In this document: positions 1 through 64,000 of the stretch, one piece after another
Layout: each line of letters opens with the position of its first letter
How positions within the stretch are numbered: the stretch's first letter is position 1
From: a virus
Length of the DNA stretch: 64,000 nt
Virus record (IMG/VR): IMGVR_UViG_3300012924_000007
Coordinates: 1 to 64,000 of that record
Reading direction: 5' to 3' (one strand)
Notes under the pieces: model-generated
The model's database searches: none
Seen by the model: only the letters and a program-made list of their open reading frames with translations
Told to the model about the DNA's origin: nothing
Made by a program: the position numbers and the translations under genes

Positions 1-181
1 CAATGAAGCAAAAGAACAACGTAACGAACCAACCTTACAGGGACTTTTCTATACATTAGCGCAGGAGACACTAGCTGATTGTGCATATGAATTGATAGAA
101 CAAACCAATACGTGTGACAATGGAGGCTTTAAGTACTGGATTGATCCCAAAGGGTATTATAAAGTTACTATTGCTGAATAA
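1..181 (+). CDS. hypothetical protein, 3' end only (partial at left edge)
   Basis: An open frame runs from base 2 to a TAA at 179-181, giving the last 59 residues of a protein whose start lies outside the window. It is soluble in character, with a Tyr-rich end (WIDPKGYYKVTIAE). The next gene starts 17 nt later on the same strand. I do not recognise the family. Confidence 0.6.
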   Translation, partial: NEAKEQRNEPTLQGLFYTLAQETLADCAYELIEQTNTCDNGGFKYWIDPKGYYKVTIAE

Positions 182-198
182 TCTTTAAACTACATTGT

Positions 199-522
199 AT
201 GTCAATCACCACGTCCAATATAATAGGCTTACCAGCAAACATTAATGAATTACCACCCGCTGAGCAGGTTACTATAGTATATGACTATGCTAAGCACAAC
301 AAGGCTATTATTTGCGAGATTGATACCTGTAGAACAACAGTTGATACAAAACATAGCTTCTTTAGTTTTGATTTTAATATTGCTGGTCCAAGATCAATTA
401 AGGACACTCAGCAATTTGTTAATGACTGTATGAAAATAGCTATAAGGAGCAGTAAAAACATGCTACTCATACAGTCTAATTTTTGGGGGTATCAGTACGC
501 TACATTGTATATTAATCAATAA
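199..522 (+). CDS. hypothetical protein, 107 aa
   Basis: Unrecognised small soluble protein with no signal peptide or membrane segment. It contains three Cys in the middle and ends in an aromatic stretch (NFWGYQYATLYINQ). The start follows an A/T-rich leader with no Shine-Dalgarno sequence, as for its neighbours. It is the second of a run of small co-oriented early genes. Confidence 0.65.
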   Translation: MSITTSNIIGLPANINELPPAEQVTIVYDYAKHNKAIICEIDTCRTTVDTKHSFFSFDFNIAGPRSIKDTQQFVNDCMKIAIRSSKNMLLIQSNFWGYQYATLYINQ

Positions 523-540
523 CTCTTAAACCATTAGATC

Positions 541-804
541 ATGAACAAAGCATATTATCTTATCAATAAAAACACTATCCTTATATCAAAGGAAACCCAC
601 GCCCTTGAATTACTCATGGACTGGATAGCAGACAACGCGCCGGACGGACTGCATATCTTTGTCACAAAGGACAAATCAAATGAACTACCCGTATATAGTG
701 TGCAATTGTATCTTATTTCCCCTTTCCTTGCCAAAGGACAACGGGAGCCAGTCCCGGAAACCACTTATACAGCCATCGTTCAGCACATCAATGATAACCT
801 TTAA
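541..804 (+). CDS. hypothetical protein, 87 aa
   Basis: Unrecognised small protein. The ATG is preceded by the leader AAACCATTAGATC, similar to the leaders of its neighbours (AAATCTAATTATT at 816). This favours it over the other frames open here. No known motif is visible. Confidence 0.65.
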   Translation: MNKAYYLINKNTILISKETHALELLMDWIADNAPDGLHIFVTKDKSNELPVYSVQLYLISPFLAKGQREPVPETTYTAIVQHINDNL

Positions 805-815
805 ATCTAATTATT

Positions 816-965
816 ATGAGAACAATAAACTATATTTTAGAATTTTATTACAATAGCAATTATCACTGTAAAGCAGTAGAAACCGAAAAAGAGGCTATTT
901 TATGGGTTCCCTTGCTTGAAAAAATGGGTTATTATAATATAACCTTTAGATTTCTAAAAGACTAG
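816..965 (+). CDS. hypothetical small protein, 49 aa
   Basis: Short ORF (MRTINYILEFYYN...RFLKD) with an ATG at 816 and a TAG at 963-965. It has the standard local leader AAATCTAATTATT before its ATG. It is rich in Tyr and contains an EKEAI segment followed by WVPLLEKMGYY, typical of compact phage proteins. Its stop codon lies inside the 5' arm of helix I of the hammerhead-like RNA (960-1011), so translation termination and RNA folding could interfere. Function unknown. Confidence 0.55.
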   Translation: MRTINYILEFYYNSNYHCKAVETEKEAILWVPLLEKMGYYNITFRFLKD

Positions 966-1011
966 CCGATGAGCTGTAAGTCAGCGAAACACGGGAAACC
1001 GTGTCCTAGTC
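960..1011 (+). ncRNA. hammerhead-ribozyme-like self-cleaving RNA (type I layout)
   Basis: All three hammerhead helices and the core can be drawn. Helix I is GACTAG 960-965 with CTAGTC 1006-1011. The core is CCGATGA 966-972. Helix II is GCTG 973-976 with CAGC 982-985 (loop TAAGT). GAA 986-988 follows. Helix III is ACACGG 989-994 with CCGTGT 999-1004, closed by a GAAA tetraloop. The cleavable residue is C1005, so cleavage would fall between 1005 and 1006. The only departure from the canonical CUGAUGA...GAAA...NUH core is C instead of U at core position 4, which would be expected to slow cleavage. Helices II and III are closed and helix I is open, which is the type I arrangement. I infer that cleavage would create the 5' end of the long structured RNA that follows. 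Confidence 0.7.
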
Positions 1012-1746
1012 AACACTGGTAAAAGATCAGTTAATCGTGACAAATAAATGACAAAAATTATTAGGTTTAGAATAGTATTAGTTTTACCTTAGTATCGTGA
1101 TCCTGAAACAGACAATGTACCTTACTAAGTACAGGAACAGAAACCGGATCAAACGTGTGAAAGGTTGAAATCACTGAATTGTGGTTAACGTCGCTGAAAT
1201 TACAGTAAGCGCCCAAACTATGTGCATCATGGTCTGAATGTTACCAGTAAGTAACGAAGGCAAGTATCTGAGCCTATGTAACAAGGATACCCGAAGCAGT
1301 AAATTGCATTATATCACGTTCGGAAAGGTAGCAGGGGATAGACTCCCTGTGACAAGGCACACATTCAACGTGTCTTAATAATACAGTTTATTACATTCGG
1401 GTATATTATGTATTTTTACATCTGATAACGCAAAGATACCGTTATATCCGGATTATTCCAAATAAGATATTACGACAATTATATAGGTATGGAGGTTTAG
1501 CGATCCATCAAATGTAAGTTATTGACGACTGTTACAGCCTAAATAATTGTCTATTAATGCACCATTCTCAGAGGTATAAACAATCCTCCTGATTAATAGA
1601 CAGCCTCAACTTAAAATGTTAGAAAGGGATATTAATCAGCCTCCCAAGGGTGAGCTATGTAATAGGTGCAACAAGTATTGCTCAATTCCTTTATCCAGGA
1701 GCAGGAGCCTATTACATAGTGTGCAGAGGGATTATATTATTAATAT
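1006..1746 (+). ncRNA. large structured non-coding RNA (about 740 nt), unidentified class
   Basis: No convincing ORF covers this stretch, but it is full of perfect complementary arms. TGATCC/GGATCA (1098-1103, 1146-1151) encloses TGTAC/GTACA (1116-1120, 1129-1133). Others are GTTAC/GTAAC (1240-1244, 1251-1255), a 9-bp long-range stem ATACCCGAA/TTCGGGTAT (1287-1295, 1396-1404) enclosing CAGGG/CCCTG (1332-1336, 1345-1349) and AAGGCAC/GTGTCTT (1354-1360, 1370-1376), and ATAACG/CGTTAT (1425-1430, 1440-1445). An 11-bp stem pairs 1548-1558 with 1592-1602. A 12-bp stem CTATGTAATAGG/CCTATTACATAG (1655-1666, 1708-1719) sits inside ATATTAAT/ATTAATAT (1629-1636, 1739-1746). Size and phage setting recall giant phage RNAs such as GOLLD or ROOL, but I cannot assign it to either. 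The 5' boundary is the predicted hammerhead cleavage site. Confidence 0.7.
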
Positions 1747-1761
1747 TTTAAATTTATTGTT

Positions 1762-2064
1762 ATGGATGCAAAAAATTGGTTAAGTACGATTGAACAAAAC
1801 TTGTTTGATTTGGTTGAACAATTCAGTAATACAGAGGGAACAAAGTTTGATGTAATAAATGTTAGTGATGAAGTAGAGGAAGCTCAACAGATAAAAAAAT
1901 TAAGGGTTTATCACAGAGAAGGATATTGTTTCGAGGTATGTAAAGGGCCAGTTTATGATGATAAGGGAGCAATATGTAATTGGGAATATGGTTTTCTTAC
2001 TCACTGGGACGGCTTCGATAATAATTTCACAGAACAAGAAGCTATTAATTTATTAAAATTGTAA
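1762..2064 (+). CDS. hypothetical acidic protein, 100 aa
   Basis: First gene after the large structured RNA. It is acidic and soluble, with a Trp/Gly/Phe-rich C-terminal half (NWEYGFLTHWDGFDNNF) and no transmembrane segment. I do not recognise it. It is followed by about 160 nt with only short open frames. Confidence 0.65.
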   Translation: MDAKNWLSTIEQNLFDLVEQFSNTEGTKFDVINVSDEVEEAQQIKKLRVYHREGYCFEVCKGPVYDDKGAICNWEYGFLTHWDGFDNNFTEQEAINLLKL

Positions 2065-2224
2065 ACATGAGTGATGCCTGGCATTACCCGTAGGACGAGG
2101 AGCCTAATGTAATAGATATATTGATGATCGTATTATTAATTTCGATTGCTATTTTACAATTATTAAATTAACGGGGGGAGTATTGGGAAAAAAGAAAGAT
2201 CAAATTACAGAAAACTAGCACCAA

Positions 2225-2512
2225 ATGAAAAATGGTCAATTAATATTTGTTATATCAGGCTCAGGCGATGGAATCTTAGGGGTTGTAGGAAATCTAAAAA
2301 GTGTTTGGAAAGCAGCTTGTTCTTATCATAATACTAAAAAAAGTTCATGGTCAAGGAAAGAATTCGAAGAGAAGGAATATTTTTCCTATAAAAAGTTGTG
2401 TGAAGCGTTTAGAGATAGACAAATCTATAGAACATATAGTATCAAGGCGCCTGAATTAAATGATGAAGGAATGTTAGACATAGTAGTATTGGAATATGGC
2501 CGTTTGTTTTAA
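2225..2512 (+). CDS. hypothetical protein, 95 aa
   Basis: Unrecognised. The N-terminus (LIFVISGSGDGILGVVGN) is hydrophobic and Gly-rich like a beta strand-loop, and the middle is basic and aromatic. No catalytic motif was identified. Confidence 0.6.
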   Translation: MKNGQLIFVISGSGDGILGVVGNLKSVWKAACSYHNTKKSSWSRKEFEEKEYFSYKKLCEAFRDRQIYRTYSIKAPELNDEGMLDIVVLEYGRLF

Positions 2513-2550
2513 TTTTATTGCCTTCATTATTAATATTATAAAAAATTCTT

Positions 2551-2775
2551 ATGAACAAGAAACAATTTGAAGCGTTCTTTAAATCTGAAATAGAACCCAA
2601 TATCCCAAAAGATGACAAACCAGCGTTACGGCAAGCATGGAATGAGACTATTGATTCATATATCAAAGATGGAAGGCTGATGAAAAAAGCAGGGGATTGG
2701 GCACATCCTAAAAGGTTTTATCGACCTACCGTAGTTAACTTTAACGAATGGGACGATACACAAAATAAACTATAA
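2551..2775 (+). CDS. hypothetical protein, 74 aa
   Basis: Small charged protein, helical in its first half (KKQFEAFFKSEIEPNIPKDD) and ending in an aromatic strand. Family not recognised. It sits in the early small-gene run. Confidence 0.6.
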   Translation: MNKKQFEAFFKSEIEPNIPKDDKPALRQAWNETIDSYIKDGRLMKKAGDWAHPKRFYRPTVVNFNEWDDTQNKL

Positions 2776-2788
2776 ACTTTTCCTTACT

Positions 2789-3025
2789 GTGAAAAATACA
2801 AAATCTGCATATGAGAAGTATCTAAATGAACTATATACAGATATGTATACTGAGTCGGAAGCATATGATCAATTTTGTTATTTGAAGAATGGAAAAATAA
2901 AAAAGTCAAAAATCTATACTGCCCATGCCAATCATAAGTTGGGGACACTAGTTAGGAAGTATGACCCCTTTTCGTTCAATGTTTATTTCAAAATATGGGC
3001 AGGAAATAATCTCGTTAATACATAA
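2789..3025 (+). CDS. hypothetical protein, 78 aa (GTG start)
   Basis: The start is GTG at 2789, 14 nt after the previous stop. No ATG in frame lies close by, so GTG is the reasonable choice. Basic, Tyr-rich protein with a KNGKIKKSKIYTAHANHK stretch. Function unknown. Confidence 0.55.
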   Translation: MKNTKSAYEKYLNELYTDMYTESEAYDQFCYLKNGKIKKSKIYTAHANHKLGTLVRKYDPFSFNVYFKIWAGNNLVNT

Positions 3026-3036
3026 AACTTATTATT

Positions 3037-3234
3037 ATGGAATTAGATGATAATTATCTTTATATACGAATACATAATTGCTGGGTTTTAGCACAAGATT
3101 ACAAACATTTAATTACCGCAAAAACACCTGCATGTTTTATACCAAGAGATTTTTCGTACAATCAGGGGATACCATGTAGTTATTGTAAAACCATTGATGA
3201 AGTAGCGCCTTTATTTTTAGCTAATCTTACATAA
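3037..3234 (+). CDS. hypothetical protein, 65 aa
   Basis: Unrecognised. The ATG follows the leader TAAAACTTATTATT, which is repeated almost identically before the genes at 3246 and 3709. No motifs beyond three Cys. Confidence 0.6.
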   Translation: MELDDNYLYIRIHNCWVLAQDYKHLITAKTPACFIPRDFSYNQGIPCSYCKTIDEVAPLFLANLT

Positions 3235-3245
3235 AACTTATTATT

Positions 3246-3443
3246 ATGAAATATCAAATATTTGTTCGTACATGGTGGGCAAAAGACCCAAAGACCAAAC
3301 AACGCATCCCTAAAATAGGTAGAAAATCACAAATAGACTATGTAAATACAATTGAGGAAGCTAGGGAAAGGTGCAAACAATACAATGAGAATAATGATCC
3401 TGGTCTATATTCTAGGAAAATGGAATTTACAAGCGATTTTTAA
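3246..3443 (+). CDS. hypothetical basic protein, 65 aa
   Basis: Small basic protein with an EEARERCKQYNENN helix and a C-terminal RKMEFTSDF. This looks like a compact alpha/beta phage protein, but I cannot name it. It has the same leader, TAAAACTTATTATT, as the gene before it. Confidence 0.65.
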   Translation: MKYQIFVRTWWAKDPKTKQRIPKIGRKSQIDYVNTIEEARERCKQYNENNDPGLYSRKMEFTSDF

Positions 3444-3454
3444 ATCTTAATATC

Positions 3455-3697
3455 ATGAAAAGCGTATATCTAATATATAAAACAGATACTTGGCATAGTT
3501 ATAACAGTAGAGAATTAATAGGAGTAGGTACAACCCCTAAAAGAGCAATAGAAATTTGTGTAAGGAGGGCCAAAAACGAAGATCATCGAATTAGTGATGT
3601 ACAACTTGAGTTGTTAAAAAGTATTAAACAAACACAAGGCTATGATGGGGAGGGTGAATTTCATTTTGAGGAAATGAAAACAGATATTTTACTGTAA
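3455..3697 (+). CDS. hypothetical protein, 80 aa
   Basis: Unrecognised, with a beta-alpha-beta look: YLIYKT strand, TPKRAIEICVRRA helix, then an acidic C-terminus. Co-oriented with its neighbours at about 11-nt spacing. Confidence 0.6.
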   Translation: MKSVYLIYKTDTWHSYNSRELIGVGTTPKRAIEICVRRAKNEDHRISDVQLELLKSIKQTQGYDGEGEFHFEEMKTDILL

Positions 3698-3708
3698 AAC
3701 TTATTATT

Positions 3709-4110
3709 ATGTCTACTAAATTAGAACGCCGTAAAAACGAATTAGAACGGCATTACGCAGCCCTTACAAAACTAGCTGAACTATGTGGGGTAAGTAATCC
3801 AGATGGCAAAAAAATAAGCTCTAAACTACGCCTGATTGAATCTAAAGCCCATAAAGATGCAACAGACTGGTGTAACGGTGATATTGATAGTGAACAATGG
3901 GAGGTAAGGGAAATAGGATACACCGTTCAGGTTATAAAGTTATTTAATAATAAATTAGATGGATTACGTATAAACGGCGACGCAAGAGGGTACACTTTAA
4001 AAATCGAATCCGAATTTATGAATCCTCATACAGGTAAATATAAAGATATTGGATTGAAAACTGATTGGGGAGGATATGGCTTATTAGCACCTGAAATTAC
4101 TGGGGAGTAA
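3709..4110 (+). CDS. hypothetical protein, 133 aa
   Basis: Soluble protein with a charged helical N-terminus (KLERRKNELERHYAALTKLAEL) and a beta-rich, Gly/Trp-containing C-terminus. Its stop (TAA, 4108-4110) overlaps the start of the XRE regulator at 4110, so the two are probably translationally coupled. Function unknown. Confidence 0.65.
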   Translation: MSTKLERRKNELERHYAALTKLAELCGVSNPDGKKISSKLRLIESKAHKDATDWCNGDIDSEQWEVREIGYTVQVIKLFNNKLDGLRINGDARGYTLKIESEFMNPHTGKYKDIGLKTDWGGYGLLAPEITGE

Positions 4111-4361
4111 TGAAAAAAGACAAAAGAATTGATGTAAGGTTAAAGAGCATTACCATAGATACTTCAATATCAATAGGGTTACAAATGAGGGAGTTTAGAA
4201 AGTTCCTGAATATATCCGATAGAGAATTAGCGGAAATTATAGGATGTCACTATACATTAATAAATTATTTTGAGAACCCAAAAAATTCCCCCGGATCTTT
4301 GAAATTTCTTTTACAATATGCAAAGGCATTGGGAGTAAAAGAGTTAAAAATTAAATTGTAA
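4110..4361 (+). CDS. XRE/Cro-family helix-turn-helix regulator
   Basis: An 83-residue protein consisting of little more than a Cro/CI-type helix-turn-helix. Residues about 22-70 read LQMREFRKFLNISDRELAEI followed by IGCHYTLINYFENP, with the usual spacing of helices 2 and 3 and a third helix FLLQYAKALGV. It is predicted to be a DNA-binding repressor or activator. It is a natural candidate to bind the AAACTAAT half-sites found at promoters across the window, but nothing here shows which site it recognises. Its start overlaps the stop of the preceding gene. Confidence 0.8.
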   Translation: MKKDKRIDVRLKSITIDTSISIGLQMREFRKFLNISDRELAEIIGCHYTLINYFENPKNSPGSLKFLLQYAKALGVKELKIKL

Positions 4362-4373
4362 AATCTTTTTATT

Positions 4374-4568
4374 ATGGAAAAGAAAGCAACTAAAGGTCGC
4401 TACACATTTTATGGAATGGGGAATGAACACGAACATTGGTATTTATACGATAGAAAATACTCACGGCTGGCTGATGGATGGGGTATTGGAGGAAAAGTAA
4501 TGGGAACGAAAGCAGCGGTTATGAAAATAGCTGAAAAATTAAACCAGTTACCCGAAAATCAAATTTGA
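4374..4568 (+). CDS. hypothetical protein, 64 aa
   Basis: Unrecognised. His/Tyr-rich N-terminal half (GNEHEHWYLYDRKYSRLADG), then a short amphipathic helix. Soluble. It may belong to the same transcription unit as the XRE gene 12 nt upstream. Confidence 0.6.
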   Translation: MEKKATKGRYTFYGMGNEHEHWYLYDRKYSRLADGWGIGGKVMGTKAAVMKIAEKLNQLPENQI

Positions 4569-4611
4569 ATTTATTATTATCTTTATATATAATACTCAAA
4601 ATATTAAAATT

Positions 4612-4812
4612 ATGTTTACGCCTGTATCTAAACCAGAAAACAAGCGGGTTATTACCACAATGGGACCGGGAACATTAGTCAAACAACACGCTTGGAATAA
4701 TCTGTATGATATTGTATTAGACTATTCTGCATCTGGTAAACCTTGTCCCTTTAGACGTTGTGAATGGAGATATAAAAATGAAGATAAAGAGATAGTTAAT
4801 GCACGTTGGTAA
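4612..4812 (+). CDS. hypothetical protein, 66 aa
   Basis: Small beta-rich protein; the GPGTLVKQHAW segment and C-terminal NEDKEIVNARW suggest an SH3-like barrel. The last gene before an intrinsic terminator at 4840-4865, so probably the end of an operon. Confidence 0.6.
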   Translation: MFTPVSKPENKRVITTMGPGTLVKQHAWNNLYDIVLDYSASGKPCPFRRCEWRYKNEDKEIVNARW

Positions 4813-4839
4813 TTACCCAATTTATATATAATACTTCAG

Positions 4840-4865
4840 ACCGGATATAATTGTCCGGTTTTTTG
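4840..4865 (+). terminator. intrinsic terminator
   Basis: Stem ACCGGA (4840-4845) pairs with TCCGGT (4854-4859), with an 8-nt loop, followed by a run of T residues. It lies 27 nt after the stop of the gene at 4612. Confidence 0.8.
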
Positions 4866-4887
4866 TTTACTCTTAAATCTTATTATT

Positions 4888-5337
4888 ATGACACAAGATG
4901 AAATATTAAAAGGTAATAAATTGATTGCTGAATTTATGGGTCATAAGATGGAGAATAATGTACATTTCCTAGAAAATGGAAAATACGTTAAAAGGGATGC
5001 TTATTATATTCCTGAGCATGAGTATCTTTGTGAAGATACACCATTTGGTCTTTCCTCCTCCCATACTCCCCAAACTATGAAATATCATAATTCATGGGAT
5101 TGGTTGATGCCCGTTATTATTAAAATTGAGGATACCCCCATGAATTTAAAATCCGTTACTGAATATTGCAAAGTATATATTTCACGTCATAATGATATTA
5201 ATGAGCCATTTTATTATTGCAATATTTTTGTGAATGAAGATACCCAATTTAATGGGGAATCTAAAATCTCTAAAATAGAGTCTGTTTTGGAATCTGTCGT
5301 CAAATTCATTGAATGGTATAATACATCAACTAAATAA
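4888..5337 (+). CDS. phage ABA-sandwich-like protein (paralogue 1)
   Basis: A 149-residue soluble protein. The N-terminal GNKLIAEFMGHKM, central YHNSWDWLMPVIIKIE and C-terminal ESVVKFIEWYN match the pattern of the phage ABA-sandwich family, a small structural-fold family of unknown role in phages. The same three blocks recur in the next gene (5356), so the two arose by duplication. This assignment rests on motif memory only. Confidence 0.65.
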   Translation: MTQDEILKGNKLIAEFMGHKMENNVHFLENGKYVKRDAYYIPEHEYLCEDTPFGLSSSHTPQTMKYHNSWDWLMPVIIKIEDTPMNLKSVTEYCKVYISRHNDINEPFYYCNIFVNEDTQFNGESKISKIESVLESVVKFIEWYNTSTK

Positions 5338-5355
5338 TCTTGTAAATTACTAATT

Positions 5356-5757
5356 ATGAAACAACAAGAAATAATACTATATAATGAAAGAATTGTTGAG
5401 TTTATGGGATGGGCCATAAATGGAAATGATGTAAGTATCCCCCCAGAGTTATACCACCCTAAATTCCTATATGAGTTTGAAAGCGGTAATTATGATTTTG
5501 AAGAGGATATAAATGAATTAAAATTCCACACATCTTGGGATCGGCTGATGTATGTAGTTGAACGAATCGAATGTAATAATGAAGTATACGAATTTAACAT
5601 TAGTTGGGACAACGTAGATAAATTACATCATTGTGAGATTAGCCCTAGCCATAAAAACACCTTTAATACAATCTATACAACTGCTGAAACTAAAATGGAG
5701 GCTGTATACAAGGCTGTATTAATGTTTATAGAATGGTATAACGAACAAAGTAAATAA
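5356..5757 (+). CDS. phage ABA-sandwich-like protein (paralogue 2)
   Basis: A 133-residue paralogue of the preceding gene with the same order of blocks: NERIVEFMGWAING, FHTSWDRLMYVVERIE and KAVLMFIEWYNEQSK. The middle regions are diverged. It lies 18 nt downstream of paralogue 1. Function unknown. Confidence 0.65.
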   Translation: MKQQEIILYNERIVEFMGWAINGNDVSIPPELYHPKFLYEFESGNYDFEEDINELKFHTSWDRLMYVVERIECNNEVYEFNISWDNVDKLHHCEISPSHKNTFNTIYTTAETKMEAVYKAVLMFIEWYNEQSK

Positions 5758-5788
5758 CCCCAAACTTCACATTTAAATCCCCAAATTT

Positions 5789-5968
5789 ATGTACTCCAAT
5801 GAATTTTATACCGATCTTAATAACGGTATGTTTTGGTGTATCCCTACCTCAATAGAAATGCACCCTAAAAGTACTACGTATCAGGTGGCAGATATGGAAA
5901 GTCACATCATCCCTATCGAAATACCAGCAACAATGATTGCCAGTGCATTCGTAATTGTTTTAAACTAA
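5789..5968 (+). CDS. hypothetical small protein, 59 aa
   Basis: ORF from ATG 5789 to TAA 5966-5968, filling the gap between the genes at 5356 and 5975. The sequence (MYSNEFYTDLNNGMFWCIP...MIASAFVIVLN) has a mildly hydrophobic C-terminus. Function unknown. Confidence 0.55.
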   Translation: MYSNEFYTDLNNGMFWCIPTSIEMHPKSTTYQVADMESHIIPIEIPATMIASAFVIVLN

Positions 5969-5974
5969 AATATT

Positions 5975-6169
5975 ATGAAAACATTAACACCCAACGATAT
6001 TAAATTAGGAATGCAAGTTCAACACTCTTTAATAGATGAAGTGTTATTAGTAGTTCCTGATGAAAATGGACCTGGATACACAGGTAAAGAATTTGCAAGA
6101 AATGAAATACCATTATCATGGGCTTTAATTGAGGCTAATAATGGATTTTTGGAATTGTTAACTACTTAA
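5975..6169 (+). CDS. hypothetical protein, 64 aa
   Basis: Small beta-rich protein; LTPNDIKLGMQVQHSLIDEV looks like the first strands of an SH3-like barrel. Unrecognised. It ends 2 nt before the next ATG. Confidence 0.6.
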   Translation: MKTLTPNDIKLGMQVQHSLIDEVLLVVPDENGPGYTGKEFARNEIPLSWALIEANNGFLELLTT

Positions 6170-6171
6170 AT

Positions 6172-6594
6172 ATGGAAGAGGTTTTAAAAATAGATTTGCT
6201 AAAATTAGCAGAATTATTTCAACCTTGGGAACGTAATATTTGGGTTGAATGTAACAAACCTATAAGCAGTATAGAAATTGAAGAATCTCTTTATAATAAT
6301 CAAACCCAGGGGCCTCATATACCAGTAAAGTTTGAATTAATATGGGATATATCCGATCGCACCACCCATATTAAAAGAATTGCTTGGCTAGTCAATAATT
6401 TTAGTGATGACTTCCCCATAGAAATTGATTTTGGAATACCCAATACTTGTTACCCCACTATTATTGATGGGAATCATAGGTTACTTGCTGCATATTTTTT
6501 AAAGAGGTCGTTTATAATGGTTAATTGGTGTGGTGCTATTTCTGAAGTTAAAAAATACACTTATCATGGACACAATACAACAACATTTGCATAA
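6172..6594 (+). CDS. ParB/sulfiredoxin-like domain protein
   Basis: The diagnostic block is IIDGNHRLLAAYFLKRS at about residues 98-114, which matches the DGxHRxxAA signature of the ParB N-terminal/sulfiredoxin fold. That fold binds or hydrolyses a nucleotide. Before it lie a polar N-terminal domain and an RIAWLVNNFSDDFPIEIDFG segment. At 140 aa it is a single-domain version with no ParB DNA-binding domain visible, so a role in partitioning is not supported. Small phage ParB-fold proteins can be nucleases or modifiers of DNA metabolism; the exact role is unknown. Confidence 0.6.
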   Translation: MEEVLKIDLLKLAELFQPWERNIWVECNKPISSIEIEESLYNNQTQGPHIPVKFELIWDISDRTTHIKRIAWLVNNFSDDFPIEIDFGIPNTCYPTIIDGNHRLLAAYFLKRSFIMVNWCGAISEVKKYTYHGHNTTTFA

Positions 6595-6763
6595 ATTAGC
6601 TTTTCGGCAGTACAAGACCGAATACAGAGCCTTAAAAGGTACTGTTAAACATACTTTAAAGCGTGGTGATATATTTTGGCCTGGATCTGTAGATGAATAT
6701 ATCAAAACATATCATTTGGACCGGAATTTAAAAAATCAGATATTTAAATTTTATACACTTTAA
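6566..6763 (+). CDS. hypothetical protein, 65 aa
   Basis: ATG 6566 (MDTIQQHLHKLAFRQ) is chosen over a longer frame opening at 6530 because it reduces the overlap with the upstream gene to 29 nt. Basic, helical protein. Function unknown. Confidence 0.55.
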   Translation: MDTIQQHLHKLAFRQYKTEYRALKGTVKHTLKRGDIFWPGSVDEYIKTYHLDRNLKNQIFKFYTL

Positions 6764-6773
6764 ATTTATTTTT

Positions 6774-6977
6774 ATGAAAGACAGTAATGACTATGATGAA
6801 GAAGTCTTTGGAGCACAATACACAGAAAACGATTTATTTAATACTGGCTTAAAAGTGGCCGAAGCTGTGCAAGCATGGTATATGTCCGGGAATATGTCAA
6901 AATCTCCCTATGGTCTTTCCAGTGAGGAGTTAGTTGCAAAAATCATTTACGGGGAAGAATTGCCTGAAATTGAATAA
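6774..6977 (+). CDS. hypothetical acidic protein, 67 aa
   Basis: Acidic, helical protein with no recognisable motif. Its leader AAATTTATTTTT before the ATG resembles those of its neighbours. Confidence 0.6.
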   Translation: MKDSNDYDEEVFGAQYTENDLFNTGLKVAEAVQAWYMSGNMSKSPYGLSSEELVAKIIYGEELPEIE

Positions 6978-6995
6978 CTTTTAACACTTAATTTT

Positions 6996-7235
6996 ATGCA
7001 CTTAGACCAATTATCTTATGAGGAGCTGTTACAACTCATTGAAGATATTAGAACGCAAGAACATCTTACTGAAAATTTGAGAAATGTAATTGCTACAGAA
7101 TATGTTAAAGAGCTAGGAAGGGTAACATTAACGGATATGATAGCATTTAGTTGGGAAGTAGCGAAGGTATTAGCCGATCGTATGATGTGTTATAAGAATA
7201 ATGGAATTAATTCTACAATAGGTAATTTACCTTAA
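6996..7235 (+). CDS. hypothetical protein, 79 aa
   Basis: Predicted all-alpha acidic protein (LSYEELLQLIEDIRTQEHLT...). No motif found. Co-oriented with its neighbours at 11-18 nt spacing. Confidence 0.6.
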   Translation: MHLDQLSYEELLQLIEDIRTQEHLTENLRNVIATEYVKELGRVTLTDMIAFSWEVAKVLADRMMCYKNNGINSTIGNLP

Positions 7236-7246
7236 ATTCATACAAA

Positions 7247-7537
7247 ATGACATCAATCTTTAAAAATAGAGTCAAGTCTCAGAAAAATTATAAGGCTGGG
7301 AATTGGTATCATATCGATGATATAATGAATGAATTGCCTCAGACGGTTCTAAGGACCGCTTTTCGTAAGCCTGAAATAGGAGAAAAAATCCCTGGTGGTC
7401 TTTCATATAACTATCAGGATGCATGCGATACATCAGATTTTGAGATGTGTATTATATCATTCAGAATTAAAATAATTGTAGACTATAATGAACCTAAAAC
7501 CGTCCCGGCTACGGATACAGATAAAAATAAAGACTAG
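7247..7537 (+). CDS. hypothetical protein, 96 aa
   Basis: Soluble protein with a polar Thr/Asp/Lys-rich tail (ATDTDKNKD). A GNWYHIDDIMNELPQTVLR block suggests an alpha/beta fold. Unrecognised. It is followed by an intrinsic terminator. Confidence 0.6.
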   Translation: MTSIFKNRVKSQKNYKAGNWYHIDDIMNELPQTVLRTAFRKPEIGEKIPGGLSYNYQDACDTSDFEMCIISFRIKIIVDYNEPKTVPATDTDKNKD

Positions 7538-7571
7538 AAATAATTTTTCATAATAATAAGTATAAATACAG

Positions 7572-7601
7572 ACTCACTATATTAATAGTGGGTAATTTTT
7601 T
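7572..7601 (+). terminator. intrinsic terminator
   Basis: A 9-bp stem pairs ACTCACTAT (7572-7580) with ATAGTGGGT (7585-7593), including one G-T pair, with a 4-nt loop. A T run follows at 7596-7601. It closes the small-gene operon ending at 7537. Confidence 0.8.
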
Positions 7602-7621
7602 ACAAACAAAACTTATGAGAT

Positions 7622-7822
7622 ATGCTTAAGAATCACTCTTATTTTTCAAAAGCAAAAGGAGGAACCAGTATGTTTATTGATCTTTATTTTATGAACATAA
7701 GTATAACTTTTTGGAGTAAAAACATCACTAAAATGAAATGGAGTGCGAGTTGGTGCTTTAAGAATACTGTATATTATCTTAGCAGAATGAGAACAGGAAA
7801 ATTAAAATACAATAAATCTTAA
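7622..7822 (+). CDS. possible small basic protein, 66 aa (weak)
   Basis: The only sizeable open frame between 7538 and 7847. It is basic and aromatic. The typical local leader (AAACTT-ATG) precedes a different ATG at 7615 that reads only four codons before a stop, so the true start may be internal, for example near 7671. I cannot exclude that this interval is non-coding. Confidence 0.35.
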   Translation: MLKNHSYFSKAKGGTSMFIDLYFMNISITFWSKNITKMKWSASWCFKNTVYYLSRMRTGKLKYNKS

Positions 7823-7847
7823 GAAATAATCTTCAAAAACTAAGTTT

Positions 7848-8465
7848 ATGACAACACAGTTTAAGAAATGTAAAATAGTAATGCGTCAATCCTCTGTAGA
7901 AAAAGATAGTAAAATTTGGATTTCAAAAATACAGATGTATTATTTAGGTTCTAACGATAAGAAATATTTATCTGGTTTTAGTCCACAGCATTTATATTTT
8001 TTATCTGATGAAGAAATTAAAGCAGGGGATTGGGCTTTTAATTCTGATAAGCCTAAAAATTTCATTATTCATAAAGTAGATCATCCTTATCAATTTAATT
8101 GTGGACAAGATGGTTGTGATAAAATAATAGCGTCTACTGATCCCTCATTAAATTTACCAAGACCTTCAGATTCATTTATTAAAAAGTATTGTGAATTAGG
8201 TGGATTTGACAATGTAATGGTTGAATATGAACAAGTTTATGAAGATCAATTAGAAGGAGGTGTATTTGTTCCAAGATCAGCAGGATATAGATTAAAAGTA
8301 GCACCGGACAATACCATATCAATAAAAGGAGTGAAGAATATGTGGAATAGAGAAGATATTAAAAAATTAGTTATGAAATTTGGAATGGAAGATGCTTATT
8401 CACTACCAATTAATAGAGCTGAAAGAATAATTTATATTGAAAAATGGATCGAAACAAATATTTGA
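7848..8465 (+). CDS. hypothetical protein, 205 aa
   Basis: Soluble protein. An N-terminal half rich in Lys, Ser and Tyr is followed by a Cys-His-containing middle (PYQFNCGQDGCDKIIAS) and a C-terminal helix (EDIKKLVMKFGMEDAYSLP). No catalytic signature recognised. The stop lies 5 nt before a structured RNA (8470-8646). Confidence 0.65.
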   Translation: MTTQFKKCKIVMRQSSVEKDSKIWISKIQMYYLGSNDKKYLSGFSPQHLYFLSDEEIKAGDWAFNSDKPKNFIIHKVDHPYQFNCGQDGCDKIIASTDPSLNLPRPSDSFIKKYCELGGFDNVMVEYEQVYEDQLEGGVFVPRSAGYRLKVAPDNTISIKGVKNMWNREDIKKLVMKFGMEDAYSLPINRAERIIYIEKWIETNI

Positions 8466-8469
8466 ATGT

Positions 8470-8646
8470 ATTGGGCCGTATGAGAAGCGAAGGATAATTG
8501 ACAGGGTATTAATATTATAAGACTATGTAGGTCGTTAACGAGACTAGACGCTATATTAGTGGGGAAATTCGGGAAGTCTACCCTGTGTCGAGGTAAGTTT
8601 TAATATTCGATAGTCAAGTCTGATAGCTACCGGCCCAATTTTTTAA
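8470..8646 (+). ncRNA. structured RNA candidate with pseudoknot and terminal U-run
   Basis: No ORF fits here. The ends pair perfectly: ATTGGGCCG (8470-8478) with CGGCCCAAT (8631-8639), followed by a run of T at 8639-8644. Inside, ACAGGGTA (8501-8508) pairs with TACCCTGT (8579-8586), and GACTAT (8521-8526) can pair with ATAGTC (8610-8615). The last two are interleaved, so they would form a pseudoknot. A small hairpin CGCTA/TAGTG lies at about 8550-8562. The outer helix plus U-run resembles a terminator with a large folded domain in the loop. I compared it with group I intron and hammerhead layouts and neither fits. Confidence 0.55.
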
Positions 8647-8663
8647 TCCTTAAAGTAAATGAA

Positions 8664-9041
8664 ATGAAACCAATTCAAGTTAAAAGAAAAAATAAAAGCA
8701 TTGGAGGTAAAGTAAGAGTTTGGACAGGAGGAAAACCAAGATATGCTTTAGGTACGATTGTGAATGAAAAAGGTAAGTGTACTTTTAAGTGGAATTATAG
8801 TGAATATTCTAAATCTTATCAATCTACTTTTTTAGAAGTCGGATATATGATAGAGTTAGATAATTATAAAGATATGGAAGGCAATCATGTATTACCATTT
8901 AGGGAATTCAACATAACTTTTTTAGATAAGATAATTATTGAAAAACCTAGAAAATGTCCTGATCTGAAGGTGTTAGTGAATAATTTAGAGGTACATGAAA
9001 TGGAATTACTTAGCAATCTTTTAAAAGATAGAATACATTAA
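8664..9041 (+). CDS. hypothetical protein, 125 aa
   Basis: Lys-rich N-terminus (KPIQVKRKNKSIGGKVRVW) and beta-rich middle, followed by an acidic helix at the end. Unrecognised. It is the first gene after the structured RNA at 8470-8646. Confidence 0.6.
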   Translation: MKPIQVKRKNKSIGGKVRVWTGGKPRYALGTIVNEKGKCTFKWNYSEYSKSYQSTFLEVGYMIELDNYKDMEGNHVLPFREFNITFLDKIIIEKPRKCPDLKVLVNNLEVHEMELLSNLLKDRIH

Positions 9042-9158
9042 CTTAGGGGTTATTATAATGGATACTTCTGCTATGTCTATAGTGGAAATTTTTTATTTTC
9101 AAATAAAGTACTAATTTTAGGAAGACAGTTATTAATATACCCAAATCAACCTATTTGT

Positions 9159-9941
9159 ATGCCTTACGCCCCATCCCCCTTTCGTGTTACGAAATACGGG
9201 AAGTACATTTCTTATTTTTTAGAAGCCCTCAAACGTAACGATTTAGAAACTATCAAAGATTCAATGAATTATGTGTTATTTAAAAAGCTCCCCAAAACCG
9301 ATAGACTAGTTACTACTGAAATGGGATCTTTTATGCTTCGGAGAAGTACCACAGACTTCCAATTTGTCAATTTCAGCTATGAAAAAGAGGTTAAAAGTTA
9401 TTTAGGGAGCATTAGTAAAGACATTGGATTGTTCATTGACATTGGAGCCTGTATAGGGGAATACGCCATATGGATGGCAAATAAGCACATCCCTACAGTA
9501 GCTATTGAACCAGTTAACTATGAAGCGATCATTGAGAATCTAGGCTGGAATAATGCAATAAATGAGTATATCACCATATTTGCTTGTGCTGCTGGTAAAG
9601 AGAACAAAAAGGTAGCTTTTAATGTTCTGGAAGGTGTTACTAGCTCAAGTCATTTAAACCACGCCGAACTAGGGACAATTGAATGTAAGAAATTGGATGA
9701 ACTTGTCCCCTTTAAAAATATAAACCAGGATAAGCTAACAGTTATTAAATTGGATGTCGAAGGAATGGAAATTGATGCATTGTTGGGGGCTACAAACATC
9801 TTAACCTATGTAAAGAATCTCCATATTATTTATGAGTACTGTTCATGTGGAGATGAAAATATCAGGAGGATTTTAAACCGTTATGGAGACTTCAAATACA
9901 AGGATCTTGACGGTGTTAATACTTTAGCAATTAAAATGTAA
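9159..9941 (+). CDS. FkbM-family SAM-dependent methyltransferase
   Basis: A 260-residue class I methyltransferase of the FkbM type. The SAM-binding glycine-rich loop is LFIDIGACIGEYAIWMA (about residues 90-106), followed by the acidic strand VAIEPVNYEAIIENL. The family's catalytic-core block TVIKLDVEGMEIDALLGA lies at about 198-215. FkbM enzymes methylate hydroxyl groups of sugars or polyketides. In a phage a likely substrate is a glycan or a modified nucleoside, but that is an inference. It stands among small unknown genes, about 36 kb from the late glycosyltransferase cluster. The next gene starts 2 nt after its stop. Confidence 0.85.
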   Translation: MPYAPSPFRVTKYGKYISYFLEALKRNDLETIKDSMNYVLFKKLPKTDRLVTTEMGSFMLRRSTTDFQFVNFSYEKEVKSYLGSISKDIGLFIDIGACIGEYAIWMANKHIPTVAIEPVNYEAIIENLGWNNAINEYITIFACAAGKENKKVAFNVLEGVTSSSHLNHAELGTIECKKLDELVPFKNINQDKLTVIKLDVEGMEIDALLGATNILTYVKNLHIIYEYCSCGDENIRRILNRYGDFKYKDLDGVNTLAIKM

Positions 9942-9943
9942 AC

Positions 9944-10276
9944 ATGGAAAGAATCTTCAATCGAGAAAATAATATTCAAGTTAAACTTAGGGTTTGGTTT
10001 AAAAATATCCACCCAACTTATTCTTATCGCGGGATTGTTCCCGGTTATGACTTTGATATTGAAATCAGAGAAAAAGGTAAGAAGAAATGGACTGACCCCG
10101 TGGATACCGATTCTTGGGCATATAGACAAAAGTCTTTTCCAGAAGAACGCAAGCAATACGAAATAGAACAAAAGATGAAATTTGTCTCGCCTGAAGAATT
10201 ATATCAAGCATTTATTGATCTATGGGAATCTATAAAACCCCAAAAACAACTATTTACCGAAGTTTTGAAGGATTAA
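9944..10276 (+). CDS. hypothetical protein, 110 aa
   Basis: Basic, aromatic protein starting 2 nt after the FkbM methyltransferase, so probably co-translated with it. It contains IREKGKKKWTDPVDTDSWAY and a C-terminal EELYQAFIDLWESIK helix. Family not recognised. Confidence 0.6.
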   Translation: MERIFNRENNIQVKLRVWFKNIHPTYSYRGIVPGYDFDIEIREKGKKKWTDPVDTDSWAYRQKSFPEERKQYEIEQKMKFVSPEELYQAFIDLWESIKPQKQLFTEVLKD

Positions 10277-10351
10277 ACTAATATATTAATATTACTGAAA
10301 TATTAAGTTTTTGAAACTAATAGTAATAATGACAATCCAATGACAGTTACT

Positions 10352-10383
10352 TTTGTAATATTAGAATCAGAATTATACTTTTG
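10352..10383 (+). promoter_or_regulatory. Bacteroidetes-type promoter
   Basis: TTTG (10352-10355), 20 nt, TACTTTTG (10376-10383): the -33/-7 layout of primary-sigma promoters in Bacteroidetes. It precedes the gene at 10427. A second TACTTTTG box overlaps the -33 element at 10348-10355. Two AAACTAAT half-sites lie upstream at 10275-10282 and 10314-10321. Confidence 0.6.
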
Positions 10384-10426
10384 CTGTCAATAGAGAAACC
10401 CAATTGTCATATTAACTAATTTTAAA

Positions 10427-10804
10427 ATGAAAACAAAAAATAAAAAACCGTCTACTCCCACCAGAAAAGTCAGAAAAGACGCTTATTCTGAAGAGGATAA
10501 AAAGATTGCTTGTAGTGATCTACCCATTGTTGAAATTGCGAGAAAATTAAATCGTTACAAAGCAGATAGAACGCCTAATGAAAATGTGATATTACAGTTA
10601 CGAACCAAATTGAAAAGTGAAGGGTATGATGTTAAGAAAACTAGATCTTGGTCCCGTAAGAATACAGAACAAGAGCAAATAGCATTACCTGAAACTAAGA
10701 CAAGTAAAGAATTTCGTTTTTTAGTAAATGGAGTTGAAGTAAAAGTTTTACCTGGAGTAAAGTTAATTGAAGTCGGGGCAAATGGGGTAAAAGTGGAGAT
10801 ATAA
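10427..10804 (+). CDS. putative helix-turn-helix DNA-binding protein
   Basis: A 125-aa basic protein with a Lys/Arg-rich tail at the N-terminus. A possible helix-turn-helix follows at about residues 22-45 (EEDKKIACSDLPIVEIARKL), resembling the spacing of small phage regulators. The C-terminal 40 residues are a beta-rich domain (RFLVNGVEVKVLPGVKLIEV). It is a single-gene unit between a promoter (10352) and a terminator (10827). The DNA-binding role is an inference. Confidence 0.5.
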   Translation: MKTKNKKPSTPTRKVRKDAYSEEDKKIACSDLPIVEIARKLNRYKADRTPNENVILQLRTKLKSEGYDVKKTRSWSRKNTEQEQIALPETKTSKEFRFLVNGVEVKVLPGVKLIEVGANGVKVEI

Positions 10805-10826
10805 ATTTACCAATTATGGTACTTAC

Positions 10827-10858
10827 ATCCCAGTAGATTAAATTCTGCTGGGATTTTT
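10827..10858 (+). terminator. strong intrinsic terminator
   Basis: ATCCCAG (10827-10833) pairs with CTGGGAT (10848-10854), and the stem extends inward by a T-G pair and AGA/TCT. A T-rich tail follows. It lies 23 nt after the gene ending at 10804. Confidence 0.85.
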
Positions 10859-10877
10859 CATTTTAAACAAGTGAGTT

Positions 10878-11147
10878 ATGAATAGTCTAAAGTACTTGGA
10901 TGAATTAAGGAAATACCCAGCTATAGAAAAATACCACTATTGTAGGCTCAATAAGAAGCTCTATATACAATTGAAGACTGGGTTCCCAACTGAGGATTTG
11001 GTTGAATTTGCCAGCCTTATTGTCCAATTCGCACTATCGTTTTGTGGTATAGGGAATGTCGACATTAAATGTAAAGATTGGACATGGGGTAGAAGTATAG
11101 ACATGGAAGCAATAAGACAATTCGAAACAACAGTAAATTATAATTAA
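10878..11147 (+). CDS. hypothetical protein, 89 aa
   Basis: Soluble alpha/beta protein with a hydrophobic core helix (LVEFASLIVQFALSFCG) that is too polar at its edges to be a confident membrane span. It overlaps the next start by 1 nt. Function unknown. Confidence 0.6.
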   Translation: MNSLKYLDELRKYPAIEKYHYCRLNKKLYIQLKTGFPTEDLVEFASLIVQFALSFCGIGNVDIKCKDWTWGRSIDMEAIRQFETTVNYN

Positions 11148-11482
11148 TGAAACCAGATATATCATATTTAATCGGTAAAACTGCTATAGTCAAGTACAAT
11201 ACTTGTGACCATCAATTTAAAATAGGGACGGAAGTTACATTGCATGATAACCTTGGGTGGTGGGGAGAGTACGATTGTGAGGTAATTGGGGTAAGTATAG
11301 CAAATCCTGATAATTGGTGGTATTTAAGATTAGCGGATGTGGAAGTAGTAGAACCAGGGATTATTTATACTGAGGAGGAAGTTAAGGAATTATTTAACAA
11401 ATTGTTACTTGAAGTAGTCGATGGAAATATAATTATAATTCGAGATATTGACAATTGGTTTGAAAAAAATAAAAAGAAATGA
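11147..11482 (+). CDS. hypothetical SH3-like beta protein, 111 aa
   Basis: The first 70 residues alternate short strands with Gly/Trp turns (IGTEVTLHDNLGWWGEYDC), as in SH3-like barrels. An acidic helical C-terminus follows (EEEVKELFNKLLLEVVDG). Its stop overlaps the start of the small lipoprotein gene by 4 nt. Role unknown. Confidence 0.6.
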   Translation: MKPDISYLIGKTAIVKYNTCDHQFKIGTEVTLHDNLGWWGEYDCEVIGVSIANPDNWWYLRLADVEVVEPGIIYTEEEVKELFNKLLLEVVDGNIIIIRDIDNWFEKNKKK

Positions 11483-11628
11483 AAACATTATTATTTGTAG
11501 CAATAGTGCTATTTACCGCTTGTAAAGCAACACAAAAAGTTACTAGCTCCGAAAAGAAACCAGCTAGAGTACAAGTGAGACAATTAGATGGCACATATCA
11601 AGGATATTATATTAGAATAATAGAATAA
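11479..11628 (+). CDS. small lipoprotein, 49 aa
   Basis: ATG 11479 overlaps the preceding stop (ATGA). The N-terminus MKTLLFVAIVLFTACKATQK is a lipoprotein signal with a lipobox (FTAC) placing the lipidated Cys at residue 15. The mature part of about 35 residues is basic. A phage lipoprotein expressed early could act in superinfection exclusion, but nothing in the sequence proves that. Confidence 0.7.
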   Translation: MKTLLFVAIVLFTACKATQKVTSSEKKPARVQVRQLDGTYQGYYIRIIE

Positions 11629-11638
11629 AACTTAACAT

Positions 11639-11905
11639 ATGACAGCAGCAGAAGCAAGAGAATTATCAAAGGAAAGGTATAAGGAAAGGTATGAAGACTT
11701 AGAGCTAGACGCTATAATGTATGCGGAAACTATGGAAGTGATTTTAAAGCAGATTCAGAAAGATGAAACTAATAATGCGCTTTATTGGGGACATTTAAAT
11801 AATAGATTAATACATCGATTAGAATCAGACGGGTACAAAGTAATTTACTCGTCATTGGGAAATGATAGTTGGTATGAAATAAGCTGGAAAGATGAATCGA
11901 TATGA
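11639..11905 (+). CDS. hypothetical protein, 88 aa
   Basis: Predicted mostly alpha-helical acidic/basic protein (AEARELSKERYKERYEDLEL), with a beta end (YKVIYSSLGNDSWYEISWK). It overlaps the next gene by 4 nt. Unrecognised. Confidence 0.6.
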   Translation: MTAAEARELSKERYKERYEDLELDAIMYAETMEVILKQIQKDETNNALYWGHLNNRLIHRLESDGYKVIYSSLGNDSWYEISWKDESI

Positions 11906-12090
11906 AAAAGTATTATTTTAAGACCAGTGAAAATGTCTATTACGGAGTAGTGTATTGTTTAGATGTCCCCATTGTACTAAATACCAGAGAACCCAGGGAA
12001 GCAATTATCCACTATGAAAATGAAATTGATAAAGTAGTATCATTACTTCTCGGTCAAAATATCTTCGCAGATCCTACTGAAATAGAATAA
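11902..12090 (+). CDS. hypothetical protein, 62 aa
   Basis: Small protein beginning with an aromatic strand (KKYYFKTSENVYYGVVY). It starts by ATGA overlap with the previous gene. No motif. A promoter-like sequence starts 2 nt after its stop. Confidence 0.6.
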   Translation: MKKYYFKTSENVYYGVVYCLDVPIVLNTREPREAIIHYENEIDKVVSLLLGQNIFADPTEIE

Positions 12091-12091
12091 T

Positions 12092-12122
12092 TTTATAAAA
12101 CTAATAAAATTTATTACCTTTA
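12092..12122 (+). promoter_or_regulatory. promoter with AAACTAAT half-site
   Basis: TTTA (12092-12095), 19 nt, TACCTTTA (12115-12122), with AAACTAAT at 12098-12105 in the spacer, as at the promoters at 27428, 32283 and 38709. The -7 box overlaps the ATG of the ORF at 12122, so this promoter would serve the gene at 12243 rather than that ORF. Confidence 0.5.
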
Positions 12123-12268
12123 TGACCAAATTACAACAACAGGGATACCTGATTCGTTGGTGTGTAGTTTGTATTTTAATTTATCTAATTTATATGATAT
12201 TCAACAATAGACAAGGTATGAGTTACTCGAACAAAAGGACAAATGATCAAAGTATTAGTAGAGGTTGA
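12122..12268 (+). CDS. small single-span membrane protein, 48 aa
   Basis: ATG 12122 to TGA 12266-12268. A central hydrophobic segment (WCVVCILIYLIYMIF, about residues 13-27) is flanked by polar ends, indicating one membrane span. It overlaps the gene at 12243 by 26 nt. Its ATG lies inside the -7 box of a predicted promoter, so it could be made only from transcripts starting further upstream. Function unknown. Confidence 0.45.
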   Translation: MTKLQQQGYLIRWCVVCILIYLIYMIFNNRQGMSYSNKRTNDQSISRG

Positions 12269-12440
12269 AGACGGGAGGGTAATAGGTGTATACTCCAATA
12301 AAGATATTCAATTTGTAATAGTAGATAAAACCGCATCTGAGATATTCCATTCTGATTATAACTACTCCAAATTATCAGATGTATTCAATGACGAATCAAA
12401 TCAAGCAATTAAAGAAGAACTTATTAAACTAAATTTCTAA
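12243..12440 (+). CDS. hypothetical protein, 65 aa
   Basis: Small alpha/beta protein (MIKVLVEVEDGRVIGVYSN...) with an acidic end. Its stop overlaps the next start by 1 nt (TAATG). Unrecognised. Confidence 0.6.
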   Translation: MIKVLVEVEDGRVIGVYSNKDIQFVIVDKTASEIFHSDYNYSKLSDVFNDESNQAIKEELIKLNF

Positions 12441-13399
12441 TGGAAAAATATAAAGTAGGAGATAGAGTTGTTGTAATCGATGCAGGTATGAATTACACTA
12501 TGTATCGTGATAAATATAGAGAAATGGGATTTAAATTTCCAGAACATGATCATTATAACGGTAAAGACGGGTTTAAGGGAACCATATTTTCAGTAGGCTG
12601 GCACGAGAGTGATCATGTTCATATCTATGGGGTAAATTTAGATATTTCTGGCTTACAAATGTTAATCGGAGAAACTGGTATATCAAAATTGGAAGCCAAT
12701 AAGCAATATACCGACTATATTGTAATCTCTGAGAATTATGATCAGGCAGTCGAAATAACCAATCATCAAAAAGAGATTTGTGTTGAGAATTCTAATCCTC
12801 TCAGCGGGAAGATATATTATAGAATTAATCCCAATGATCCTTATGATGATAAATCGGGATACGTCACACACGCCAGTTGGTACGAAATGAGATACCCAGA
12901 CCTACCAATTCTCACCTATACTCAATGGAAAGAAATGATAACAGATAAACCACTAAACATGAATAAGAAAATAATAGGGTATGACGTTGTAAAAGAATTT
13001 CCAAACAATCATGGAATTCACAGAGGTCATTATTTTCCAATAAGTGATGATTACTGTAAAGAATATGCTAGTTATTTAAATACTGAATACTTTGTTCCAA
13101 TTTATGAACAAGAGAAAGAGTTTGTGGACGTTGAGATTGGTAATCCCGTTAAAACAATTAGAATTAAACGAGAGGGATTTTATAATATACTTGGAGGGGA
13201 TGTCCATGGTCAGATAACTCTTTTAAAAGAATTTGTAAAGAATCATACGAATAAACTTACTTATTTCCCCTACAAATGGTCAATTAACACCTTATGGATT
13301 GGATGTGAAGAGCAGGGAACACTAGTAACTATTGAAGACATGCAAAAAGTAATTGATACTTATGAAAAAGAATTCGGTAATAAATTTCTTATTATCTGA
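12440..13399 (+). CDS. hypothetical protein, 319 aa
   Basis: The largest unknown of the first 15 kb. It begins EKYKVGDRVVVIDAG, an SH3/KOW-like barrel start, and has an acidic, Tyr/His-rich middle. No P-loop, no nuclease or methylase motif and no membrane span is visible. Probably several small beta domains; function unknown. Confidence 0.65.
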   Translation: MEKYKVGDRVVVIDAGMNYTMYRDKYREMGFKFPEHDHYNGKDGFKGTIFSVGWHESDHVHIYGVNLDISGLQMLIGETGISKLEANKQYTDYIVISENYDQAVEITNHQKEICVENSNPLSGKIYYRINPNDPYDDKSGYVTHASWYEMRYPDLPILTYTQWKEMITDKPLNMNKKIIGYDVVKEFPNNHGIHRGHYFPISDDYCKEYASYLNTEYFVPIYEQEKEFVDVEIGNPVKTIRIKREGFYNILGGDVHGQITLLKEFVKNHTNKLTYFPYKWSINTLWIGCEEQGTLVTIEDMQKVIDTYEKEFGNKFLII

Positions 13400-13414
13400 T
13401 TTAATATTTGCAAT

Positions 13415-13570
13415 ATGAAAAAGAAAGATCCCAACCTATTTGATGTAGATGAGTTTTTCAGTTACTACACCAACAAGAACTACTTCATCCCTCCTAAATC
13501 CCACACAGCAGCAATAAAGACTCTTAAAATGTCTCCAAAACAAATGAGTAGAACTAAAGGTTTCAGCTAA
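13415..13570 (+). CDS. hypothetical small protein, 51 aa
   Basis: ATG 13415 to TAA 13568-13570. Basic and Tyr/Phe-rich (KKKDPNLFDVDEFFSYYTNK). It overlaps the next start by one base (TAATGG). First of three tiny genes filling 13400-13782. Confidence 0.5.
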   Translation: MKKKDPNLFDVDEFFSYYTNKNYFIPPKSHTAAIKTLKMSPKQMSRTKGFS

Positions 13571-13674
13571 TGGAAGAAAGTGCATTTCACATAGGGACCG
13601 GGGGAGGATTATTATACCTAATGGTCATTACAATTTTTATAGTTGTTTTTATTAAGAAAAAGACATTCAAATGA
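13570..13674 (+). CDS. tiny single-span membrane protein, 34 aa
   Basis: ATG 13570 to TGA 13672-13674. Structure: polar N-terminus, Gly-rich turn, one hydrophobic span (LLYLMVITIFIVVFI), then KKKTFK. The positive end points to an N-out, C-in orientation. It overlaps the next ATG by 4 nt. Confidence 0.5.
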   Translation: MEESAFHIGTGGGLLYLMVITIFIVVFIKKKTFK

Positions 13675-13775
13675 AACTAATACTAAAGTGGGGATTCATA
13701 TCATTATTCATTTGTACGGGGGTTTATGTTATTACATCTATTATTTTTCACATAATTAATTACTTTTTAAAATAA
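13671..13775 (+). CDS. tiny membrane protein, 34 aa
   Basis: ATG 13671 to TAA 13773-13775. Almost entirely one hydrophobic segment (WGFISLFICTGVYVITSIIF). It is coupled by ATGA overlap to the preceding tiny membrane protein, so the two may act together in the envelope. Function unknown. Confidence 0.5.
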   Translation: MKLILKWGFISLFICTGVYVITSIIFHIINYFLK

Positions 13776-13782
13776 TTATAAA

Positions 13783-14205
13783 ATGAACAAACCAACATTT
13801 AAAGAACAATCAGAGAAAATTATTCAAGCATATTTGAAGTGTGAAATTAATGCGGGTGACGCTTGTGCTTGTTTTGTGGGGAATCTTCTAAATAACAAGG
13901 GCGAATGGATTGATGGAAGACATTCCTTTGAATATGGAAAGGTCGATCCGAATAAAAACATGAGATCCCGCGCTATAGAATGTATAAACCAAGAATCCAA
14001 TAGTCTTTATACACTACAGGAAATATTAGAATTAGAGGAGAAGTTTATGACGGAACGTTATACCCGTACCGGGAATGATATGAATCGTGAAGATGCATTA
14101 TTCAATGCTATGACATCCACATTAGAAATGCTTAAACAAATCCATATATCAAAAGGAGAAGTAATAGAGGATGAAATTACATTACAAAAAAGAGAATTAG
14201 TATGA
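13783..14205 (+). CDS. hypothetical protein, 140 aa
   Basis: Soluble protein with Cys-rich NAGDACACFVGNLLNNKGEW near the N-terminus and a long helical acidic C-terminus. It overlaps the next gene by 4 nt. Unrecognised. Confidence 0.6.
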   Translation: MNKPTFKEQSEKIIQAYLKCEINAGDACACFVGNLLNNKGEWIDGRHSFEYGKVDPNKNMRSRAIECINQESNSLYTLQEILELEEKFMTERYTRTGNDMNREDALFNAMTSTLEMLKQIHISKGEVIEDEITLQKRELV

Positions 14206-14495
14206 AAGAATTCAGGATAGAATTACTCCCTGAAGATTTTATTAATACTGCTTACGGGAGTAATGAGGATTGTGCGTTATCCAGGGCTATGAGGAGGCAT
14301 TTTGATGAAGAATTTTGCACTTGTGGTTCAATTAAAGCAGATATTTGGAAAGCGCGCGAATACAGCGGATTACGAAAAAGGACGTTTAAAATTAAAGGAT
14401 ATTTTTCATGGGGAGACTATGAAAGAATAGAGAATAGTTTCCTCTCTGGAGAAGTAGATGTAAAACATTTTGTAACATTAATTGAATATATATGA
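14202..14495 (+). CDS. hypothetical protein, 97 aa
   Basis: Alpha/beta protein with CALSRAMRRHFDEEFCTCGS (three Cys) and a basic stretch. ATGA overlaps at both ends place it in a tightly coupled four-gene run (13783-15146). Function unknown. Confidence 0.6.
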   Translation: MKEFRIELLPEDFINTAYGSNEDCALSRAMRRHFDEEFCTCGSIKADIWKAREYSGLRKRTFKIKGYFSWGDYERIENSFLSGEVDVKHFVTLIEYI

Positions 14496-14869
14496 GTATT
14501 AAAATGAAAATTAAAGTAACTAAAGAGATATTGAAGAAATCAATGTGGTGTGGTACTAGCGCTGGGCGTGGACAGATAATAACAAATTGTGCTGTGGCTC
14601 TGGCTGTAAGAGATATTTTCCCAAGAGCCACAGTTGGGTATTCCTCAATTTCTACAGGTTTCAATAAGATAATAACAATGCCTCCCGAAGTAAAACTTTT
14701 TATCGAGTATTTCGATACCTTGAAATATGCACCTGAAGAAAGGTTAAAGATGTCAGAACTAGAATTTGAAATAGAAATTCCCGATGAAATAATCTCCAAA
14801 ATTGGTAATGGTAATATAGAAGAAGTAAAGACAATCATTCGCAATAGTGAAACTTTAGAATTGGTTTGA
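14492..14869 (+). CDS. hypothetical protein, 125 aa
   Basis: Contains NCAVALAVRDIFPRATVGYS and an acidic C-terminal half (FEIEIPDEIISKIGN). An internal Met at codon 4 is an alternative start. No known motif seen. Confidence 0.6.
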   Translation: MSIKMKIKVTKEILKKSMWCGTSAGRGQIITNCAVALAVRDIFPRATVGYSSISTGFNKIITMPPEVKLFIEYFDTLKYAPEERLKMSELEFEIEIPDEIISKIGNGNIEEVKTIIRNSETLELV

Positions 14870-14870
14870 T

Positions 14871-15146
14871 ATGAGTAGAACAGTAAGCGTCAATGTTGAC
14901 GTAGACGTTGACATGAGAGATATCGATACCTATAATTTAGTAGAGGAGCTATCTAAGAGATATTATAGATTATCTACTGAACAGAGAAGGGAGGTTGAAC
15001 CATATCTTTCAAATGGATATGTACCAGAAAACTTAGACCACAAAATGAAATTTGACTTATTCTTGAAACACATTGATGATTGGTTCTATACAGAGTTTGA
15101 AGAGAGGTTAACTAAATCATATAAGTGTTTTGAGGAAGATTTTTAA
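14871..15146 (+). CDS. hypothetical acidic protein, 91 aa
   Basis: Begins with an alternating Val/Asp strand (RTVSVNVDVDVDMRDIDTYN) and continues as an acidic helical protein. Unrecognised. Confidence 0.6.
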   Translation: MSRTVSVNVDVDVDMRDIDTYNLVEELSKRYYRLSTEQRREVEPYLSNGYVPENLDHKMKFDLFLKHIDDWFYTEFEERLTKSYKCFEEDF

Positions 15147-15157
15147 ATATTAAAATT

Positions 15158-15316
15158 ATGAATAAAGAAGAATTGATTGAATTTCTGGTATCACACTTGC
15201 AAATTGATGCCCTCACTACTTTTTATGACTCTAATAAAATGAAGGTTGAAGTTCAATTGCGTTTAGGAGGTAATCTTATAGACAGTGATTCTTTTACAGT
15301 CTATAACCAAGAATAA
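15158..15316 (+). CDS. hypothetical small protein, 52 aa
   Basis: ATG 15158 to TAA 15314-15316, directly abutting the GTG of the polymerase gene. Sequence MNKEELIEFLVSHLQIDALT..., a helix followed by a beta hairpin (VEVQLRLGGNLID). Immediate junction with PolA suggests translational coupling. Confidence 0.55.
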   Translation: MNKEELIEFLVSHLQIDALTTFYDSNKMKVEVQLRLGGNLIDSDSFTVYNQE

Positions 15317-17260
15317 GTGAACGAATATTTAAATTATGTATTCATTGAGAAACAGGAGGAACTGGATCAGGTGCAAATTACTGATTTGTATGTAGGCATC
15401 GACCTAGAAACAACTAGGAAATATGAGAAGTATGGAGAAATGGAAGGACTTGACCCATATACATCAAAACCAGTGATGATCCAGTTAGGAACATTATCAA
15501 AGCAGTATATTATAGATGCTCGAAAAGTAGACCCTAAAGCCCTCCTCAAGAAACTGAATAAGAAAGTAATTTGGGTAGGACATAATTTGAAATTTGAATA
15601 CAAACACCTTCTACATAATTATGGAGTACGGTTAGAGAGAGTGTATGATACAATGATAGTATATCAAATTAATCATTGCGGATTAGATAAAAACGCATCA
15701 TTAGCTGGCGTAGCAAAAGAATGTTGTGATATCATAGTTCCAAAGGATGTAAGATTGAGTTTCTTATCAATACGCGATCTTCCTTTCATTAAAGAGCAGA
15801 TAGAGTATGGAGCAAAGGATATCATAGTTCCTTTTCTGATTAAATCTAAACTTGACTATCTAACTGAGAAAAACGATTTAGGGGAGACAGTCAAGTTAGA
15901 AATGGAATTCCTTAAAGTGTTGGGGGATATTGAGTATAAAGGAATGGCTTTTGATCCAAAGAGGTGGAAAGAAGTAGCAGCTAAAAATCAGGTAAAGTTT
16001 AATTCTTTACAGCAAAAGTTGAACAGGTTTGTAATAGAAAGTGATCATGTAAAGTTCTTTAAAAAACAGATGGATTTATTCTCCGCTGAAATAAAGGTTA
16101 GTATATCTTGGACCTCCTCCAGGCAAGTAATTAAATATTTTAAGTATTTAGGCTTTTGCCCACAGGCAGTTTCCAAAACAACTAAAAAACTAGCCTATAC
16201 TGTAGATAAGAAAGAACTTAGTAAATATCATGGTCAATACAAAGAGCTAGTAAGCATATACCTGGAGTTTAAAGAAGCGGAACAGGCAGTAACCACGTTT
16301 GGAGAGGATTTTTTGAAGTATATACACCCAATAACTGGCAGAATACACTCAGACTACCGGCAGATACTCAATACGGGGCGTATTTCCTCCAACAACCCCA
16401 ATCTACAGAATATACCAGCGGATGATCACAGAGAAGCATTTATAGCCCCAAAAGGCTTTAAACTGGCAAATGCTGACTATTCGGGGCAAGAGCAGATAAT
16501 ACTAGCTAACAAATCAAAGGATAAGGATCTTCTGTTTTTCTATAAGAATGGTTTGGGAGACATGCACAGCTTTGTTGCATCAAAGATATTTGAAGAACTC
16601 AAGGAATTGAGTTTAGCAGAAGTTAAAGAAAATCACTCAGAAGAAAGGCAAACCGCAAAGGCTGCTGGTTTTGCTATTAACTACGGCGGTGTAGGGAAGA
16701 CAATTGCTAATAATTTAGGTATAAGTATAGAAGAAGGAGATAGAGTATATAGTGCATATTTTAAAGCCTTTCCAGGACTGGGTAAGTATTTTAGTAAGGC
16801 AAAAAAACTGGCCCTATCACAACCATATATTTTTATCGATTCAGTTACAAAGAGAAAGAGTTGGTTTAAGAAATATCCTCTGATAGAGGAGTTAAAGAAT
16901 AAAGCTGCTAATTGGGTAGCAAGTGTAGAGGATGAGAAGAATCCGCATTGGTCAGCATATTTTAAATTGAAGAGTAAACTGGAAAGAAATGGACTCAATT
17001 ATCCAATTCAGGGGGAGGCTGGCAGTATCACTAAGAAAGCTGCTGTGTTATTTAGAGAATGGTTATTAATGGAAGGGTTGGAAGATGATATATACTTAAC
17101 AAATCTAGTTCATGATGAAATTAATGCTGAAACAGTTGAAGACATGGCAATAAATGCAAAAGGAGAGTTAGAGCGGTGTATGAAGGAGGCCGGGGATATA
17201 TGGTGTAAAATTGTCCCATTAAATGCAGAAGCAAAGATCGTAAATTATTGGTCACATTAA
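15317..17260 (+). CDS. polA: DNA polymerase I, family A, with 3'-5' exonuclease
   Basis: A 647-residue replicative polymerase. The N-terminal DnaQ-like exonuclease shows YVGIDLETT (Exo I, residues about 26-34), WVGHNLKFEYKHL (Exo II) and EYGAKDIIVPFLI (Exo III). The polymerase domain shows motif A as NADYSGQEQIILA, motif B as RQTAKAAGFAINYGG, and motif C as LVHDEINAE. These supply the metal-binding acids and the O-helix. No 5'-nuclease domain is present, as expected for phage family A enzymes. The start is GTG at 15317, directly after the preceding stop; the nearby ATG is out of frame. It lies upstream of the DnaB-type helicase gene. Confidence 0.95.
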   Translation: MNEYLNYVFIEKQEELDQVQITDLYVGIDLETTRKYEKYGEMEGLDPYTSKPVMIQLGTLSKQYIIDARKVDPKALLKKLNKKVIWVGHNLKFEYKHLLHNYGVRLERVYDTMIVYQINHCGLDKNASLAGVAKECCDIIVPKDVRLSFLSIRDLPFIKEQIEYGAKDIIVPFLIKSKLDYLTEKNDLGETVKLEMEFLKVLGDIEYKGMAFDPKRWKEVAAKNQVKFNSLQQKLNRFVIESDHVKFFKKQMDLFSAEIKVSISWTSSRQVIKYFKYLGFCPQAVSKTTKKLAYTVDKKELSKYHGQYKELVSIYLEFKEAEQAVTTFGEDFLKYIHPITGRIHSDYRQILNTGRISSNNPNLQNIPADDHREAFIAPKGFKLANADYSGQEQIILANKSKDKDLLFFYKNGLGDMHSFVASKIFEELKELSLAEVKENHSEERQTAKAAGFAINYGGVGKTIANNLGISIEEGDRVYSAYFKAFPGLGKYFSKAKKLALSQPYIFIDSVTKRKSWFKKYPLIEELKNKAANWVASVEDEKNPHWSAYFKLKSKLERNGLNYPIQGEAGSITKKAAVLFREWLLMEGLEDDIYLTNLVHDEINAETVEDMAINAKGELERCMKEAGDIWCKIVPLNAEAKIVNYWSH

Positions 17261-17333
17261 AATAAAGAAATGAATTTATGTATTTATTTAAATATGTATT
17301 ATTTATAATTGTAAATCTTACACGAAGATGTTA

Positions 17334-17364
17334 TTGGGCTGAATATTTTAATTTATTAACTTTA
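17334..17364 (+). promoter_or_regulatory. Bacteroidetes-type promoter (candidate)
   Basis: TTG (17334-17336), 20 nt, TAACTTTA (17357-17364), 10 nt before the ATG at 17375. The start site would give an almost leaderless transcript for the operon carrying the DnaB-type helicase. Confidence 0.45.
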
Positions 17365-17374
17365 ATATACTTAA

Positions 17375-17620
17375 ATGTCGAAGAAGAAAGGAAGAATAGA
17401 AGCTGGAGATCTTTTAATAAGTACAACTGATACACGGAACAGGAAAATAGGAGACTTTCTCCTGATTTGTTACATTGCCCCTCCTGTTATCGGTTACGAA
17501 TACTCTAAAACCAAATTTGCAGAAGCTAATAAATTAACATTAGCTAAAGAAACCGAATTTGCTTCTCCACAACAGAAACAATTATTTCTCAGGGGACAAT
17601 TAAATACTCAGAATGTCTAA
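17375..17620 (+). CDS. hypothetical protein, 81 aa
   Basis: Basic N-terminus (SKKKGRIEAGDLLIST) and beta-rich middle. First gene after the putative promoter at 17334. It overlaps the next gene by 8 nt. Unrecognised. Confidence 0.6.
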   Translation: MSKKKGRIEAGDLLISTTDTRNRKIGDFLLICYIAPPVIGYEYSKTKFAEANKLTLAKETEFASPQQKQLFLRGQLNTQNV

Positions 17621-17816
17621 ATCACCGTCTCCTATTAAGGAGACTGACTATCCTACACGCATGTCTGTAAATGATTTCAATGATTTACTGCTAGATAAGT
17701 CTACTGTATTACTTGCTTCCTTACTTAATAAGTATGGGACTGAGAATAGTGATGAACTATTACATGATGCTGTAGCAATTGCTAAAAAACTAATAATTAA
17801 ATGTAATGAATTATGA
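17613..17816 (+). CDS. hypothetical protein, 67 aa
   Basis: Small helical protein (VNDFNDLLLDKSTVLLASLLNK). ATGA-type overlaps on both sides place it in the helicase operon. Function unknown. Confidence 0.6.
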   Translation: MSKSPSPIKETDYPTRMSVNDFNDLLLDKSTVLLASLLNKYGTENSDELLHDAVAIAKKLIIKCNEL

Positions 17817-18451
17817 GTACTGTTTTTTGTGTATTTCGCATACCAGTAGTAACAGACAGTTATGGTAATATAAATTCAGATTATAGTGATAATGATTATA
17901 CTGAGGTTGCTTATCGTGACAGTCGTGGTATAGTATGGAGGCCCCCCTTTGATATATCTGAATTTGCTTTAAAAGATAGTGTTCCAGTATATCCTTTAGA
18001 TAATACGGCGCAAGGAATATATACTGTGGGAGATATTAAGAAAGCCATTAAGAAACAACTGAAAGGTGAGAAGATGAAGAAAGTAAAGGCAGAAAGGATA
18101 TTACATCCAGGATTCCTTGTGTGGTGTTCTATGTGGCCCTTGAATGATGGTTTTGTAGATTCCAGAGGAATTAAGCATGAGAAAAACAGACTCTTTACAT
18201 ATAATAAAGATAAGTGTGAAAGGAAGTTTGTAGCGCTATTAAAAGAGTTCACTGAAGAACAACTATGGAATGCTTTAGAAGCAGAATTGTCCTGGAGGAA
18301 AAGCAAGTCAGCAAAGACTGGGATAAACCATTTACAGTATATAAGTGGTCCTGAACCCTACCTTAAGCAAAGAAAGTTTGAAGGGTGGATTGGACAACCA
18401 AAAGAGACAGAAAATGATAAGCAGCTGGTGAATCCAGAAGATTTATATTAA
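17813..18451 (+). CDS. hypothetical replication-operon protein, 212 aa
   Basis: Soluble protein with two parts: an N-terminal acidic beta-rich region (about 1-70) and a basic Trp-rich C-terminal domain (LVWCSMWPLNDGFVDSRG, then EEQLWNALEAELSWRKSKSA). The gene ends 3 nt before the DnaB-type helicase start, so it could be a helicase accessory factor or loader. That is an inference from position alone; no AAA+ motif is visible. Confidence 0.6.
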   Translation: MSTVFCVFRIPVVTDSYGNINSDYSDNDYTEVAYRDSRGIVWRPPFDISEFALKDSVPVYPLDNTAQGIYTVGDIKKAIKKQLKGEKMKKVKAERILHPGFLVWCSMWPLNDGFVDSRGIKHEKNRLFTYNKDKCERKFVALLKEFTEEQLWNALEAELSWRKSKSAKTGINHLQYISGPEPYLKQRKFEGWIGQPKETENDKQLVNPEDLY

Positions 18452-18454
18452 TTA

Positions 18455-19360
18455 ATGTCAAACGAAACAAAAGCTCAGATTATTACAATGGATGATTGTA
18501 TAGATAAAATGCTATATGATCTAAAAAACGGGAAAGAGAAAGGTACAACAACATATATCAATGAATTGGACTGTTGTTGGAAGTGGAGAAAGACAGAATT
18601 TAATTTATGGACCGGATATCAAAATGAAGGCAAGAGTACATTCCTTAGATATATTTCTGCAATCAAAGCGTTAGAAGAGGATTGGAAGATTTTATGTACC
18701 TGTCCTGAAGACTTCCCAGCAGTTGAATTTTTTGATGATATTATACATACAGTAGCGGGACAATCAACAGACAGAGATAATCCTAACAGAATAAGCGAAT
18801 CACTTTATAGGAAGATATACGAGAGATTAAGATATAACTTCATCTTTTACTATTTAGCACCCCCAGAGAATTCAATAAAAACCGTTCTGAAGGAATGGGA
18901 GGGACTTATAGAATTATATAACATCGATGCTGGTATTATAGATCCTCTGATAAAGTTCGCACGACCATCGGGTATGGATAAGGATGACCAATATGCCGTG
19001 TATTTAACAACACTATTAACCGATTTTGCCAGGAGAAAACACATCTCCTTACACTTAGTACTTCACCAAGTTACACCTCCTAGAGTTCCGAATGCAAACT
19101 ATCCAAAACCCTCAGCATATAGTATAAAAGGTGGAGGAAGCTGGGCGGACGGTTCAGATAATGTTTTAGTAGTATGGAAGCCCAATCACGCAACTGATAA
19201 GACTTCTACAGAAGTAATATTTGCTTCTGATAAAATTAAAAAACAGAAGTTAACAGGTATTCCACAACAGCTCACTATAAAGTTTGATAGACGAACAAAT
19301 AGATATGTAGATTTTAAAACAGGTAAAGACCTATATAATTTCGATAAACATTTTAGCTAA
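18455..19360 (+). CDS. dnaB: DnaB/Twinkle-type replicative helicase (RecA-fold ATPase)
   Basis: A 301-residue protein corresponding to the C-terminal ATPase domain of DnaB/T7 gp4 helicases. The Walker A motif is GYQNEGKSTF (residues about 55-64), the Walker B strand is DAGIIDPLIKF, motif H3 ends in LHLVLHQVTPP, and the L2 region is KGGGSWADGSDNVLVVW. There is no N-terminal primase or scaffold domain. Priming must therefore come from a separate protein, and the gene at 29588 is the candidate. It is predicted to form the hexameric replication-fork helicase working with the family A polymerase encoded just upstream. Confidence 0.88.
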   Translation: MSNETKAQIITMDDCIDKMLYDLKNGKEKGTTTYINELDCCWKWRKTEFNLWTGYQNEGKSTFLRYISAIKALEEDWKILCTCPEDFPAVEFFDDIIHTVAGQSTDRDNPNRISESLYRKIYERLRYNFIFYYLAPPENSIKTVLKEWEGLIELYNIDAGIIDPLIKFARPSGMDKDDQYAVYLTTLLTDFARRKHISLHLVLHQVTPPRVPNANYPKPSAYSIKGGGSWADGSDNVLVVWKPNHATDKTSTEVIFASDKIKKQKLTGIPQQLTIKFDRRTNRYVDFKTGKDLYNFDKHFS

Positions 19361-19387
19361 TATCTTATTGAAAATCGCCGCACATCC

Positions 19388-19419
19388 TTTGCGTAGTAAC
19401 CCTCTATTTTTACATTTTG
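19388..19419 (+). promoter_or_regulatory. possible Bacteroidetes-type promoter
   Basis: TTTG (19388-19391), 19 nt, TACATTTTG (19411-19419). It lies in the 120-nt gap between the helicase gene and the gene at 19481. The -7 box carries one extra T relative to TAnnTTTG. Confidence 0.35.
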
Positions 19420-19480
19420 ACCTTACTTTTATAGAACCCTCAAGTAAAGACAACCTATACTATTTCCAAAACCACAACGC

Positions 19481-19732
19481 ATGATATCTTACCGGGAACT
19501 GGCAAATAAGATATACGAAGACAATACACAATTTATTACAGGTTATTATTATGAGGAAACTCCTAACTACCCTCATAAATTTCACATATTCCCTGATAAA
19601 ATATGCTCAGAGGAGGCATACGACATAGTTGCGCATGATTTACATGAACTGGATGTACCTGGAAGTCATTTAGACATTTCAGCATGGACAGATGTAGATA
19701 GTTTTTTAGATTATTTAAATAGAAATAAATGA
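19481..19732 (+). CDS. hypothetical protein, 83 aa
   Basis: Soluble acidic protein with a Tyr/Pro/His-rich segment (GYYYEETPNYPHKFHIFP) and a C-terminal helix. Family not recognised. Confidence 0.6.
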   Translation: MISYRELANKIYEDNTQFITGYYYEETPNYPHKFHIFPDKICSEEAYDIVAHDLHELDVPGSHLDISAWTDVDSFLDYLNRNK

Positions 19733-19735
19733 AAT

Positions 19736-19936
19736 ATGAAAAATAAAAAAGTTGCCACAATAATGATAACAAACAGGGTGAATGGTATGTATTATTATAC
19801 TCTAAACGCACCTAACGGACAAATACTTATGACATCAGGAGAGTATTATAATTTGATGGCAATAAACAACGCAATTGCAAGTGTGAGGAAATGGATAGCT
19901 GATGCTGAAATTATTGAACTAAAAAATGAAGAATGA
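19736..19936 (+). CDS. hypothetical protein, 66 aa
   Basis: Small protein predicted to form strands then a helix (NNAIASVRKWIADAEIIEL). The pattern of a short beta meander plus one helix is similar to YegP-type small domains, but this is weak. It overlaps the next gene by 4 nt. Confidence 0.55.
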   Translation: MKNKKVATIMITNRVNGMYYYTLNAPNGQILMTSGEYYNLMAINNAIASVRKWIADAEIIELKNEE

Positions 19937-20403
19937 AAAAATTAATATTATTAATAACACTTATCATATCTAGTTACTTATCATTTGCACAGGACGCAAG
20001 TGTATTTATGTGGACTTCTAATAGAATGGACTCAATAGTAAAGAAGAATAATCCAGTACTAGCTAGATCCGTGGTGAATGGGAGACGTGGGGTTGTGAAT
20101 GTTAAATACCTATTTAAACCCATAAACAATTTAGTAGGGTTGGTATGTACATACCAGAATAATAAATTGATATGTATGACTACTGTATTTACTTCCAACC
20201 AGGAGTTTATTAATCTGGTACAGCATAATATCAATAACGATAAAGCAGTAAAAAAGTTATCAATAAGTGAAACAGAAATGGTAATATATAATACTCATCG
20301 CATGATTTATACTATCCTCACTATTGATACTGAAAAGAAGTTGTTGTATATGACACATATGTTAAGGAATCCTACTACTACATCTGAGATAAAAACTATT
20401 TAA
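19933..20403 (+). CDS. secreted protein with signal peptide, 156 aa
   Basis: The N-terminus MKKLILLITLIISSYLSFAQ is a clear Sec signal peptide; cleavage after SFA, leaving Gln first, is common in Bacteroidetes. The mature part of about 137 residues is beta-rich with a basic patch. An early phage protein sent to the periplasm could modify the host envelope. Family not recognised. Confidence 0.65.
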   Translation: MKKLILLITLIISSYLSFAQDASVFMWTSNRMDSIVKKNNPVLARSVVNGRRGVVNVKYLFKPINNLVGLVCTYQNNKLICMTTVFTSNQEFINLVQHNINNDKAVKKLSISETEMVIYNTHRMIYTILTIDTEKKLLYMTHMLRNPTTTSEIKTI

Positions 20404-20405
20404 AA

Positions 20406-20588
20406 TTGAAACCAATAAAAATGTATCGTTTGCTACAAAAAATTACGGGAATTCATAGAATACATCATGTGAAGTATTCATATGGATGGAAATTACCCTA
20501 TGGGCAATGGGCATATTTCAAGAAATGTGGATTCAAAAAGGTCCATATAATATATTATCATGATTGTACTAATACAAATATTTATTAA
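20406..20588 (+). CDS. hypothetical basic protein, 60 aa (TTG start)
   Basis: Opens with TTG at 20406 (an in-frame ATG follows at codon 6). Basic, aromatic protein (YRLLQKITGIHRIHHVKYSY). Function unknown. Confidence 0.45.
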   Translation: MKPIKMYRLLQKITGIHRIHHVKYSYGWKLPYGQWAYFKKCGFKKVHIIYYHDCTNTNIY

Positions 20589-20590
20589 TA

Positions 20591-20902
20591 ATGAACCAAT
20601 CATACAACGAACGAGTGCAGGCCATAGCTGAAGGTATGTACAATAAAATTAGAAAACAACTCGATGTAGTTGAACCAGAGCAGCCAGAGAATAAACAAGA
20701 GATAATGAATATCTTACTTATTCCACTTGCTCATGATACAGTAAAGCAGATGACCGAAGCTGTAACAGACGCATTAAGTGAGCTTTTACCGATCGATGGT
20801 GAAGATTATGAAGACGGGGATAATAAATATGTCATACCAGGGTATCTATCAGCTAACGGTTTAATCCCTGACAGCGGACAGGAGGACAGTGAAGATGTTT
20901 AA
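20591..20902 (+). CDS. hypothetical acidic protein, 103 aa
   Basis: Helical N-terminal half (YNERVQAIAEGMYNKIRKQL) and a strongly acidic C-terminus (DGEDYEDGDNKY, then EDSEDV). No motif. It overlaps the next gene by 8 nt. Confidence 0.6.
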   Translation: MNQSYNERVQAIAEGMYNKIRKQLDVVEPEQPENKQEIMNILLIPLAHDTVKQMTEAVTDALSELLPIDGEDYEDGDNKYVIPGYLSANGLIPDSGQEDSEDV

Positions 20903-21257
20903 ATGTACTTGTATAAACATTGAAGTAGGGAGTTATGACAACCAAACATTCGTTCATTCTCCTGCTCATATGCCCAAAGAAAACGGTTATTGCTTGGATA
21001 GGTGTATAGCGGAAGAGGTAATGATCTTGTGGCAATTGGGTATAACGACTACCGGATGTTGTTGTGGTCATGGGAAGTTACCTGCATTTATTGGAGTAGA
21101 GTTTCAAGATATTAATGTTATGAAGTCATTCGGATACAATGTACATCATAATTCTTTAAGGCCCGAAGATGAAGATTCTTTTACACCTATGGGCAAAGAC
21201 TTTGCAATGTCTGTTCTCTTAAATAAAATTAATATTAATAAAGATGAAACTATCTAA
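20895..21257 (+). CDS. Cys/His-rich putative metal-binding protein, 120 aa
   Basis: ATG 20895 is preferred over an upstream GTG at 20889. Ligand-like residues cluster at the N-terminus (FKCTC) and in the centre (DRCIAEEVMILWQLGITTTG followed by CCCGHGK), a pattern seen in small phage zinc-binding proteins. The C-terminus ends in a short helix. Role unknown. Confidence 0.6.
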   Translation: MFKCTCINIEVGSYDNQTFVHSPAHMPKENGYCLDRCIAEEVMILWQLGITTTGCCCGHGKLPAFIGVEFQDINVMKSFGYNVHHNSLRPEDEDSFTPMGKDFAMSVLLNKININKDETI

Positions 21258-21462
21258 AGCACAACAAGAAATCGTGGATAAGATGAGGGAGGGATGGACA
21301 TTATATAGCACCCATATTTCTTGGAAAGTTGATCCAATATGTTTCAAAAGTATAAACATTAAAACATTAAATTTTTTATTAGTAAATGGGATTATTGAAT
21401 ATAAATCAATGTATCCACATATTTACCAACTCACCGAAAAATATCTGAACAATGAAGGATAA
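21244..21462 (+). CDS. hypothetical protein, 72 aa (winged-helix-like)
   Basis: The pattern KLSKAQQEIVDKMREGWTLY, a strand, then NIKTLNFLLVNGIIEY and YQLTEKY resembles a small winged helix. This is a weak resemblance. It ends in an ATGAAGGATAA junction shared with the next gene. Confidence 0.5.
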   Translation: MKLSKAQQEIVDKMREGWTLYSTHISWKVDPICFKSINIKTLNFLLVNGIIEYKSMYPHIYQLTEKYLNNEG

Positions 21463-21634
21463 ATTAACAGCCAGAGAAATCATAAAACATCATTTTCAAT
21501 CAATTTGGTCACACTCTCAATATGAATCTTGGATAGACACATTAGAGGTTGCAATGAATGAATATGTCCATCAACAGACTAAAGAATTGAGCCAAATTTT
21601 CTTTAACCAATTAAACAAAGACAATGAAGGATAA
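21452..21634 (+). CDS. hypothetical protein, 60 aa
   Basis: All-helical small protein (MKDKLTAREIIKHHFQSIWS...). Its start overlaps the upstream stop and its stop overlaps the downstream start through the same ACAATGAAGGATAA sequence. Function unknown. Confidence 0.55.
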   Translation: MKDKLTAREIIKHHFQSIWSHSQYESWIDTLEVAMNEYVHQQTKELSQIFFNQLNKDNEG

Positions 21635-21908
21635 GATACTTAAAATAATTAACAATAACATATCAATATCTCAATCCGGATACATGAACGGTCAAGCAGA
21701 TATTGAGGGTGTTGAATACACGGTCAGTGAATTAACCGCGCTCATGTGCTACCGGGAAGTAAGGGCATATTATCAAGCATATCGTGATTTTGATGATAAT
21801 GAATCCGATGAAAGTATAAAACAGGAAATCCTTGGAACCTTTAGTGATGATTATCCCGAAGAAACCATTCTACAAGCCATTGAACAAGTTAAAAACGAAC
21901 TGAAATGA
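21624..21908 (+). CDS. hypothetical acidic protein, 94 aa
   Basis: Begins MKDKILKIINNN, echoing the MKDK start of the preceding gene because both starts lie in a duplicated junction sequence. Acidic and helical. Unrecognised. It overlaps the next gene by 4 nt. Confidence 0.55.
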   Translation: MKDKILKIINNNISISQSGYMNGQADIEGVEYTVSELTALMCYREVRAYYQAYRDFDDNESDESIKQEILGTFSDDYPEETILQAIEQVKNELK

Positions 21909-22138
21909 GTAGATATATGTCTGATAAATACAACCCAAAGAAAGGAGATTGGATACCTACTGTTATTGTAGAATTTCACGGTATGGCTGATTTATGGATG
22001 ACAAAAAAGCAATATGATGATGAGGGTAAATTTAAAGGATTTTTAAAATCGTTTAGTGTATCTATAAAAGATATTGCAAAGGTGTGGCATGTTTTAAAAT
22101 ATTCATCAAGCTACCCTACAACTGATTGGGAAGGATAA
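21905..22138 (+). CDS. hypothetical protein, 77 aa
   Basis: Lys/Trp-rich soluble protein (YNPKKGDWIPTVIVEFHG). Unrecognised; tightly coupled to its neighbours. Confidence 0.55.
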   Translation: MSRYMSDKYNPKKGDWIPTVIVEFHGMADLWMTKKQYDDEGKFKGFLKSFSVSIKDIAKVWHVLKYSSSYPTTDWEG

Positions 22139-22149
22139 AATAATAAATT

Positions 22150-22437
22150 ATGAAAGAGAGATTAGAAGAATTTTTAGGAGGAATTTTCAATAGTTTTGAA
22201 TCCTCCCTTACTTGGAATATTGATTGTAACAATGAAAGAATAGAAGTTTCGTTCCAAGGGTTGTATGATGAAATCCCTCAGTATTATTCCCTTGCTTATA
22301 AGTTTGAGAATAATAAAATACATTATGAAACAGTAGAAGGTCATTGGAATGACATTGATGCGTGGAGTGCTAAAACAGATTTATTGATGTATTTGTTTTT
22401 GACAGTTTGTTGGAATTTTGATTATTCAAAAAGTTGA
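22150..22437 (+). CDS. hypothetical protein, 95 aa
   Basis: Acidic, aromatic alpha/beta protein; NERIEVSFQGLYDEIPQYYS is the best-ordered region. No motif recognised. Confidence 0.55.
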   Translation: MKERLEEFLGGIFNSFESSLTWNIDCNNERIEVSFQGLYDEIPQYYSLAYKFENNKIHYETVEGHWNDIDAWSAKTDLLMYLFLTVCWNFDYSKS

Positions 22438-22440
22438 AAT

Positions 22441-22716
22441 ATGAAAGATTCAAATTATTTAGAATTTCTGAAAAATAAATGTGAGAATAAATGTGGGTGG
22501 TGTGCTTATTGTCAAGGAATGGATGTGGGAGATACTGTAACTAGATGTGGAGATGATGGAATACAGTATGATTATGAGATTGATAGTATTGATCCAGATG
22601 GAAAATGCATAGACATTACCAATGATGAAGCATTCCCAAATTACGTTTACATAATGGCAGATGATTGTGTTTATAATGAAAATAAAGAAGACTTAGATGA
22701 TTCAGAAGAAGTTTAA
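22441..22716 (+). CDS. Cys-rich acidic protein, 91 aa
   Basis: Seven Cys, five of them in the first 45 residues (KNKCENKCGWCAYCQGMD), suggesting zinc binding. A strongly acidic beta-rich remainder follows. It overlaps the next gene by 20 nt. Function unknown. Confidence 0.55.
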   Translation: MKDSNYLEFLKNKCENKCGWCAYCQGMDVGDTVTRCGDDGIQYDYEIDSIDPDGKCIDITNDEAFPNYVYIMADDCVYNENKEDLDDSEEV

Positions 22717-22969
22717 AGAATTGAAAGTAAAGAAAGGACAGTATGTTAGCCTCAGATACACTTCACACGGATATGAGTTCCAGGATAATTGGGTGAAATT
22801 TTGTTGGTACAATAAAGGGAATATTTACCTGGAGTCAGAAGACTACAGAACGGGGACTAATGTATTAAATATAAACCAAGTTAAACACATAAATATTCAC
22901 AATGGGTTATATTCCAAGATGGTATCAAAATCAAGCCGTGGAGAAGGGTTTGAGGGCATTGAGAGGTAA
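22697..22969 (+). CDS. hypothetical basic protein, 90 aa
   Basis: Beta-rich basic protein (KKGQYVSLRYTSHGYEFQ). Its last 22 codons overlap the start of the SF2 helicase gene by 68 nt in another frame, an unusually long overlap for this window. Unrecognised. Confidence 0.5.
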   Translation: MIQKKFKELKVKKGQYVSLRYTSHGYEFQDNWVKFCWYNKGNIYLESEDYRTGTNVLNINQVKHINIHNGLYSKMVSKSSRGEGFEGIER

Positions 22970-24158
22970 ATCAAACGATGTAATTGTTGCGCCTTGTGGA
23001 TCAGGTAAGTCATTAATAATTAGTATGTTAGCACAAGAGTTAAATGAGCCAACTTTAATACTACAGCCGTCTAAAGAAATACTAAAACAAAATTACGAAA
23101 AGTTATTGTCCTATGGAGTGAATGATGTTGCAATGTATTCTGCTTCAGTTAAGAAAAAAGAAATAGATAAATTCACTTACGCCACAATAGGATCTATTTA
23201 CACTAAACCTGAGCTTTTCAAACATTTCAATTATGTATTAATTGATGAAGCACATCTTTACAACGCAAAGAATAAGGACGCAATGTATAATTCATTTTTC
23301 AGAGCGATAGGTAATCCTAAAGTATTGGGGTTAACTGCATCTCCATATAGGATGGTTCAGAAATACTATAAAGACGGAGAGGATATGTATTACACATCGA
23401 TGCTTCAGGTTCTAAACAGAATCCATCCCTTTTTCTTCAAAAAATTCTGCTACAATATTCAAATTGATCAATTATTCAAAGAAGGTTGGTTGTGTCCTAT
23501 AGAATATATTAGTCACAAGGATACAAATATTGATATTTCTAAAATAAAAGAGAATACAACCGGAGCAGATTTTGATGAAACGGCATTAGAAAATTATATG
23601 ATGTCTGCTGAAAATGTAGAGAAGGTTATTAGTGCTATTGTTGAGCATGATACTATAATCAAACGAAATCTTATATTTTGTAGCTCAAGACTTCATGCCA
23701 AAAGGGTATCCGAAAAGCTATGTAGTCTTGGATATACTTCTGAACTTATCACATCTGAAATGACCGATAAAGAGAAAGAAACCATTACAAAAAACTTTAC
23801 TACTGGTATTACTAAACACGTTTGTGCGGTAGGAATGTGGACTACTGGGGTTGATATGCCATGGTTGGATACAGTTACAATGGCTCGACCTACAATGTCT
23901 CTAGGTCTATGGTATCAAATGTGTGCGAGAGCAATTAGGATTGACCCCAATAATCCAAACAAAAAAGCAAAGATCATTGATACTACAAACAATATGGAAC
24001 GCCTGGGTAGAATTGAGACGATTAGAATTGAAAAAGAAGAAGACGGATTTAGAGATAAGATTGTAACGGAAAGAGGTACTATTTCAGGAGTTCCCTTATA
24101 TACTTTTAAAATGACCAATCAAGACAAAATAAGCGAAATATCAAAGCACATGAATTAA
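22902..24158 (+). CDS. SF2 DNA helicase (DEAH box, RadD/UvsW-like)
   Basis: A 418-residue superfamily 2 helicase. The N-terminal IPRWYQNQAVEKGLRAL is the Q-motif region, motif I is VAPCGSGKSLI, motif II is LIDEAHLYN, and motif III is GLTASPYR. The second RecA-like lobe has NLIFCSSRLHAKRVSEKL (motif IV), AVGMWTTGVDMPWLDTV (motif V) and WYQMCARAIRI (motif VI). RadD and UvsW relatives remodel branched DNA in repair and origin control. The Q-motif lies right at the N-terminus, so the start at 22902 is needed even though it overlaps the previous gene by 68 nt. Confidence 0.9.
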   Translation: MGYIPRWYQNQAVEKGLRALRGKSNDVIVAPCGSGKSLIISMLAQELNEPTLILQPSKEILKQNYEKLLSYGVNDVAMYSASVKKKEIDKFTYATIGSIYTKPELFKHFNYVLIDEAHLYNAKNKDAMYNSFFRAIGNPKVLGLTASPYRMVQKYYKDGEDMYYTSMLQVLNRIHPFFFKKFCYNIQIDQLFKEGWLCPIEYISHKDTNIDISKIKENTTGADFDETALENYMMSAENVEKVISAIVEHDTIIKRNLIFCSSRLHAKRVSEKLCSLGYTSELITSEMTDKEKETITKNFTTGITKHVCAVGMWTTGVDMPWLDTVTMARPTMSLGLWYQMCARAIRIDPNNPNKKAKIIDTTNNMERLGRIETIRIEKEEDGFRDKIVTERGTISGVPLYTFKMTNQDKISEISKHMN

Positions 24159-24788
24159 ATGATCATAAACCTAGAAAATGAAGTTTGGAGTAATATTCCT
24201 AACAGTACCTATGCCGTGTCAACCTATGCAAGAGTAAAAAGAATTCCTTTTTGGAGAGTTCATAACATTAATAAAATATCGTATTTAACAAAAGAAAGGT
24301 TATTAAAACCCAATAATTGTAATACCAAAAAATATTGGAGAATTTTAATTAAATATTTAGATGATAAAAGTATACATGAATCTGTGCATAGACTTGTGGC
24401 GAAAGCGTTTGTCCCCAATCCAGATATACTACCTCAAGTAAATCATATTGACGGGAATAGAAATAATAATTACTATCTGAATCTGGAATGGATTACAAAT
24501 TTAGAAAATACTAGACATGCTTTTAAAATAGGCCTTCGAGTTAATAGTTTTATAAACATGCAGGGTGAGAAATGCCATTTAAATAAATATTCTGAATCTA
24601 TCATTACCCAAATACCAAGTTTCATAAACTCAGGATTAAATTATGCGCAAACTGCAAAAAAATTAGGAATACCAATTACTTTAATTACTGAAATAAAAGC
24701 AGGAAGGACATGGAAGCACTTGAAGTTAGTAATTCCCGATAGTCCTTGGGGACTTTGCAGAACAAAGAAGAAACCAAACAAAAATTAA
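24159..24788 (+). CDS. free-standing HNH homing endonuclease (NUMOD4-HNH)
   Basis: A 209-residue protein with the layout of phage homing endonucleases. The N-terminal NUMOD4 segment is NLENEVWSNIPNSTYAVSTYARVKRI (split: EVWSNIPNSTYAVST, then YARVKRI). The HNH core is VHRLVAKAFVPNP, then QVNHIDGNRNNNYYLNLEW, with His-Asn catalytic residues. A C-terminal helix-turn-helix-like region is AQTAKKLGIPITLITEIKAG. It starts directly after the SF2 helicase stop. There is no sign of an intron in that gene, so it is a selfish free-standing element. Confidence 0.88.
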   Translation: MIINLENEVWSNIPNSTYAVSTYARVKRIPFWRVHNINKISYLTKERLLKPNNCNTKKYWRILIKYLDDKSIHESVHRLVAKAFVPNPDILPQVNHIDGNRNNNYYLNLEWITNLENTRHAFKIGLRVNSFINMQGEKCHLNKYSESIITQIPSFINSGLNYAQTAKKLGIPITLITEIKAGRTWKHLKLVIPDSPWGLCRTKKKPNKN

Positions 24789-24803
24789 GTAAAACTTTAT
24801 AAT

Positions 24804-24956
24804 ATGCCATTTAATGTCGATGCTGTTTTTATAGGTGCTGCGTTAAAAGCGCTCAAACAAGCCAACCTTACTGAAGATCAACAAAAACGATTATGTGATG
24901 AACTTGTCAAATTATGTGATGAGTTTGTTCCTGGAACCTTTAAAACTAAACAATGA
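24804..24956 (+). CDS. hypothetical small protein, 50 aa
   Basis: ATG 24804 to TGA 24954-24956 (MPFNVDAVFIGAALKALKQA...). A helical amphipathic protein. It overlaps the following lipoprotein gene by 4 nt. Function unknown. Confidence 0.55.
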   Translation: MPFNVDAVFIGAALKALKQANLTEDQQKRLCDELVKLCDEFVPGTFKTKQ

Positions 24957-25189
24957 GATATTTATTATTACTACTGATATTGATTACTGCATGTAATGAA
25001 GACAACTCTCCTAAATATATACAGGGTAATAGTCAGGCTTGGAAAAAAGAAATTCGATATTTTCAAGACTTGAGAACAGGTTTATGTTTTGCTGAAAGAG
25101 GATATTCTGATGTAAATAGTTTTACATGCATACCATGTGACTCTCTTAAAAGACTTGAAAAATTCAATGTTCATCATGAAGAAAAGTAA
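24953..25189 (+). CDS. small lipoprotein, 78 aa
   Basis: MRYLLLLLILITACNEDNSP is a lipoprotein signal peptide with lipobox ITAC, placing the lipidated Cys at residue 14. The mature domain is 65 residues with two Cys (FTCIPCDSL) that may form a disulfide. Predicted envelope protein; superinfection exclusion is a plausible but unproven role. Confidence 0.7.
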   Translation: MRYLLLLLILITACNEDNSPKYIQGNSQAWKKEIRYFQDLRTGLCFAERGYSDVNSFTCIPCDSLKRLEKFNVHHEEK

Positions 25190-25331
25190 ACCTAAGAAAC
25201 TCCCACCAAAACCTCCAATATCAGTACGTCTAGAATCAGTCAGTGATTACTTCTTAGGGTATAGGAGAGTTAAAGGATCTTATAATCAATTATTCAAATT
25301 AAATGAGAATGGAAGTAATAATAAAGCATGA
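25176..25331 (+). CDS. hypothetical basic protein, 51 aa
   Basis: The start is placed at ATG 25176 (MKKSKPKKLPPKPPIS) rather than at 25137, which would overlap the lipoprotein by 53 nt. Pro/Lys-rich N-terminus. Function unknown. Confidence 0.5.
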   Translation: MKKSKPKKLPPKPPISVRLESVSDYFLGYRRVKGSYNQLFKLNENGSNNKA

Positions 25332-25530
25332 GGACAATCCCCCATATCGTACTTATGTATTCTCTGTAAGGGATGCACCTGAAAATAAATTATGGTTCGG
25401 TGGAGAATTTAACTTCAAGGGATATATAAATGAAGATTTATTTGTAATGAGTCATTTGGAGCAACGGGAAGAATTAATCAGGGAAAAATTACAAGAGATT
25501 GCTGATATAATTTATAAAGATATCATATGA
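25303..25530 (+). CDS. hypothetical protein, 75 aa
   Basis: Beta-rich N-terminal half (MEVIIKHEDNPPYRTYVFSV), then an acidic helix (EQREELIREKLQEIADIIY). Overlaps both neighbours (29 nt and 4 nt). Unrecognised. Confidence 0.55.
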   Translation: MRMEVIIKHEDNPPYRTYVFSVRDAPENKLWFGGEFNFKGYINEDLFVMSHLEQREELIREKLQEIADIIYKDII

Positions 25531-26210
25531 ATTATGAAATTGTTAAAGATGAAGCAATATTAAAGGACTTTATTGAATGGCTTCCTGAATTAGAAGAATA
25601 TGAACAATATTATTTATGCTTATTTGCTAGGAGTAAATACTGTAAGGATGGGTTAGTTCATATAAAATCTGACAAACAGCAACTAAAGCGTTTCACATCC
25701 AAAAAGAAGAATATGTTTGATAAGATCAAGCAACTGGAATGTGAAATGGGGTATTATAAGCAGAAAGAAACTTGTATTCCACAAGAGGCACTTGCTCTTT
25801 ATATTAATATCAACCCCAGGGATCTTTGGAAAGCCTCCTTCAATTCGTTGGTTCACTTAGCTAAATGTCTCCAGTTAAATAATAAAACGATGAATCCGCA
25901 TCAAGAGGTAATGAGTGAAATCCAAAAAACAAAGGGTAAGACTAGGTATGTCATATTTGATTGGGATGAAAAATTACCTAATGATGATTTATATTATGAA
26001 TTAGCAGATAAAATAAATATAGACGCAGTTAAAATTATTGAAACAAGAGGAGGTTATCATTTATTAATCGATCCTGAAAAAATCGAAGCTATGTATAAGA
26101 ACACATGGTATAATAGAATTTCTAATTACATTTCTGTGGATCAAAAAGGTGATTTAATGTCTCCTGTACTAGGATGCACGCAAGGAAACTTTATCCCTAA
26201 ATTTGTTTGA
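25527..26210 (+). CDS. primase-like protein (archaeo-eukaryotic primase superfamily candidate)
   Basis: A 227-residue protein whose second half carries two features of AEP/PrimPol catalytic domains. RYVIFDWDEK (about 151-160) offers a DxD metal-binding pair on a strand, and ETRGGYHLLID (about 180-190) matches the small-residue-x-His motif. A third acidic residue is less clear. The first half is a helical domain with Lys/Arg-rich stretches. If correct the phage has two unrelated primases, since a DnaG-like one is encoded at 29588. It could instead be an inactive or nuclease-associated relative. Confidence 0.45.
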   Translation: MNYEIVKDEAILKDFIEWLPELEEYEQYYLCLFARSKYCKDGLVHIKSDKQQLKRFTSKKKNMFDKIKQLECEMGYYKQKETCIPQEALALYININPRDLWKASFNSLVHLAKCLQLNNKTMNPHQEVMSEIQKTKGKTRYVIFDWDEKLPNDDLYYELADKINIDAVKIIETRGGYHLLIDPEKIEAMYKNTWYNRISNYISVDQKGDLMSPVLGCTQGNFIPKFV

Positions 26211-26211
26211 T

Positions 26212-26853
26212 ATGAAAAAGTATTTTGCTAAATATCTTCCTGTAGAAGGAGAGATAAAAGAAGGCGATGTCTATTTGTGTATATACGACAATTCAAGATT
26301 TGTAGGAGTGGCTGGAAAAGAGGATTTAAAAATAGTCAATACGGATAGGTATACTAAAGTAAAACGGGTTCTCTGTAGTAGAGATATACAAGTAGGTGAT
26401 GAGATCAGAGCCATGTGGAAGTTCGATGATGGTAGTCTTAGCTCTCAATGGGGTATTGTTACTGGAGATGGAGCTGAGGATCAATTAATTAAGACACCAA
26501 ATTATTGGAATGTAAAAATGCCAACTAAAATCGAGAGGAGAGTTTATGGGAAGGGCAATTTTGGTATATATGGTAGGGCAACTGGAGAAATAATGGACTT
26601 CTTCTATGTTATACGGTTACCTAAAGAACATTCATTTAAAATCCTTGCGGAAATTAGTTCTGAAGCTACGTGGATAAAGGATGGAGATGAATTTAATGAG
26701 AATGAGGTAAAACTTTATTGGCAACCTGGAGGACACGGAAGCGAAACATGGAATTTGGTTTCTATTGATCATTTACCTATTGATTTCATTAAGGAAACTA
26801 AACCAGATTTAGTAGCTAAAATTATTTGTCCACATTGTAAACACTTTCACTAA
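26212..26853 (+). CDS. hypothetical protein with C-terminal zinc motif, 213 aa
   Basis: ATG 26212 is preferred over a TTG at 26203. A beta-rich protein; the first 60 residues read like a small barrel (EGEIKEGDVYLCIYDNSRFV). It ends in KIICPHCKHFH, a CxxC-xxH pair that could bind zinc. Overlaps the macro-domain gene by 1 nt. Function unknown. Confidence 0.55.
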   Translation: MKKYFAKYLPVEGEIKEGDVYLCIYDNSRFVGVAGKEDLKIVNTDRYTKVKRVLCSRDIQVGDEIRAMWKFDDGSLSSQWGIVTGDGAEDQLIKTPNYWNVKMPTKIERRVYGKGNFGIYGRATGEIMDFFYVIRLPKEHSFKILAEISSEATWIKDGDEFNENEVKLYWQPGGHGSETWNLVSIDHLPIDFIKETKPDLVAKIICPHCKHFH

Positions 26854-27353
26854 TGGAAATAATTAAAGGGAATCTAATATCCCTAGCACTAGAAGGGAGA
26901 TTTGATGTAATAGGACATGGCTGTAATTGTTTTTGCAAAATGAAGCGTGGTATAGCTCCTCAAATGGTAAAGGCTTTTGGATGTGATAGTTTCGAGCTAG
27001 AGCATAAAAACAGAGTAGGAGATATCAATAAGTTAGGAGGCATAGATTACGTAGGGTTTCATCTGAAAAATGGGGTAGCCACAGAAACATTGTATGTTGA
27101 ACATGGTGAATTGATCGTTGTCAATATGTATACTCAATATCATTGGGTAGAACCAAGTAGATTTGACATTCCTTTAGACTATGCCGCTTTAGAGCTGTGT
27201 CTTCTTAAAATGAACCATGTGTTCAAAGGAAAGCATATCGGCCTTCCTCGGATTGGGTGTGGATTAGCAGGAGGCAACTGGACTCAGGTTCTAGTGATGA
27301 TCTATGGTATATTAACAGACTGTAAAGTAACAATAGTAGAATACGAAAACTAA
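26853..27353 (+). CDS. macro-domain protein (ADP-ribose binding/processing)
   Basis: A 166-residue single macro domain. It opens with IIKGNLISLALEGRFDVIGH and continues GCNCF, the adenosine-binding strand and loop. It ends with the phosphate-binding block KHIGLPRIGCGLAGGNW at about 132-148, followed by the last strand CKVTIVEYEN. The family (Poa1p-like and others) binds ADP-ribose, removes it from proteins or dephosphorylates ADP-ribose-1''-phosphate. In a phage this could reverse host ADP-ribosylation or NAD-derived signalling defences; that is an inference. Confidence 0.85.
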   Translation: MEIIKGNLISLALEGRFDVIGHGCNCFCKMKRGIAPQMVKAFGCDSFELEHKNRVGDINKLGGIDYVGFHLKNGVATETLYVEHGELIVVNMYTQYHWVEPSRFDIPLDYAALELCLLKMNHVFKGKHIGLPRIGCGLAGGNWTQVLVMIYGILTDCKVTIVEYEN

Positions 27354-27427
27354 TTTATATGAAATATGTATTTATGTCAATCTGGTTTGATATTCCTAGA
27401 CAATTAATTGACAAATTATAAAATTAT

Positions 27428-27458
27428 TTTGCAAAACTAATAAATATTATTATCTTTG
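27428..27458 (+). promoter_or_regulatory. promoter for the Erf/SSB/primase operon
   Basis: TTTG (27428-27431), 19 nt, TATCTTTG (27451-27458). AAACTAAT at 27434-27441 lies in the spacer, and a partial opposite half-site ATTAG at 27467-27471 lies just before the ATG at 27475. The predicted transcript leader is only about 10 nt. Confidence 0.75.
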
Positions 27459-27474
27459 ATGAAATTATTAGACA

Positions 27475-28110
27475 ATGGAAGATTTTAAGAGATCGGAAAG
27501 TATAAAAAATATTGCCACTTCCTTGGTTGAGTTCAAGAAAAAAGTTAGCGATATTAAAAAAACAAAGGAAAATCCATTTTTCCATGCCAAATACGCTGAT
27601 CTATCAGATGTATTGGATGCTATAGACCCTGCATTGATTGAGAGTCAATTATCGCTTGTTTCTTTGCCTTATGGTAAAAATGAATTAATTGTCATATTAA
27701 GTCATACAAGTGGGGAGTTTATTCAAACTAAGTTTAATACCTGTGCAATCCCTGAATACTTGAAAGAGAAAGATAAGACAGGGAAAGTCGAATGGAGGGC
27801 ATCAGAACCACATACCACTCCTCAATCTTTTGGTTCTGCCCTTACTTATGCTAGGAGATATGCTATTTTGGCTGTATTAAACTTGGCCGTAGTAGATGAC
27901 GACGGAAATGCTGGAAGTGGTAAAGGTAAGCAAGATGAAGACACAAGACCTTATTTGAATAAGACGAAATTAGGTAGTTCAGACGTGTTACCAGAATTCA
28001 AGGAAGCAGTAGAGATTGCAAAGAAGGAAGGAAACCTGGATAGCTTGATTGCTAAGTATAGAATAGCAAAAGCTGTTCAAGAAGCAATTGCTACAGAAGC
28101 AGATATTTAA
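27475..28110 (+). CDS. erf: Erf-family single-strand annealing protein
   Basis: A 211-residue recombinase of the ERF superfamily. The core reads KENPFFHAKYADLSDVLDAI (residues about 35-54), then a middle strand pair around LSLVSLPYGKNELIVILSH, and the signature PQSFGSALTYARRYAILAVL (about 120-139). The tail after GNAGSGKGK is polar and helical. Erf proteins pair complementary strands during phage recombination and genome circularisation. It is directly upstream of the SSB-like gene, the common functional pairing. Confidence 0.9.
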   Translation: MEDFKRSESIKNIATSLVEFKKKVSDIKKTKENPFFHAKYADLSDVLDAIDPALIESQLSLVSLPYGKNELIVILSHTSGEFIQTKFNTCAIPEYLKEKDKTGKVEWRASEPHTTPQSFGSALTYARRYAILAVLNLAVVDDDGNAGSGKGKQDEDTRPYLNKTKLGSSDVLPEFKEAVEIAKKEGNLDSLIAKYRIAKAVQEAIATEADI

Positions 28111-28133
28111 AACAATATAAATCAAATAATTAC

Positions 28134-29009
28134 ATGGCGATTAAAGGGAATAGTACGATTCAAAATACAGAAGGGGGTTTTAAGAAATATGTTGGTGTTG
28201 CAGCAGTAGAAGTAGTTGCAATCAATCCATCTTCTGAGAAGATCGAAGAGTTAATTGGCAAGAAACCAGAAGAAGATCCTTCATATACAGATGTAGATAA
28301 GAATGGTAATGACAAGGTGAATTTTGTATTCTGGTTGAAAGAGAATTCCACTGGTAGGATTTTCAATAATTTAAAGCTCAGTATTACAGATAAAGAACGC
28401 CCAATAAGTAAGAAGGGACAGTATCAATATATAAACAATATTGGTTTTACTGCCTGGGCGAAAACTGAAAATGAATTAAAATCGAGTTTTGCAAAAAGAC
28501 CCTACAGAGCTGCTAAAATAGGGGAAGATAATTTTTATGAATTCATGGGGAGATGGCTCTGTTTAGATTCAAGGGAAAATGATGCAGAATTGGATTTTAA
28601 CCTTACAAAACTGCTACGTGGTAACTTTAGAGAGTTAGATGAAACGGTTAAGAATTTTGTAGGTCAAAAAGTAATCATATTATTTACAATTAATACTGGA
28701 AAAAACAAAGAAGGGGATACTGTAGAATATCAAAATATTTATCCATTCGCATTTCTTCCTTATGAAACCAACTCCGGTAAAACGCTTGACTTCTTCAAAG
28801 TAGCTGATAGTAGGAAACCTTCTTATGTAGAATACTTTATTAAGAACGTAACCAATGAGACATTTGGTTGTAAGGATTTCTTCAAATTGACTCCGCTTGA
28901 AGAATATAACCCCCATGAGAACTTCTTGACTACTGACCAACCCATTAAGAAAGAAGTTGAACCTACTTATAATCCTTCAGGGGATACTGAGGAAGATTTA
29001 CCTTTTTAG
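28134..29009 (+). CDS. single-stranded DNA-binding protein (SSB-like)
   Basis: A 291-residue beta-rich protein. The C-terminus (GDTEEDLPF) is an acidic tip ending in a hydrophobic pair, as in bacterial and phage SSBs where it recruits partner proteins. The body is larger than canonical SSB and I do not see a standard OB-fold signature. The call therefore rests on the tail, on position directly after Erf, and on the known crAss-like arrangement. It is followed by an intrinsic terminator. Confidence 0.7.
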   Translation: MAIKGNSTIQNTEGGFKKYVGVAAVEVVAINPSSEKIEELIGKKPEEDPSYTDVDKNGNDKVNFVFWLKENSTGRIFNNLKLSITDKERPISKKGQYQYINNIGFTAWAKTENELKSSFAKRPYRAAKIGEDNFYEFMGRWLCLDSRENDAELDFNLTKLLRGNFRELDETVKNFVGQKVIILFTINTGKNKEGDTVEYQNIYPFAFLPYETNSGKTLDFFKVADSRKPSYVEYFIKNVTNETFGCKDFFKLTPLEEYNPHENFLTTDQPIKKEVEPTYNPSGDTEEDLPF

Positions 29010-29034
29010 TTTTTCATGACTTATGTGTATAATC

Positions 29035-29064
29035 TTACCGCTATTTTTATGGCGGTAATTTTTT
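29035..29064 (+). terminator. intrinsic terminator
   Basis: TTACCGC (29035-29041) pairs with GCGGTAA (29052-29058), followed by six T at 29059-29064. It lies after the SSB-like gene and would separate Erf/SSB from the Rieske/primase genes, unless read through. Confidence 0.85.
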
Positions 29065-29083
29065 ATCCTTTAAATAAATAAAA

Positions 29084-29578
29084 ATGGAGAAAATTGAAAA
29101 TGTTCAACATCCAATTGTTGGTGAGAAGTATTTAGTGAAATGTGTGCAAAGTAGAAGAGATTTCCATATTGATGGGTATAAAGGATGGACTCCTGTATTC
29201 GGTGAATTTCATCATGATAAAGAATTGTATTTACAAGAAATGCACTATCATTTAGATTGGAGATTTATACCTACTCATTATATTGTTGAACATGAAAGAG
29301 AAATCATGCATCATTTATATAGTCCTCACACTGAAAGTGCATGGGGATCTTTTTTAAAAGTGAGATATTTAGACTTACCCTATCTAAGGCATTTTGATAA
29401 ATTACCAGAACACTCTTTTGATGAATTAGTTGAGATGTATAAAGATGTAAAAATGCATGATATGATTTGTCCTCATAAAAAGGCAAATTTAAAAAGCTGT
29501 CAAGTAATAAATGATACTGTAGAATGTCCATGTCATGGATTAAAATGGAATGTAAAGACAGGTAGTTTAGTTTGCTAA
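29084..29578 (+). CDS. Rieske-type [2Fe-2S] domain protein
   Basis: A 164-residue protein whose C-terminal 40 residues fit the Rieske cluster motif C-x-H-x16-C-x-x-H. First comes CPH (about residues 129-131), then CPCHGLKWNVKTGSLVC (about 148-164), including the trailing Gly-Lys-Trp-Asn and Gly of ferredoxin/oxygenase Rieske domains. The N-terminal 125 residues are His-, Tyr- and Asp-rich (for example HYHLDWRFIPTHYIVEHE) and could hold a mononuclear metal, but I do not recognise them. Rieske centres transfer one electron. A phage copy in a replication operon is unexpected. Confidence 0.7.
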   Translation: MEKIENVQHPIVGEKYLVKCVQSRRDFHIDGYKGWTPVFGEFHHDKELYLQEMHYHLDWRFIPTHYIVEHEREIMHHLYSPHTESAWGSFLKVRYLDLPYLRHFDKLPEHSFDELVEMYKDVKMHDMICPHKKANLKSCQVINDTVECPCHGLKWNVKTGSLVC

Positions 29579-29587
29579 GTTTTTATA

Positions 29588-30589
29588 ATGATCAAAGGTT
29601 CACCTAAGAAGCCAATTAGATTTGAGAGTATTCTTGAGAAGATAGAGCAATATGATATTTACAGGTATTATTTAGGGGTAGATTTTAATACTCATAAGAA
29701 CGTCTCTTCCCCTTTCCATGTAGACAAGCATCCCTCCTTCAGAGTTAGGGCCACTGTTGATGGCTTCCTGTATCATAAAGATTACGCCGATGCAACTAAG
29801 GCCGGTAACTGTGTTAATTTGGTACAACAGTTATATGGACTATCTTATAATGCAGCTATTGTTAAAATAGATCAGGATTTTGGTTTGGGTATTTATAGTA
29901 ATGATAAAAAGAACTATCAGTTATTAATTTCAGATTATAAGAAGCCAGATAAACTAAAATATAAAAAGCCTGATTTAATTCAAATAAAAGTAAGAAAGTT
30001 TACCAAAGAAGAACTACTGTATTGGGAACAATATGAGGTATCCGAGGAAATGCTAAATGATAACGATGTATATGGAATAAAGGAATTAATCATTAATAAG
30101 GTAGTTGTTACTGATTGGGAGAGCAGTTTAAAGTTTGGATATTTCTACAACCCACATTGGAAAGTATACCGTCCTTTAGTTGAAAAGAAAAAGAAATGGA
30201 TATGGAATAATACCCCCAATGACAGAATGTATGGATTGGGAGAAGTAAAAGGTAAGGATACAGTCATTGTAACTAAATCCCATAAAGATTACCTCTGTTT
30301 AAAATCCGTATTTCCGAATATTGTTCTTTGTCAAAATGAATCCGAAGTAGCTGTAAATCAATCTAATATAGAATTCCTTCAAAATAACTGTGGTGAGGTT
30401 TATTTCTTTTTTGACTGTGATGATACAGGTAAAAGGAGTTGTAAATTTTATAACCAATACGGTTTCAAATGGGTCAACGTACCCAATAAATACTATCAAG
30501 AAACCAAAACTAAAGATCCCAGTGATCTTGTGAAAAACTATGGGAAGCAAGAACTTATTAATCTATTAAAATCAAAAAATATAATATAA
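29588..30589 (+). CDS. DnaG-type primase (Toprim), zinc ligands lost
   Basis: A 333-residue primase. The N-terminus has NVSSPFHVDKHPSFRVR (about residues 38-54), clearly aligned with the CPFH..K.PSF zinc-binding region of DnaG/T7 primase, but with Ser in place of Cys. GNCVNLVQQLYGLSYNAA follows. The Toprim domain is at about 220-333: VIVTKSHKDYLCLKSVF (the usual Glu of the first motif is replaced by Lys/Ser), then YFFFDCDDTGKRSCKFYNQY with DxD and Gly. It should make primers for the family A polymerase together with the separate DnaB-type helicase. Confidence 0.8.
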   Translation: MIKGSPKKPIRFESILEKIEQYDIYRYYLGVDFNTHKNVSSPFHVDKHPSFRVRATVDGFLYHKDYADATKAGNCVNLVQQLYGLSYNAAIVKIDQDFGLGIYSNDKKNYQLLISDYKKPDKLKYKKPDLIQIKVRKFTKEELLYWEQYEVSEEMLNDNDVYGIKELIINKVVVTDWESSLKFGYFYNPHWKVYRPLVEKKKKWIWNNTPNDRMYGLGEVKGKDTVIVTKSHKDYLCLKSVFPNIVLCQNESEVAVNQSNIEFLQNNCGEVYFFFDCDDTGKRSCKFYNQYGFKWVNVPNKYYQETKTKDPSDLVKNYGKQELINLLKSKNII

Positions 30590-30590
30590 A

Positions 30591-30809
30591 ATGGATACAA
30601 CAAAATATAGGGTAGTGCAGCATTCAGAAACAAACTTCGAGGTACAAGAGTATGTACGATGTACACCAGTAGGTGTGACAGTTGAATTTGTCGGGTGGAA
30701 GGTATTAGATTTTTATGATAATCTTTTTTCCGCGAAGAAATATATAGATAGATTATCCGAAAAGGAGCATTTCCCAAAAGTAGTTTACGAAAAAGAAGTA
30801 GAATATTAA
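30591..30809 (+). CDS. hypothetical protein, 72 aa
   Basis: Small beta-rich protein with a Val-rich core (TPVGVTVEFVGWKVLDFYDN) starting 1 nt after the primase stop. Unrecognised. Confidence 0.6.
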   Translation: MDTTKYRVVQHSETNFEVQEYVRCTPVGVTVEFVGWKVLDFYDNLFSAKKYIDRLSEKEHFPKVVYEKEVEY

Positions 30810-30821
30810 AAATAGCAAAAT

Positions 30822-31031
30822 ATGATGACACAAAAGAAAGAAACAAGGGCTTATAAGTTTTATAATAAGTTTGGTAAGGAAGAATATATGTATGTCTCTT
30901 ACGATTTAGTATTTAAAGATGGATTTTTAGAGAAAGTCTATAATTCAGCGCATGGAGATTGGGGACATGCAGTGGAACACAATTCAGAATGCTTTCACTT
31001 TTTTAATGAAAAATACAATATTGTATGCTAA
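30822..31031 (+). CDS. hypothetical protein, 69 aa
   Basis: Aromatic, basic N-terminal half and a His-rich C-terminus (HGDWGHAVEHNSECFHFF) that could bind a metal. It overlaps the next gene by 7 nt. Function unknown. Confidence 0.55.
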   Translation: MMTQKKETRAYKFYNKFGKEEYMYVSYDLVFKDGFLEKVYNSAHGDWGHAVEHNSECFHFFNEKYNIVC

Positions 31032-31186
31032 TTACATCCCACGAAGAATATACCATAGTAATGAAAGAAATTGAATCTCTTTTTGATAAAGGATTTTCTA
31101 AATTGTCACAGGAGGAGGATGATAGACTTGAAGATTTATCAAATGCTGCTGAAAAATGGGAAATAGCTCATTATAACTTTGATTAA
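31025..31186 (+). CDS. HigA-type antitoxin N-terminal segment, orphan (53 aa)
   Basis: ATG 31025 to TAA 31184-31186. The sequence begins MLITSHEEYTIVMKEIESLF and ends DDRLEDLSNAAEKWEIAHYN. This follows the I.t.eeY..al.eIe.Lf....ee.rLe.L......wE..hy pattern of the N-terminal dimerisation/toxin-binding region of HigA (type II antitoxins of the XRE class). The DNA-binding half is absent and no toxin gene is adjacent. It may act as a stand-alone antitoxin against host HigB-like toxins, or simply be a decayed remnant. Motif-memory assignment only. Confidence 0.5.
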   Translation: MLITSHEEYTIVMKEIESLFDKGFSKLSQEEDDRLEDLSNAAEKWEIAHYNFD

Positions 31187-31197
31187 TACTATAAACA

Positions 31198-31413
31198 ATG
31201 GAAGATCAATACATAGTTAAATACGGAGATAGTCCTAATCATTATTGCGATGATCAGGATTTTCAAGAAATAGGTAACTGGGAAGCAGTTGAAAAATGGT
31301 TGGAAAATAGATCTTTAGAACATGGGGACGAAATTTATAAAATTGAACTGGTTGCTAAAGTAAAATCAGAGACAACATTAAAATTACAAATTGATTTAAA
31401 AGAGAAATTATGA
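31198..31413 (+). CDS. hypothetical acidic protein, 71 aa
   Basis: Acidic protein with a Trp-containing helix (NWEAVEKWLENRSLEHGDEI) followed by a strand and a charged helix. It overlaps the next gene by 4 nt. Unrecognised. Confidence 0.55.
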   Translation: MEDQYIVKYGDSPNHYCDDQDFQEIGNWEAVEKWLENRSLEHGDEIYKIELVAKVKSETTLKLQIDLKEKL

Positions 31414-31571
31414 CCAAAGGAGAATTTGTTAAGTTACTTGATAAATATGATGACAATAAAGAGTTTTCTATTTTTGTTGAGGGTGTGGCTGAAGACACAT
31501 TTGTAAATTTGATGAGTATCCAGGAAATATGTGAAGATTCAACCGATTTAATTCTTAATGTAAGTATATAA
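31410..31571 (+). CDS. hypothetical small protein, 53 aa
   Basis: ATG 31410 to TAA 31569-31571 (MTKGEFVKLLDKYDDNKEFS...). The helix-strand-strand pattern looks like a compact domain. It is coupled to its upstream neighbour by ATGA and lies 2 nt before the UDG gene. Confidence 0.55.
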   Translation: MTKGEFVKLLDKYDDNKEFSIFVEGVAEDTFVNLMSIQEICEDSTDLILNVSI

Positions 31572-31573
31572 AG

Positions 31574-32299
31574 ATGAATATCGATAAAATAAATTGCTCA
31601 GAAAGCTGGAAACCTTATTTGGAACCATTTGTATCTACGAAAGAGTTTGATGATATTTTCCTACAGCTACAAACTATTGGGAAGAGTAAGAAGATTTCCC
31701 CTGCCGCGTTCAATTTATTTCGTCCATTTCGTGAATGTAACTATGAGGATCTAAAAGTAGTCATATTAGCAGATGGTCCTTACAACAATATCAGGAGTAA
31801 TAAAATAGTAGCAGATGGGTTGGCCTTTTCGTGTGCAGAAACTGGGGTATTAGAGAAAGAGTTGGAAGTATGGTATGATGGGGTAGAAAGGGACTTATTT
31901 GACGGTTTAAAGCTGGATATAGATATTTCATCTGATCTTACAGGTTTGGCCTCACAGGGGGTATTATTACTGAATACCGCCCTCAGTACTACAGCAGGAG
32001 ATAAATACCCTCACTTTGATATCTGGCGACCGTTTATAACCTACCTCCTTAAATCAGTTATCAACCCTTATCCAGCTCCTTTGGTGGTTATTTGTATGGG
32101 GGATTTAGTGAAAGTAGATATTGAATCAGTTTCTTCAGAACATGAGCTTCTTATGTGTGATCACCCAAAGACAGCTATTAGTGGATTTAGGAGATGGAAC
32201 CATAGGGATGTTTTCTCTAAAACTAACGAATTCCTGTTAAAAACCAGAAATGAGTCTATTGAATGGGTGGAAACAATTAAATTTTGTGAAACTAATTAA
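31574..32299 (+). CDS. ung: uracil-DNA glycosylase family 1-like, altered active site
   Basis: A 241-residue member of the UNG superfamily. The regions align as follows: the water-activating loop VVILADGPYNN replaces the canonical GQDPYH, then DGLAFSC (uracil pocket Phe kept), then SQGVLLLNTALS (canonical QGVLLLN) and the minor-groove loop DHPKTAISGFRRWNHRDVFSK (canonical HPSPLS...GF). Overall identity of motifs is clear, but the catalytic Asp position reads Gly, with an Asp one residue earlier. The protein may be a uracil-DNA binder, a slow enzyme or a decoy rather than a normal glycosylase. It is the last gene before the promoter at 32283. Confidence 0.8.
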   Translation: MNIDKINCSESWKPYLEPFVSTKEFDDIFLQLQTIGKSKKISPAAFNLFRPFRECNYEDLKVVILADGPYNNIRSNKIVADGLAFSCAETGVLEKELEVWYDGVERDLFDGLKLDIDISSDLTGLASQGVLLLNTALSTTAGDKYPHFDIWRPFITYLLKSVINPYPAPLVVICMGDLVKVDIESVSSEHELLMCDHPKTAISGFRRWNHRDVFSKTNEFLLKTRNESIEWVETIKFCETN

Positions 32300-32331
32300 A
32301 ATAATTATCTTTACGTCATAATTATTAGTTT
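32283..32331 (+). promoter_or_regulatory. promoter with inverted AAACTAAT operator
   Basis: TTTG (32283-32286), 19 nt, TATCTTTA (32306-32313). AAACTAATTA at 32289-32298 and ATTAGTTT at 32324-32331 form an inverted repeat around the -7 box; the second arm abuts the ATG at 32332. The promoter begins inside the 3' end of the UDG gene. Confidence 0.75.
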
Positions 32332-32574
32332 ATGACTGATGAAGAATTGAAGATTACTAAAGGAAAGTTACGATTATTACGTAATAAATACTTTTGGCAA
32401 GTATTAAAAGATTTTAAAGAAGTAAACCTCAACAACACCCTGTCTCCTTGGTTACAGTTAGAATGTATATATGGAAAAGCTGTTGCAGATGAGAAGAAGC
32501 CCAAATACCGCCAGAAATCGTTATTAGAACAGATAGAAGAACAGAAGAACGAAAACCCTACCATTGAAGAATAA
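32332..32574 (+). CDS. hypothetical protein, 80 aa
   Basis: Helical, charged protein (DEELKITKGKLRLLRNKYFW). First gene of the nuclease/ATPase operon under the promoter at 32283. Its stop overlaps the next start by 11 nt. Unrecognised. Confidence 0.6.
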   Translation: MTDEELKITKGKLRLLRNKYFWQVLKDFKEVNLNNTLSPWLQLECIYGKAVADEKKPKYRQKSLLEQIEEQKNENPTIEE

Positions 32575-33223
32575 GAAAACACCTACGAGAAGCGATACTA
32601 GTCCTAAAGCAAGATTTCAAAGAAAAGTTAAAGCTAAACCTGTATCTAAAGAAGGTTATTTAGATGGTATATTCTATGAAAGCCTTACTGAGATGTACTC
32701 CCTTTCCTGGTTATTAGAATTAAAGAAAGCCGGTTATGTGAAAGAGATTACCCGTAGTGAGTCTTTCCTTCTATCTGATAGTATTACTAATGACTTTGTT
32801 ATCCAGATGAAGCGGGGCAGTAAACCAGCAGCCCAGACATTAGTACATGGTCATAGTTACACAGCTGATTACAATGCTATTTTCACAAAGAAAGCTATTG
32901 GAGTATTCTGTTGGGTACTTGGAAGTGGAACTAAATGGGAGAAACACTGGTTGGTGTGTCATGATCATAAGAAAGATGAGTATTACTGTCATATTGAAGT
33001 TAAACCAGATTTTACTGACTGGAAAGGGAAGACATCTAAAGCAGTTAATGATTGTAAATGGGTGTACCAGAAATACGGGAAATTCATTAACATTTTTAAG
33101 CCCGAAAATAGATTTGAACCAACTTTTACTCCTAGTACTTATTTACTAACAGGTACAGGAAAGAATAGAAAGATTTCATACGAGACAAGGACATTAAATG
33201 AGTATTTAACTCAATTTAAATGA
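32564..33223 (+). CDS. Holliday-junction-resolvase-like nuclease (DUF1064-type, PD-(D/E)XK)
   Basis: A 219-residue protein starting with TTG at 32564. The PD-(D/E)XK core is visible as YESLTEMYSLSWLLELKKAG (helix with Glu), a middle strand pair ending in YTADYNAIF (catalytic Asp), and CHIEVKPDF (E-x-K). This matches DUF1064/Hjc-like phage nucleases that cut branched DNA. The N-terminus is Lys/Arg-rich. It overlaps the AAA+ ATPase gene by 4 nt, so the two are likely made together. Confidence 0.7.
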   Translation: MKNKKTPTRSDTSPKARFQRKVKAKPVSKEGYLDGIFYESLTEMYSLSWLLELKKAGYVKEITRSESFLLSDSITNDFVIQMKRGSKPAAQTLVHGHSYTADYNAIFTKKAIGVFCWVLGSGTKWEKHWLVCHDHKKDEYYCHIEVKPDFTDWKGKTSKAVNDCKWVYQKYGKFINIFKPENRFEPTFTPSTYLLTGTGKNRKISYETRTLNEYLTQFK

Positions 33224-34290
33224 ATCAAGACTGGCAAGATGACCTTGAGGAATTAGGAGATGAAGACTATATACCAGAGTCAGAAGATGATGTTGATACA
33301 TCTAACTTAATTGACGGATTTACATTAACAGAAATTTTAGAATCATATTTTAACAATAAGAAAAAAATGGCTGAAGATAAAAAAGAAGAAAAAGTACAAT
33401 ATAGTCAGTGGTTGAAAAGGGGTACAAGTACTTTCATCCCCGCTGACAATTCTAATACACAAAAGGAATTAGATGCTGGAGTTTATAACATAAGATTCGC
33501 AGATGGAGTTGGATTTTACCTCTTTAAGAAAAATCTTAACCTTGATGAACTAGTGGATCTTCCGATGAAGGAAGGAGACGCTGTTGTAACTGGTATTAAA
33601 ACATTCTGGGAACGTGAAGAGAAATTTAAAGAGTATGGATATACATATAAACGAGGTGTGTTACTTTATGGTGAGGCTGGTATGGGGAAATCTTGTTTGA
33701 TTAATAAACTATGTAAACACTTAGTTGAAAAATTAAACGGTATAGTTATTTATATTTCTCAATCTGGAGAATTGGACAGTTATTATAAATTTTCCAGCGA
33801 AATATTAAGGGTCATTGAACCTAACAGGCGGCTGGTCGTGTGCATAGAAGATATTGATGGCCTATGTGCTTATAAAGAAAATGAAACTACTCTATTGAAC
33901 ATTTTAGACGGTGTTAATCAGATCAATAATGTAGTGTACATTGGTACTACAAATTTCCCAGAAAATCTTACGGCCAGGATTTTGAATAGACCTTCCAGGT
34001 TTGATTTAAGAATTGAAGTTAAAGCTCCAAATGCCGAATGTAGAGAAATATATTTCAAGGCTAAGTTAAAAGATAGTGATTTAAATATTATAGATCTTAA
34101 AAGCTGGGTAGACCAAACTGAAGGAATGAGCATGGCTCATTTGGGAGAATTGATCAAATCTGTAATCATTATTGGAAATACTTTTGAAGAGACTATTCAG
34201 AGATTAGTAGAAATGAAAAAACTTCCATCCAGTCATGAATTTGGTAAAGAGACAAAGAGTATAGGATATTTTGGTAAAAAAACAGGATGA
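33220..34290 (+). CDS. AAA+ ATPase (BCS1/Rubisco-activase-like)
   Basis: A 356-residue AAA+ protein. The acidic N-terminus (about 1-60) is followed by a small beta domain and the ATPase core: Walker A LLYGEAGMGKSCLINKLCKH (about 149-168), Walker B VVCIEDIDGL (about 206-215), sensor 1 VVYIGTTNFPENL and arginine finger NRPSRFDLRIEV. Of these features the NRPSRFD block is typical of the BCS1/FtsH group. An ATPase of this class is a conserved member of crAss-like replication modules. The role is unknown; remodelling of replication or recombination complexes is a fair inference. Confidence 0.88.
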   Translation: MNQDWQDDLEELGDEDYIPESEDDVDTSNLIDGFTLTEILESYFNNKKKMAEDKKEEKVQYSQWLKRGTSTFIPADNSNTQKELDAGVYNIRFADGVGFYLFKKNLNLDELVDLPMKEGDAVVTGIKTFWEREEKFKEYGYTYKRGVLLYGEAGMGKSCLINKLCKHLVEKLNGIVIYISQSGELDSYYKFSSEILRVIEPNRRLVVCIEDIDGLCAYKENETTLLNILDGVNQINNVVYIGTTNFPENLTARILNRPSRFDLRIEVKAPNAECREIYFKAKLKDSDLNIIDLKSWVDQTEGMSMAHLGELIKSVIIIGNTFEETIQRLVEMKKLPSSHEFGKETKSIGYFGKKTG

Positions 34291-34338
34291 TTGTTCACAA
34301 AAGGCATCTGTTTACGAAAACGCAAACACACAAATAAA

Positions 34339-34743
34339 ATGTACGCAAATTTTAATCGATATGACAATAAGGGACGTCGTCTTTCCCTCTTTGCTGAAGA
34401 AGAGAATAATAAACTAAAGATCTATGTAATCACCTGCTCTAAATCAGATCAGTTTTGTAAGAAAGATGGATGGTGGTATCTGGAACTTCATCAGAGATAT
34501 TTAGCTGGGGATATTCAAGAAAACGATTTGGAAGAATTATTTGTACCACATCCTCAAGTATTTGAAATAGCTGTTATTGATAATAAACCCAAGAAAACTT
34601 TTATCAATTGGTGTAATGAAAACTTCTATTTCTTAAAAGAAAAACAAGTACGATACAATAGGTGGTGGGTTGAAAATAAGGATGGAATTAGAGTTCATGT
34701 AAAAGACAGTCCATTATGTTCAAATAAATTATCTAAATGGTAA
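34339..34743 (+). CDS. hypothetical protein, 134 aa
   Basis: ATG 34339 (MYANFNRYDNKGRRLSLFAE) is chosen; a TTG at 34291, directly after the previous stop, would add 16 basic residues and cannot be excluded. Trp-rich beta protein (KKDGWWYLELHQRY). It overlaps the next gene by 7 nt. Unrecognised. Confidence 0.55.
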   Translation: MYANFNRYDNKGRRLSLFAEEENNKLKIYVITCSKSDQFCKKDGWWYLELHQRYLAGDIQENDLEELFVPHPQVFEIAVIDNKPKKTFINWCNENFYFLKEKQVRYNRWWVENKDGIRVHVKDSPLCSNKLSKW

Positions 34744-35798
34744 TGGTTACTCAAAATGTACAACAACCTCAAACACAGATTAAATATCTCAGCTATAGCG
34801 CTATAAAAATGTTCCTGGATAATAGAATGAAGTTCAGGAAGAAGTATATCCTCAAAGAAAAAGTCAAGGAAGAAAATGATGCAATAAGGTTAGGTAATTT
34901 AGTGGATTTCTACCTTACTTGTGATGAGGATACTTTCGATGAGAAATTTGTACTTACATCTGCTGAGAAACCAAGTGGACAGATGTTGGATTTCGTCGAT
35001 GCTTTGAAGAAAAGGACCATAGCAGCTGTAGACTCAAATGATGTCATCACTAAAGAAATGGAAGTCCTTATTGGGGAAGCATTCAATGATGTTAAGTACA
35101 ATGCAGCTGGTGAGGAAGTGAAGTTTAAGAAGAAAGATATTGACTACGTGTTAAATGAATTCTTGACTAAGAAAATAGGGTACGACTATTACATAGAGTT
35201 CAGGAATTCCATGGATAAAACTGTAGTAACTCCAGATGAAGTTGAGAAGGCTGAGATTATAGTTAGGCAATTGAAAAACGATCCTAATACATATGCTATC
35301 TTCAATCCAGAAGAAGATGGAGATGTAGAATGGTTTAATCAGTTCCCATTTGAAATAGAATTGGAGGGTTATACAATCAAAGGTATGATAGATCGTTTGA
35401 AGGTAGATCATAAGAACAAGATTATCAAGCCACTAGACATAAAAATCACATTTCAAGTCGAGTCGTTTGAGTGGGCATACTTAGATGATATGTACTATCT
35501 CCAAAATGGAGTATATCATTATGCTCTGGAAGAAATGTTCCCTGATTATGTAGTTGAACCAGTATCCTTTATTGCAGGTGACAGCAATGCCTTTTTAAGG
35601 CCCTTAGTGTGGCATACAACATTAGCACATGCTAGACAAGGTGTAGATGGGTTTGATTACAGAGGAAGGCACTGGAAGGGGATAAAAGAGGCTCTGAAAG
35701 AGATCCGCTGGCATACTGAAGTCTCTAACGATTGGAGAATATCATTTGATAATTATAGGAATTCGGGTAATTTATCAATAAAGCAATTTGCATTATGA
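34737..35798 (+). CDS. PD-(D/E)XK exonuclease (RecE/Cas4-like)
   Basis: A 353-residue nuclease. It starts SYSAIKMFLDNRMKFRKKYI (the S.s.l..f...p..f...y motif of RecB/RecE-type nucleases), then RLGNLVDFYLT, the metal-binding core KGMIDRLKVDHKNKIIKPLD followed by IKI (D...D-x-K), and the C-terminal QNGVYHYALEEMFP helix (Q..Y motif). Exonucleases of this kind make 3' tails for the annealing protein; the Erf-like protein is encoded at 27475. Overlaps both neighbours slightly. Confidence 0.78.
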   Translation: MVMVTQNVQQPQTQIKYLSYSAIKMFLDNRMKFRKKYILKEKVKEENDAIRLGNLVDFYLTCDEDTFDEKFVLTSAEKPSGQMLDFVDALKKRTIAAVDSNDVITKEMEVLIGEAFNDVKYNAAGEEVKFKKKDIDYVLNEFLTKKIGYDYYIEFRNSMDKTVVTPDEVEKAEIIVRQLKNDPNTYAIFNPEEDGDVEWFNQFPFEIELEGYTIKGMIDRLKVDHKNKIIKPLDIKITFQVESFEWAYLDDMYYLQNGVYHYALEEMFPDYVVEPVSFIAGDSNAFLRPLVWHTTLAHARQGVDGFDYRGRHWKGIKEALKEIRWHTEVSNDWRISFDNYRNSGNLSIKQFAL

Positions 35799-36142
35799 AA
35801 GGAATATTATTAGGGGAGTTGGAGTTTAATAAAGAACGTTATCATTGTGACGGATCAGGTCCAAGTTATTTATGGGTAGGTAGGTATGAAACAGGGCAAT
35901 TGTGGTATGAAGAAAGTCCTAGCAATTTACGAACTGGATGGGGAAATATAACATTTATGGATAAGGATAGGGATCTATTCCAATATCTAAAAGAAGTTAC
36001 TATTGGGATGGATGTAGATTGTGGTAGACTTTCTGATGGAGGGCATCTGATCCAGTCTTTCAAAGGTGCTAAAGTGAGATTGAAAGGGATGACTGAATGG
36101 ATCTCTAATGATCAAATACCAGAGAATGAAGCCAAACAATAG
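35795..36142 (+). CDS. hypothetical protein, 115 aa
   Basis: Gly/Trp/Tyr-rich beta protein (YLWVGRYETGQLWYEESPSN). It overlaps the nuclease gene by 4 nt. Unrecognised. Confidence 0.6.
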   Translation: MKGILLGELEFNKERYHCDGSGPSYLWVGRYETGQLWYEESPSNLRTGWGNITFMDKDRDLFQYLKEVTIGMDVDCGRLSDGGHLIQSFKGAKVRLKGMTEWISNDQIPENEAKQ

Positions 36143-36635
36143 TACCATCTTTTTACTCCCAGGATTAGGTTTGAATCGTAAAGAACTAACTGAGAAATAC
36201 GGGTTTGTAAATGCTTTTATTGGAGATGTCAATAGAACAATACGTATCAAAGGAGTCTATTTATTATTTACAGGTATGAATGGGCATTTCTTTGAGGACT
36301 ATCCTGAATTTACTAACATATTTGAAGATTTGTATGAACCAGTTAGGGGTTCTAATTATATGGTGCTAGTTATCCCATTTCCTAAACATTTTATTAAAGA
36401 TTACAAGACCATATTAAAAGGAGAGTACTCCAAACTGTCAAAGAAATACAAAGAGTTATTCCCAGATACCATGAACGATAAACCCAGTCTTTATCATCAT
36501 ATCTTTAATAAAACAGATGGGTTGAAGAAGTATTGGGAGGAAAATCTTGATTCTGAGTTAAATACTGATCTTGACTTTTGGGACAAATTCGATAGCGAAA
36601 CTGAGACATTAGACATTAATAAAATAAAACTATAA
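36126..36635 (+). CDS. hypothetical protein, 169 aa
   Basis: ATG 36126 (MKPNNSTIFLLPGLGLNRKE) reduces the overlap with the previous gene to 17 nt; an ATG at 36108 is also possible. Alpha/beta soluble protein with an acidic C-terminal helix. Family not recognised, but its size and position within the recombination operon suggest a conserved phage protein. Confidence 0.6.
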   Translation: MKPNNSTIFLLPGLGLNRKELTEKYGFVNAFIGDVNRTIRIKGVYLLFTGMNGHFFEDYPEFTNIFEDLYEPVRGSNYMVLVIPFPKHFIKDYKTILKGEYSKLSKKYKELFPDTMNDKPSLYHHIFNKTDGLKKYWEENLDSELNTDLDFWDKFDSETETLDINKIKL

Positions 36636-36638
36636 AAA

Positions 36639-36842
36639 ATGAAAAATCAAATTAAAATTCAATCAGTAAATTCTGGAATAGTTTCATCAAGCATGACTGT
36701 TTTAGGCAGAAGTTTTTTTGAAGTTACAGACATAGATAATAATGTTCTAGGTCATGTAACCGGAGATAATTTAAATAATCAATTAAAACAAATGGGATTT
36801 ACAGTGGTAGAATATGTAAATTCTAATAATAAACCAGTATGA
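36639..36842 (+). CDS. hypothetical protein, 67 aa
   Basis: Beta-rich small protein (VSSSMTVLGRSFFEVTDIDN) with an internal NNVLGHVTGDNLNNQL. It overlaps the next gene by 4 nt. Unrecognised. Confidence 0.6.
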   Translation: MKNQIKIQSVNSGIVSSSMTVLGRSFFEVTDIDNNVLGHVTGDNLNNQLKQMGFTVVEYVNSNNKPV

Positions 36843-37192
36843 GAAAACTACTTAACCCAGTAGAGATTAAAAATTCCTATCCGAAAGCATACGCAAAGCT
36901 GGAAGAATGGGTAAAGCAAGATTATAATGATTCTGCTCTACCCAAGGAAATTAAAGAAGCATTTACTCTTGATAATTTAGTTACTGGAGCTTTAACTGCT
37001 GGATATAGATCTTTATGGGGATTTTTTGATGAGAATGAAATATATCTATTTGTAGCTAGAGATGGTGATTCATTTGGATATGGTATTGGACCATCTAAAA
37101 ACGGAATGATGGCAAATGGATTCGATGAAAGAATGGAAGCAGAAATAGAAGGATTTTTTATAGCATTTAACCTGTTAGAAAAAACGTTATGA
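36839..37192 (+). CDS. hypothetical protein, 117 aa
   Basis: Alpha/beta protein with a Gly-rich loop (FVARDGDSFGYGIGPSKNGM). Coupled by ATGA overlaps to both neighbours. Unrecognised. Confidence 0.6.
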   Translation: MRKLLNPVEIKNSYPKAYAKLEEWVKQDYNDSALPKEIKEAFTLDNLVTGALTAGYRSLWGFFDENEIYLFVARDGDSFGYGIGPSKNGMMANGFDERMEAEIEGFFIAFNLLEKTL

Positions 37193-37569
37193 CAAAAACA
37201 GAATACTTCGAGTATGCAAAAGACTTTTTTAACCAATGTATAGAAACATCAAAGGCAAAAAATGCAGATTATACTGGTGGTAGTCCTGATCCATTTTCTA
37301 ACTTTACTTCTGTAGAGGTTTTAGGTATTAAAACGGAGGTTGGATTTATCACGAGAATGTTTGATAAGATGAAACGAATTTCCTCTTTCGTACAAAACGG
37401 AGAATTGCAAGTAAAAGATGAATCTGTGATTGATACATTACAAGATCTTGCTAATTATAGTGCTTTGTTGGCTGGTTATATCCAAAGTCAGAAGAGAAAA
37501 AATTTTCCTGATTTTCCATCGATCATATGTACATCAAGTACGCCACCATATAATAGTATATTAAAATGA
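37189..37569 (+). CDS. MazG-like / DUF1599-type nucleotide-pool protein
   Basis: A 126-residue all-helical protein with the block KAKNADYTGGSPDPFSNF at the N-terminus, then EVGFITRMFDKMKRISSFV (R..DK..Ri) and ESVIDTLQDLANYSALLAGY (DTl.DlanY). These are the features of the DUF1599/Nmad1 group, which is related to all-alpha NTP pyrophosphohydrolases (MazG fold). It may adjust nucleotide pools together with the dUTPase encoded at 41170. Confidence 0.65.
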   Translation: MTKTEYFEYAKDFFNQCIETSKAKNADYTGGSPDPFSNFTSVEVLGIKTEVGFITRMFDKMKRISSFVQNGELQVKDESVIDTLQDLANYSALLAGYIQSQKRKNFPDFPSIICTSSTPPYNSILK

Positions 37570-37826
37570 ATAAAGAATCCCTTAAGCTACTATTGACAGG
37601 TTTTGTGCAAGTGGCGTTAGTTAGCTGTAATACCTATCAAATAGCACATAAACAATGGGTGGGGATATTTGTAGTGGGATTTCTTATTTCGTTGGTGTGG
37701 TCGTGGAACATTAGACGTGTCTGTTTTGGATCATTTATGGATAGACTACTCTACTGTTCTGGAGCTGCGATTGGATCTGTTATGGGTTGTTTAGCGGCAG
37801 ATTTGTGGTATACTCATTTAAAATAA
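37566..37826 (+). CDS. small membrane protein, 86 aa
   Basis: Three hydrophobic stretches: LLLTGFVQVALVSC, WVGIFVVGFLISLVW and LLYCSGAAIGSVMGCLAAD. Predicted two to three membrane spans with basic loops (NIRRVCFGSFMDR). Function unknown. Confidence 0.6.
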   Translation: MNKESLKLLLTGFVQVALVSCNTYQIAHKQWVGIFVVGFLISLVWSWNIRRVCFGSFMDRLLYCSGAAIGSVMGCLAADLWYTHLK

Positions 37827-37830
37827 TATT

Positions 37831-38124
37831 ATGTGTACATGTGTTTCTGTAGTATCAGATGAAATTATAAGATCAGCAAGAAAAGATCATTATTGTTCTT
37901 CTTGTGAATTTGTTCAAGATCATATTGGTAAGTGGGATATAGGATTTTTCTCTTTCACTGATCTAAGACTAATAGTAAAAGCCCGACAAGATAATTGGAA
38001 AATCCTAAAAGGTACTTCCTATCAAAAGCAAGTAAATGTAATGGATGGAAGAATTTATACTTTTAAATGTCGTCCTGAAATGCATAAACTTTGCATAAAA
38101 TATGACTTATATCCTGAGTGTTAA
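37831..38124 (+). CDS. Cys-rich putative zinc-binding protein, 97 aa
   Basis: MCTCVS at the N-terminus, then RKDHYCSSCEFV and KCRPEMHKLCIKY give at least seven Cys/His ligands in a zinc-ribbon-like order. Small proteins of this type are frequent in phages of Bacteroidetes; the role is unknown. Confidence 0.6.
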   Translation: MCTCVSVVSDEIIRSARKDHYCSSCEFVQDHIGKWDIGFFSFTDLRLIVKARQDNWKILKGTSYQKQVNVMDGRIYTFKCRPEMHKLCIKYDLYPEC

Positions 38125-38141
38125 AAACAGTAAATAAATAT

Positions 38142-38576
38142 ATGAACGAACTATCAATAACAGAGAAGACCTTAATAGATGGGTATAATAATGATTTCTA
38201 CTTTAAGACTGGAAAGAAGATTGAATTTAAAGTATTAAGTAAATGGGAAACTCTTTGTAGACTGGGGGATAAAATTCCAACAGATGAATTATTCTCCCTT
38301 ATTTTAGAAGGGGGTGGTTGGACAAAAGAGGAAGTATTTGAAAATACTAAAAGAGTCAACACTGTTTTAAAACGGAGAATTGTGTTTTTTATCTTACACT
38401 GCAATAACGTCTCATATAAAGAGATTGGCAGACTCTCTGGAAATGACCATACTACTGCTATAGATGCAATTAAGAAACTTGAGATTGAGATAGAGACTAA
38501 TTATCCCATGCAAAAATTATTGAGAGAAATAATGATATTTGTAACTGGTACTGTAAACTCTGTAACTATTAATTAA
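38142..38576 (+). CDS. DnaA domain IV-like DNA-binding protein
   Basis: A 144-residue protein (ATG 38142; a GTG at 38118 would extend it). The C-terminal region reads RRIVFFILHCNNVSYKEIGR, then LSGNDHTTAIDAIKKLE. This closely follows the DnaA domain IV signature R.i.myl.....s..eIG...GgrDHTTv..a...i, the part that reads DnaA boxes. There is no AAA+ domain. It could bind the phage origin or interfere with host DnaA; both are inferences. It precedes a terminator and the RecA-like gene's promoter. Confidence 0.65.
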   Translation: MNELSITEKTLIDGYNNDFYFKTGKKIEFKVLSKWETLCRLGDKIPTDELFSLILEGGGWTKEEVFENTKRVNTVLKRRIVFFILHCNNVSYKEIGRLSGNDHTTAIDAIKKLEIEIETNYPMQKLLREIMIFVTGTVNSVTIN

Positions 38577-38646
38577 CACTTAAACGCTCTTAAAGGAAGG
38601 GTTGTAAATGTTAAACACTATAGTTTTTGTAACGCGAAGAACATAC

Positions 38647-38673
38647 TCCCTGGCATTCTTGCTGGGGATTTTT
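38647..38673 (+). terminator. intrinsic terminator (moderate)
   Basis: TCCCTGGC (38647-38654) pairs with GCTGGGGA (38661-38668) with two G-T pairs and a 6-nt loop, followed by TTTTT. It lies between the DnaA-like gene and the promoter at 38709. Confidence 0.6.
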
Positions 38674-38708
38674 ATGCACTAAAGTAATGAATAAAATCAG
38701 TAATTCAC

Positions 38709-38757
38709 TTGTTAAAACTAATTAAAATCATTATCTTTGTAGATAAATAATTAGTTT
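38709..38757 (+). promoter_or_regulatory. promoter with 10-bp inverted operator
   Basis: TTG (38709-38711), 20 nt, TATCTTTG (38732-38739). AAACTAATTA (38715-38724) and TAATTAGTTT (38748-38757) form a perfect 10-bp inverted repeat bracketing the -7 box; the ATG follows at 38759. This is the clearest copy of the module. Confidence 0.8.
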
Positions 38758-38758
38758 A

Positions 38759-39793
38759 ATGGCGAAAGTTAAAGACGAAAAAGTCAAAGGTTTGTTAGCT
38801 GATTTTGAAGAGAAGTATGGAAAGGGGGTAATGGTAAAAGCAAGTGATGAGAAATTTGAAGAAGTTAAGGAGTTCACATCTACAGGATCTTTAACGTTAG
38901 ATTTAGCCACTAAAATTGGGGGAATCCCCAAAGACGGGAAGATCACTATCATATTAGGAAAGGAATCCTCTTCTAAGACTACATTAAGTTTACACATAAT
39001 CGCCGAAGAACAAAAGAAGATGCTTCCTTGTGCTTTTTTAGATGTTGAAGGTACTTTCGATAGGGAATACGCAAAAAACTTAGGGGTAGATTTAGATAAT
39101 CTCTATCTATTAGATGCAGGGGCATTATTGAAATCTTTGAAAATTAAAGACCGGGAGGCAGTTGCTGGAGAAGAGTGGTTGGAGGTATTAGTGGATTTAT
39201 TAAAAACTAATTCCTTTGGAGTAATTGTATTGGATTCTATTGCTACTCTAACTCCAATGTCTGAATTACAGAAAGGTATTGCAGGAGGGGGACAGATTGC
39301 CAGAGTGGGCGCTATGTTGAGTCAAGCCATGCGTAGTGTAAATGCTCATCTTATACGTACTAATACAGGGTTGGTACTTTTAAATCAATACAGAATATCT
39401 CCTGGTGCTTACGGGAATCCTTTTATAGAAGTGGGTGGGGAGGCATTAAAATATTACACTTCCCTCAAAATTGAGCTATCCAAATCTTTAGATAAAGATA
39501 CTGATGGTGTTTACGGTATTCAAGTAAAGGCCAAAATAACGAAATCTAAAGTAGGTATTCCTTATGGTGAAGCATCTTACTATGTGGAGTTTGGTAAAGG
39601 GATTCAAAGAATACAGGAGATAATTGATTTAGGAGTTGAATATGGATTCATTGAAAAGGGTGGAGCATGGTTCAATTTCTTAGATCAGGAAACTAAATTC
39701 CAAGGAGAGGAAAAAGTTAAACAATTTTTATTAGATAACCCAGAATTTTCTGCGGAATTAGAATCTAAAATACTAGAAAAATTAAAATCATGA
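38759..39793 (+). CDS. RecA/UvsX-like recombinase
   Basis: A 344-residue RecA-fold recombinase. The Walker A region is ILGKESSSKTTLSLHII (about residues 62-78), which aligns with RecA GPESSGKTT but has Ser where the last Gly of the P-loop normally stands. Then come AFLDVEGTFDREYAKNLGVD (RecA AFIDAEHALD), VIVLDSIATLTPMSEL (Walker B) and GLVLLNQYRISPGAYGNP (L2 region, RecA FINQIR). The C-terminal domain is helical. It should catalyse strand exchange in recombination-dependent replication or repair. First gene of its operon, under the promoter at 38709. Confidence 0.9.
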   Translation: MAKVKDEKVKGLLADFEEKYGKGVMVKASDEKFEEVKEFTSTGSLTLDLATKIGGIPKDGKITIILGKESSSKTTLSLHIIAEEQKKMLPCAFLDVEGTFDREYAKNLGVDLDNLYLLDAGALLKSLKIKDREAVAGEEWLEVLVDLLKTNSFGVIVLDSIATLTPMSELQKGIAGGGQIARVGAMLSQAMRSVNAHLIRTNTGLVLLNQYRISPGAYGNPFIEVGGEALKYYTSLKIELSKSLDKDTDGVYGIQVKAKITKSKVGIPYGEASYYVEFGKGIQRIQEIIDLGVEYGFIEKGGAWFNFLDQETKFQGEEKVKQFLLDNPEFSAELESKILEKLKS

Positions 39794-40275
39794 GTGTAAA
39801 TTTTAGCTGGGATACTCCACCACCAAATCCTGTAGGATATATAGTAGGAATTGATCCTTTCAAAGAGCCGACTACTAAATATGTACCTTCTCATGCAGTT
39901 GCTTCAAACATTCTGTATGCTTTAGGATTTAATTACGGAGATGGGATGCTAGAATCAACATTCGTTAAAATAGAGGAATTATTTCTAGGGGAAGATTGTA
40001 CATTATTGATTGAAGTAACATGTGGGCTTGTATTTAATGCATATCCTAGACTCTGGGTAGAATGTAAAATAAAAAATAATGAGTTATTACAAAACATATT
40101 ACCAAATTTATCCAGTGGATGTGGTATAGAACATACTCTCGAAATAAAAGGCGATACAGAACTACATTCTGAAGCAATTCGTTATATCAACAAAGCTCTC
40201 CAAATAATGAAAGACAGAATCTGGCCTTATAGAGAGCAATTAATTGAATTCATTAAAATGGAAGATCAAGCATGA
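39790..40275 (+). CDS. hypothetical protein of a tandem paralogous family, 161 aa
   Basis: Longest of four consecutive related genes. The shared feature is a C-terminal helix preceded by an SE.. or .AK block: here HSEAIRYINKALQIMKDRIW, then PYREQLIEFIK. Before it lies a beta-rich domain. All four overlap by 4-17 nt. Function unknown. Confidence 0.6.
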   Translation: MSVNFSWDTPPPNPVGYIVGIDPFKEPTTKYVPSHAVASNILYALGFNYGDGMLESTFVKIEELFLGEDCTLLIEVTCGLVFNAYPRLWVECKIKNNELLQNILPNLSSGCGIEHTLEIKGDTELHSEAIRYINKALQIMKDRIWPYREQLIEFIKMEDQA

Positions 40276-40571
40276 AGGGGAATGATACATATTACTTAGA
40301 GGAGGGAATAAATTTACATGTTTTTTGGATCTCGATTTCTGGAGTTATTGAATCTAAAACCACTGAAAGAACATTAACATTTATGACCAATGCTTGGATA
40401 GGGTTAGAAAATAAAGTACTCATACTTAATGGAGTATATTTTATTGAATCTACGGTAAACTCTATTTCAAGTGAAATTGCTCTTAGAGATGCTAAATCAA
40501 AGTTAGAAATCCTCATCAAAGACAATAGAGAACTTTTACTAGAATACTTTAAAAATGACTCCATTCGATAG
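40272..40571 (+). CDS. tandem paralogue 2, 99 aa
   Basis: Beta-rich N-terminal 70 residues starting NDTYYLEEGINLHVFW, and the family's C-terminal helix DAKSKLEILIKDNRELLLEY. The YYLEE...L start is matched by FYLGEDCYVYV in paralogue 4. Function unknown. Confidence 0.6.
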   Translation: MKGNDTYYLEEGINLHVFWISISGVIESKTTERTLTFMTNAWIGLENKVLILNGVYFIESTVNSISSEIALRDAKSKLEILIKDNRELLLEYFKNDSIR

Positions 40572-40887
40572 AAAAGATGTAATAGACATTGGTGATGGAT
40601 ATTATGTGAATTATACTATAGAGTACAAATCCATTATAACACCTGATAGAGAAGAAGGGGAAATTATAATGTATGTCGGTAAATCATATGATGAAGCTAC
40701 ATTGGGGTTATGTAATTATCATATGTTTACTATGAAGGATATAACACTAACTTCTTGGGGAGTACCAGTTAATAGCAACTGGTACAAAACATATGAAAGT
40801 GCGGGAGAGGAATCCGAAACGAGCTTCAGAAAAGCAGTAATATCAAAGAGAGAACAATTAATAGAAATTATAAAACAAAACTCATGA
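40555..40887 (+). CDS. tandem paralogue 3, 110 aa
   Basis: Same plan: strand-rich N-terminus (VIDIGDGYYVNYTIEYKS), then FRKAVISKREQLIEIIKQNS. Overlaps the previous gene by 17 nt and the next by 4 nt. Function unknown. Confidence 0.6.
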   Translation: MTPFDRKDVIDIGDGYYVNYTIEYKSIITPDREEGEIIMYVGKSYDEATLGLCNYHMFTMKDITLTSWGVPVNSNWYKTYESAGEESETSFRKAVISKREQLIEIIKQNS

Positions 40888-41189
40888 ATACTGATAGTTT
40901 TTACTTAGGTGAAGATTGTTATGTATATGTGAATACTCGGACGTTTCCTGATGCTAGACGCTTTCTTGAAGATGATTCGGGTATTTCTGGAATTATCACA
41001 TACGCCTATATTGGAGAAAATTTTACAAATCCTTTAAAAATATCTGGAATAAAATTCTCAGCTGATGGGGAGGACTTTTCTAAATCCCCAAACAAAGTAG
41101 ATACTGTACATAGCGCAAAATCAAAATTAGCAGATCTTATATTACAACATAAAGAATTATTAATTGAATATGTTAAAAGTCAACTTTAA
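40884..41189 (+). CDS. tandem paralogue 4, 101 aa
   Basis: Opens DSFYLGEDCYVYVNTRTF and ends HSAKSKLADLILQHKELLIE, the closest C-terminal match to paralogue 2 (AKSKL...L..ELL.EY). It overlaps the dUTPase gene by 20 nt. Confidence 0.6.
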   Translation: MNTDSFYLGEDCYVYVNTRTFPDARRFLEDDSGISGIITYAYIGENFTNPLKISGIKFSADGEDFSKSPNKVDTVHSAKSKLADLILQHKELLIEYVKSQL

Positions 41190-41610
41190 AAAACTAAACT
41201 CTAACGCAGCAAAGCCAATTAAAGCTCATAAAAATGATGCTGGATTTGATTTAACTGCTATATCCAGTGTATATGATAAGTCAGCTAAAACCCTTACTTG
41301 TGGTACAGGGGTGGCTATTCAGATACCTGTAGGATATGTAGGGAATATCTATCCAAGGAGTAGTATTTATAAGCGTGGGTTAGTATTAGCTAATTCGGTA
41401 GGAAGGATTAATGCTGAAGATTCTAGTGAAATAAAAGCCGTATTCTATTCAATGGTAGATAAACCAAATTTATATGCTCCTGGAGATAGAATTATGCAAA
41501 TTATTATTGAGAAATTGGAAGATATTGAATTTGAGGAAACACATGAATTAGAAGAAACTGGACGCGGTGCAAATGGCTTCGGTAGTTCGGATAACACTTG
41601 GAGACTATAA
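41170..41610 (+). CDS. dut: dUTPase-like protein
   Basis: A trimeric-type dUTPase of 146 residues; ATG 41170 is preferred to a TTG at 41164. Motif 1 is KNDAGFDLTA, motif 2 is IYPRSSIYKRGL, motif 3 is VGRINAEDSSEIKAV, motif 4 is YAPGDRIMQIIIEK, and motif 5 is GRGANGFGSSD. Motif 3 departs from the GxID..Y.G consensus: Asn replaces the catalytic Asp, and Tyr is missing. The enzyme may be weak or may act as a nucleotide sensor; alternatively one of the acids next to it takes over. The normal role is hydrolysing dUTP to keep uracil out of DNA. Confidence 0.85.
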   Translation: MLKVNFKKLNSNAAKPIKAHKNDAGFDLTAISSVYDKSAKTLTCGTGVAIQIPVGYVGNIYPRSSIYKRGLVLANSVGRINAEDSSEIKAVFYSMVDKPNLYAPGDRIMQIIIEKLEDIEFEETHELEETGRGANGFGSSDNTWRL

Positions 41611-41620
41611 AAACTAAATA

Positions 41621-41926
41621 ATGAAATATCCTGGATTGGTTTCAAGATTAACTACTTATTGTGATGGGTGGATTGTAGGTAGTGCGGCGTGCCCTGAAAA
41701 TATAGAGCCAAGAGATTATGATATCTGGATACCAATAGCAAATTGGGGTACTGCAATATCCATGCTCCCTGATCAAATTGACATTAATAGAATGCGTGGA
41801 TATAAAGTAATAGATGAAGAAAAGGAGATAGACATTTTTACATGTGAAATGTCATCTTTATTTAATACTGCATATTTTAAATATGCATACCATCCACGAA
41901 CCGGAATCAGAATTGCTAAAGTATAA
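41621..41926 (+). CDS. minimal nucleotidyltransferase-like protein, 101 aa
   Basis: The segment GWIVGSAACPENIEPRDYDI (about residues 13-32) matches the GS...D-x-D signature of the pol-beta nucleotidyltransferase fold, and KEIDIFTCEM supplies a possible third Asp. At 101 residues it is about the size of a minimal (MNT/toxin-antitoxin-type) nucleotidyltransferase. The gene lies between dUTPase and tRNA genes, so tRNA or protein nucleotidylation is possible but unproven. Confidence 0.5.
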   Translation: MKYPGLVSRLTTYCDGWIVGSAACPENIEPRDYDIWIPIANWGTAISMLPDQIDINRMRGYKVIDEEKEIDIFTCEMSSLFNTAYFKYAYHPRTGIRIAKV

Positions 41927-41938
41927 AAACCAATAAAT

Positions 41939-42091
41939 ATGAATAATTTTCAACAGAACACTGTAGCACCTGGAGTGCAGATAGTAAACAGTAAAAAGAA
42001 CAAGTATCGTGCAAGAAAGACAGTGAACGGTAAGCGCGTTACGTTTTACACTAATAGGAAAACAGAAGCTGTAAGCTGGGTAAACAACTAA
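41939..42091 (+). CDS. small AP2/integrase-arm-like DNA-binding protein, 50 aa
   Basis: ATG 41939 to TAA 42089-42091. The sequence KNKYRARKTVNGKRVTFYTN and KTEAVSWVN resembles the three-stranded sheet plus helix of AP2/arm-binding domains: basic strand, NGKR turn, then an aliphatic helix. It sits directly upstream of the tRNA genes. Probable DNA-binding protein. Confidence 0.55.
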   Translation: MNNFQQNTVAPGVQIVNSKKNKYRARKTVNGKRVTFYTNRKTEAVSWVNN

Positions 42092-42103
42092 TTTTGCTTA
42101 TCT

Positions 42104-42174
42104 ACCAGTATAGTATAATGGCAATACGTCAGATTTTGACTCTGAATATCCTCGATCATTACGAGGTGCTGGTT
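42104..42174 (+). tRNA. tRNA-Gln (anticodon TTG)
   Basis: Full cloverleaf of 71 nt. Acceptor ACCAGTA/TGCTGGT (one G-T pair), D stem GTAT/ATAC, anticodon stem TCAGA/TCTGA with loop TTTTGAC (anticodon TTG reads CAA), T stem CCTCG/CGAGG. The T loop ATCATTA deviates from TTCRANN. CCA is not encoded. Confidence 0.85.
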
Positions 42175-42184
42175 CAACTAATAT

Positions 42185-42255
42185 ACGGGTATAGTTTAAT
42201 GGTAGAACAAATCTCTCCAAAAGATTTAGTCGAGGTCCGATTCCTTGTATCCGTG
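42185..42255 (+). tRNA. tRNA-Trp (anticodon CCA)
   Basis: Cloverleaf of 71 nt. Acceptor ACGGGTA/TATCCGT, D stem GTTT/GAAC, anticodon stem AATCT/AGATT with loop CTCCAAA (anticodon CCA reads TGG), T stem CGAGG/CCTTG with loop TCCGATT, discriminator G. CCA is not encoded. The anticodon reads the standard Trp codon, so it gives no sign of stop-codon recoding. Confidence 0.88.
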
Positions 42256-42260
42256 CTTAA

Positions 42261-42449
42261 ATGTATAAAATGAATATAAGTTTTGAACAATACAGTACAA
42301 AAGTAAATTGCACCATTGATGAAGATTCTACTACAAATGATGTTCTTCGTTCTGTTATAGGGTTGATGATTACTCTAGGATATAGACAAGAGGGCATACT
42401 TTCCGCTATGGAAGAATTAGTATACGAATTAAAACCCATTGAAAAATAA
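42261..42449 (+). CDS. hypothetical protein, 62 aa
   Basis: Small alpha/beta protein starting 5 nt after tRNA-Trp, suggesting the tRNAs are cut from the operon transcript. Sequence MYKMNISFEQYSTKVNCTID, then a long helix. It overlaps the next gene by 11 nt. Unrecognised. Confidence 0.55.
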   Translation: MYKMNISFEQYSTKVNCTIDEDSTTNDVLRSVIGLMITLGYRQEGILSAMEELVYELKPIEK

Positions 42450-42858
42450 TAAAAAGTGTGCCTTAGATGGCTGTAATAACCCCTCTTTTGGTAAATTCTG
42501 CAAATATCATACCTTAAAGAAACCATTAAAATCTGGGGGGAAACTATCTCCAAGGAAGAAATCCAAGGAAGAAATCGAGGAGAATAAACAAGCAATAGAA
42601 CGAATGTGGAATATGTTCCTGGAGATCTGGGAGGAAAGACCACACTATTGTGAAGAAACTGGTTTATATCTCGGACAAGTACCTCTAAGTACAATGATGC
42701 ACCATATACTGGCAAAGTCAAAATATCCTCAATACAAGTATGAAAAATGGAACATTGCCCTATTACACCCTGATGTACATTCTCAAGTTGAAACTGATAT
42801 AACTAAGACCCCTAAAACCCATGAAAGATACTTATCCCTGTTAAAATCCTCTCCATGA
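42439..42858 (+). CDS. zinc-binding HNH-like nuclease (NinG/Rap-like)
   Basis: A 139-residue protein with a TTG start at 42439. The N-terminal zinc knuckle is CALDGCNNPSFGKFCKYH (C..C, C..H). A Lys-rich linker and a helix follow, then a region with LSTMMHHILAKSKYPQYKYE and WNIALLHPDVHSQVETD, an HNH-like His-His...Asn...His arrangement. The layout resembles the phage recombination endonuclease NinG/Rap; the activity is inferred. Confidence 0.65.
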   Translation: MKNNKKCALDGCNNPSFGKFCKYHTLKKPLKSGGKLSPRKKSKEEIEENKQAIERMWNMFLEIWEERPHYCEETGLYLGQVPLSTMMHHILAKSKYPQYKYEKWNIALLHPDVHSQVETDITKTPKTHERYLSLLKSSP

Positions 42859-43043
42859 TATTGTTCTTATACATTCTCGCAGCTATCATTACAATGATAG
42901 AAAGTCCCCAATTAGTAGCTGAACACTACAAGAATTTCTTCTCTTTAAAACACCTTATTGCTACTTCACTATTTATCTTCGTTTTTGGTATGGTTATGTG
43001 TACTTCTGATATAAAGGAAGTATTTGAAAGTTGGTACAAATAA
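42855..43043 (+). CDS. small membrane protein, 62 aa
   Basis: Two hydrophobic spans: ILFLYILAAIITMI and LIATSLFIFVFGMVM. The last gene of the plus-strand arm; its stop lies in the A-run of the convergent terminator. Function unknown. Confidence 0.6.
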   Translation: MILFLYILAAIITMIESPQLVAEHYKNFFSLKHLIATSLFIFVFGMVMCTSDIKEVFESWYK

Positions 43044-43066
43044 AAAAGGTAGCCATTACGGCTACC
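43042..43066 (-). terminator. intrinsic terminator at the convergence point (for minus strand)
   Basis: GGTAGCC (43048-43054) pairs with GGCTACC (43060-43066) with a 5-nt loop. Six A residues at 43042-43047 become U in minus-strand RNA, directly after the stem. So this is a strong terminator for the late operon; the plus-strand side lacks a U-run. Confidence 0.85.
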
Positions 43067-43092
43067 CTTCAGATTTTCATAAGGACAGGGAA

Positions 43093-43404
43093 TTAATCTT
43101 CTTCTGTGGTGGGGAGTTCTATTGGAATATCATTCTGTACTTCTGTTACAACACCTTCAGCAATGCCATTTATAAACGCATCTTGAAGTACTTTAAAAGC
43201 ATCCACTACTCGTAAGGTATTCACTACTTCCGGAGTATTTACAAATGCAGCTAACCCATTATAGAGAATTGCAAATTCATTGCCATTAAATGTCCATTGA
43301 GATTTATCTCCTTCTCCCCAGCTGTACTGCTTTCCAGGCTGGAAACTTGGTTTTACTACTTCTGGTACTGGTTGGTTTTCTTCCATTTTTTTAACTATTG
43401 CCAT
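43093..43404 (-). CDS. hypothetical late protein, 103 aa
   Basis: Soluble, acidic at both ends. Middle: QYSWGEGDKSQWTFNGNEFA, then a helix. It has its own promoter (43430-43461) and is followed by the terminator, so it can be made alone. Position at the end of the late operon is compatible with a small virion or lysis accessory; no motif seen. Confidence 0.65.
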   Translation of the reverse strand: MAIVKKMEENQPVPEVVKPSFQPGKQYSWGEGDKSQWTFNGNEFAILYNGLAAFVNTPEVVNTLRVVDAFKVLQDAFINGIAEGVVTEVQNDIPIELPTTEED

Positions 43405-43429
43405 ATTGTGGTTTTACTATTTTATACTG

Positions 43430-43461
43430 CAAAACTAATAAATATCATTAGATTTACCAAA
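43430..43461 (-). promoter_or_regulatory. minus-strand promoter with AAACTAAT half-site
   Basis: On the minus strand: TTTG (43461-43458), 20 nt, TAGTTTTG (43437-43430). On the plus strand, AAACTAAT occupies 43432-43439 and an imperfect partner ATTAGAT 43447-43453. The leader to the ATG at 43404 is about 20 nt. Confidence 0.65.
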
Positions 43462-43747
43462 TCTCATCGAACTTAATTGAAAAAATAATTTGCTTCTGAA
43501 TTGATAAAGATGAACTGAATTTTATCTTCAGAAAAAGTCTACTGTGGGAACGTAAGAGATTATCAATTAAAGGCTGTTTAGTGGATTCCAGGGACGGTTG
43601 GATAGAGAACACCAAACCTTCAAGATTCTGCCTTATAAACAGGTTTGCACTGGGGTCAGCATGATTAATAGAATCTTCTATAAAGTGAAGGTAAGAACTA
43701 TCGTTTTCCCTTAGTATGGGGGGAAGATCTTTGGTTTCTATTTTCAT
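43454..43747 (-). CDS. hypothetical late protein, 97 aa
   Basis: Soluble protein without a signal peptide; Ser/Ile/Leu-rich C-terminal half. Its start overlaps the end of the next upstream gene by 50 nt in another frame, an arrangement reminiscent of overlapping spanin genes, but no lipobox is present. Function unknown. Confidence 0.5.
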   Translation of the reverse strand: MKIETKDLPPILRENDSSYLHFIEDSINHADPSANLFIRQNLEGLVFSIQPSLESTKQPLIDNLLRSHSRLFLKIKFSSSLSIQKQIIFSIKFDEIW

Positions 43748-43982
43748 TTATCTTGGTTTCTATTTTGTTGATTGAATCGTTTAATTGATCAACTTTTTTC
43801 AGGTTTTTGACTGTAAAGGAGTCAATCGGCTTTTTAAATTCTCTACTTATTGTGATAGAATCTTTTTGAGAGAGATATGCGTCACATCCGTCACACTTCC
43901 CTGATAACGACTTAGGGGAGGTAAACCCCACCATAATAAATAAGAATGTGATACAGCCTAGTCCGGCTTTTATTATTTCCAT
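43698..43982 (-). CDS. membrane/coiled-coil protein, 94 aa (spanin-like candidate)
   Basis: The N-terminal hydrophobic span (AGLGCITFLFIMVGF, residues about 6-20) is followed by a CDGCDAYL loop and a predicted coiled coil (KVDQLNDSINKIETKINENR) with a basic tail. An N-terminal membrane anchor plus coiled coil fits an inner-membrane spanin. A lysis role is an inference; the gene overlaps or abuts both neighbours. Confidence 0.5.
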   Translation of the reverse strand: MEIIKAGLGCITFLFIMVGFTSPKSLSGKCDGCDAYLSQKDSITISREFKKPIDSFTVKNLKKVDQLNDSINKIETKINENRNQRSSPHTKGKR

Positions 43983-44245
43983 TATTTCTTATTTATTTTG
44001 TTATCTAGGCTGTCTACTTTCTTCTGTGTATTATCTATTTTAGCACTTACTCTCTCTTCAGCGAATTTAAGCTCTCTATCTAAAATTGATTTCATTTCTT
44101 GATACATTTTATCTTTACATTTTTTATTTTCAACGTATTGAATAACATTAAAAGTAATTAGGCCAGTAAGTATTGATCCATATAGATATTTACGCATCCA
44201 TACAGGTATACCGAATGATTTAAATTCTTGCAGTTGATTTGCCAT
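43982..44245 (-). CDS. membrane-anchored coiled-coil protein, 87 aa (lysis-region candidate)
   Basis: The start is placed at the ATG at 44245 (MANQLQEFKSFGIPVWMRKY) rather than 44284. A single membrane span (LYGSILTGLITFNVIQYV) is followed by a highly charged predicted coiled coil. Its stop overlaps the next ATG by one base. It could be a holin-associated or spanin-type protein. Confidence 0.5.
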   Translation of the reverse strand: MANQLQEFKSFGIPVWMRKYLYGSILTGLITFNVIQYVENKKCKDKMYQEMKSILDRELKFAEERVSAKIDNTQKKVDSLDNKINKK

Positions 44246-44302
44246 TGCATTAGTTAGGTTTGAGGGTGGGTAATTGGCTAACAAACAATTTCCTAACTGA
44301 TA

Positions 44303-44686
44303 TTATGGGATGGTAGTTGTTGTGGTAGTTGTGGATGAAGTAGTAGAGGTTGAGGTACTGGTGGAAGTAGTTGTGGTGCTCGTGGTGGAATACTCGCAGC
44401 AGAGATGTATTGGCAATTCTACCCAGCGACCTTGAGAGGGCTTCTTAGATCGTAAAATAGTAGAACTAGAGATTACATATCCATCTTTAGCATACTTTAT
44501 ATAGCCCTTTAAGGGACCATGTGACCTGAAAAATCCTGGAATTGTTACATCTGAGCAACATCTTGCAGGTACCTCTGACCAATTATTACCAGTAGGTTTC
44601 TTTGTTCTTAATACCAGTACTCCGGGGACCAGCTTGTCATTTTTATACAAGACATAAGCCTTTAGATTGTGTCTAGCGCTCGGCAT
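44303..44686 (-). CDS. late protein with duplicated domain and Ser/Thr-repeat tail, 127 aa
   Basis: Two tandem copies of a 40-residue unit: KAYVLYKNDKLVPGV ending in WSEVPARCC, and KGYIKYAKDGYVISS ending in WVELPIHLCC. Then comes a 28-residue tail made only of Ser and Thr plus a final Ile-Pro. Repetitive Ser/Thr tails of this kind are common at the ends of virion appendage proteins and are candidate glycosylation sites, which is notable beside three glycosyltransferase genes. Confidence 0.6.
   Translation of the reverse strand: MPSARHNLKAYVLYKNDKLVPGVLVLRTKKPTGNNWSEVPARCCSDVTIPGFFRSHGPLKGYIKYAKDGYVISSSTILRSKKPSQGRWVELPIHLCCEYSTTSTTTTSTSTSTSTTSSTTTTTTTIP
44307..44390 (-). repeat. Ser/Thr-coding microsatellite-like repeat
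   Basis: A run of TGG/TAG/TGT-rich triplets on the plus strand, reading as ACx and AGT codons on the minus strand. It encodes the Ser/Thr tail of the protein at 44303-44686 and may vary in length by slippage. Confidence 0.6.
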
Positions 44687-44704
44687 TCTTTAAAATTTAA
44701 GGGG

Positions 44705-45727
44705 TTATTTATAATATTTGTTTCTAACTTCTTTAATCTCCTGTACATAATTGTATGTGCAAAAATCAGGAGAGGTTGCATCTAAATAGGGTTGTTCTTT
44801 ATCATCAAATGGGGATTTTTGATTTGATGCGTAGTGACCTTTAAAAAATATCTGATGATCTACATCCCCCACTCTCATTGGCTGCGGACCTGCTCCAGCA
44901 TTATGAAAAATTGAAGAGGAATCCCATTTAGATATGTGATCAGTAGCCCAAACAAAAGAAAGTTCTGGAACTATTTTTGTTTCAGTTCCTCTAAGCCAAG
45001 TATTCCACAAGCAACTCCACATATCTGAGCAAAATCCTTGTAATCCTCTGTCTTCAGACTCAAAATACTTTGAATTAATACCAGATAAATAGATCCTAAT
45101 CTTTATACAATCTTCTTCAACTTTCTTCCAGTAGTTCGCATCAATATTTTTAAAGAGGGTTTGAGCGCCGCCCGAATGCTCATTATTTTTAACTGCAATT
45201 TCTCTCGTTATTCCTACTAATTTGCAAGCCTCATCTAACACATCTACTTTTTTATACTCTTCCAATTTTGAAGGAAGTACATCATTTACTTTAGAGTCCC
45301 AGTATGATGCATTTATATAACTATTTGTATTACTCATGTAACAAATGTCGTCATCTAACCATTTTTCAAATGGGATAGTGGAATGTATCGTTATATCACT
45401 ATCATGATAGAATATAGCTTTTTCAGATAATTCTGTATATTTTTCAAAATGCTGCCAGATAATATGAGGTCTTAATATAGGGAGGTAAACATTTCTTAGA
45501 ATATTGAATATCCCCCTATCTTCATATCTAAAGAACTTTACTTCTGGGTATCTCTGTTCTAAAATTTCCCATTCTTTATTCCATTCGGGTCTATCCGGCG
45601 CACGATAAAGAAGGATGTGCATTTTTTCACTATACCCAAATTTTTGAAATGAATTAATTTGAGTTTCTACCTGAAAAATGAAGTAGTGATCATCAGGAAT
45701 TGCTGATAAAAATATAAGGTCTTTCAT
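44705..45727 (-). CDS. glycosyltransferase-like protein (GT-A fold), about 340 aa
   Basis: The start is at the ATG at 45727 (MKDLIFLSAIPDDHYFIFQV), directly preceded by AAACCAACCT, the same context as the glycosyltransferase start at 51260. A DxD-like motif lies in AIFYHDSDITIHS (about residues 110-122), as expected for nucleotide-sugar/metal binding. Later blocks (GGAQTLFKN and SFVWATDHISKWD) resemble those of family GT-A enzymes acting on glycans. It lies next to a methyltransferase gene. Substrate unknown. Confidence 0.6.
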   Translation of the reverse strand: MKDLIFLSAIPDDHYFIFQVETQINSFQKFGYSEKMHILLYRAPDRPEWNKEWEILEQRYPEVKFFRYEDRGIFNILRNVYLPILRPHIIWQHFEKYTELSEKAIFYHDSDITIHSTIPFEKWLDDDICYMSNTNSYINASYWDSKVNDVLPSKLEEYKKVDVLDEACKLVGITREIAVKNNEHSGGAQTLFKNIDANYWKKVEEDCIKIRIYLSGINSKYFESEDRGLQGFCSDMWSCLWNTWLRGTETKIVPELSFVWATDHISKWDSSSIFHNAGAGPQPMRVGDVDHQIFFKGHYASNQKSPFDDKEQPYLDATSPDFCTYNYVQEIKEVRNKYYK

Positions 45728-45760
45728 AGGTTGGTTTTTCAATATGTAGTTGGGGATATT

Positions 45761-46390
45761 TTAGCTATAAAGTTGATAAAACTCTTCTGGGGTTATAATG
45801 TTGAATAGCTTTTCTTTATTCTCTAAGAAGTAATTGAAGTCTTCAATGGCTTTATCATACATTTCAAAATCAATATTCTTTTCCAGGGGGATTTCATTTC
45901 GTTCAATTATAGTACAGCCATAATCTGTATTCACTGTTCTTACTGTATAACTTCCGAAAATATCATCTCGCATGAACCTAAGAATTGCTTTATAAACTGT
46001 ACCATTCCATTCTGGTTCTAGCCATTGCTCTTGTGCATGTTCCCACTTACTTGGAAGGCAGTCATGGAGAATTATTTTACCATTGTCTGATAAATATCTT
46101 AAACAATTAGATATATCCCTTAAAACGTATTCTTCTAAATGCATACCGTCCACAAAAAAGAGGTCAAATTTGTGAGAGTACTTTTCCTCATCCAATTGTT
46201 TGAAATAATCATCTGAAGTTTTACTCTTTATGATACAATTACCTCTGTAATGTTCAGGTGAAGGATCAACTCCTACTTTGTGTATACAGAGTACACTATC
46301 AAGTGTGTACCCCGTGAAAACACCCAAATTGCAATAACTTGTATAATTATTATTTTTAATCAAATAATTGATTATACTTAATCTATCCAT
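45761..46390 (-). CDS. class I SAM-dependent methyltransferase (Methyltransf_24-type)
   Basis: A 209-residue protein. CNLGVFTGYTLDSVLCIHKV (about residues 20-39) is the SAM loop region, GVDPSPEHY the acidic strand, KFDLFFVDGMHLEEYVLRDI (about 79-98) the family's D-x-x-F-x-D-G-x-H block, and NGKIILHDCLPS the next strand with a metal-like His-Asp. Related enzymes methylate sugars or small hydroxylated substrates. It is encoded between the fibre genes and a glycosyltransferase-like gene. Confidence 0.75.
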   Translation of the reverse strand: MDRLSIINYLIKNNNYTSYCNLGVFTGYTLDSVLCIHKVGVDPSPEHYRGNCIIKSKTSDDYFKQLDEEKYSHKFDLFFVDGMHLEEYVLRDISNCLRYLSDNGKIILHDCLPSKWEHAQEQWLEPEWNGTVYKAILRFMRDDIFGSYTVRTVNTDYGCTIIERNEIPLEKNIDFEMYDKAIEDFNYFLENKEKLFNIITPEEFYQLYS

Positions 46391-46418
46391 ATGTATTTAT
46401 TTTTGGTTTTTAATTCTA

Positions 46419-47009
46419 TTAGATAAGTACTTCCTGTTGATTTAGTATAGTAAGTATTGCCAATCCTGTAGTTCTAAGTCGGGTATAATATGATTTTGGT
46501 ACAAAACCATGAACACACCCCATTGTAGTTAATGTAAGACCTGCTCCTACTCCGAATTGTGATACAGTTTGCCAAGTACTATTATCTGGAGATATTTCAA
46601 AGAATACTGTGCCTGCTGTTAACAGTGAGTTAACACTAAAAGAATAAGTTGCAATACAATTTTTAATAGTAGATATTACATATGAACCATTTACTGCTCT
46701 AGAGGCCGTTGACTGCGTGATAGTAAGTGGGGTATGTGGTATATCATAATTATTTATTCGTTCAAATCTGCAATTAGGAAATACTGGATTACCAGCAATA
46801 ATGTTATAACCCAATGGATAAGTAACTGAAGAATCTGGAACTGGGGGAGTACTAAATTCATATTTCTTCCACTTAAAAAATCCACCTCCACCATCACCAA
46901 CGGTACTGTAACCCATAAGGAATACAGCCGGTCCTTCCTCGATATTAAATAATGTATACTGCAAATCTCCAGCTACAATTGCTACTGCTCCGAATTGATA
47001 GAATGCCAT
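46419..47009 (-). CDS. tail appendage/fibre-associated protein, 196 aa
   Basis: The N-terminus contains MGYSTVGDGGGGFFKWKKYE, a GDGGGG-x-F-x-W turn typical of the head-binding regions of phage tailspikes and fibres. The second half (NGSYVISTIKNCIATYSFSV, then FFEISPDNSTWQTVSQFG) is beta-rich and looks like a carbohydrate-binding or trimerisation domain. Encoded directly after the large fibre. Probable virion protein. Confidence 0.65.
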   Translation of the reverse strand: MAFYQFGAVAIVAGDLQYTLFNIEEGPAVFLMGYSTVGDGGGGFFKWKKYEFSTPPVPDSSVTYPLGYNIIAGNPVFPNCRFERINNYDIPHTPLTITQSTASRAVNGSYVISTIKNCIATYSFSVNSLLTAGTVFFEISPDNSTWQTVSQFGVGAGLTLTTMGCVHGFVPKSYYTRLRTTGLAILTILNQQEVLI

Positions 47010-47036
47010 AATTTATTTTTTGTATTTATAATTCAA

Positions 47037-49847
47037 TTAACTAACACTAGCTGAAGCGGGAATCCATGATACAGTCCCTAACTTTGCTGTGATATCATTT
47101 GTAGCGGCTCCTGCACCTGCTGCGGTTCCGGTTATTTTCAAAATATTAGTTCCTGAGAGCGTAAGTCCCGTAAGTAATGTTGTAGTTGTATAAACAGCAG
47201 TTGATGCTCCAGGGGTATTAAATGTAACAACAGCCCTTGCTGTGGTAGTACCAGTCCTAATAATTAACACGTCCATTTCCCAATCTCCTGCTAGAGACAT
47301 TGTTAATCCTCCACTATCGAATATGAGAGTTCCACCAAAGTATGTTCTCATTTGTCTACTAGCTGTAGCTGAACCAACAAAAGATCCACCATAACTAGCC
47401 TTTAATTTTTCACCATTAGCGTTTAATCTGTTGGCAGCTGTAGTATCAGTGTAAAGATCTGTTTCACTAGTACCTGTATTACCTACTGTACTTATATGAT
47501 CAAACAGGGGAATGTTTGCAGTGGGGGTGCTCCATACAGCTGATCCACTACCATCTGAATCAGTCAGTACTTTACCAGTACCAGGAGTTCCTGCTGATAA
47601 TCTAACTTGCTGACTAAAGATGAAAATTGGAGAAGTACCTGTTAAAGCAAAAGTAGTTGTACCATTACTTGCTGTAGTAAGTAATATATAATTGGATGCA
47701 TCATACGCGCCTTTATACTGTGGTAATGAAGTACTAATAGAATAGAGGTTTGCACTTGTGGGGACAGTCGTACCAGTACCGATACCCAATTTTCCTGACA
47801 TTGCGATACCAGGAACATTCAAATCACTCGCAAAGGTTTTTACACCAGTAAGCGTTTGAGCACCTGTAGTAACTACTCCTCTAGCAGTAGCACTTGCACT
47901 TGGAATGTTGATTGTAACAGTCGTACTAGCCGCACTTACAGCCACGTCAGTACCAGATGTACCAACGGCTATAGTCAAAGCTCCAGTTAACGCATTCACT
48001 GAAGGTACATTCGTTTGCCATGTCCAATTACCTGCGGTATCTGTACCTGTGGGGACAGAACCTACAGCTGGAGTACCATTTGAAGCAAATACTGTATTTC
48101 CACCAAAATAAGATGCACCTGCTGCAACATAAGAGGCCCAGTTATTAGTAGCACCTGTTGGAGCAGCATCAATATATAATGAAGCAAAATTTGTGACGGC
48201 AGCGCCTCCTGATGTAAAAGTAGGGGCTGTTACTACAAGATTTGCTAAAACTGCATGAGTTCCTGTTGCAGCAGTTGTAATATCTACTTTCCCCATCACC
48301 ACATTAGCTGAACTAGTATTGGCTGTAAGAGTTGTAGATGTTGAACCTCTAAATCCGGCCCTCAAAAATATAGTAGAGGCTCCACCGAAAAGGTATTGTG
48401 TTGCAGCAGTAATAGTTTGAGCTGTATTAGCAAGAGGTACGTATAAATTAGAGCTGGTTGAGGTAATTTGAATAGAAGTGGTCGCTGTAATTGCGCTAAA
48501 TGTTTTACTACCTCCAAATGTCTGCGTACCCGTTGTTACTACTCCTCTGTTTGCAGCTGAGGCATCGGGAATGTTAAATGTATGGGTAGTACCTGTAGAT
48601 GAAATTGCAAAGTCAGTTCCTGCCGAACCCACTGCGAAGGTTTGGGTGGCTCCGGTGAGTGTATTTAATGTACCAAGTTTGCCATTGAATGTTGTCCAGT
48701 CAGCAGACGCTAAAGCACCTCTATTAGAAGCACTGGCTGTGGGTAAGTTAAAAGTGTGAGTACTAGTTGCTGAAGATATAGTAAAATCCGTACCAGTAGT
48801 ACTTACAGCGAATGTTTGAGTTGATGCTGTAAGGGCATTCAGCGAAATCAACATTCCGGTTGTTGTCCATGTACCATCCCCTCGTAAAAATACTGTGTTG
48901 TCTGCTGTACCAGATCCTAAACGAGCAGTACCTAATGTACCTGTTGTTATTTTAGCAGCATCTAAAACCGGGATATCTGCTGTAACTAAAGCACGTAAAC
49001 TTACTGCGCCACTACTACCATTTGGAGAAGCGAGTACTAAGTTTTGAGTTTGTCCGGTTGCAAATGTAACGGCTAGGGTTCCAGTAGTTGTAACCGGAGA
49101 TCCAGATACTGTAAACACTGACGGAGCTGTAAGGGATACAGATGAAACTGTACCTGTTCCAGTAGCAGCTAAAGCATCAATTTGAGCTTGATATTTCCCC
49201 AAAGCGTCAGATAAAGTATCAGTATCAGCAACGGGGGTATTAGTGGTAGGAACGAACCCCGTAAGTGTAGCACCAAGAGCCAAAGTGGGTACTTGACTTT
49301 TGATCGTAAACTCTCCAGCATTTGTAGCAGCTGTACCTGAAACTCTACCATCAGTAAAGAAAGTATTAGTAACTGTGTTTGTTCCTCTTACAAAAGTTAA
49401 ATCTCTTCCAGTATTGCCAGCAGCATTGTTAATTTTTATACTAGAACCTGAATCCCCATTAAGGATTATCAGTGAACTATTTGCATCATTATTTATTGAT
49501 GCTGAATTTGAATTTGTTGATGTAGTTAGGACTAAGCTAGATCCTGATCCAGTACTCTCCACTCTCATTTGAGGAACAGCACTGTTAATAGTCATATTTT
49601 GATTAGTGGTAGATCCTACTGTAGTTACTTGTTGAAGTGTTGGGGTAGTTCCTCCGGCAGCAGTGGCTACAAGCGGATTAGCTTGTGTACCATCTCCAGT
49701 CCAGGTAACAGTAGCTGAATTCGTTCTATATACTTGAGTAAGGCCGCCAGATGAGGTACATCCAGAGGCTTGACGGCAAAGCTCTGAACGGGTAGCATTA
49801 TAAAATGCTTTTGGGGTTAACAGGAGGAAATCCTTAATTAATTTCAT
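47037..49847 (-). CDS. large tail fibre protein, 936 aa, with internal repeats
   Basis: Low-complexity, Thr/Ser/Ala/Gly-rich beta protein. Three copies of a 45- to 55-residue unit are visible: LTASTQTFAVSTTGTDFTIS, LTGATQTFAVGSAGTDFAIS and LTGALTIAVGTSGTDVAVS. Each is followed by HTFN/VTIN-(I/L)P-x-A-S-A-x-x-R-G and a short VTTG-x-QT-F segment. The N-terminus (about 1-60) probably attaches to the virion. The C-terminus, with TSETDLYTDTTAANRLNANG, should form the receptor-facing part. No chaperone domain is seen. Confidence 0.85.
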   Translation of the reverse strand: MKLIKDFLLLTPKAFYNATRSELCRQASGCTSSGGLTQVYRTNSATVTWTGDGTQANPLVATAAGGTTPTLQQVTTVGSTTNQNMTINSAVPQMRVESTGSGSSLVLTTSTNSNSASINNDANSSLIILNGDSGSSIKINNAAGNTGRDLTFVRGTNTVTNTFFTDGRVSGTAATNAGEFTIKSQVPTLALGATLTGFVPTTNTPVADTDTLSDALGKYQAQIDALAATGTGTVSSVSLTAPSVFTVSGSPVTTTGTLAVTFATGQTQNLVLASPNGSSGAVSLRALVTADIPVLDAAKITTGTLGTARLGSGTADNTVFLRGDGTWTTTGMLISLNALTASTQTFAVSTTGTDFTISSATSTHTFNLPTASASNRGALASADWTTFNGKLGTLNTLTGATQTFAVGSAGTDFAISSTGTTHTFNIPDASAANRGVVTTGTQTFGGSKTFSAITATTSIQITSTSSNLYVPLANTAQTITAATQYLFGGASTIFLRAGFRGSTSTTLTANTSSANVVMGKVDITTAATGTHAVLANLVVTAPTFTSGGAAVTNFASLYIDAAPTGATNNWASYVAAGASYFGGNTVFASNGTPAVGSVPTGTDTAGNWTWQTNVPSVNALTGALTIAVGTSGTDVAVSAASTTVTINIPSASATARGVVTTGAQTLTGVKTFASDLNVPGIAMSGKLGIGTGTTVPTSANLYSISTSLPQYKGAYDASNYILLTTASNGTTTFALTGTSPIFIFSQQVRLSAGTPGTGKVLTDSDGSGSAVWSTPTANIPLFDHISTVGNTGTSETDLYTDTTAANRLNANGEKLKASYGGSFVGSATASRQMRTYFGGTLIFDSGGLTMSLAGDWEMDVLIIRTGTTTARAVVTFNTPGASTAVYTTTTLLTGLTLSGTNILKITGTAAGAGAATNDITAKLGTVSWIPASASVS

Positions 49848-50506
49848 TACTTATTCTTATGGGTGTAGTAGTATCGTTTATAGGTAGAATAGTCGAGGGA
49901 TTTTTCTATATAGTGAAGTTCTTCTTCATCCAAATTGTCAAAATCTACGTACCAGGGACGGTGAATACAGGTTAAATCTCCAGCTACTCTTAACGCTCTA
50001 TAGTCGAATCTAAGAGATGGTTTTATTATACAAAATGTAGTATCAACCTGCGCATCAAATACATTCTCTTCTAATGGATGTTCCCAGTATTTTCTTTCCC
50101 AAATTCTATATTCATTTGCAAAATTAGTATCTGGGAGATCATCAATACGAATGGATAGGCCAGCTTTAGGGTAATCGTATTTCTCAGCTTTCTCAATAAG
50201 AGTATTTACAAAATCAGCTGGAGTATTTGGGTTAAGTTCAATATCTGAATCTGTATAGGCTACCCAAGGGAGGTCTTTAAATTCTTTTATAATGCCACAG
50301 TCATACACAGCTAAACTCTGAAAATTCCTCTCTAAATGTTCTACTCTACAGGGATTTGTTTTATACCATTCAAGAAGTGGGGTATATGTAGATTGATTAT
50401 CTAAAATGATAACGTTTGTATATCCTAAGTTTTGTAAATCACTTACTAATTTCTTAGTGGTTGTGACTCTATTAAAATTGTTTATAATAACAGGGATATC
50501 AAACAC
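49847..50506 (-). CDS. glycosyltransferase family 2-type protein, 219 aa
   Basis: GT-A fold. It starts MFDIPVIINNFNRVTTTKKL (nucleotide-binding first strand and N-F-N-R loop), then VIILDNQST, and the DxD motif in WVAYTDSDIELNP (about residues 84-96). The C-terminal half has YRIWERKYWEHPLE. It overlaps the fibre gene by 1 nt and the other glycosyltransferase by 8 nt. It should transfer a sugar from a nucleotide donor; the acceptor (virion protein, cell envelope or DNA) is unknown. Confidence 0.75.
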   Translation of the reverse strand: MFDIPVIINNFNRVTTTKKLVSDLQNLGYTNVIILDNQSTYTPLLEWYKTNPCRVEHLERNFQSLAVYDCGIIKEFKDLPWVAYTDSDIELNPNTPADFVNTLIEKAEKYDYPKAGLSIRIDDLPDTNFANEYRIWERKYWEHPLEENVFDAQVDTTFCIIKPSLRFDYRALRVAGDLTCIHRPWYVDFDNLDEEELHYIEKSLDYSTYKRYYYTHKNK

Positions 50507-51260
50507 CTCTGGATTTTTTGTACTCTTCTATTTCCTTGTAATATTTGTCAACATTCATTCTGGAGATTACTCCATCACCATGATCTTGTGAAAATCTATG
50601 ATAATTTGCAAAATTATTCCAAGTTTCACCAGCACCAGAAGTTTTGTAAACGGGGACTTCTTCTTCTCCCCAGCAGTACACATAATCGGGTTCTGAAAAA
50701 TCATCAGATAAAAAATCTTGAGCAGCTATTAAACCATTACACCAACCGTGATGGTGGCTAACATTTACTCCTGAAATAAATTTCGATTCTTTAATGTATT
50801 TTGCACTCACAAACCAAGATCCCTCTAAGATATTTTGTACTGGCTCCATCTTTCCCATACTCCTAAAAATGCAAGTGCGGGGTTTAAATGCCTTTTTACC
50901 GGCTTCTACTGCTCTCTTGTACCCCTGTATACCTTCATATATAAAATATTTTGCATTTATGTCGTCGTCATCGAAGAAGTTCACTACATCAGCATCTTCA
51001 GGGATATGTTTTATCGCATCGTTATGAATATCTCCTAAATTTGTATATGGTTCTCCAGTTTCACTAAAAATATTATTATTTATCAGAGTTACTAAAGATG
51101 TATCTATAGAGTCATCCAGCTTTTGAGGTACTGATGAGTTTTGATATATAATTAGGTGCTTGTTTGGGTAGTCTTGATCTAAGAAAAATGATACAGATCT
51201 TTCTAAACAAAAATGTCTACCTGCCGAAAGACAAAGGCACACTATTTTCAAATCTGACAT
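50499..51260 (-). CDS. glycosyltransferase family 2-type protein, 253 aa
   Basis: Opens MSDLKIVCLCLSAGRHFCLE, then RSVSFFLDQDYPNKHLIIYQ, the nucleotide-sugar binding half of GT2. The DxD-like run is VVNFFDDDDINAKYF (about residues 93-107). The later TCIFRSMGKMEPVQNILEGS, then SWFVSAKYI, matches the acceptor half. ATG 51260 is preceded by AAAACCAACCT and a strong promoter at 51278-51308. First gene of the glycosyltransferase/fibre operon. Confidence 0.78.
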   Translation of the reverse strand: MSDLKIVCLCLSAGRHFCLERSVSFFLDQDYPNKHLIIYQNSSVPQKLDDSIDTSLVTLINNNIFSETGEPYTNLGDIHNDAIKHIPEDADVVNFFDDDDINAKYFIYEGIQGYKRAVEAGKKAFKPRTCIFRSMGKMEPVQNILEGSWFVSAKYIKESKFISGVNVSHHHGWCNGLIAAQDFLSDDFSEPDYVYCWGEEEVPVYKTSGAGETWNNFANYHRFSQDHGDGVISRMNVDKYYKEIEEYKKSRGV

Positions 51261-51277
51261 AGGTTGGTTTTATTATA

Positions 51278-51308
51278 CAAAACTAATGAAAATAATTAGT
51301 TTATGAAA
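51278..51308 (-). promoter_or_regulatory. minus-strand promoter with compact AAACTAAT palindrome
   Basis: On the minus strand: TTTC (51308-51305), 19 nt, TAGTTTTG (51285-51278). AAACTAAT (51280-51287) and ATTAGTTT (51295-51302) form an inverted repeat with a 7-nt centre. It serves the glycosyltransferase gene starting at 51260. Confidence 0.7.
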
Positions 51309-51353
51309 GCATTAGGGGAGTTATTATCTTACGGAGTTCTCATTATATAGCTA

Positions 51354-54300
51354 CTATCTACCTCCTGAACTGGACTGTATTTTTATACCTAATTCAGTGG
51401 CTAAATCGGAGTTAAATAAAGCCATGTAATAGATAGCTTGGTTAACACCAGGGATATTTTTAAACAGGTATTTTGCAACTTTCTTATCACCAGCATCTTC
51501 ATCACCGTTTAACCATAAAAATGTATTCATAGTGGAATTCCATATTACATTTTTTATGTCTGTTAATACAGCTATGGATGGGAATATTTTACCACCAATT
51601 ACATCTTGCCAAGATAGGGGATTATAGAAAAACCCTACTTCATCCTGTAGTTTATCCAGCATTCTCAACCCATGTCTAAAATATCCTTTAGTTTGAGGAT
51701 CTTCTTCATCCTTATCTGGAGCATACACTCGCATGGATATTAGAATACCAGCCATACTCAGCCATACTAACATATCTTTAACAGCAGCATCGAACCCCTT
51801 TAAGTACATATCCACAAATTCAGCCTCTGTCATTTTAGTCTCGAATGCTGTCAGATTTTCACCTGTAGATGGATCAGTAATCAATTGTCCAGTAACATCA
51901 GTTACAAATGCACCTTGTTTCCTGAATGCTTCTACTTTCTGCTGATATATGCGTTTAGCAGTATCAATGAGGTTATCCTGACCTTGAGAAGCTGTTCCAC
52001 TAGTATAGTAGGAGAGAAGGGTACTAATGGATTTTAGACCATGATCACGAATAACAGTCCCCATTATCCTCATTCTACCATAATCATAAGCATCTTTACC
52101 TGAAACATACCTCAAACCTCCAAAACGGGTTGTAACCAATGGAGGAATCCAAGACTTAAACATCATGAGGGATTGTCCTACTATAGTCCTATTAATTTGT
52201 GAAATATTCTCTGGGGTAGAATTACCAATTGCTTCCCTAGTAAATTGCTGTATTTTATCCCTGAAATCTTTAACTGTTTCTGAATTCCTTTCTACACCTT
52301 CAAATGAAATATCTTCCCCATCAACCTTTACCAGTTGAATAAGAGATTTAGTACGTTTCCTTTCTGCTATCTTTGTATTGATATCTTTTTGCAGGGCTTT
52401 TCGTTCCTGAGAAGGGACAGATGTATCAAGTACTCTATCGTAGATGTTCTGCTCTTTCACATACTGCTGAATCCCCACAATTTTACCATCTACTATAGTA
52501 TGGTTTTCTGCAAAAAATACCATATTGGTATATTGTACTATTTTATCGGCAGTTTTAAGGAATACCATCAATGAGCCAGAAGTGAGGTATTTTTGAGCTT
52601 TATTTATACTCATTTCTCTGGCTTTCTCTCCGGAGATATTATCCACCAATGGCATGAAATACTGTATATTAGCAGCATACCTCTTCCCTTCATTCCCACC
52701 AAATTTACCAGCAGCAAGACGAAATTGAGCTGCTAAATAATTATTTTTTGAGCCGTATGTACCTGCATTAAGAGCCGCATTTGCAGTACCCCCAAACCAA
52801 GCAGAGATACCGGACAGAGGATTTACCCCCATGGCTTTCAACCTGAACCAACGATTCATAGCATCTACAAATTTCACTACTGAAACCTGTGTCTTCTGTT
52901 GATCTGGCATAGGGAGTATTTCAGCCCCCAATACTTTATTAATTGCTTTTGCTATCTTTCCAACTCCAACGGTCAACCCCATATCTGGCTGATCTGTAGA
53001 AAACCTTTTACCATAAATAGTAGCATCAATAAATTCCTTCAGATATTTAGCATTGTTTTGATTGCCAGCTGCAATAGCCTCTTCAATAGTTTCTGCCTTA
53101 ATATTGCCGAACTTATCTGTTTCCAAGTGGTTTTTATTGGACTCTACTAAATGGAGTAGTTTAACCTGGTTCTCTACCTGAGAAAGATATTTATACTTAA
53201 TCAGTTCATGATTCCACAGAGTCAATACTCTGAAAATATCATAAGATTTTTCATCAGCGCTTATTTGTGAAGTGTAATATGCAAATATCTTATCTTTAGG
53301 CTGGTGAGTGATGGGGTCAATGTACCCATAAACATCATCTTCTGGATTAAGTTTGAAATTGAAGATATTTTCTATCTGGTTCCTAATAGCTGAAGTACCG
53401 TCTTCAGTTAAACCAAATGTTAAATTTTCCAAAAATGACTTCCTTACATTAGCAAAGAATGTAGCATGGTAAGTTTTAAACAAACCAGTTTCATATGCTT
53501 CATCATTTTTTGACTTCATGTAGTCGTATAAAGCAAGGATTGGTTCATTCCCTTTCTGTATAAGTTGACTATATTGATCACTGTACCAAAGATCTCCTTT
53601 AGGGAATCTAAGAAATCTATTGTTTTGATCATTTAAAGCAGTCTCTGGGTGATTCTTAAAGTCATACTCTTTGGCGAACTTCTCAAGAGGAGTACTTATT
53701 AATTCCTCTTTTTCATCACCTTCATAGTCTGCATACTGTTGTTCCAGATATTCTTTAAATGAAGTATAAGATTTTTCATACTCTTCATTGTACTTAGAAA
53801 TATCTACATTTTCTTCAACCCATGCCTTATTCCCTGTAGTTAAAGCCTCATTCAAATTTTGATAGAATTCTTTCTTATACTTGGGAGTAAGTAATCCAGT
53901 CTTTTTACCATCTTGTTTCTCAAACAGTAAATCCTGAGCTTTGTCTGTTAAATTTGACTTGTTTAAGTTATCCTGTAGCTTCTTCAATTTTTTAATCTCT
54001 CCCTCAAATTCAAACTCCCTATCCTGCCTAGCTCTGTTTACTATCTTATTTAAGGTTTGGGTAGACGCTGTACGAGCATCAGATAAGCTCATGAAGTTCT
54101 TCGCTAACCAACGTACATTCTTCTCTTCAAATAATACTCCCTGTACTCCATACCTATTAGCAATAGAGTTAACCTGTAGTTTGGAGATATCCACCAAATC
54201 TTCTTGGATATTTCTTGCTTTAGCGGAGAGGTTACGTAATTTCTTGTATTCTACAGTATCTGCTGAATATACATCTTTGAATGCTACTCCAAGAGTAGTA

Positions 54301-57300
54301 TACACAGTAAGATCAGTATAAGAATCTACTAATTGTTTGGATACTTCCTCAGTGTTTATTTCTGCTATTGAATCAGTATTTCCAGATTGGTATATTGAAT
54401 TATAACGATCTATTGTTTTTCTGATATTATCTACCTGATTTGAAACAGTTTTTATTAAAGGATTTACGTTACCCTGTACTTGCAGTACCCTAATGGCAGA
54501 AGTAATACTGTTTATCTGTTTCTGTACTTCATATTTTGTACTACTTTCTGTATTATTTTTCTCTAATTCTGAAAGTATTTCATTTAGTTTATCTATCAAA
54601 GTTTTTACTCCTTTTGTAACAGGAGGTTCGACTTCAGAAGGTACTGGAAGTAAGTAACGTTTATTAATTCTTTCCACGGTAGTATCTCCGATCTCCATAT
54701 CCTGGAGGGTAAGATCGTTATCTGTACCTCTAGTATATTTAGGGACAATAGGAATTGCTCTACTTAGACCTTGTTTCTTTAAACCATACTTATCTGAGAG
54801 AGTCTTTGATAACCTGGATAACTCTAAATTATATGCCCTTTTGTCATAGTAAGGGACATCAAATCTTTTTTCAGTATCTACATTCAGAAATTTAAAGTTC
54901 AAATCATCATGTGTTCCATCAGGTTTGATTGCTACAAAATCAAGTGTCCCAGCTTCATCATTTTGTTCATCATATACAGTTTGATTAAATAGGAACTGAG
55001 TACCTTCAGGATATGATTCAATAGTCTCCTTTAAATACTCCTCTATGGTATCATAGTATTCACTATTGGTAGGATCAAGCTGAGAGATGTTTGTTTTATC
55101 CAAAGGGGTTATTTCTCCTCCTTCATTTCTCCTAACCCAACCTGTATTACTGTCAATATACCTATCTAAAATATCGTAAATATCCTGATGTGCTGCATTG
55201 TCATCTGCTAACCTTTTCTTAGAATCCTTTAACTGAGTATCTGAAATTTCCTTATTTGCATGTTTCTCTTTATAATAATCATCTACTCTTTGCTGTAAAG
55301 TTTTACTTACCGGAGAGCTATCTTTTTTAATGTAGCTAACTTTACCATTCTCTTTAATTACCTTAGTGATACTATCAGCTACGGATTTTAATTTATCAAA
55401 CAGTTTTGTAGACTCCTGGGAAGATGGGATTTTGTAATATAACCCACCATCCTCTATAGTACTACCAGAAAAATCCTCTGTACCTTTTAATATTTTAGTA
55501 GCTACATTTTCAAAAGGATTGAAGTTTGCAATACTAAAGATAGACTTTATAAATTCCAAAGCTCGTTTCCACCAAGATTGTGCTTCCGCAATCAATTCTG
55601 GCTTTTCAGTACTTTCATTTTTGTAGATTACATATTCAGTAAGGATCTTTGCAACTGCTTCTTTTTGTAGATTACTGGGGTTATCGTAAGCAGCTTGATA
55701 CTCTGGAGATTTTACAACATCATCATAAAGTTTATACTTCTTTGCTTCAGATTTTAATTGATTATAAAGTTCTGGATTATTGGTAGCAATTAAATCTACT
55801 GCAATATGCATCGCTTCTTCAGTCAAAGCTACATTTTCCTTTCCATCAACTACTTGTATCAGATTGTTCACTGTATCAGCAACTCCTACAGCAGACAGTG
55901 AAGTTCCATTTATTTTAATGGACTCCACATGCTCAATTGTTGTACCAACTCTTTTTAAGAATTCTTTAACTTTGTTTAAAGTATCTTCAGATGAAGTTAA
56001 TTCTGTATCATATCCTTCAATTTCATACCATAGATTATTTTCTCTAAGAATTTTCTCCTGATCCTTCAATTTCATCCCTACAATCTGAGTCTCTGTGTAA
56101 CCTAATGGTTTCATCCGGTTCATAGTATCTATAAAAGATACATACATAACAGGCTTTTCTTCAGGTTCGTTTATTACCTGTACATCTTCTTCAGCAGGTA
56201 ATTCTTCAGGAATTGATTCATCTAGAGGAGGTGTAACTGGTTCTTCTGATACTTCAGGTTGATCAGTGGTATCTACAGGTTCAGCTGGAGTGTTGGGAGT
56301 AGCTTGTGTACTTATATCTCCAACTATAGTTACGTACTTACTAATAAGAGGTGCTTCCTGGATACCATCTACCATTTGAGGAACAATCGTATTAGTAGTT
56401 AGGATAGCATTTCTGGTAGTACCATTTACCTTACTCTTTCCCTGGAGATCATAAATAGGGGAGAGGAGGTAATGCTGATATGATTTCCATTTTACTGTTT
56501 CATATGTATCTCCATTTACAGAAGTAATTTCTGTAAATATACCATCATTATTAACCTGATATGGATTTACATTTTGCTGTTTTCCGTTAAAGAAATCAAT
56601 AATATCTTGTTTATTAGCTTCTATATTTTCCTGTACTGGTTGAACTACTAAAGATGTACCTAAATGCAGTTTGCCAGCCTTATCAAACCATACTTGCTGA
56701 GGACGTGGGGCTTTACCTCTTGGGAAGTCAAAATAGATAATCCTTGAAAGATATTTACGCAAAGTAGGATCTACTGAAACTGCTCCGGTTGAAGCAAAAC
56801 TATCCTGGATCTGTTTGGACATTATCCTCAACAGTTCGTACACTTTAGTAGCTTCTTGCTCAGTAAATTTATGGGAATTTAATTTATAGAAACTCTCTCC
56901 AAGTTTTAAATAGGTATCCGAGAGAGGAAATCTGGAAGATAATAGTTTTTTATCAGACAAATCAGACTGTGCAATAATCTGAGAATCAACAACGGAATTA
57001 TTTAAAGGTCTTACACTACCACTTTCATCTCTAATGATATTAGGTATACCAGCACTAACAGTAAAAGAATAAGGTTGTGCATCCTTTAAAGACAAAAGGT
57101 ACTTCCTATCCTCTCTAGCTTTCTTTTGAATCTCTTTAATTTGAGCATCAGAAATCTTATTTGGATTGGAAAAGTTGACTTTGCCTGTATAATCTTTATT
57201 CTCACCACCAGTATAAGAAAAATCAGTTGTGGCAAGATAAGTATACACATAAGAGGTGGGATCATTTTCTTCTCCTATTTTATTTAATAAATTTCCTTCT

Positions 57301-60300
57301 TTATCTACTAGACGTAATCCATCAGAGGTTTCATAAGCATAAACAAGGGCTATGGCTGCACGATCTATATTTTTGTTATTATTTATTTCCTTGCCGTTTA
57401 CCTCATAGGTTTCTGGTATAAGATGTTTAAGACCTATAGTGTCTTGGTTATTAATTGTTACAGGTATAATACGCAACTTATCTCTATCTAGTGGGAATGA
57501 AGATAGATTTATACGATTAAGAAATTCCTGTTCTCTTTTATGATACTGATTATTTTCTTCTTTTAAAGGAGCGTAGTAAGAAGCAGGACGAGAAGACTTA
57601 AAGTTAATTTCAATAGGCTTACGTGGCTCCTTTGTTACATCTTCAGGTACAGGGAGATCTTCAGGTTTATCAGTTTCTGACTCTCCACTTATTTCATCCT
57701 GTGTTTTGGAAAGTTCGTCAGCTAATTTATCCAATCTCTCCTGTTCTAAACGTTCCTCTTCTAAGAATTGATCTAACGTTTTACGAAGCTCAACTTGGAG
57801 ATCGTTTAATAAATTAAGATTATTGGGGAGATCATTTACAGCTTGTACTTTTTCTTCCAAAGTAGAAGTAGGATCAGTTAATGTAGGGTTTTGTTGAGGT
57901 TGTTTAATGAAGAAATCTTCAATAGTTTTATTTAACCTATTATTTAATTCTGTTTGATTCCTGGTTAAAGGTTGATCTATGAAATCTTGAGATTGAACCT
58001 GTGATAAAGGTACGCTTCTTACACCATTACCTGTAGTGATAGATATTTCATCAAGATAATTTCTACCGAGGATTTGTGTACGTGGAGATAATTCAAGTTG
58101 ATTATTTACTATCTGTATGGGATTACTAGGAGTGTAAGAACGACCTATTTTCAACTCTCTATCCCCAATCTGAATAGACTCAACGGGTTCTGAATCTTTC
58201 AATTCATTCTTATCCTGGTAGTTAACTGGGTTCTCTCTGATATCTTTGTATTCATCCAGAAATTGCTTTCTCCTAACTGACATCTCAATAATATCAGCTA
58301 AGTTTTGCCTTATTTCATCCTTCGCATCTTGCAGTATAGGGAGAGATTCAATATGAGAAACTGCTTGTTTTATTAACTCATCCTTATCTTCCGTGTTATT
58401 TACTACAGCTTCTACAATTGGTTGTGTGAGTACACCAGCTGCTAAAACAGTTTGAGAGGCTTGGGGGATACGTCTGTTATAATCATCTACTTTACCAGAT
58501 GCATAAATCATCTTATTAATGACATCATCTGTGTAGACCCTATCTCCTCCCTTATTTTTTAATCCAGCATACTTTATATTCAATGCTTCATACTGGGCCT
58601 TGATAGTATTACCAAACTGCTGTAATCTATCTAAATGAGACAATACTTGCGTTTGAGTAGCGTCTTGAGAAATTAACCCTTGTGCTTGTAACTGCTTTAA
58701 ACCCTCATCTGTAGAAGCTATTTGTTTAAATTGACCTATATCATTTAAGAATAATTCATATTTCCCATACTGAATACGTGGAGTAAGATAGTTTATTAAT
58801 TCGTCTGTCTCCAAGTCTTTTGACTGAAGTATATCTCCACCTTTTATAGCCTCTACTCTCTGTTGTTCTAAATTATCATGCCTATTTACTGAATCATTTG
58901 CAGATTTAAGGAAAGATCCTAAATATGTAGAGTTGAAAGCCTGTACAGCTGATTCAGTATTTGCAGCGCGTTCTTTACGAGATTTGAAATTACCTCTTAT
59001 CTCAGAGATAGCTCCAGACAATCCACCTATCAATATTTGTTCAATACCATCCTTAGTAGTGAGTGTCTGTTTTGTACCATATCCAAATAAGTCATTTAAA
59101 ACATCAGCACTCCCTTCTTTATTCTTTTTATTCCAATAATTTTCAGTACCTACAGAAATGACATTTTGAGCACCTTCTTCAAATGCTTCAGATGGAGAAA
59201 AGAAGTATTCTCCCAAAGATGAAATTCTACCAAATTTAGTAGTTGCTTTTGCACTTTTGTAAAATTGATCTTTTGCTGTCCTCCCTAAAGTATTTAAAGT
59301 TTCACCAGCCTCATTTTTCAATGAAATGTCTTCTATATTATTTATAGCGTTTACAAACTCCCTTTTCTCAAGGTTGTATGAAGAACCCATTATTTTAGGG
59401 AGCTGTACATAGTTTGTAAGGGAGAGGAGGGCTGTATTTAATAGGAATGTAGTATTTCCAACTTGATCAACTTGCTTGTTAATGGCATCTAAATCGATTC
59501 CTGTGGGGAGTTGACCATTTGTGTTGTAATAATTATCTATTAATTTCTGCCTGAACTGATTTGCATTTTGAAGTGCTTCCATACCAGCTTCTCCGGTAGT
59601 CATCAGACCAGCATACATTGCTCTCTGAGTAGTATTCAGAAGATTATAGTTAGCTGCAAACTTGTTACCTATATTTGCAAATGCTCCTTCTAAAGCCCCT
59701 ATTTTATTTGTATTCGCAACTGAGGCAATAGCATTTTCTGACGCAATTGAAGCATCAACTAACGCACCTGCGGCTGATAATTTTGATACACTTCCTAATA
59801 AAGTGAAAGCCTTCGCCCATCCAGCACCTGAAATATAAGCACCTGCTGCATACCCTAAATTCTTTATTACTTTATCGAACAAAAAATTAGCAGAAAGGAA
59901 ATTTGTAGGGGAATACCAATTGGCAGATTGTTCAGCATGAGTATAATAGTTAGGGAACTGGTTCTCCATTTGCTGATTCCACTTATCTAATCCTTGACTG
60001 AATTCATTATTGTAGAATGATGAGAATTTCCCATCTTCCAGCCATTTACCTACACCATATACTGCCCCTACAGTTCCCTGTAATGCTGTAGAAGTCGCTA
60101 AACCAAGACCTTTAGTAATAGCATTGCCAGCCTTGAAATACCAGGGCTGTGACTGAGCTGCTAATTCTTCATTGCTTAAGAAAGGAGAATAGGTAGGAAA
60201 TCTACCATTTGTGGGGAGTTCTGAATATGAAACTCTGGGACCATTGGTAGGAGATAGTTTACTGGCTGATTTATTAGCTTGGTTTATTAATTGAGCACCT

Positions 60301-60449
60301 AAACTTGATGACTGTTGTGGCCTCGTAGGATCATTCTCATTTGTAGGGATAGGTGTAAATGCAGTTGGTTGACTTCCTATTTGAGGGAAATCACTTAAAG
60401 TATCTTCTGGTGTGCTACTCTGTTGTAATAATTGCTTATCTACCAGCAT
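51354..60449 (-). CDS. giant polyvalent virion protein, 3031 aa
   Basis: A 3031-residue protein, the largest gene in the window. It begins with a Gln/Ser/Pro-rich N-terminus and an Ala/Gly-rich helical region (to about 500). A Pro/Glu-rich linker lies at about 1385-1435. A putative zinc-protease helix TEEAMHIAVDLIA (EExxH) is at about 1543-1555, with a downstream KEAVAKILTEYV helix. A PD-(D/E)XK-like segment at about 1830-1895 reads GTLDFVAIKPDGTHDDLNFK, with a later YNLELSRLSKTLSDKYG helix. The C-terminal third is helical. I see no RNA-polymerase DxDxD motif. Large polyvalent proteins of this kind are packed in virions and enter the cell with the DNA. The start overlaps the upstream gene by 14 nt. 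Confidence 0.8.
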   Translation of the reverse strand: MLVDKQLLQQSSTPEDTLSDFPQIGSQPTAFTPIPTNENDPTRPQQSSSLGAQLINQANKSASKLSPTNGPRVSYSELPTNGRFPTYSPFLSNEELAAQSQPWYFKAGNAITKGLGLATSTALQGTVGAVYGVGKWLEDGKFSSFYNNEFSQGLDKWNQQMENQFPNYYTHAEQSANWYSPTNFLSANFLFDKVIKNLGYAAGAYISGAGWAKAFTLLGSVSKLSAAGALVDASIASENAIASVANTNKIGALEGAFANIGNKFAANYNLLNTTQRAMYAGLMTTGEAGMEALQNANQFRQKLIDNYYNTNGQLPTGIDLDAINKQVDQVGNTTFLLNTALLSLTNYVQLPKIMGSSYNLEKREFVNAINNIEDISLKNEAGETLNTLGRTAKDQFYKSAKATTKFGRISSLGEYFFSPSEAFEEGAQNVISVGTENYWNKKNKEGSADVLNDLFGYGTKQTLTTKDGIEQILIGGLSGAISEIRGNFKSRKERAANTESAVQAFNSTYLGSFLKSANDSVNRHDNLEQQRVEAIKGGDILQSKDLETDELINYLTPRIQYGKYELFLNDIGQFKQIASTDEGLKQLQAQGLISQDATQTQVLSHLDRLQQFGNTIKAQYEALNIKYAGLKNKGGDRVYTDDVINKMIYASGKVDDYNRRIPQASQTVLAAGVLTQPIVEAVVNNTEDKDELIKQAVSHIESLPILQDAKDEIRQNLADIIEMSVRRKQFLDEYKDIRENPVNYQDKNELKDSEPVESIQIGDRELKIGRSYTPSNPIQIVNNQLELSPRTQILGRNYLDEISITTGNGVRSVPLSQVQSQDFIDQPLTRNQTELNNRLNKTIEDFFIKQPQQNPTLTDPTSTLEEKVQAVNDLPNNLNLLNDLQVELRKTLDQFLEEERLEQERLDKLADELSKTQDEISGESETDKPEDLPVPEDVTKEPRKPIEINFKSSRPASYYAPLKEENNQYHKREQEFLNRINLSSFPLDRDKLRIIPVTINNQDTIGLKHLIPETYEVNGKEINNNKNIDRAAIALVYAYETSDGLRLVDKEGNLLNKIGEENDPTSYVYTYLATTDFSYTGGENKDYTGKVNFSNPNKISDAQIKEIQKKAREDRKYLLSLKDAQPYSFTVSAGIPNIIRDESGSVRPLNNSVVDSQIIAQSDLSDKKLLSSRFPLSDTYLKLGESFYKLNSHKFTEQEATKVYELLRIMSKQIQDSFASTGAVSVDPTLRKYLSRIIYFDFPRGKAPRPQQVWFDKAGKLHLGTSLVVQPVQENIEANKQDIIDFFNGKQQNVNPYQVNNDGIFTEITSVNGDTYETVKWKSYQHYLLSPIYDLQGKSKVNGTTRNAILTTNTIVPQMVDGIQEAPLISKYVTIVGDISTQATPNTPAEPVDTTDQPEVSEEPVTPPLDESIPEELPAEEDVQVINEPEEKPVMYVSFIDTMNRMKPLGYTETQIVGMKLKDQEKILRENNLWYEIEGYDTELTSSEDTLNKVKEFLKRVGTTIEHVESIKINGTSLSAVGVADTVNNLIQVVDGKENVALTEEAMHIAVDLIATNNPELYNQLKSEAKKYKLYDDVVKSPEYQAAYDNPSNLQKEAVAKILTEYVIYKNESTEKPELIAEAQSWWKRALEFIKSIFSIANFNPFENVATKILKGTEDFSGSTIEDGGLYYKIPSSQESTKLFDKLKSVADSITKVIKENGKVSYIKKDSSPVSKTLQQRVDDYYKEKHANKEISDTQLKDSKKRLADDNAAHQDIYDILDRYIDSNTGWVRRNEGGEITPLDKTNISQLDPTNSEYYDTIEEYLKETIESYPEGTQFLFNQTVYDEQNDEAGTLDFVAIKPDGTHDDLNFKFLNVDTEKRFDVPYYDKRAYNLELSRLSKTLSDKYGLKKQGLSRAIPIVPKYTRGTDNDLTLQDMEIGDTTVERINKRYLLPVPSEVEPPVTKGVKTLIDKLNEILSELEKNNTESSTKYEVQKQINSITSAIRVLQVQGNVNPLIKTVSNQVDNIRKTIDRYNSIYQSGNTDSIAEINTEEVSKQLVDSYTDLTVYTTLGVAFKDVYSADTVEYKKLRNLSAKARNIQEDLVDISKLQVNSIANRYGVQGVLFEEKNVRWLAKNFMSLSDARTASTQTLNKIVNRARQDREFEFEGEIKKLKKLQDNLNKSNLTDKAQDLLFEKQDGKKTGLLTPKYKKEFYQNLNEALTTGNKAWVEENVDISKYNEEYEKSYTSFKEYLEQQYADYEGDEKEELISTPLEKFAKEYDFKNHPETALNDQNNRFLRFPKGDLWYSDQYSQLIQKGNEPILALYDYMKSKNDEAYETGLFKTYHATFFANVRKSFLENLTFGLTEDGTSAIRNQIENIFNFKLNPEDDVYGYIDPITHQPKDKIFAYYTSQISADEKSYDIFRVLTLWNHELIKYKYLSQVENQVKLLHLVESNKNHLETDKFGNIKAETIEEAIAAGNQNNAKYLKEFIDATIYGKRFSTDQPDMGLTVGVGKIAKAINKVLGAEILPMPDQQKTQVSVVKFVDAMNRWFRLKAMGVNPLSGISAWFGGTANAALNAGTYGSKNNYLAAQFRLAAGKFGGNEGKRYAANIQYFMPLVDNISGEKAREMSINKAQKYLTSGSLMVFLKTADKIVQYTNMVFFAENHTIVDGKIVGIQQYVKEQNIYDRVLDTSVPSQERKALQKDINTKIAERKRTKSLIQLVKVDGEDISFEGVERNSETVKDFRDKIQQFTREAIGNSTPENISQINRTIVGQSLMMFKSWIPPLVTTRFGGLRYVSGKDAYDYGRMRIMGTVIRDHGLKSISTLLSYYTSGTASQGQDNLIDTAKRIYQQKVEAFRKQGAFVTDVTGQLITDPSTGENLTAFETKMTEAEFVDMYLKGFDAAVKDMLVWLSMAGILISMRVYAPDKDEEDPQTKGYFRHGLRMLDKLQDEVGFFYNPLSWQDVIGGKIFPSIAVLTDIKNVIWNSTMNTFLWLNGDEDAGDKKVAKYLFKNIPGVNQAIYYMALFNSDLATELGIKIQSSSGGR

Positions 60450-63123
60450 TTACGGGGTTTTGTGGTGTTATTCCTGCTGCCTGGGCTTGTTGAAAAAATG
60501 GATTAGATTGAATAAAAGGATTAGCTGGAGAAGTGCTATTGGATTGAATGCCCAACCTCTTTAATGTTTCTTTTAAATTTAAGTCAATATACGATTCGGT
60601 AGCTGGCTTTCGTAAAAATTCACTTACTGCCTCTAAACTATTTAATCTGCCCCCAAGTACTACAACGGGTTGAGGTGTTTCCATTTGACCAGGAATAGTA
60701 ACATACATAGTAGTAGTATAGTTATTCAAATAAGGTTGTACCTCATATTGAACATTGTATTTACCTATATTTCCAAATTTCAGTTTACCAGTAGTTCTCC
60801 CCTCATTTAAAGCAAGCATGTTTTTAGCAAATCCTAAACTATCTTCTTGATATAAACCAAGAGATGTAGCTGTTGGGATATCGAGTTCTATTGCTTGCCT
60901 ATCTCCTCCTTTTACATTAGGATTACTGACATATAGAATTGGATTTTCTCCAGTTGAAGGTTGAGAATATGATAGCACTACAGAACCAACGTTTTTAGAA
61001 TTTAACATAGTGTTAATTCTATCCCATTTTGTATCTCCGGCCAATGTGGTTCCTGATCTTTGGTTAGCTATTGTACCTATAACACTTGCCCATTGCTTTG
61101 CTTGTTCTGGTTTTGCAGTATTGATTTGTATTTCAGTGTTCAACCCTAAATCTTGATACGGACGAAGTTGCTGGTTTATATAATCGTTCTTTGTGTTTAT
61201 GGAGGGTCTTAAAGTACTGGTTAAGGCATCTATTCTTTGAATGGCTTCTCTATACTGCTGAGGAGCATGTGTACTAATAGCATTGTACTCTTCTCTGGTT
61301 AAATTGTACTTGCTCAGAGTTACATCTGAATAGGCTTGATACGGGGTAGAGGGAGTTCCTGCTGTACCTCCCGCTTGCGGGGAAGATGCTTTTTCATTTG
61401 CTATTAATGCAGCATAATTTTTCAAATCTCTTCCAGCTATGTTAACATTACCATTTCTAGTAACTGCCGTAAAGGGAGCAGCACTACCTAATGCTTTTTT
61501 AACTCTATCCAGTTCTTCAAATTTTGGTGAGTATTCAGATTGAGTCTTTATATATTTTTCTGCATTTGCTTGTACTTTTTGAGAGACATTCTTCATTTTA
61601 TCAGATAACTGCAACTGGGGCAAATAATTATCAAAAAAGGTCTTCGCCATCGGATCGAGGCCGTCAGCACCCTGTTCATATAATGTCTTCAACTCCGCAC
61701 CTTTAGCCATTATCTGTATTAAGGTATTTTTATCTTTAGGTACATATTTAGTTTTCATTGTACCATCAGAATTGGGAACTGTTTGAGGATCTTTATATAA
61801 CTCTGGGTTTTTCCTCCAGATCAGCTCCAAGAAAGCATCATTGGCATTACTGTACATACTAATTGCTTTATCATTAAACTGATCAATAGTTAATGCTTTA
61901 TTAGCATTTAAATCAGCCGGAGCTATTGTACCTAAATCACCCAAGTTATCTCCATCCCCTTCCCCCTTTTTACCTTTATTTGCTGCCTTTATGGATTCTA
62001 AAGCTAATTTCTGTTGATCCAGTTTAAATTTATCCTGATCCAACTGGAATTTATTCCAATCCATGTATTCATCCCATGCTTGTTTACGTATGGGATTTTC
62101 TACTATTTTCTGAGACTGTTCAGTATATCCGATCATTCCTGCCATACTATCTAACCACTTATTTCTGTATAGGTAGGATTTTACAGCATCTGGATTTTGT
62201 ATGGAAGCATTTGAGATCTCTAACTTACTTCTTTGTAATGCAGTTAACTTTGTATTTGTTTGTCCAATAGCTAAATCTATCTCATTAAGTGCATTTGGAT
62301 CATTGGCTTTACTTAACCTATCTAGTTGAAGTTTTTTAATATAATTATCGTAAGAATCTTCACGTCCTTTATATACTGAATCTATTTCAGTTTTTAAATT
62401 ATCTGAGTTGAAGTTTCTGTAATTGTATTCTGCATTTATATCTAATTGATTTGCTAAATTAGGATCGAGCATTCCTTCAATCTGTGAACGTACTTGATCG
62501 GGGGGAAGTGCTTTCAATCCGGTTTCAGTCATTACATAAGCATAGTAATCTCCATTCGTGGATTGCCTTAAAATACTGTCTGGATGAGCATCTTTCCACA
62601 GTTCATTTATTCTTTTATTTACATCTATGTATGGAGTATACGAAACGTTTCTGGAAAGTTCTGCACCCGCATTGGGGTTATTAAACCATTCATTCAATTG
62701 CTTCGTTGGTCGGTACTCATTCTGTACAGCGTATGTGTCCCCTTTCTTCTTAGCTTCCTCAATATCAGATTGAATTTTAATCAATCTCTGAGTCCCTGCG
62801 GTTGCATTTTGCACATTTCTATCGTTACCGATTTGTGCAGCCAACCCACCAACTTGATTTACCAATGCTTGACTACCCCATTCAGCGCCTACTACAGAAT
62901 TAACTTTATTAGTTAACTCTCCCAATCTATTTTGTAGATATTGCTGATCTTGAGGACGCGCAACTTGCATTCCTGCAACAGAATTAATATACCCTTGCAC
63001 ATTTTGCAAGCCTTGATCGTACTGCTGCTGCTTTATGACGCCTATGTTGGCGTATTGCTCTGGGTTAAATTGAGTAACATAACCAGGGTATGAGGTGGGA
63101 TTATTTTCGAGAAAATTCGCCAT
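60436..63123 (-). CDS. large virion (cargo/ejection-type) protein, about 895 aa
   Basis: The start is placed at the ATG at 63123 (MANFLENNPTSYPGYVTQFN) because the promoter's -7 box lies at 63135-63142; an upstream in-frame ATG at 63165 would precede the transcript start. Gln/Asn-rich helical protein. VIKQQQYDQGLQNVQGYINS and a long charged helical middle (KFQLDQDKFKLDQQKLALES) suggest a coiled coil. A Pro/Gly linker lies near the middle and it ends in a Pro/Asn/Gln-rich tail. Of the type found beside giant proteins in crAss-like phages as virion cargo; exact role unknown. Confidence 0.7.
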   Translation of the reverse strand: MANFLENNPTSYPGYVTQFNPEQYANIGVIKQQQYDQGLQNVQGYINSVAGMQVARPQDQQYLQNRLGELTNKVNSVVGAEWGSQALVNQVGGLAAQIGNDRNVQNATAGTQRLIKIQSDIEEAKKKGDTYAVQNEYRPTKQLNEWFNNPNAGAELSRNVSYTPYIDVNKRINELWKDAHPDSILRQSTNGDYYAYVMTETGLKALPPDQVRSQIEGMLDPNLANQLDINAEYNYRNFNSDNLKTEIDSVYKGREDSYDNYIKKLQLDRLSKANDPNALNEIDLAIGQTNTKLTALQRSKLEISNASIQNPDAVKSYLYRNKWLDSMAGMIGYTEQSQKIVENPIRKQAWDEYMDWNKFQLDQDKFKLDQQKLALESIKAANKGKKGEGDGDNLGDLGTIAPADLNANKALTIDQFNDKAISMYSNANDAFLELIWRKNPELYKDPQTVPNSDGTMKTKYVPKDKNTLIQIMAKGAELKTLYEQGADGLDPMAKTFFDNYLPQLQLSDKMKNVSQKVQANAEKYIKTQSEYSPKFEELDRVKKALGSAAPFTAVTRNGNVNIAGRDLKNYAALIANEKASSPQAGGTAGTPSTPYQAYSDVTLSKYNLTREEYNAISTHAPQQYREAIQRIDALTSTLRPSINTKNDYINQQLRPYQDLGLNTEIQINTAKPEQAKQWASVIGTIANQRSGTTLAGDTKWDRINTMLNSKNVGSVVLSYSQPSTGENPILYVSNPNVKGGDRQAIELDIPTATSLGLYQEDSLGFAKNMLALNEGRTTGKLKFGNIGKYNVQYEVQPYLNNYTTTMYVTIPGQMETPQPVVVLGGRLNSLEAVSEFLRKPATESYIDLNLKETLKRLGIQSNSTSPANPFIQSNPFFQQAQAAGITPQNPVNAGR

Positions 63124-63134
63124 GATATGATGTA

Positions 63135-63166
63135 CAAAGCTAATTAAAATTATTAACTTTAGCAAG
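63135..63166 (-). promoter_or_regulatory. minus-strand promoter for the giant virion-protein operon
   Basis: On the minus strand: CTTG (63166-63163), 20 nt, TAGCTTTG (63142-63135), the same CTTG-N20 layout as the RecA promoter. The ATG at 63123 follows 11 nt after the box, so the transcript is nearly leaderless. An AAACTAAT half-site lies upstream at 63177-63184. Confidence 0.65.
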
Positions 63167-63209
63167 TTATATAACTAAACTAATGAAAATATCTTCACTA
63201 AATTAATGA

Positions 63210-64000
63210 TTAACCAAAGGGCTTTCTAGCAGCTCTCCTTTGATTAGTATTATAATTTAGGATATCTTGATTTGTTTTTAATTGTGAGGGTGTAGTTACT
63301 GAAGTTCTAACGGGATTACCGTTCTTATCGTAAGTTGTTTTACTTGTTTGATTACTATTACCAATTGGGAGGCCGTTAGCTGTGAATACTGCATCTGGAC
63401 CCATATAATTAAGATTTAAGTTCTCATCTGGTCTGTAATTAAACATATTTTCATACAATCTGATACTGTTGTTTTCAGCTCTATTTTGTAATGATTTATT
63501 TGCTATTGAACCTACTGCTCCTCTGATGTTTGCTCTGGTATTTGCATCAGCCTGGGCTTGTCGTACTGCTTGTTGATCATCAAATTGAAGATTCTGTAAT
63601 TCTGCCTGATTTAAGAGAGTTACATTCTTATTGGTAATATCATTGGATATACCCTGATTGGTCCTGAATTGATTAGCTAGTACTTCAGAGTCAGCATTAT
63701 ACTTCTGTGCAGCTAAAGTACCAAGAGCTGAAGGATTACTACTACCCGCTTGTCTTGCAACGGCTGAAAATGTAGCCTGATTTTGATTCAGCTGATCCTG
63801 GAATGATACCTGGTATGGAGTGTATAAAGTAGGGGTATAATTTAAGCTGGGTACTGCTTGCCTTCTTTCAGTTGCTAAAGTAAGTAACTCTGGAGCAATT
63901 TGACCAAGGGATAACTTATTCTGATCAGCTAAAGAAGGAAGTCTTTTTTTATTAGGGATATCTAAATCTCCCATTGGCGCAGTCGGATAATTGCCCGTTA
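63210..64000 (-). CDS. virion-type protein, partial at right edge (at least 262 aa)
   Basis: Gln/Asn-rich helical protein. The frame stays open to the window's right edge; an internal ATG at 63974 (MGDLDIPNKKRLPSLADQNK) could be the start, but upstream codons (NYPTAP) continue without a stop, so it may be longer. Segments such as QVSFQDQLNQNQATFSAVAR and NLQFDDQQAVRQAQADANTR suggest a helical, bundle-forming virion protein. It shares the composition and Gln-rich style of the 895-aa neighbour. Confidence 0.65.
   Translation of the reverse strand, partial: TGNYPTAPMGDLDIPNKKRLPSLADQNKLSLGQIAPELLTLATERRQAVPSLNYTPTLYTPYQVSFQDQLNQNQATFSAVARQAGSSNPSALGTLAAQKYNADSEVLANQFRTNQGISNDITNKNVTLLNQAELQNLQFDDQQAVRQAQADANTRANIRGAVGSIANKSLQNRAENNSIRLYENMFNYRPDENLNLNYMGPDAVFTANGLPIGNSNQTSKTTYDKNGNPVRTSVTTPSQLKTNQDILNYNTNQRRAARKPFG

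Follow-up and report, generated by a model that had tools for sequence, protein, structure and literature searches.

Type I hammerhead ribozymes occur in phages and prophages (Perreault et al., 2011, PMC3088659) and are covered in Rfam by the Hammerhead_1 (RF00163), HH9 (RF02275), and RAGATH-1 (RF03152) models. They are built from three helices around the CUGAUGA, GAA, and NUH elements, have an open helix I, and are located between phage genes with several copies per operon. Clustered prophage copies, including the triple arrangements in A. tumefaciens and others (PMC3088659, Figure 3), lie between short phage genes, and a function in cutting polycistronic RNA has been proposed for them. For the core position that is normally U4, a viroid hammerhead with a U4C change was reported to have a lowered rate in vitro and to support infectivity (Ambros and Flores, 1998, as cited in PMC3088659 and PMC4075628). 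When MS2 with an inserted hammerhead escaped, the mutations hit other core positions and never U4, and the G5A form was dead (PMC4075628).

The window analyzed here is a stretch of 64,000 nt comprising positions 1 to 64,000 of the IMG/VR virus record IMGVR_UViG_3300012924_000007. An earlier note on this DNA had proposed a hammerhead at 960-1011 with 6-bp helices I and III, a 4-bp helix II, the GAA element, and a GAAA tetraloop. All of these were confirmed base by base (Table 1), and the minimum free energy fold of positions 955-1016 was the hammerhead itself (−19.9 kcal/mol, z −4.6, with none of 200 shuffles as good). Both the fold and the covariance model described below gave a three-way junction of helices I, II, and III with an open-ended helix I, which defines a type I hammerhead. 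The proposed span holds for the helices and was extended here, since the conserved A959 and A1012-A1013 also belong to the motif. When the element was compared with the core C3 U4 G5 A6 N7 G8 A9 / G12 A13 A14 / A15.1-U16.1 / H17, every position matched except position 4, where C967 stands in place of U, as had been claimed. The hammerhead scheme, with C1005 at position 17, also leads to the cleavage site predicted earlier.

Table 1. Features of the hammerhead locus (window coordinates)
Feature	Position	Strand	Basis
Upstream ORF, 49 aa, no known family; stop codon within helix I	816-965	+	
Type I hammerhead ribozyme, C4 (U4C) core, with flanking A959 and A1012-A1013	958-1014	+	Covariance model, fold
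5′ strand of helix I, GACUAG, paired to 1006-1011; includes UAG (963-965), where the upstream ORF stops	960-965	+	
Core CCGAUGA (C966 C967 G968 A969 U970 G971 A972); C967 is position 4 (consensus U)	966-972	+	
Helix II, 4 bp, GCUG (973-976) / CAGC (982-985); loop UAAGU (977-981)	973-985	+	Fold, subfamily loop UNANU
Core GAA, G986 A987 A988 (G12 A13 A14)	986-988	+	Sequence
Helix III, 6 bp, ACACGG (989-994) / CCGUGU (999-1004); GAAA tetraloop (995-998)	989-1004	+	Fold
A15.1-U16.1 (A989-U1004)	989, 1004	+	Fold
C17 (C1005); predicted cleavage site between 1005 and 1006	1005-1006	+	Position in the hammerhead scheme (inferred)
3′ strand of helix I, CUAGUC, 6 bp with 960-965	1006-1011	+	Fold
ORF-poor stretch, about 750 nt, in the same direction as the ribozyme; candidate for a long leader or a noncoding RNA	1012-1761	+	
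Strongly structured branched hairpin in the ORF-poor stretch	1287-1408	+	Fold of 1280-1412
Next clear ORF, 100 aa, no known family	1762-2064	+	

A covariance model was constructed from 24 U4 phage hammerheads, with the window sequence left out. This U4-only model scored the window element at 59.5 bits (E = 2.5e-13), which was its sole match in the 82.6-kb record. No second hammerhead was found in the window or the remaining record with this model, and a relaxed scan gave only chance-like matches with two core mismatches. A reversed control sequence of 2.87 Mb contained no comparable three-helix motif with one core mismatch or fewer, in agreement with the low chance expectation stated in the earlier note. 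At their curated thresholds, the Rfam models reported nothing at this element. With a lowered threshold, Rfam HH9 reached 18.9 bits (E 0.16) at the window element, below its curated score of 52 bits. The U4 members of the same subfamily were likewise missed at the curated thresholds, with RAGATH-1, Hammerhead_1, and HH9 as the nearest models, all below threshold. For other ribozymes, the Rfam search of 780-2240 at E up to 10 gave no credible match.

Relatives were collected by scanning IMG/VR with C4-core patterns, and the U4 form of the same pattern returned 110 stretches, most of them real. Among the matches listed, the working set comprised 101 distinct hammerheads (85 U4 and 16 C4). In 73 of these, that of the window included, helix I was 6 bp long and helix II with its loop measured 13 nt. 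An A was present directly before and directly after helix I in all 73 members of this subfamily, the end pair of helix I was G-C in 71, and loop II followed the form U-N-A-N-U, with U in the first position in 73, A in the third in 67, and U in the fifth in 68. Fixing helix I at 6 bp makes its ends unpaired by construction but does not require an A on both sides, and the signature is therefore informative. The window element has it in full, with A959, GACUAG/CUAGUC, A1012-A1013, the 4-bp helix II, and the loop UAAGU. A count of covarying pairs on alignment A1 was discarded as evidence because it was circular, the sequences having been picked for pairing.

The genomic context was counted for 94 members, using upstream ORFs of at least 45 codons and random positions of the same loci as the control. 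The stop of the upstream ORF lay within 20 nt of helix I in 86 of the 94, and a downstream ORF started within 60 nt in 82; both held for 80% of the members versus 7% of the random positions. Several contigs carried arrays, with 14 hammerheads in L228, 10 in L133, five each in L253 and L086, and four in L072. In L228 (IMGVR_UViG_3300030382_001968, 22 kb), the 14 copies occupy nearly every gene boundary between 2290 and 8610, and one of them is C4. The window element fits the upstream-stop rule, its UAG being located at +3 inside helix I, and departs from the downstream-start rule, as no start is found within 60 nt and the next clear ORF begins at 1762. Unlike the array-bearing contigs, the window phage record has a single hammerhead. 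A location in an early operon is plausible, since small ORFs follow one another in the same direction ahead of the replication genes. No close relative of the window phage was found by INPHARED blastn of 900-1800 or by a DNA polymerase search in IMG/VR. By tblastn, the DNA polymerase at 15317-17260 came nearest to those of Leptolyngbya phage Lbo-JY46 and of crAss-like phages, at 28-38% identity, and genes for tRNA-Gln (ttg) and tRNA-Trp (cca) are adjacent at 42104-42256.

After duplicates and two chance-like cases were removed, C4 hammerheads with three intact helices were found in at least 17 phage contigs besides the window, and most of these also had the peripheral signature. One scan yielded L013 and a second L013, L016, L018, and L022, while the others, among the matches listed, came from a scan with different first pairs of helix I; the C4 copy of L139 came to light in a locus retrieved because of a U4 hammerhead. 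The C4 candidates L300 and L304, which have a 4-bp helix III and a long loop, were judged to be chance. The 94 distinct strict-layout members found by the model comprised 79 U4, 13 C4, two register shifts, and no other core, and this C4 share is not a frequency estimate, since most C4 cases were ascertained by C4-specific scans. The two shifted cases, with GATGNGT cores, are out of register through the alignment and are not variants. When the same pattern and the same helix filter were applied to each core, 51 U4, four C4, no A4 or G4, one G5A, and no G8-substituted distinct hammerheads were obtained; thus, C4 was commoner than the other single core changes tested, with four versus one being a small sample. 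The G5A case (L321, on the same contig as L105, IMGVR_UViG_3300025889_000591, 11511-11556) belongs to the CCCG subfamily, has intact helices, and is probably a dead copy.

The C4 form also recurs at corresponding places. In L253 and L302, a C4 copy is located at the same place behind homologous genes, with upstream proteins that are 80% and 72% identical. L217 and L234 have C4 copies with different helix sequences before a homologous gene (53% identical, with one intervening gene in L217). Arrays mixing C4 and U4 copies were found in L228, L253, L284, and L139. A scan of bacterial genomes with the C4 pattern gave 20 matches, none with three good ungapped helices. One genome, a Clostridia MAG from goat rectum (L038/L046), held two copies of a C4 motif in which an internal loop apparently interrupts helix I; it was weakly hammerhead-like at 27.6 bits.

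Two alternative readings concern the nature of the element. A chance or otherwise structured RNA that merely resembles a hammerhead three-way junction would find its support in the Rfam scores below threshold. However, Rfam fails equally on U4 members of the subfamily, and the E value of the covariance search, the empty reversed control, and the peripheral signature of the window element make such a look-alike extremely improbable. Sequence and structure thus support the hammerhead identity, as does homology with a phage subfamily. The earlier note had also asked whether the C4 ribozyme was slow, compensated, or recently inactivated, the last meaning that the helices are intact only because the decay is recent. 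U4C is a transition at a position that is normally U, it lowers activity in vitro as mentioned in PMC3088659, and the G5A copy with intact helices indicates that decayed copies exist and can be detected. Against this stand the presence of C4 in so many other contigs, the single other core mutant against four C4 in the matched comparison, the retention of C4 in the two syntenic phages L253 and L302, and the U4 copies held by C4-bearing phages, which argue against a wholesale loss of function. Recent inactivation is therefore improbable and has become the least likely of the three answers. The sequence comparisons and the published viroid and MS2 results speak for a variant that is tolerated and probably active rather than for a newly broken copy. 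With the other phage contigs and the viroid ribozyme described as active in PMC3088659 as precedents, C4 counts as a known tolerated exception to the core.

A further alternative, compatible with an mRNA-cutting hammerhead, refines that reading: instead of separating two mRNAs, the ribozyme would mainly serve to generate the 5′ terminus of a large, structured noncoding RNA spanning 1006 to about 1750. The region 857-1761 lacks ORFs of 60 aa or more and is the largest such gap in the + strand operon, the runner-up being 383 nt. The ORF-poor region folds better than its shuffles (z −3.9 over 788 nt), mainly through 1280-1412, which alone reached −40.1 kcal/mol (z −5.35, 0 of 200 shuffles), with bounds picked after a sliding scan. 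No terminator-like site was found in 1012-1761. On the other side, this stretch had no homologs (Rfam, INPHARED blastn of 900-1800, and the fetched loci), and the 1280-1412 element had no Rfam match; it contains small ORFs (46 and 55 aa), and ordinary genes follow most other members of the subfamily. The noncoding-RNA role is a tentative but serious possibility. Imperfect direct repeats (AGGAGCAGGAGCCTA and GATTATATTATTAAT) are located at 1697-1744, with partners about 395 nt further on at 2092-2140, each shortly before an ORF.

We conclude that the window element is probably a genuine type I hammerhead of a gene-boundary phage subfamily that cuts operon RNA at the stop of the upstream gene. 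Its structure, subfamily signature, and gene-boundary position and the recurrence of C4 are established at the level of sequence, and cleavage in the cell would be expected from them. On transcription of the phage operon, the hammerhead would fold where the upstream gene stops and cut the RNA between C1005 and C1006. The upstream mRNA would retain its stop codon and end in two hairpins (helices II and III), and the downstream RNA would begin with CUAGUC carrying a 5′-OH, this product presumably being a structured leader or noncoding RNA. Putative contacts of loop II with the A-flanked end of helix I may offset the C4 core, possibly at a slower rate. A ribosome terminating on the upstream ORF would occupy helix I together with the core, which may put translation in competition with folding.

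The most likely function of the subfamily is to cut polycistronic phage RNA at gene ends, and its association with an upstream stop and the next leader suggests this simple role for phage hammerheads. It is conceivable, although rather unlikely, that some DNA phages process an entire operon into monocistronic transcripts by means of hammerheads at almost all stop codons, that U4C is a selected rate setting instead of a defect, and that the window phage employs this device to produce the 5′ terminus of an undescribed, structured noncoding RNA about 750 nt long. The recurrence of C4 means that a core position long treated as almost fixed varies naturally in DNA phages, which is relevant to structure-function work on U4. 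It also matters for ribozyme searches, as fixed-core searches and Rfam thresholds miss such hammerheads.

Compared with known systems, the element is a known kind of ribozyme with a recurrent core variant. The viroid hammerhead shares its single core change, reported in PMC3088659 and PMC4075628 as sufficiently active in vivo, and differs in belonging to a rolling-circle RNA, whereas the window element is located at a gene boundary in a DNA phage. U4C was previously known from the viroid, and in the literature searched its recurrence in DNA phages is not described. The phage and prophage hammerheads of PMC3088659 share the three helices around the common core elements, the open helix I, the location between phage genes, and the occurrence of several copies per operon. 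In contrast to them, the window element has C at position 4, a helix I without an internal loop and of exactly 6 bp between unpaired A residues, and a loop II of the form UNANU. With the clustered prophage hammerheads, the subfamily shares the placement between short phage genes and the proposed cutting of polycistronic RNA; its arrays, however, comprise 10-14 copies per contig (L133 and L228), while the single copy of the window phage precedes an ORF-poor stretch.

Follow-up and report, generated by a model that had tools for sequence, protein, structure and literature searches.

A copy of a new pseudoknotted RNA family of uncultivated phages lies downstream of a candidate hammerhead ribozyme

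A non-coding interval behind a candidate hammerhead

What does a phage make from about 740 nt of DNA that hold no recognizable gene? The window analysed here covers bases 1-64000 of a linear phage record in IMG/VR, 82.6 kb in length, and the question concerns its positions 1006-1746. The polymerase encoded in the window is ~31% identical to Crassvirales polymerases and several proteins of the contig match Cellulophaga phage phi17:2 at 25-50%, which points to a divergent phage, probably of Bacteroidota. Scans of IMG/VR with neighbouring proteins and with the single polymerase sequence found no close kin of the contig. The original prediction held that the interval lacks a credible ORF, and this was borne out: the longest stop-free run in six frames is 57 codons, and 857-1761 is the contig's largest stretch without ORFs of at least 60 aa. 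The flanking ORFs (816-965 and 1762-2064) are both complete and separate and no Rfam model for a group I or group II intron matched, so that an intron was rejected. The contig's tRNAs lie 40 kb away. Blastn with the locus as query gave only chance matches in named phages and plasmids; no credible homologue was found among polymerase-based kin, of which fifty matched the locus by blastn at chance level only and were without a hammerhead HH9 match above threshold.

At the 5' edge of the interval we found a candidate type I hammerhead ribozyme (960-1011, plus strand), as had been predicted. Its three stems (stem I, 960-965/1006-1011, 6 bp; stem II, 973-976/982-985, 4 bp; stem III, 989-994/999-1004, 6 bp) surround a conserved core made up of CCGATGA (966-972), GAA (986-988) and C17 (1005). 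Every position of the strict core CUGANGA...GAAA...NUH is matched except U4, which is C, and changes in the hammerhead core usually slow cleavage (PMC3088659). The stem score was equalled in none of 150 shuffled 64-kb windows, and the fold z of 960-1011 was -3.9. The Rfam HH9 model gave 18.9 bits against a threshold of 52 bits; this sub-threshold match was the sole Rfam signal at the locus. Patterns taken from the 3' edge of the ribozyme had no match in IMG/VR. The predicted cut (1005/1006) agrees with the proposed 5' end at 1006, and release of a downstream RNA from this site is plausible.

To what extent the interval is folded was judged against shuffled sequence. The folding energy of 1006-1746 was -180.6 kcal/mol compared with -160.8 kcal/mol (z -2.9; reached in 1/200 shuffles), and the local excess was restricted to the ribozyme, 1276-1425 and 1576-1725. 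The minimum-energy fold contained 24 helices of at least 5 bp versus 21.0 ± 2.3 in shuffles, 28/200 of which reach 24, and 6 helices of at least 8 bp versus 4.2 ± 1.7. Of the claim that at least ten perfect helices including a 9-bp long-range stem occur here, the helices themselves stand: the 9-bp helix at 1287-1295/1396-1404 and a 14-bp helix at 1654-1667/1707-1720 in the free fold both have pairing probabilities > 0.95. Their number, in contrast, is near chance, and the helix count was rejected as evidence of structure.

A conserved three-way junction with a pseudoknot

The conserved part of the interval was first seen as words that window positions 1554-1735 have in common with non-coding gaps of genomes related through their polymerases (G007 and G012). 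The family consensus is 5'-UUAA-UGCAC-CAU(U/AA)-CUCAC-UUCCCAAG-GGUGAG-CAGUUGUAAUA...UAUUACAACUG-A-GUGCA-GAGGGA-3'. P1 (UGCAC/GUGCA), P2 (CUCAC/GUGAG) and P3 meet in a three-way junction, and a pseudoknot links UCCC of the P2 loop to GGGA directly 3' of P1. A long form carries two further helices, P2a (GUGG/CCAC) and P2b (CUGAUUA/UAAUCAG), inserted in the P2 loop. The unpaired bases CAY, UUCCCAAG and A are also conserved.

Absence of covariation among homologues had been set beforehand as the refuting outcome; instead, covariation strongly supported the fold of 1554-1735. In an alignment of 82 copies, which was fitted to the model and aligns some long-form copies wrongly in P1/P2, compensatory double changes were present at 23 of the 25 pairs (118 cells), a result that 0/500 shuffles reached; pairing was 94%, compared with at most 59% when slid. 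A plain MAFFT alignment of 18 copies, for its part, had seven pairs with a double change (again 0/500 shuffles). Because the pattern of the first search held the 5' strand of P1 constant, variation in this helix was judged on copies outside that pattern, which showed the variant types UGCGU/ACGCA, UGCAU/AUGCA and UGCGC/GCGCA. In the set anchored on the 3' end, an exact complement of the P1 3' strand lay upstream in 68 of the 82 copies with a recognizable P3, among them 6 of the 8 copies with a variant P1, and in no copy did the other common P1 type stand in place of the complement. P2 occurs in about a dozen compensated types. Taken together, comparison of the copies shows a conserved RNA fold, with a three-way junction and a pseudoknot.

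The window carries a long-form copy at 1554-1735 on the plus strand. Model R1, for which 18 copies from outside the window were used, matches 1554-1741 with 45.4 bits (E 4.8e-9 in 1.37 Mb). All six helices of the copy pair: P1 (1558-1562/1721-1725), P2 (1567-1570/1651-1654), P2a (1571-1574/1585-1588), P2b (1589-1598/1630-1639), P3 (1655-1666/1708-1719) and the pseudoknot (1642-1645/1728-1731). Although eight of the 11 pairs in P3 depart from the consensus, the helix is fully paired, and P2a is GAGG/CCUC where other copies have GUGG/CCAC, GUAG/CUAC or GCAG/CUGC. These results show that 1554-1735 is a member of the family. The nested 8-bp and 12-bp domain that had been noticed at the end of the interval proved to be P3 and the pseudoknot helix. 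A hairpin of 9 + 5 bp (1474-1551, plus strand) abuts the 5' side of the element. We also noted a perfect 10-bp helix at 1549-1558/1593-1602 (GTCTATTAAT/ATTAATAGAC) that competes with P2b and with the upstream hairpin, a possible alternative fold.

The element lies ~550 bases downstream of the hammerhead, so that the order is hammerhead, ~540 nt, element. The stretch in between (1012-1553, plus strand) is moderately structured. No homologue of 900-1553 was found in the phage DNA searched, two 18-mers from 1200-1340 had no match in IMG/VR, and the homologues carry the 3' element only, most of them without an adjoining hammerhead. A single 740-nt RNA is therefore unproven: the 3' 180 nt of the predicted giant RNA are conserved, whereas one conserved molecule of 740 nt did not emerge. 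Its length, phage origin, low folding energy, the ribozyme at its 5' edge and a 3' part that is a real conserved RNA would suit a GOLLD/ROOL-like giant RNA spanning 1006-1746. However, covariance models of GOLLD, ROOL and OLE had no match at the gathering threshold or even at E 10 (cmscan), the conserved unit measures just ~100-300 nt, 1012-1553 is conserved in nothing found, and the contig's tRNAs are far off. We rejected membership in these three classes and consider a giant RNA of this type quite improbable. The original interpretation is thus partly supported: the interval does contain a structured RNA of no Rfam family, and the proposed kinship with GOLLD/ROOL was not upheld.

Distribution and genomic setting of the family

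A pattern scan of IMG/VR returned at least 119 stretches, with the full element in about half of the first eighty loci. A second scan, which used an anchor at the 3' end only, found the family again, and the model matched 56 of the 59 new loci searched. The family size, more than 100 IMG/VR contigs, is a lower bound. The family is absent from Rfam 15 and, by blastn, from 50,697 named phage records; plasmids gave no match to the element when the long form was the query, and GTDB genomes gave one exact match, in a Lake Lanier MAG contig. We set the RNA family as new against Rfam 15, named phage records and open-access papers, and a description elsewhere is possible. Only 3 of 21 element-bearing records had a match to the window polymerase, so that the element spans diverse phages. 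In 38 of the 40 records searched whole there were one to three copies, arranged in tandem units of one to three; nearly all of these records hold them together at a single place, which argues for gene-like behaviour and against a dispersed repeat. The presence of a strongly covarying, pseudoknotted family in over 100 phage contigs suggests that uncultivated phages commonly carry an RNA gene that has gone unstudied, and the family consensus makes immediate searching possible.

The genes that follow the copies fell into 34 groups among 36, so with no conserved downstream gene a riboswitch or leader of one gene was rejected. More generally, the element could act in cis, its knotted fold stabilizing or regulating the mRNA that follows (by an exonuclease block or by control of transcription or translation) while the hammerhead merely trims the mRNA 5' end. 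An ORF of at least 40 aa starts within 160 nt of 36/57 copies, mostly co-oriented (in the window, the gene at 1762), many loci have an ORF start 35-80 nt after the element, as for a leader, and hammerheads have been described close to the start of phage genes, as with the HF1/HF2 helicase (PMC3088659). However, these genes are unrelated, their spacing varies from 13 to 149 nt, 21 copies are without such an ORF, and tandem copies and copies far from genes exist. We regard action in cis as possible, and as the less probable account. On the other side of the element, a predicted hairpin ends at most 10 nt from its 5' side in 50/57 copies, and 24 upstream stretches had a fold z below -2 versus 12/55 downstream.

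Linkage to tRNA genes was rejected, as tRNAs lay within 2.5 kb in only 9/55 loci. Several tRNA-related features were seen in passing. Matches to the tRNA model of 107-158 nt in L155 (14926-15032 and 15988-16119, minus strand), L212 (7860-7972) and L200 (10332-10489) suggest tRNA genes with inserts or odd arms. L364 encodes a phage tmRNA (7798-8271, plus strand), followed at once by a tRNA gene. In Cellulophaga phage phi17:2 (L009, 41179-42499; phage positions 91179-92499), a 1.3-kb region nearly devoid of annotated genes follows a large tRNA array; it holds possible split tRNA-like sequences and has no match to the new element.

Ribozymes stand near the element in a minority of records. Hatchet ribozymes over the Rfam threshold were present in 3 of 50 records, each in an RNA-rich island and in the orientation of the element, which lies ~1 kb further downstream (L237, 3088-3239, minus strand; L322, 5635-5767, plus strand; L327, 6387-6553, plus strand), with small ORFs between hatchet and element. 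Canonical type I hammerheads, both on the plus strand, follow a copy by 2.1 kb in L335 (4052-4112) and by about 4 nt in L381 (2736-2796). Both hammerheads are followed by ~300 nt of RNA-like sequence common to the two records (AAAGGATACATCAGCAA...), behind which lies a gene for a DUF2828/DUF7788 (phrog_850) RNA-binding protein, an arrangement that may be a Ro60/Y-RNA-like unit released by the ribozyme. A general Ro60-like partner of the element was rejected, since DUF2828 occurred in only 3 of the 37 records checked, the window contig not among them, and TROVE in none. Given the varied ribozyme positions in these records, the order in the window is one of several arrangements, and the link between ribozyme and element is suggestive, not systematic.

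Another reading is that the element itself is where transcripts of phage RNA islands are divided into units, either as a new ribozyme that cleaves itself or as an RNase processing site. The compact pseudoknotted junction with its conserved unpaired bases, the tandem copies and the other ribozymes in the same islands would fit, but no known ribozyme family matches and the conserved bases do not form the pattern of a known active site; we consider this reading improbable.

GIY-YIG endonuclease ORFs are lodged at the new element in L155 (18841-19374, minus strand), where the stop codon overlaps the conserved AAGGGUGAGC, and in L381 (~2100-2630, plus strand). Such an ORF inside the element in G012 and the homologous ORF just before the element core in L381 would speak for a mobile or recombination element acting at the DNA level, whose folding would matter in single-stranded DNA. 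Insertion was seen at two loci only and without target duplication, however, and the strand bias and about one locus per record also argue against it. This explanation is very improbable.

A proposed function and known relatives in form

As the most likely reading, with a probability of roughly 0.45, we propose that the locus makes a processed, stable, non-coding RNA of the phage that acts in trans. The hammerhead would cleave a longer phage transcript at 1005/1006. The downstream product would carry the compact three-way junction, in which the pseudoknot ties the P2 loop to the nucleotides that directly follow P1. Together, the junction and the base of P3, which is conserved in sequence, may form a fixed platform, probably bound by protein, that displays the variable P3 arm, and this platform may protect the RNA from exonucleases. 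The product would then act in trans as an RNA gene and not as the leader of one particular gene. Recurring ribozyme processing of element loci is suggested because of the hatchets in three records and the L381 hammerhead next to a copy. The covariation (23/25 pairs), the match in the window (E 4.8e-9), the single locus in 38/40 records, the unrelated downstream genes and an orientation that mostly agrees with that of the flanking genes (46/54 downstream) argue for a processed RNA; the U4 change to C, the restriction of ribozymes to a minority of copies, the ORFs between hatchet and element, and the ORF starts 35-80 nt after many copies argue against it. A bolder extension, which we think rather unlikely, is that uncultivated phages hold RNA islands in which hammerheads or hatchets release stable knotted RNAs of a new class, which have an interchangeable P3 arm and act on the host during infection; 1006 to ~1740 would be one such RNA here. 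The ribozyme neighbourhood suggests a testable job for phage ribozymes, the release of stable RNAs.

Like the type I hammerheads of phages and prophages (PMC3088659; RF02275, HH9), the window candidate is intergenic in a phage and has three stems, GAAA, A15.1-U16.1, C17, C3/G8 and the remaining core. It differs from them in the C at U4 and in its score under the Rfam threshold, and unlike known examples it is followed by non-coding sequence with a conserved RNA element at the far end. With GOLLD, ROOL and OLE (PMC12286853), large or elaborate RNAs of bacteria and phages, the locus shares its lack of genes, and some copies of the new element share a position near tRNAs (9/55); the element has no sequence or structure match to them, and its conserved unit of ~100-300 nt contains a single junction and a single pseudoknot. 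The hatchet ribozyme (RF02678), which lies upstream of the element in three records, was not found in the window, where a hammerhead is present instead. Viral exonuclease-resistant RNAs, whose ring-like pseudoknot halts a 5'-3' exonuclease, contain a three-way junction with a hairpin loop that is paired to the sequence directly downstream of the closing stem. The new element has the same kind of junction and loop pairing, a similarity of topology only: its sequence is unrelated, and its pseudoknot is formed by the first hairpin (P2) and not by the second.
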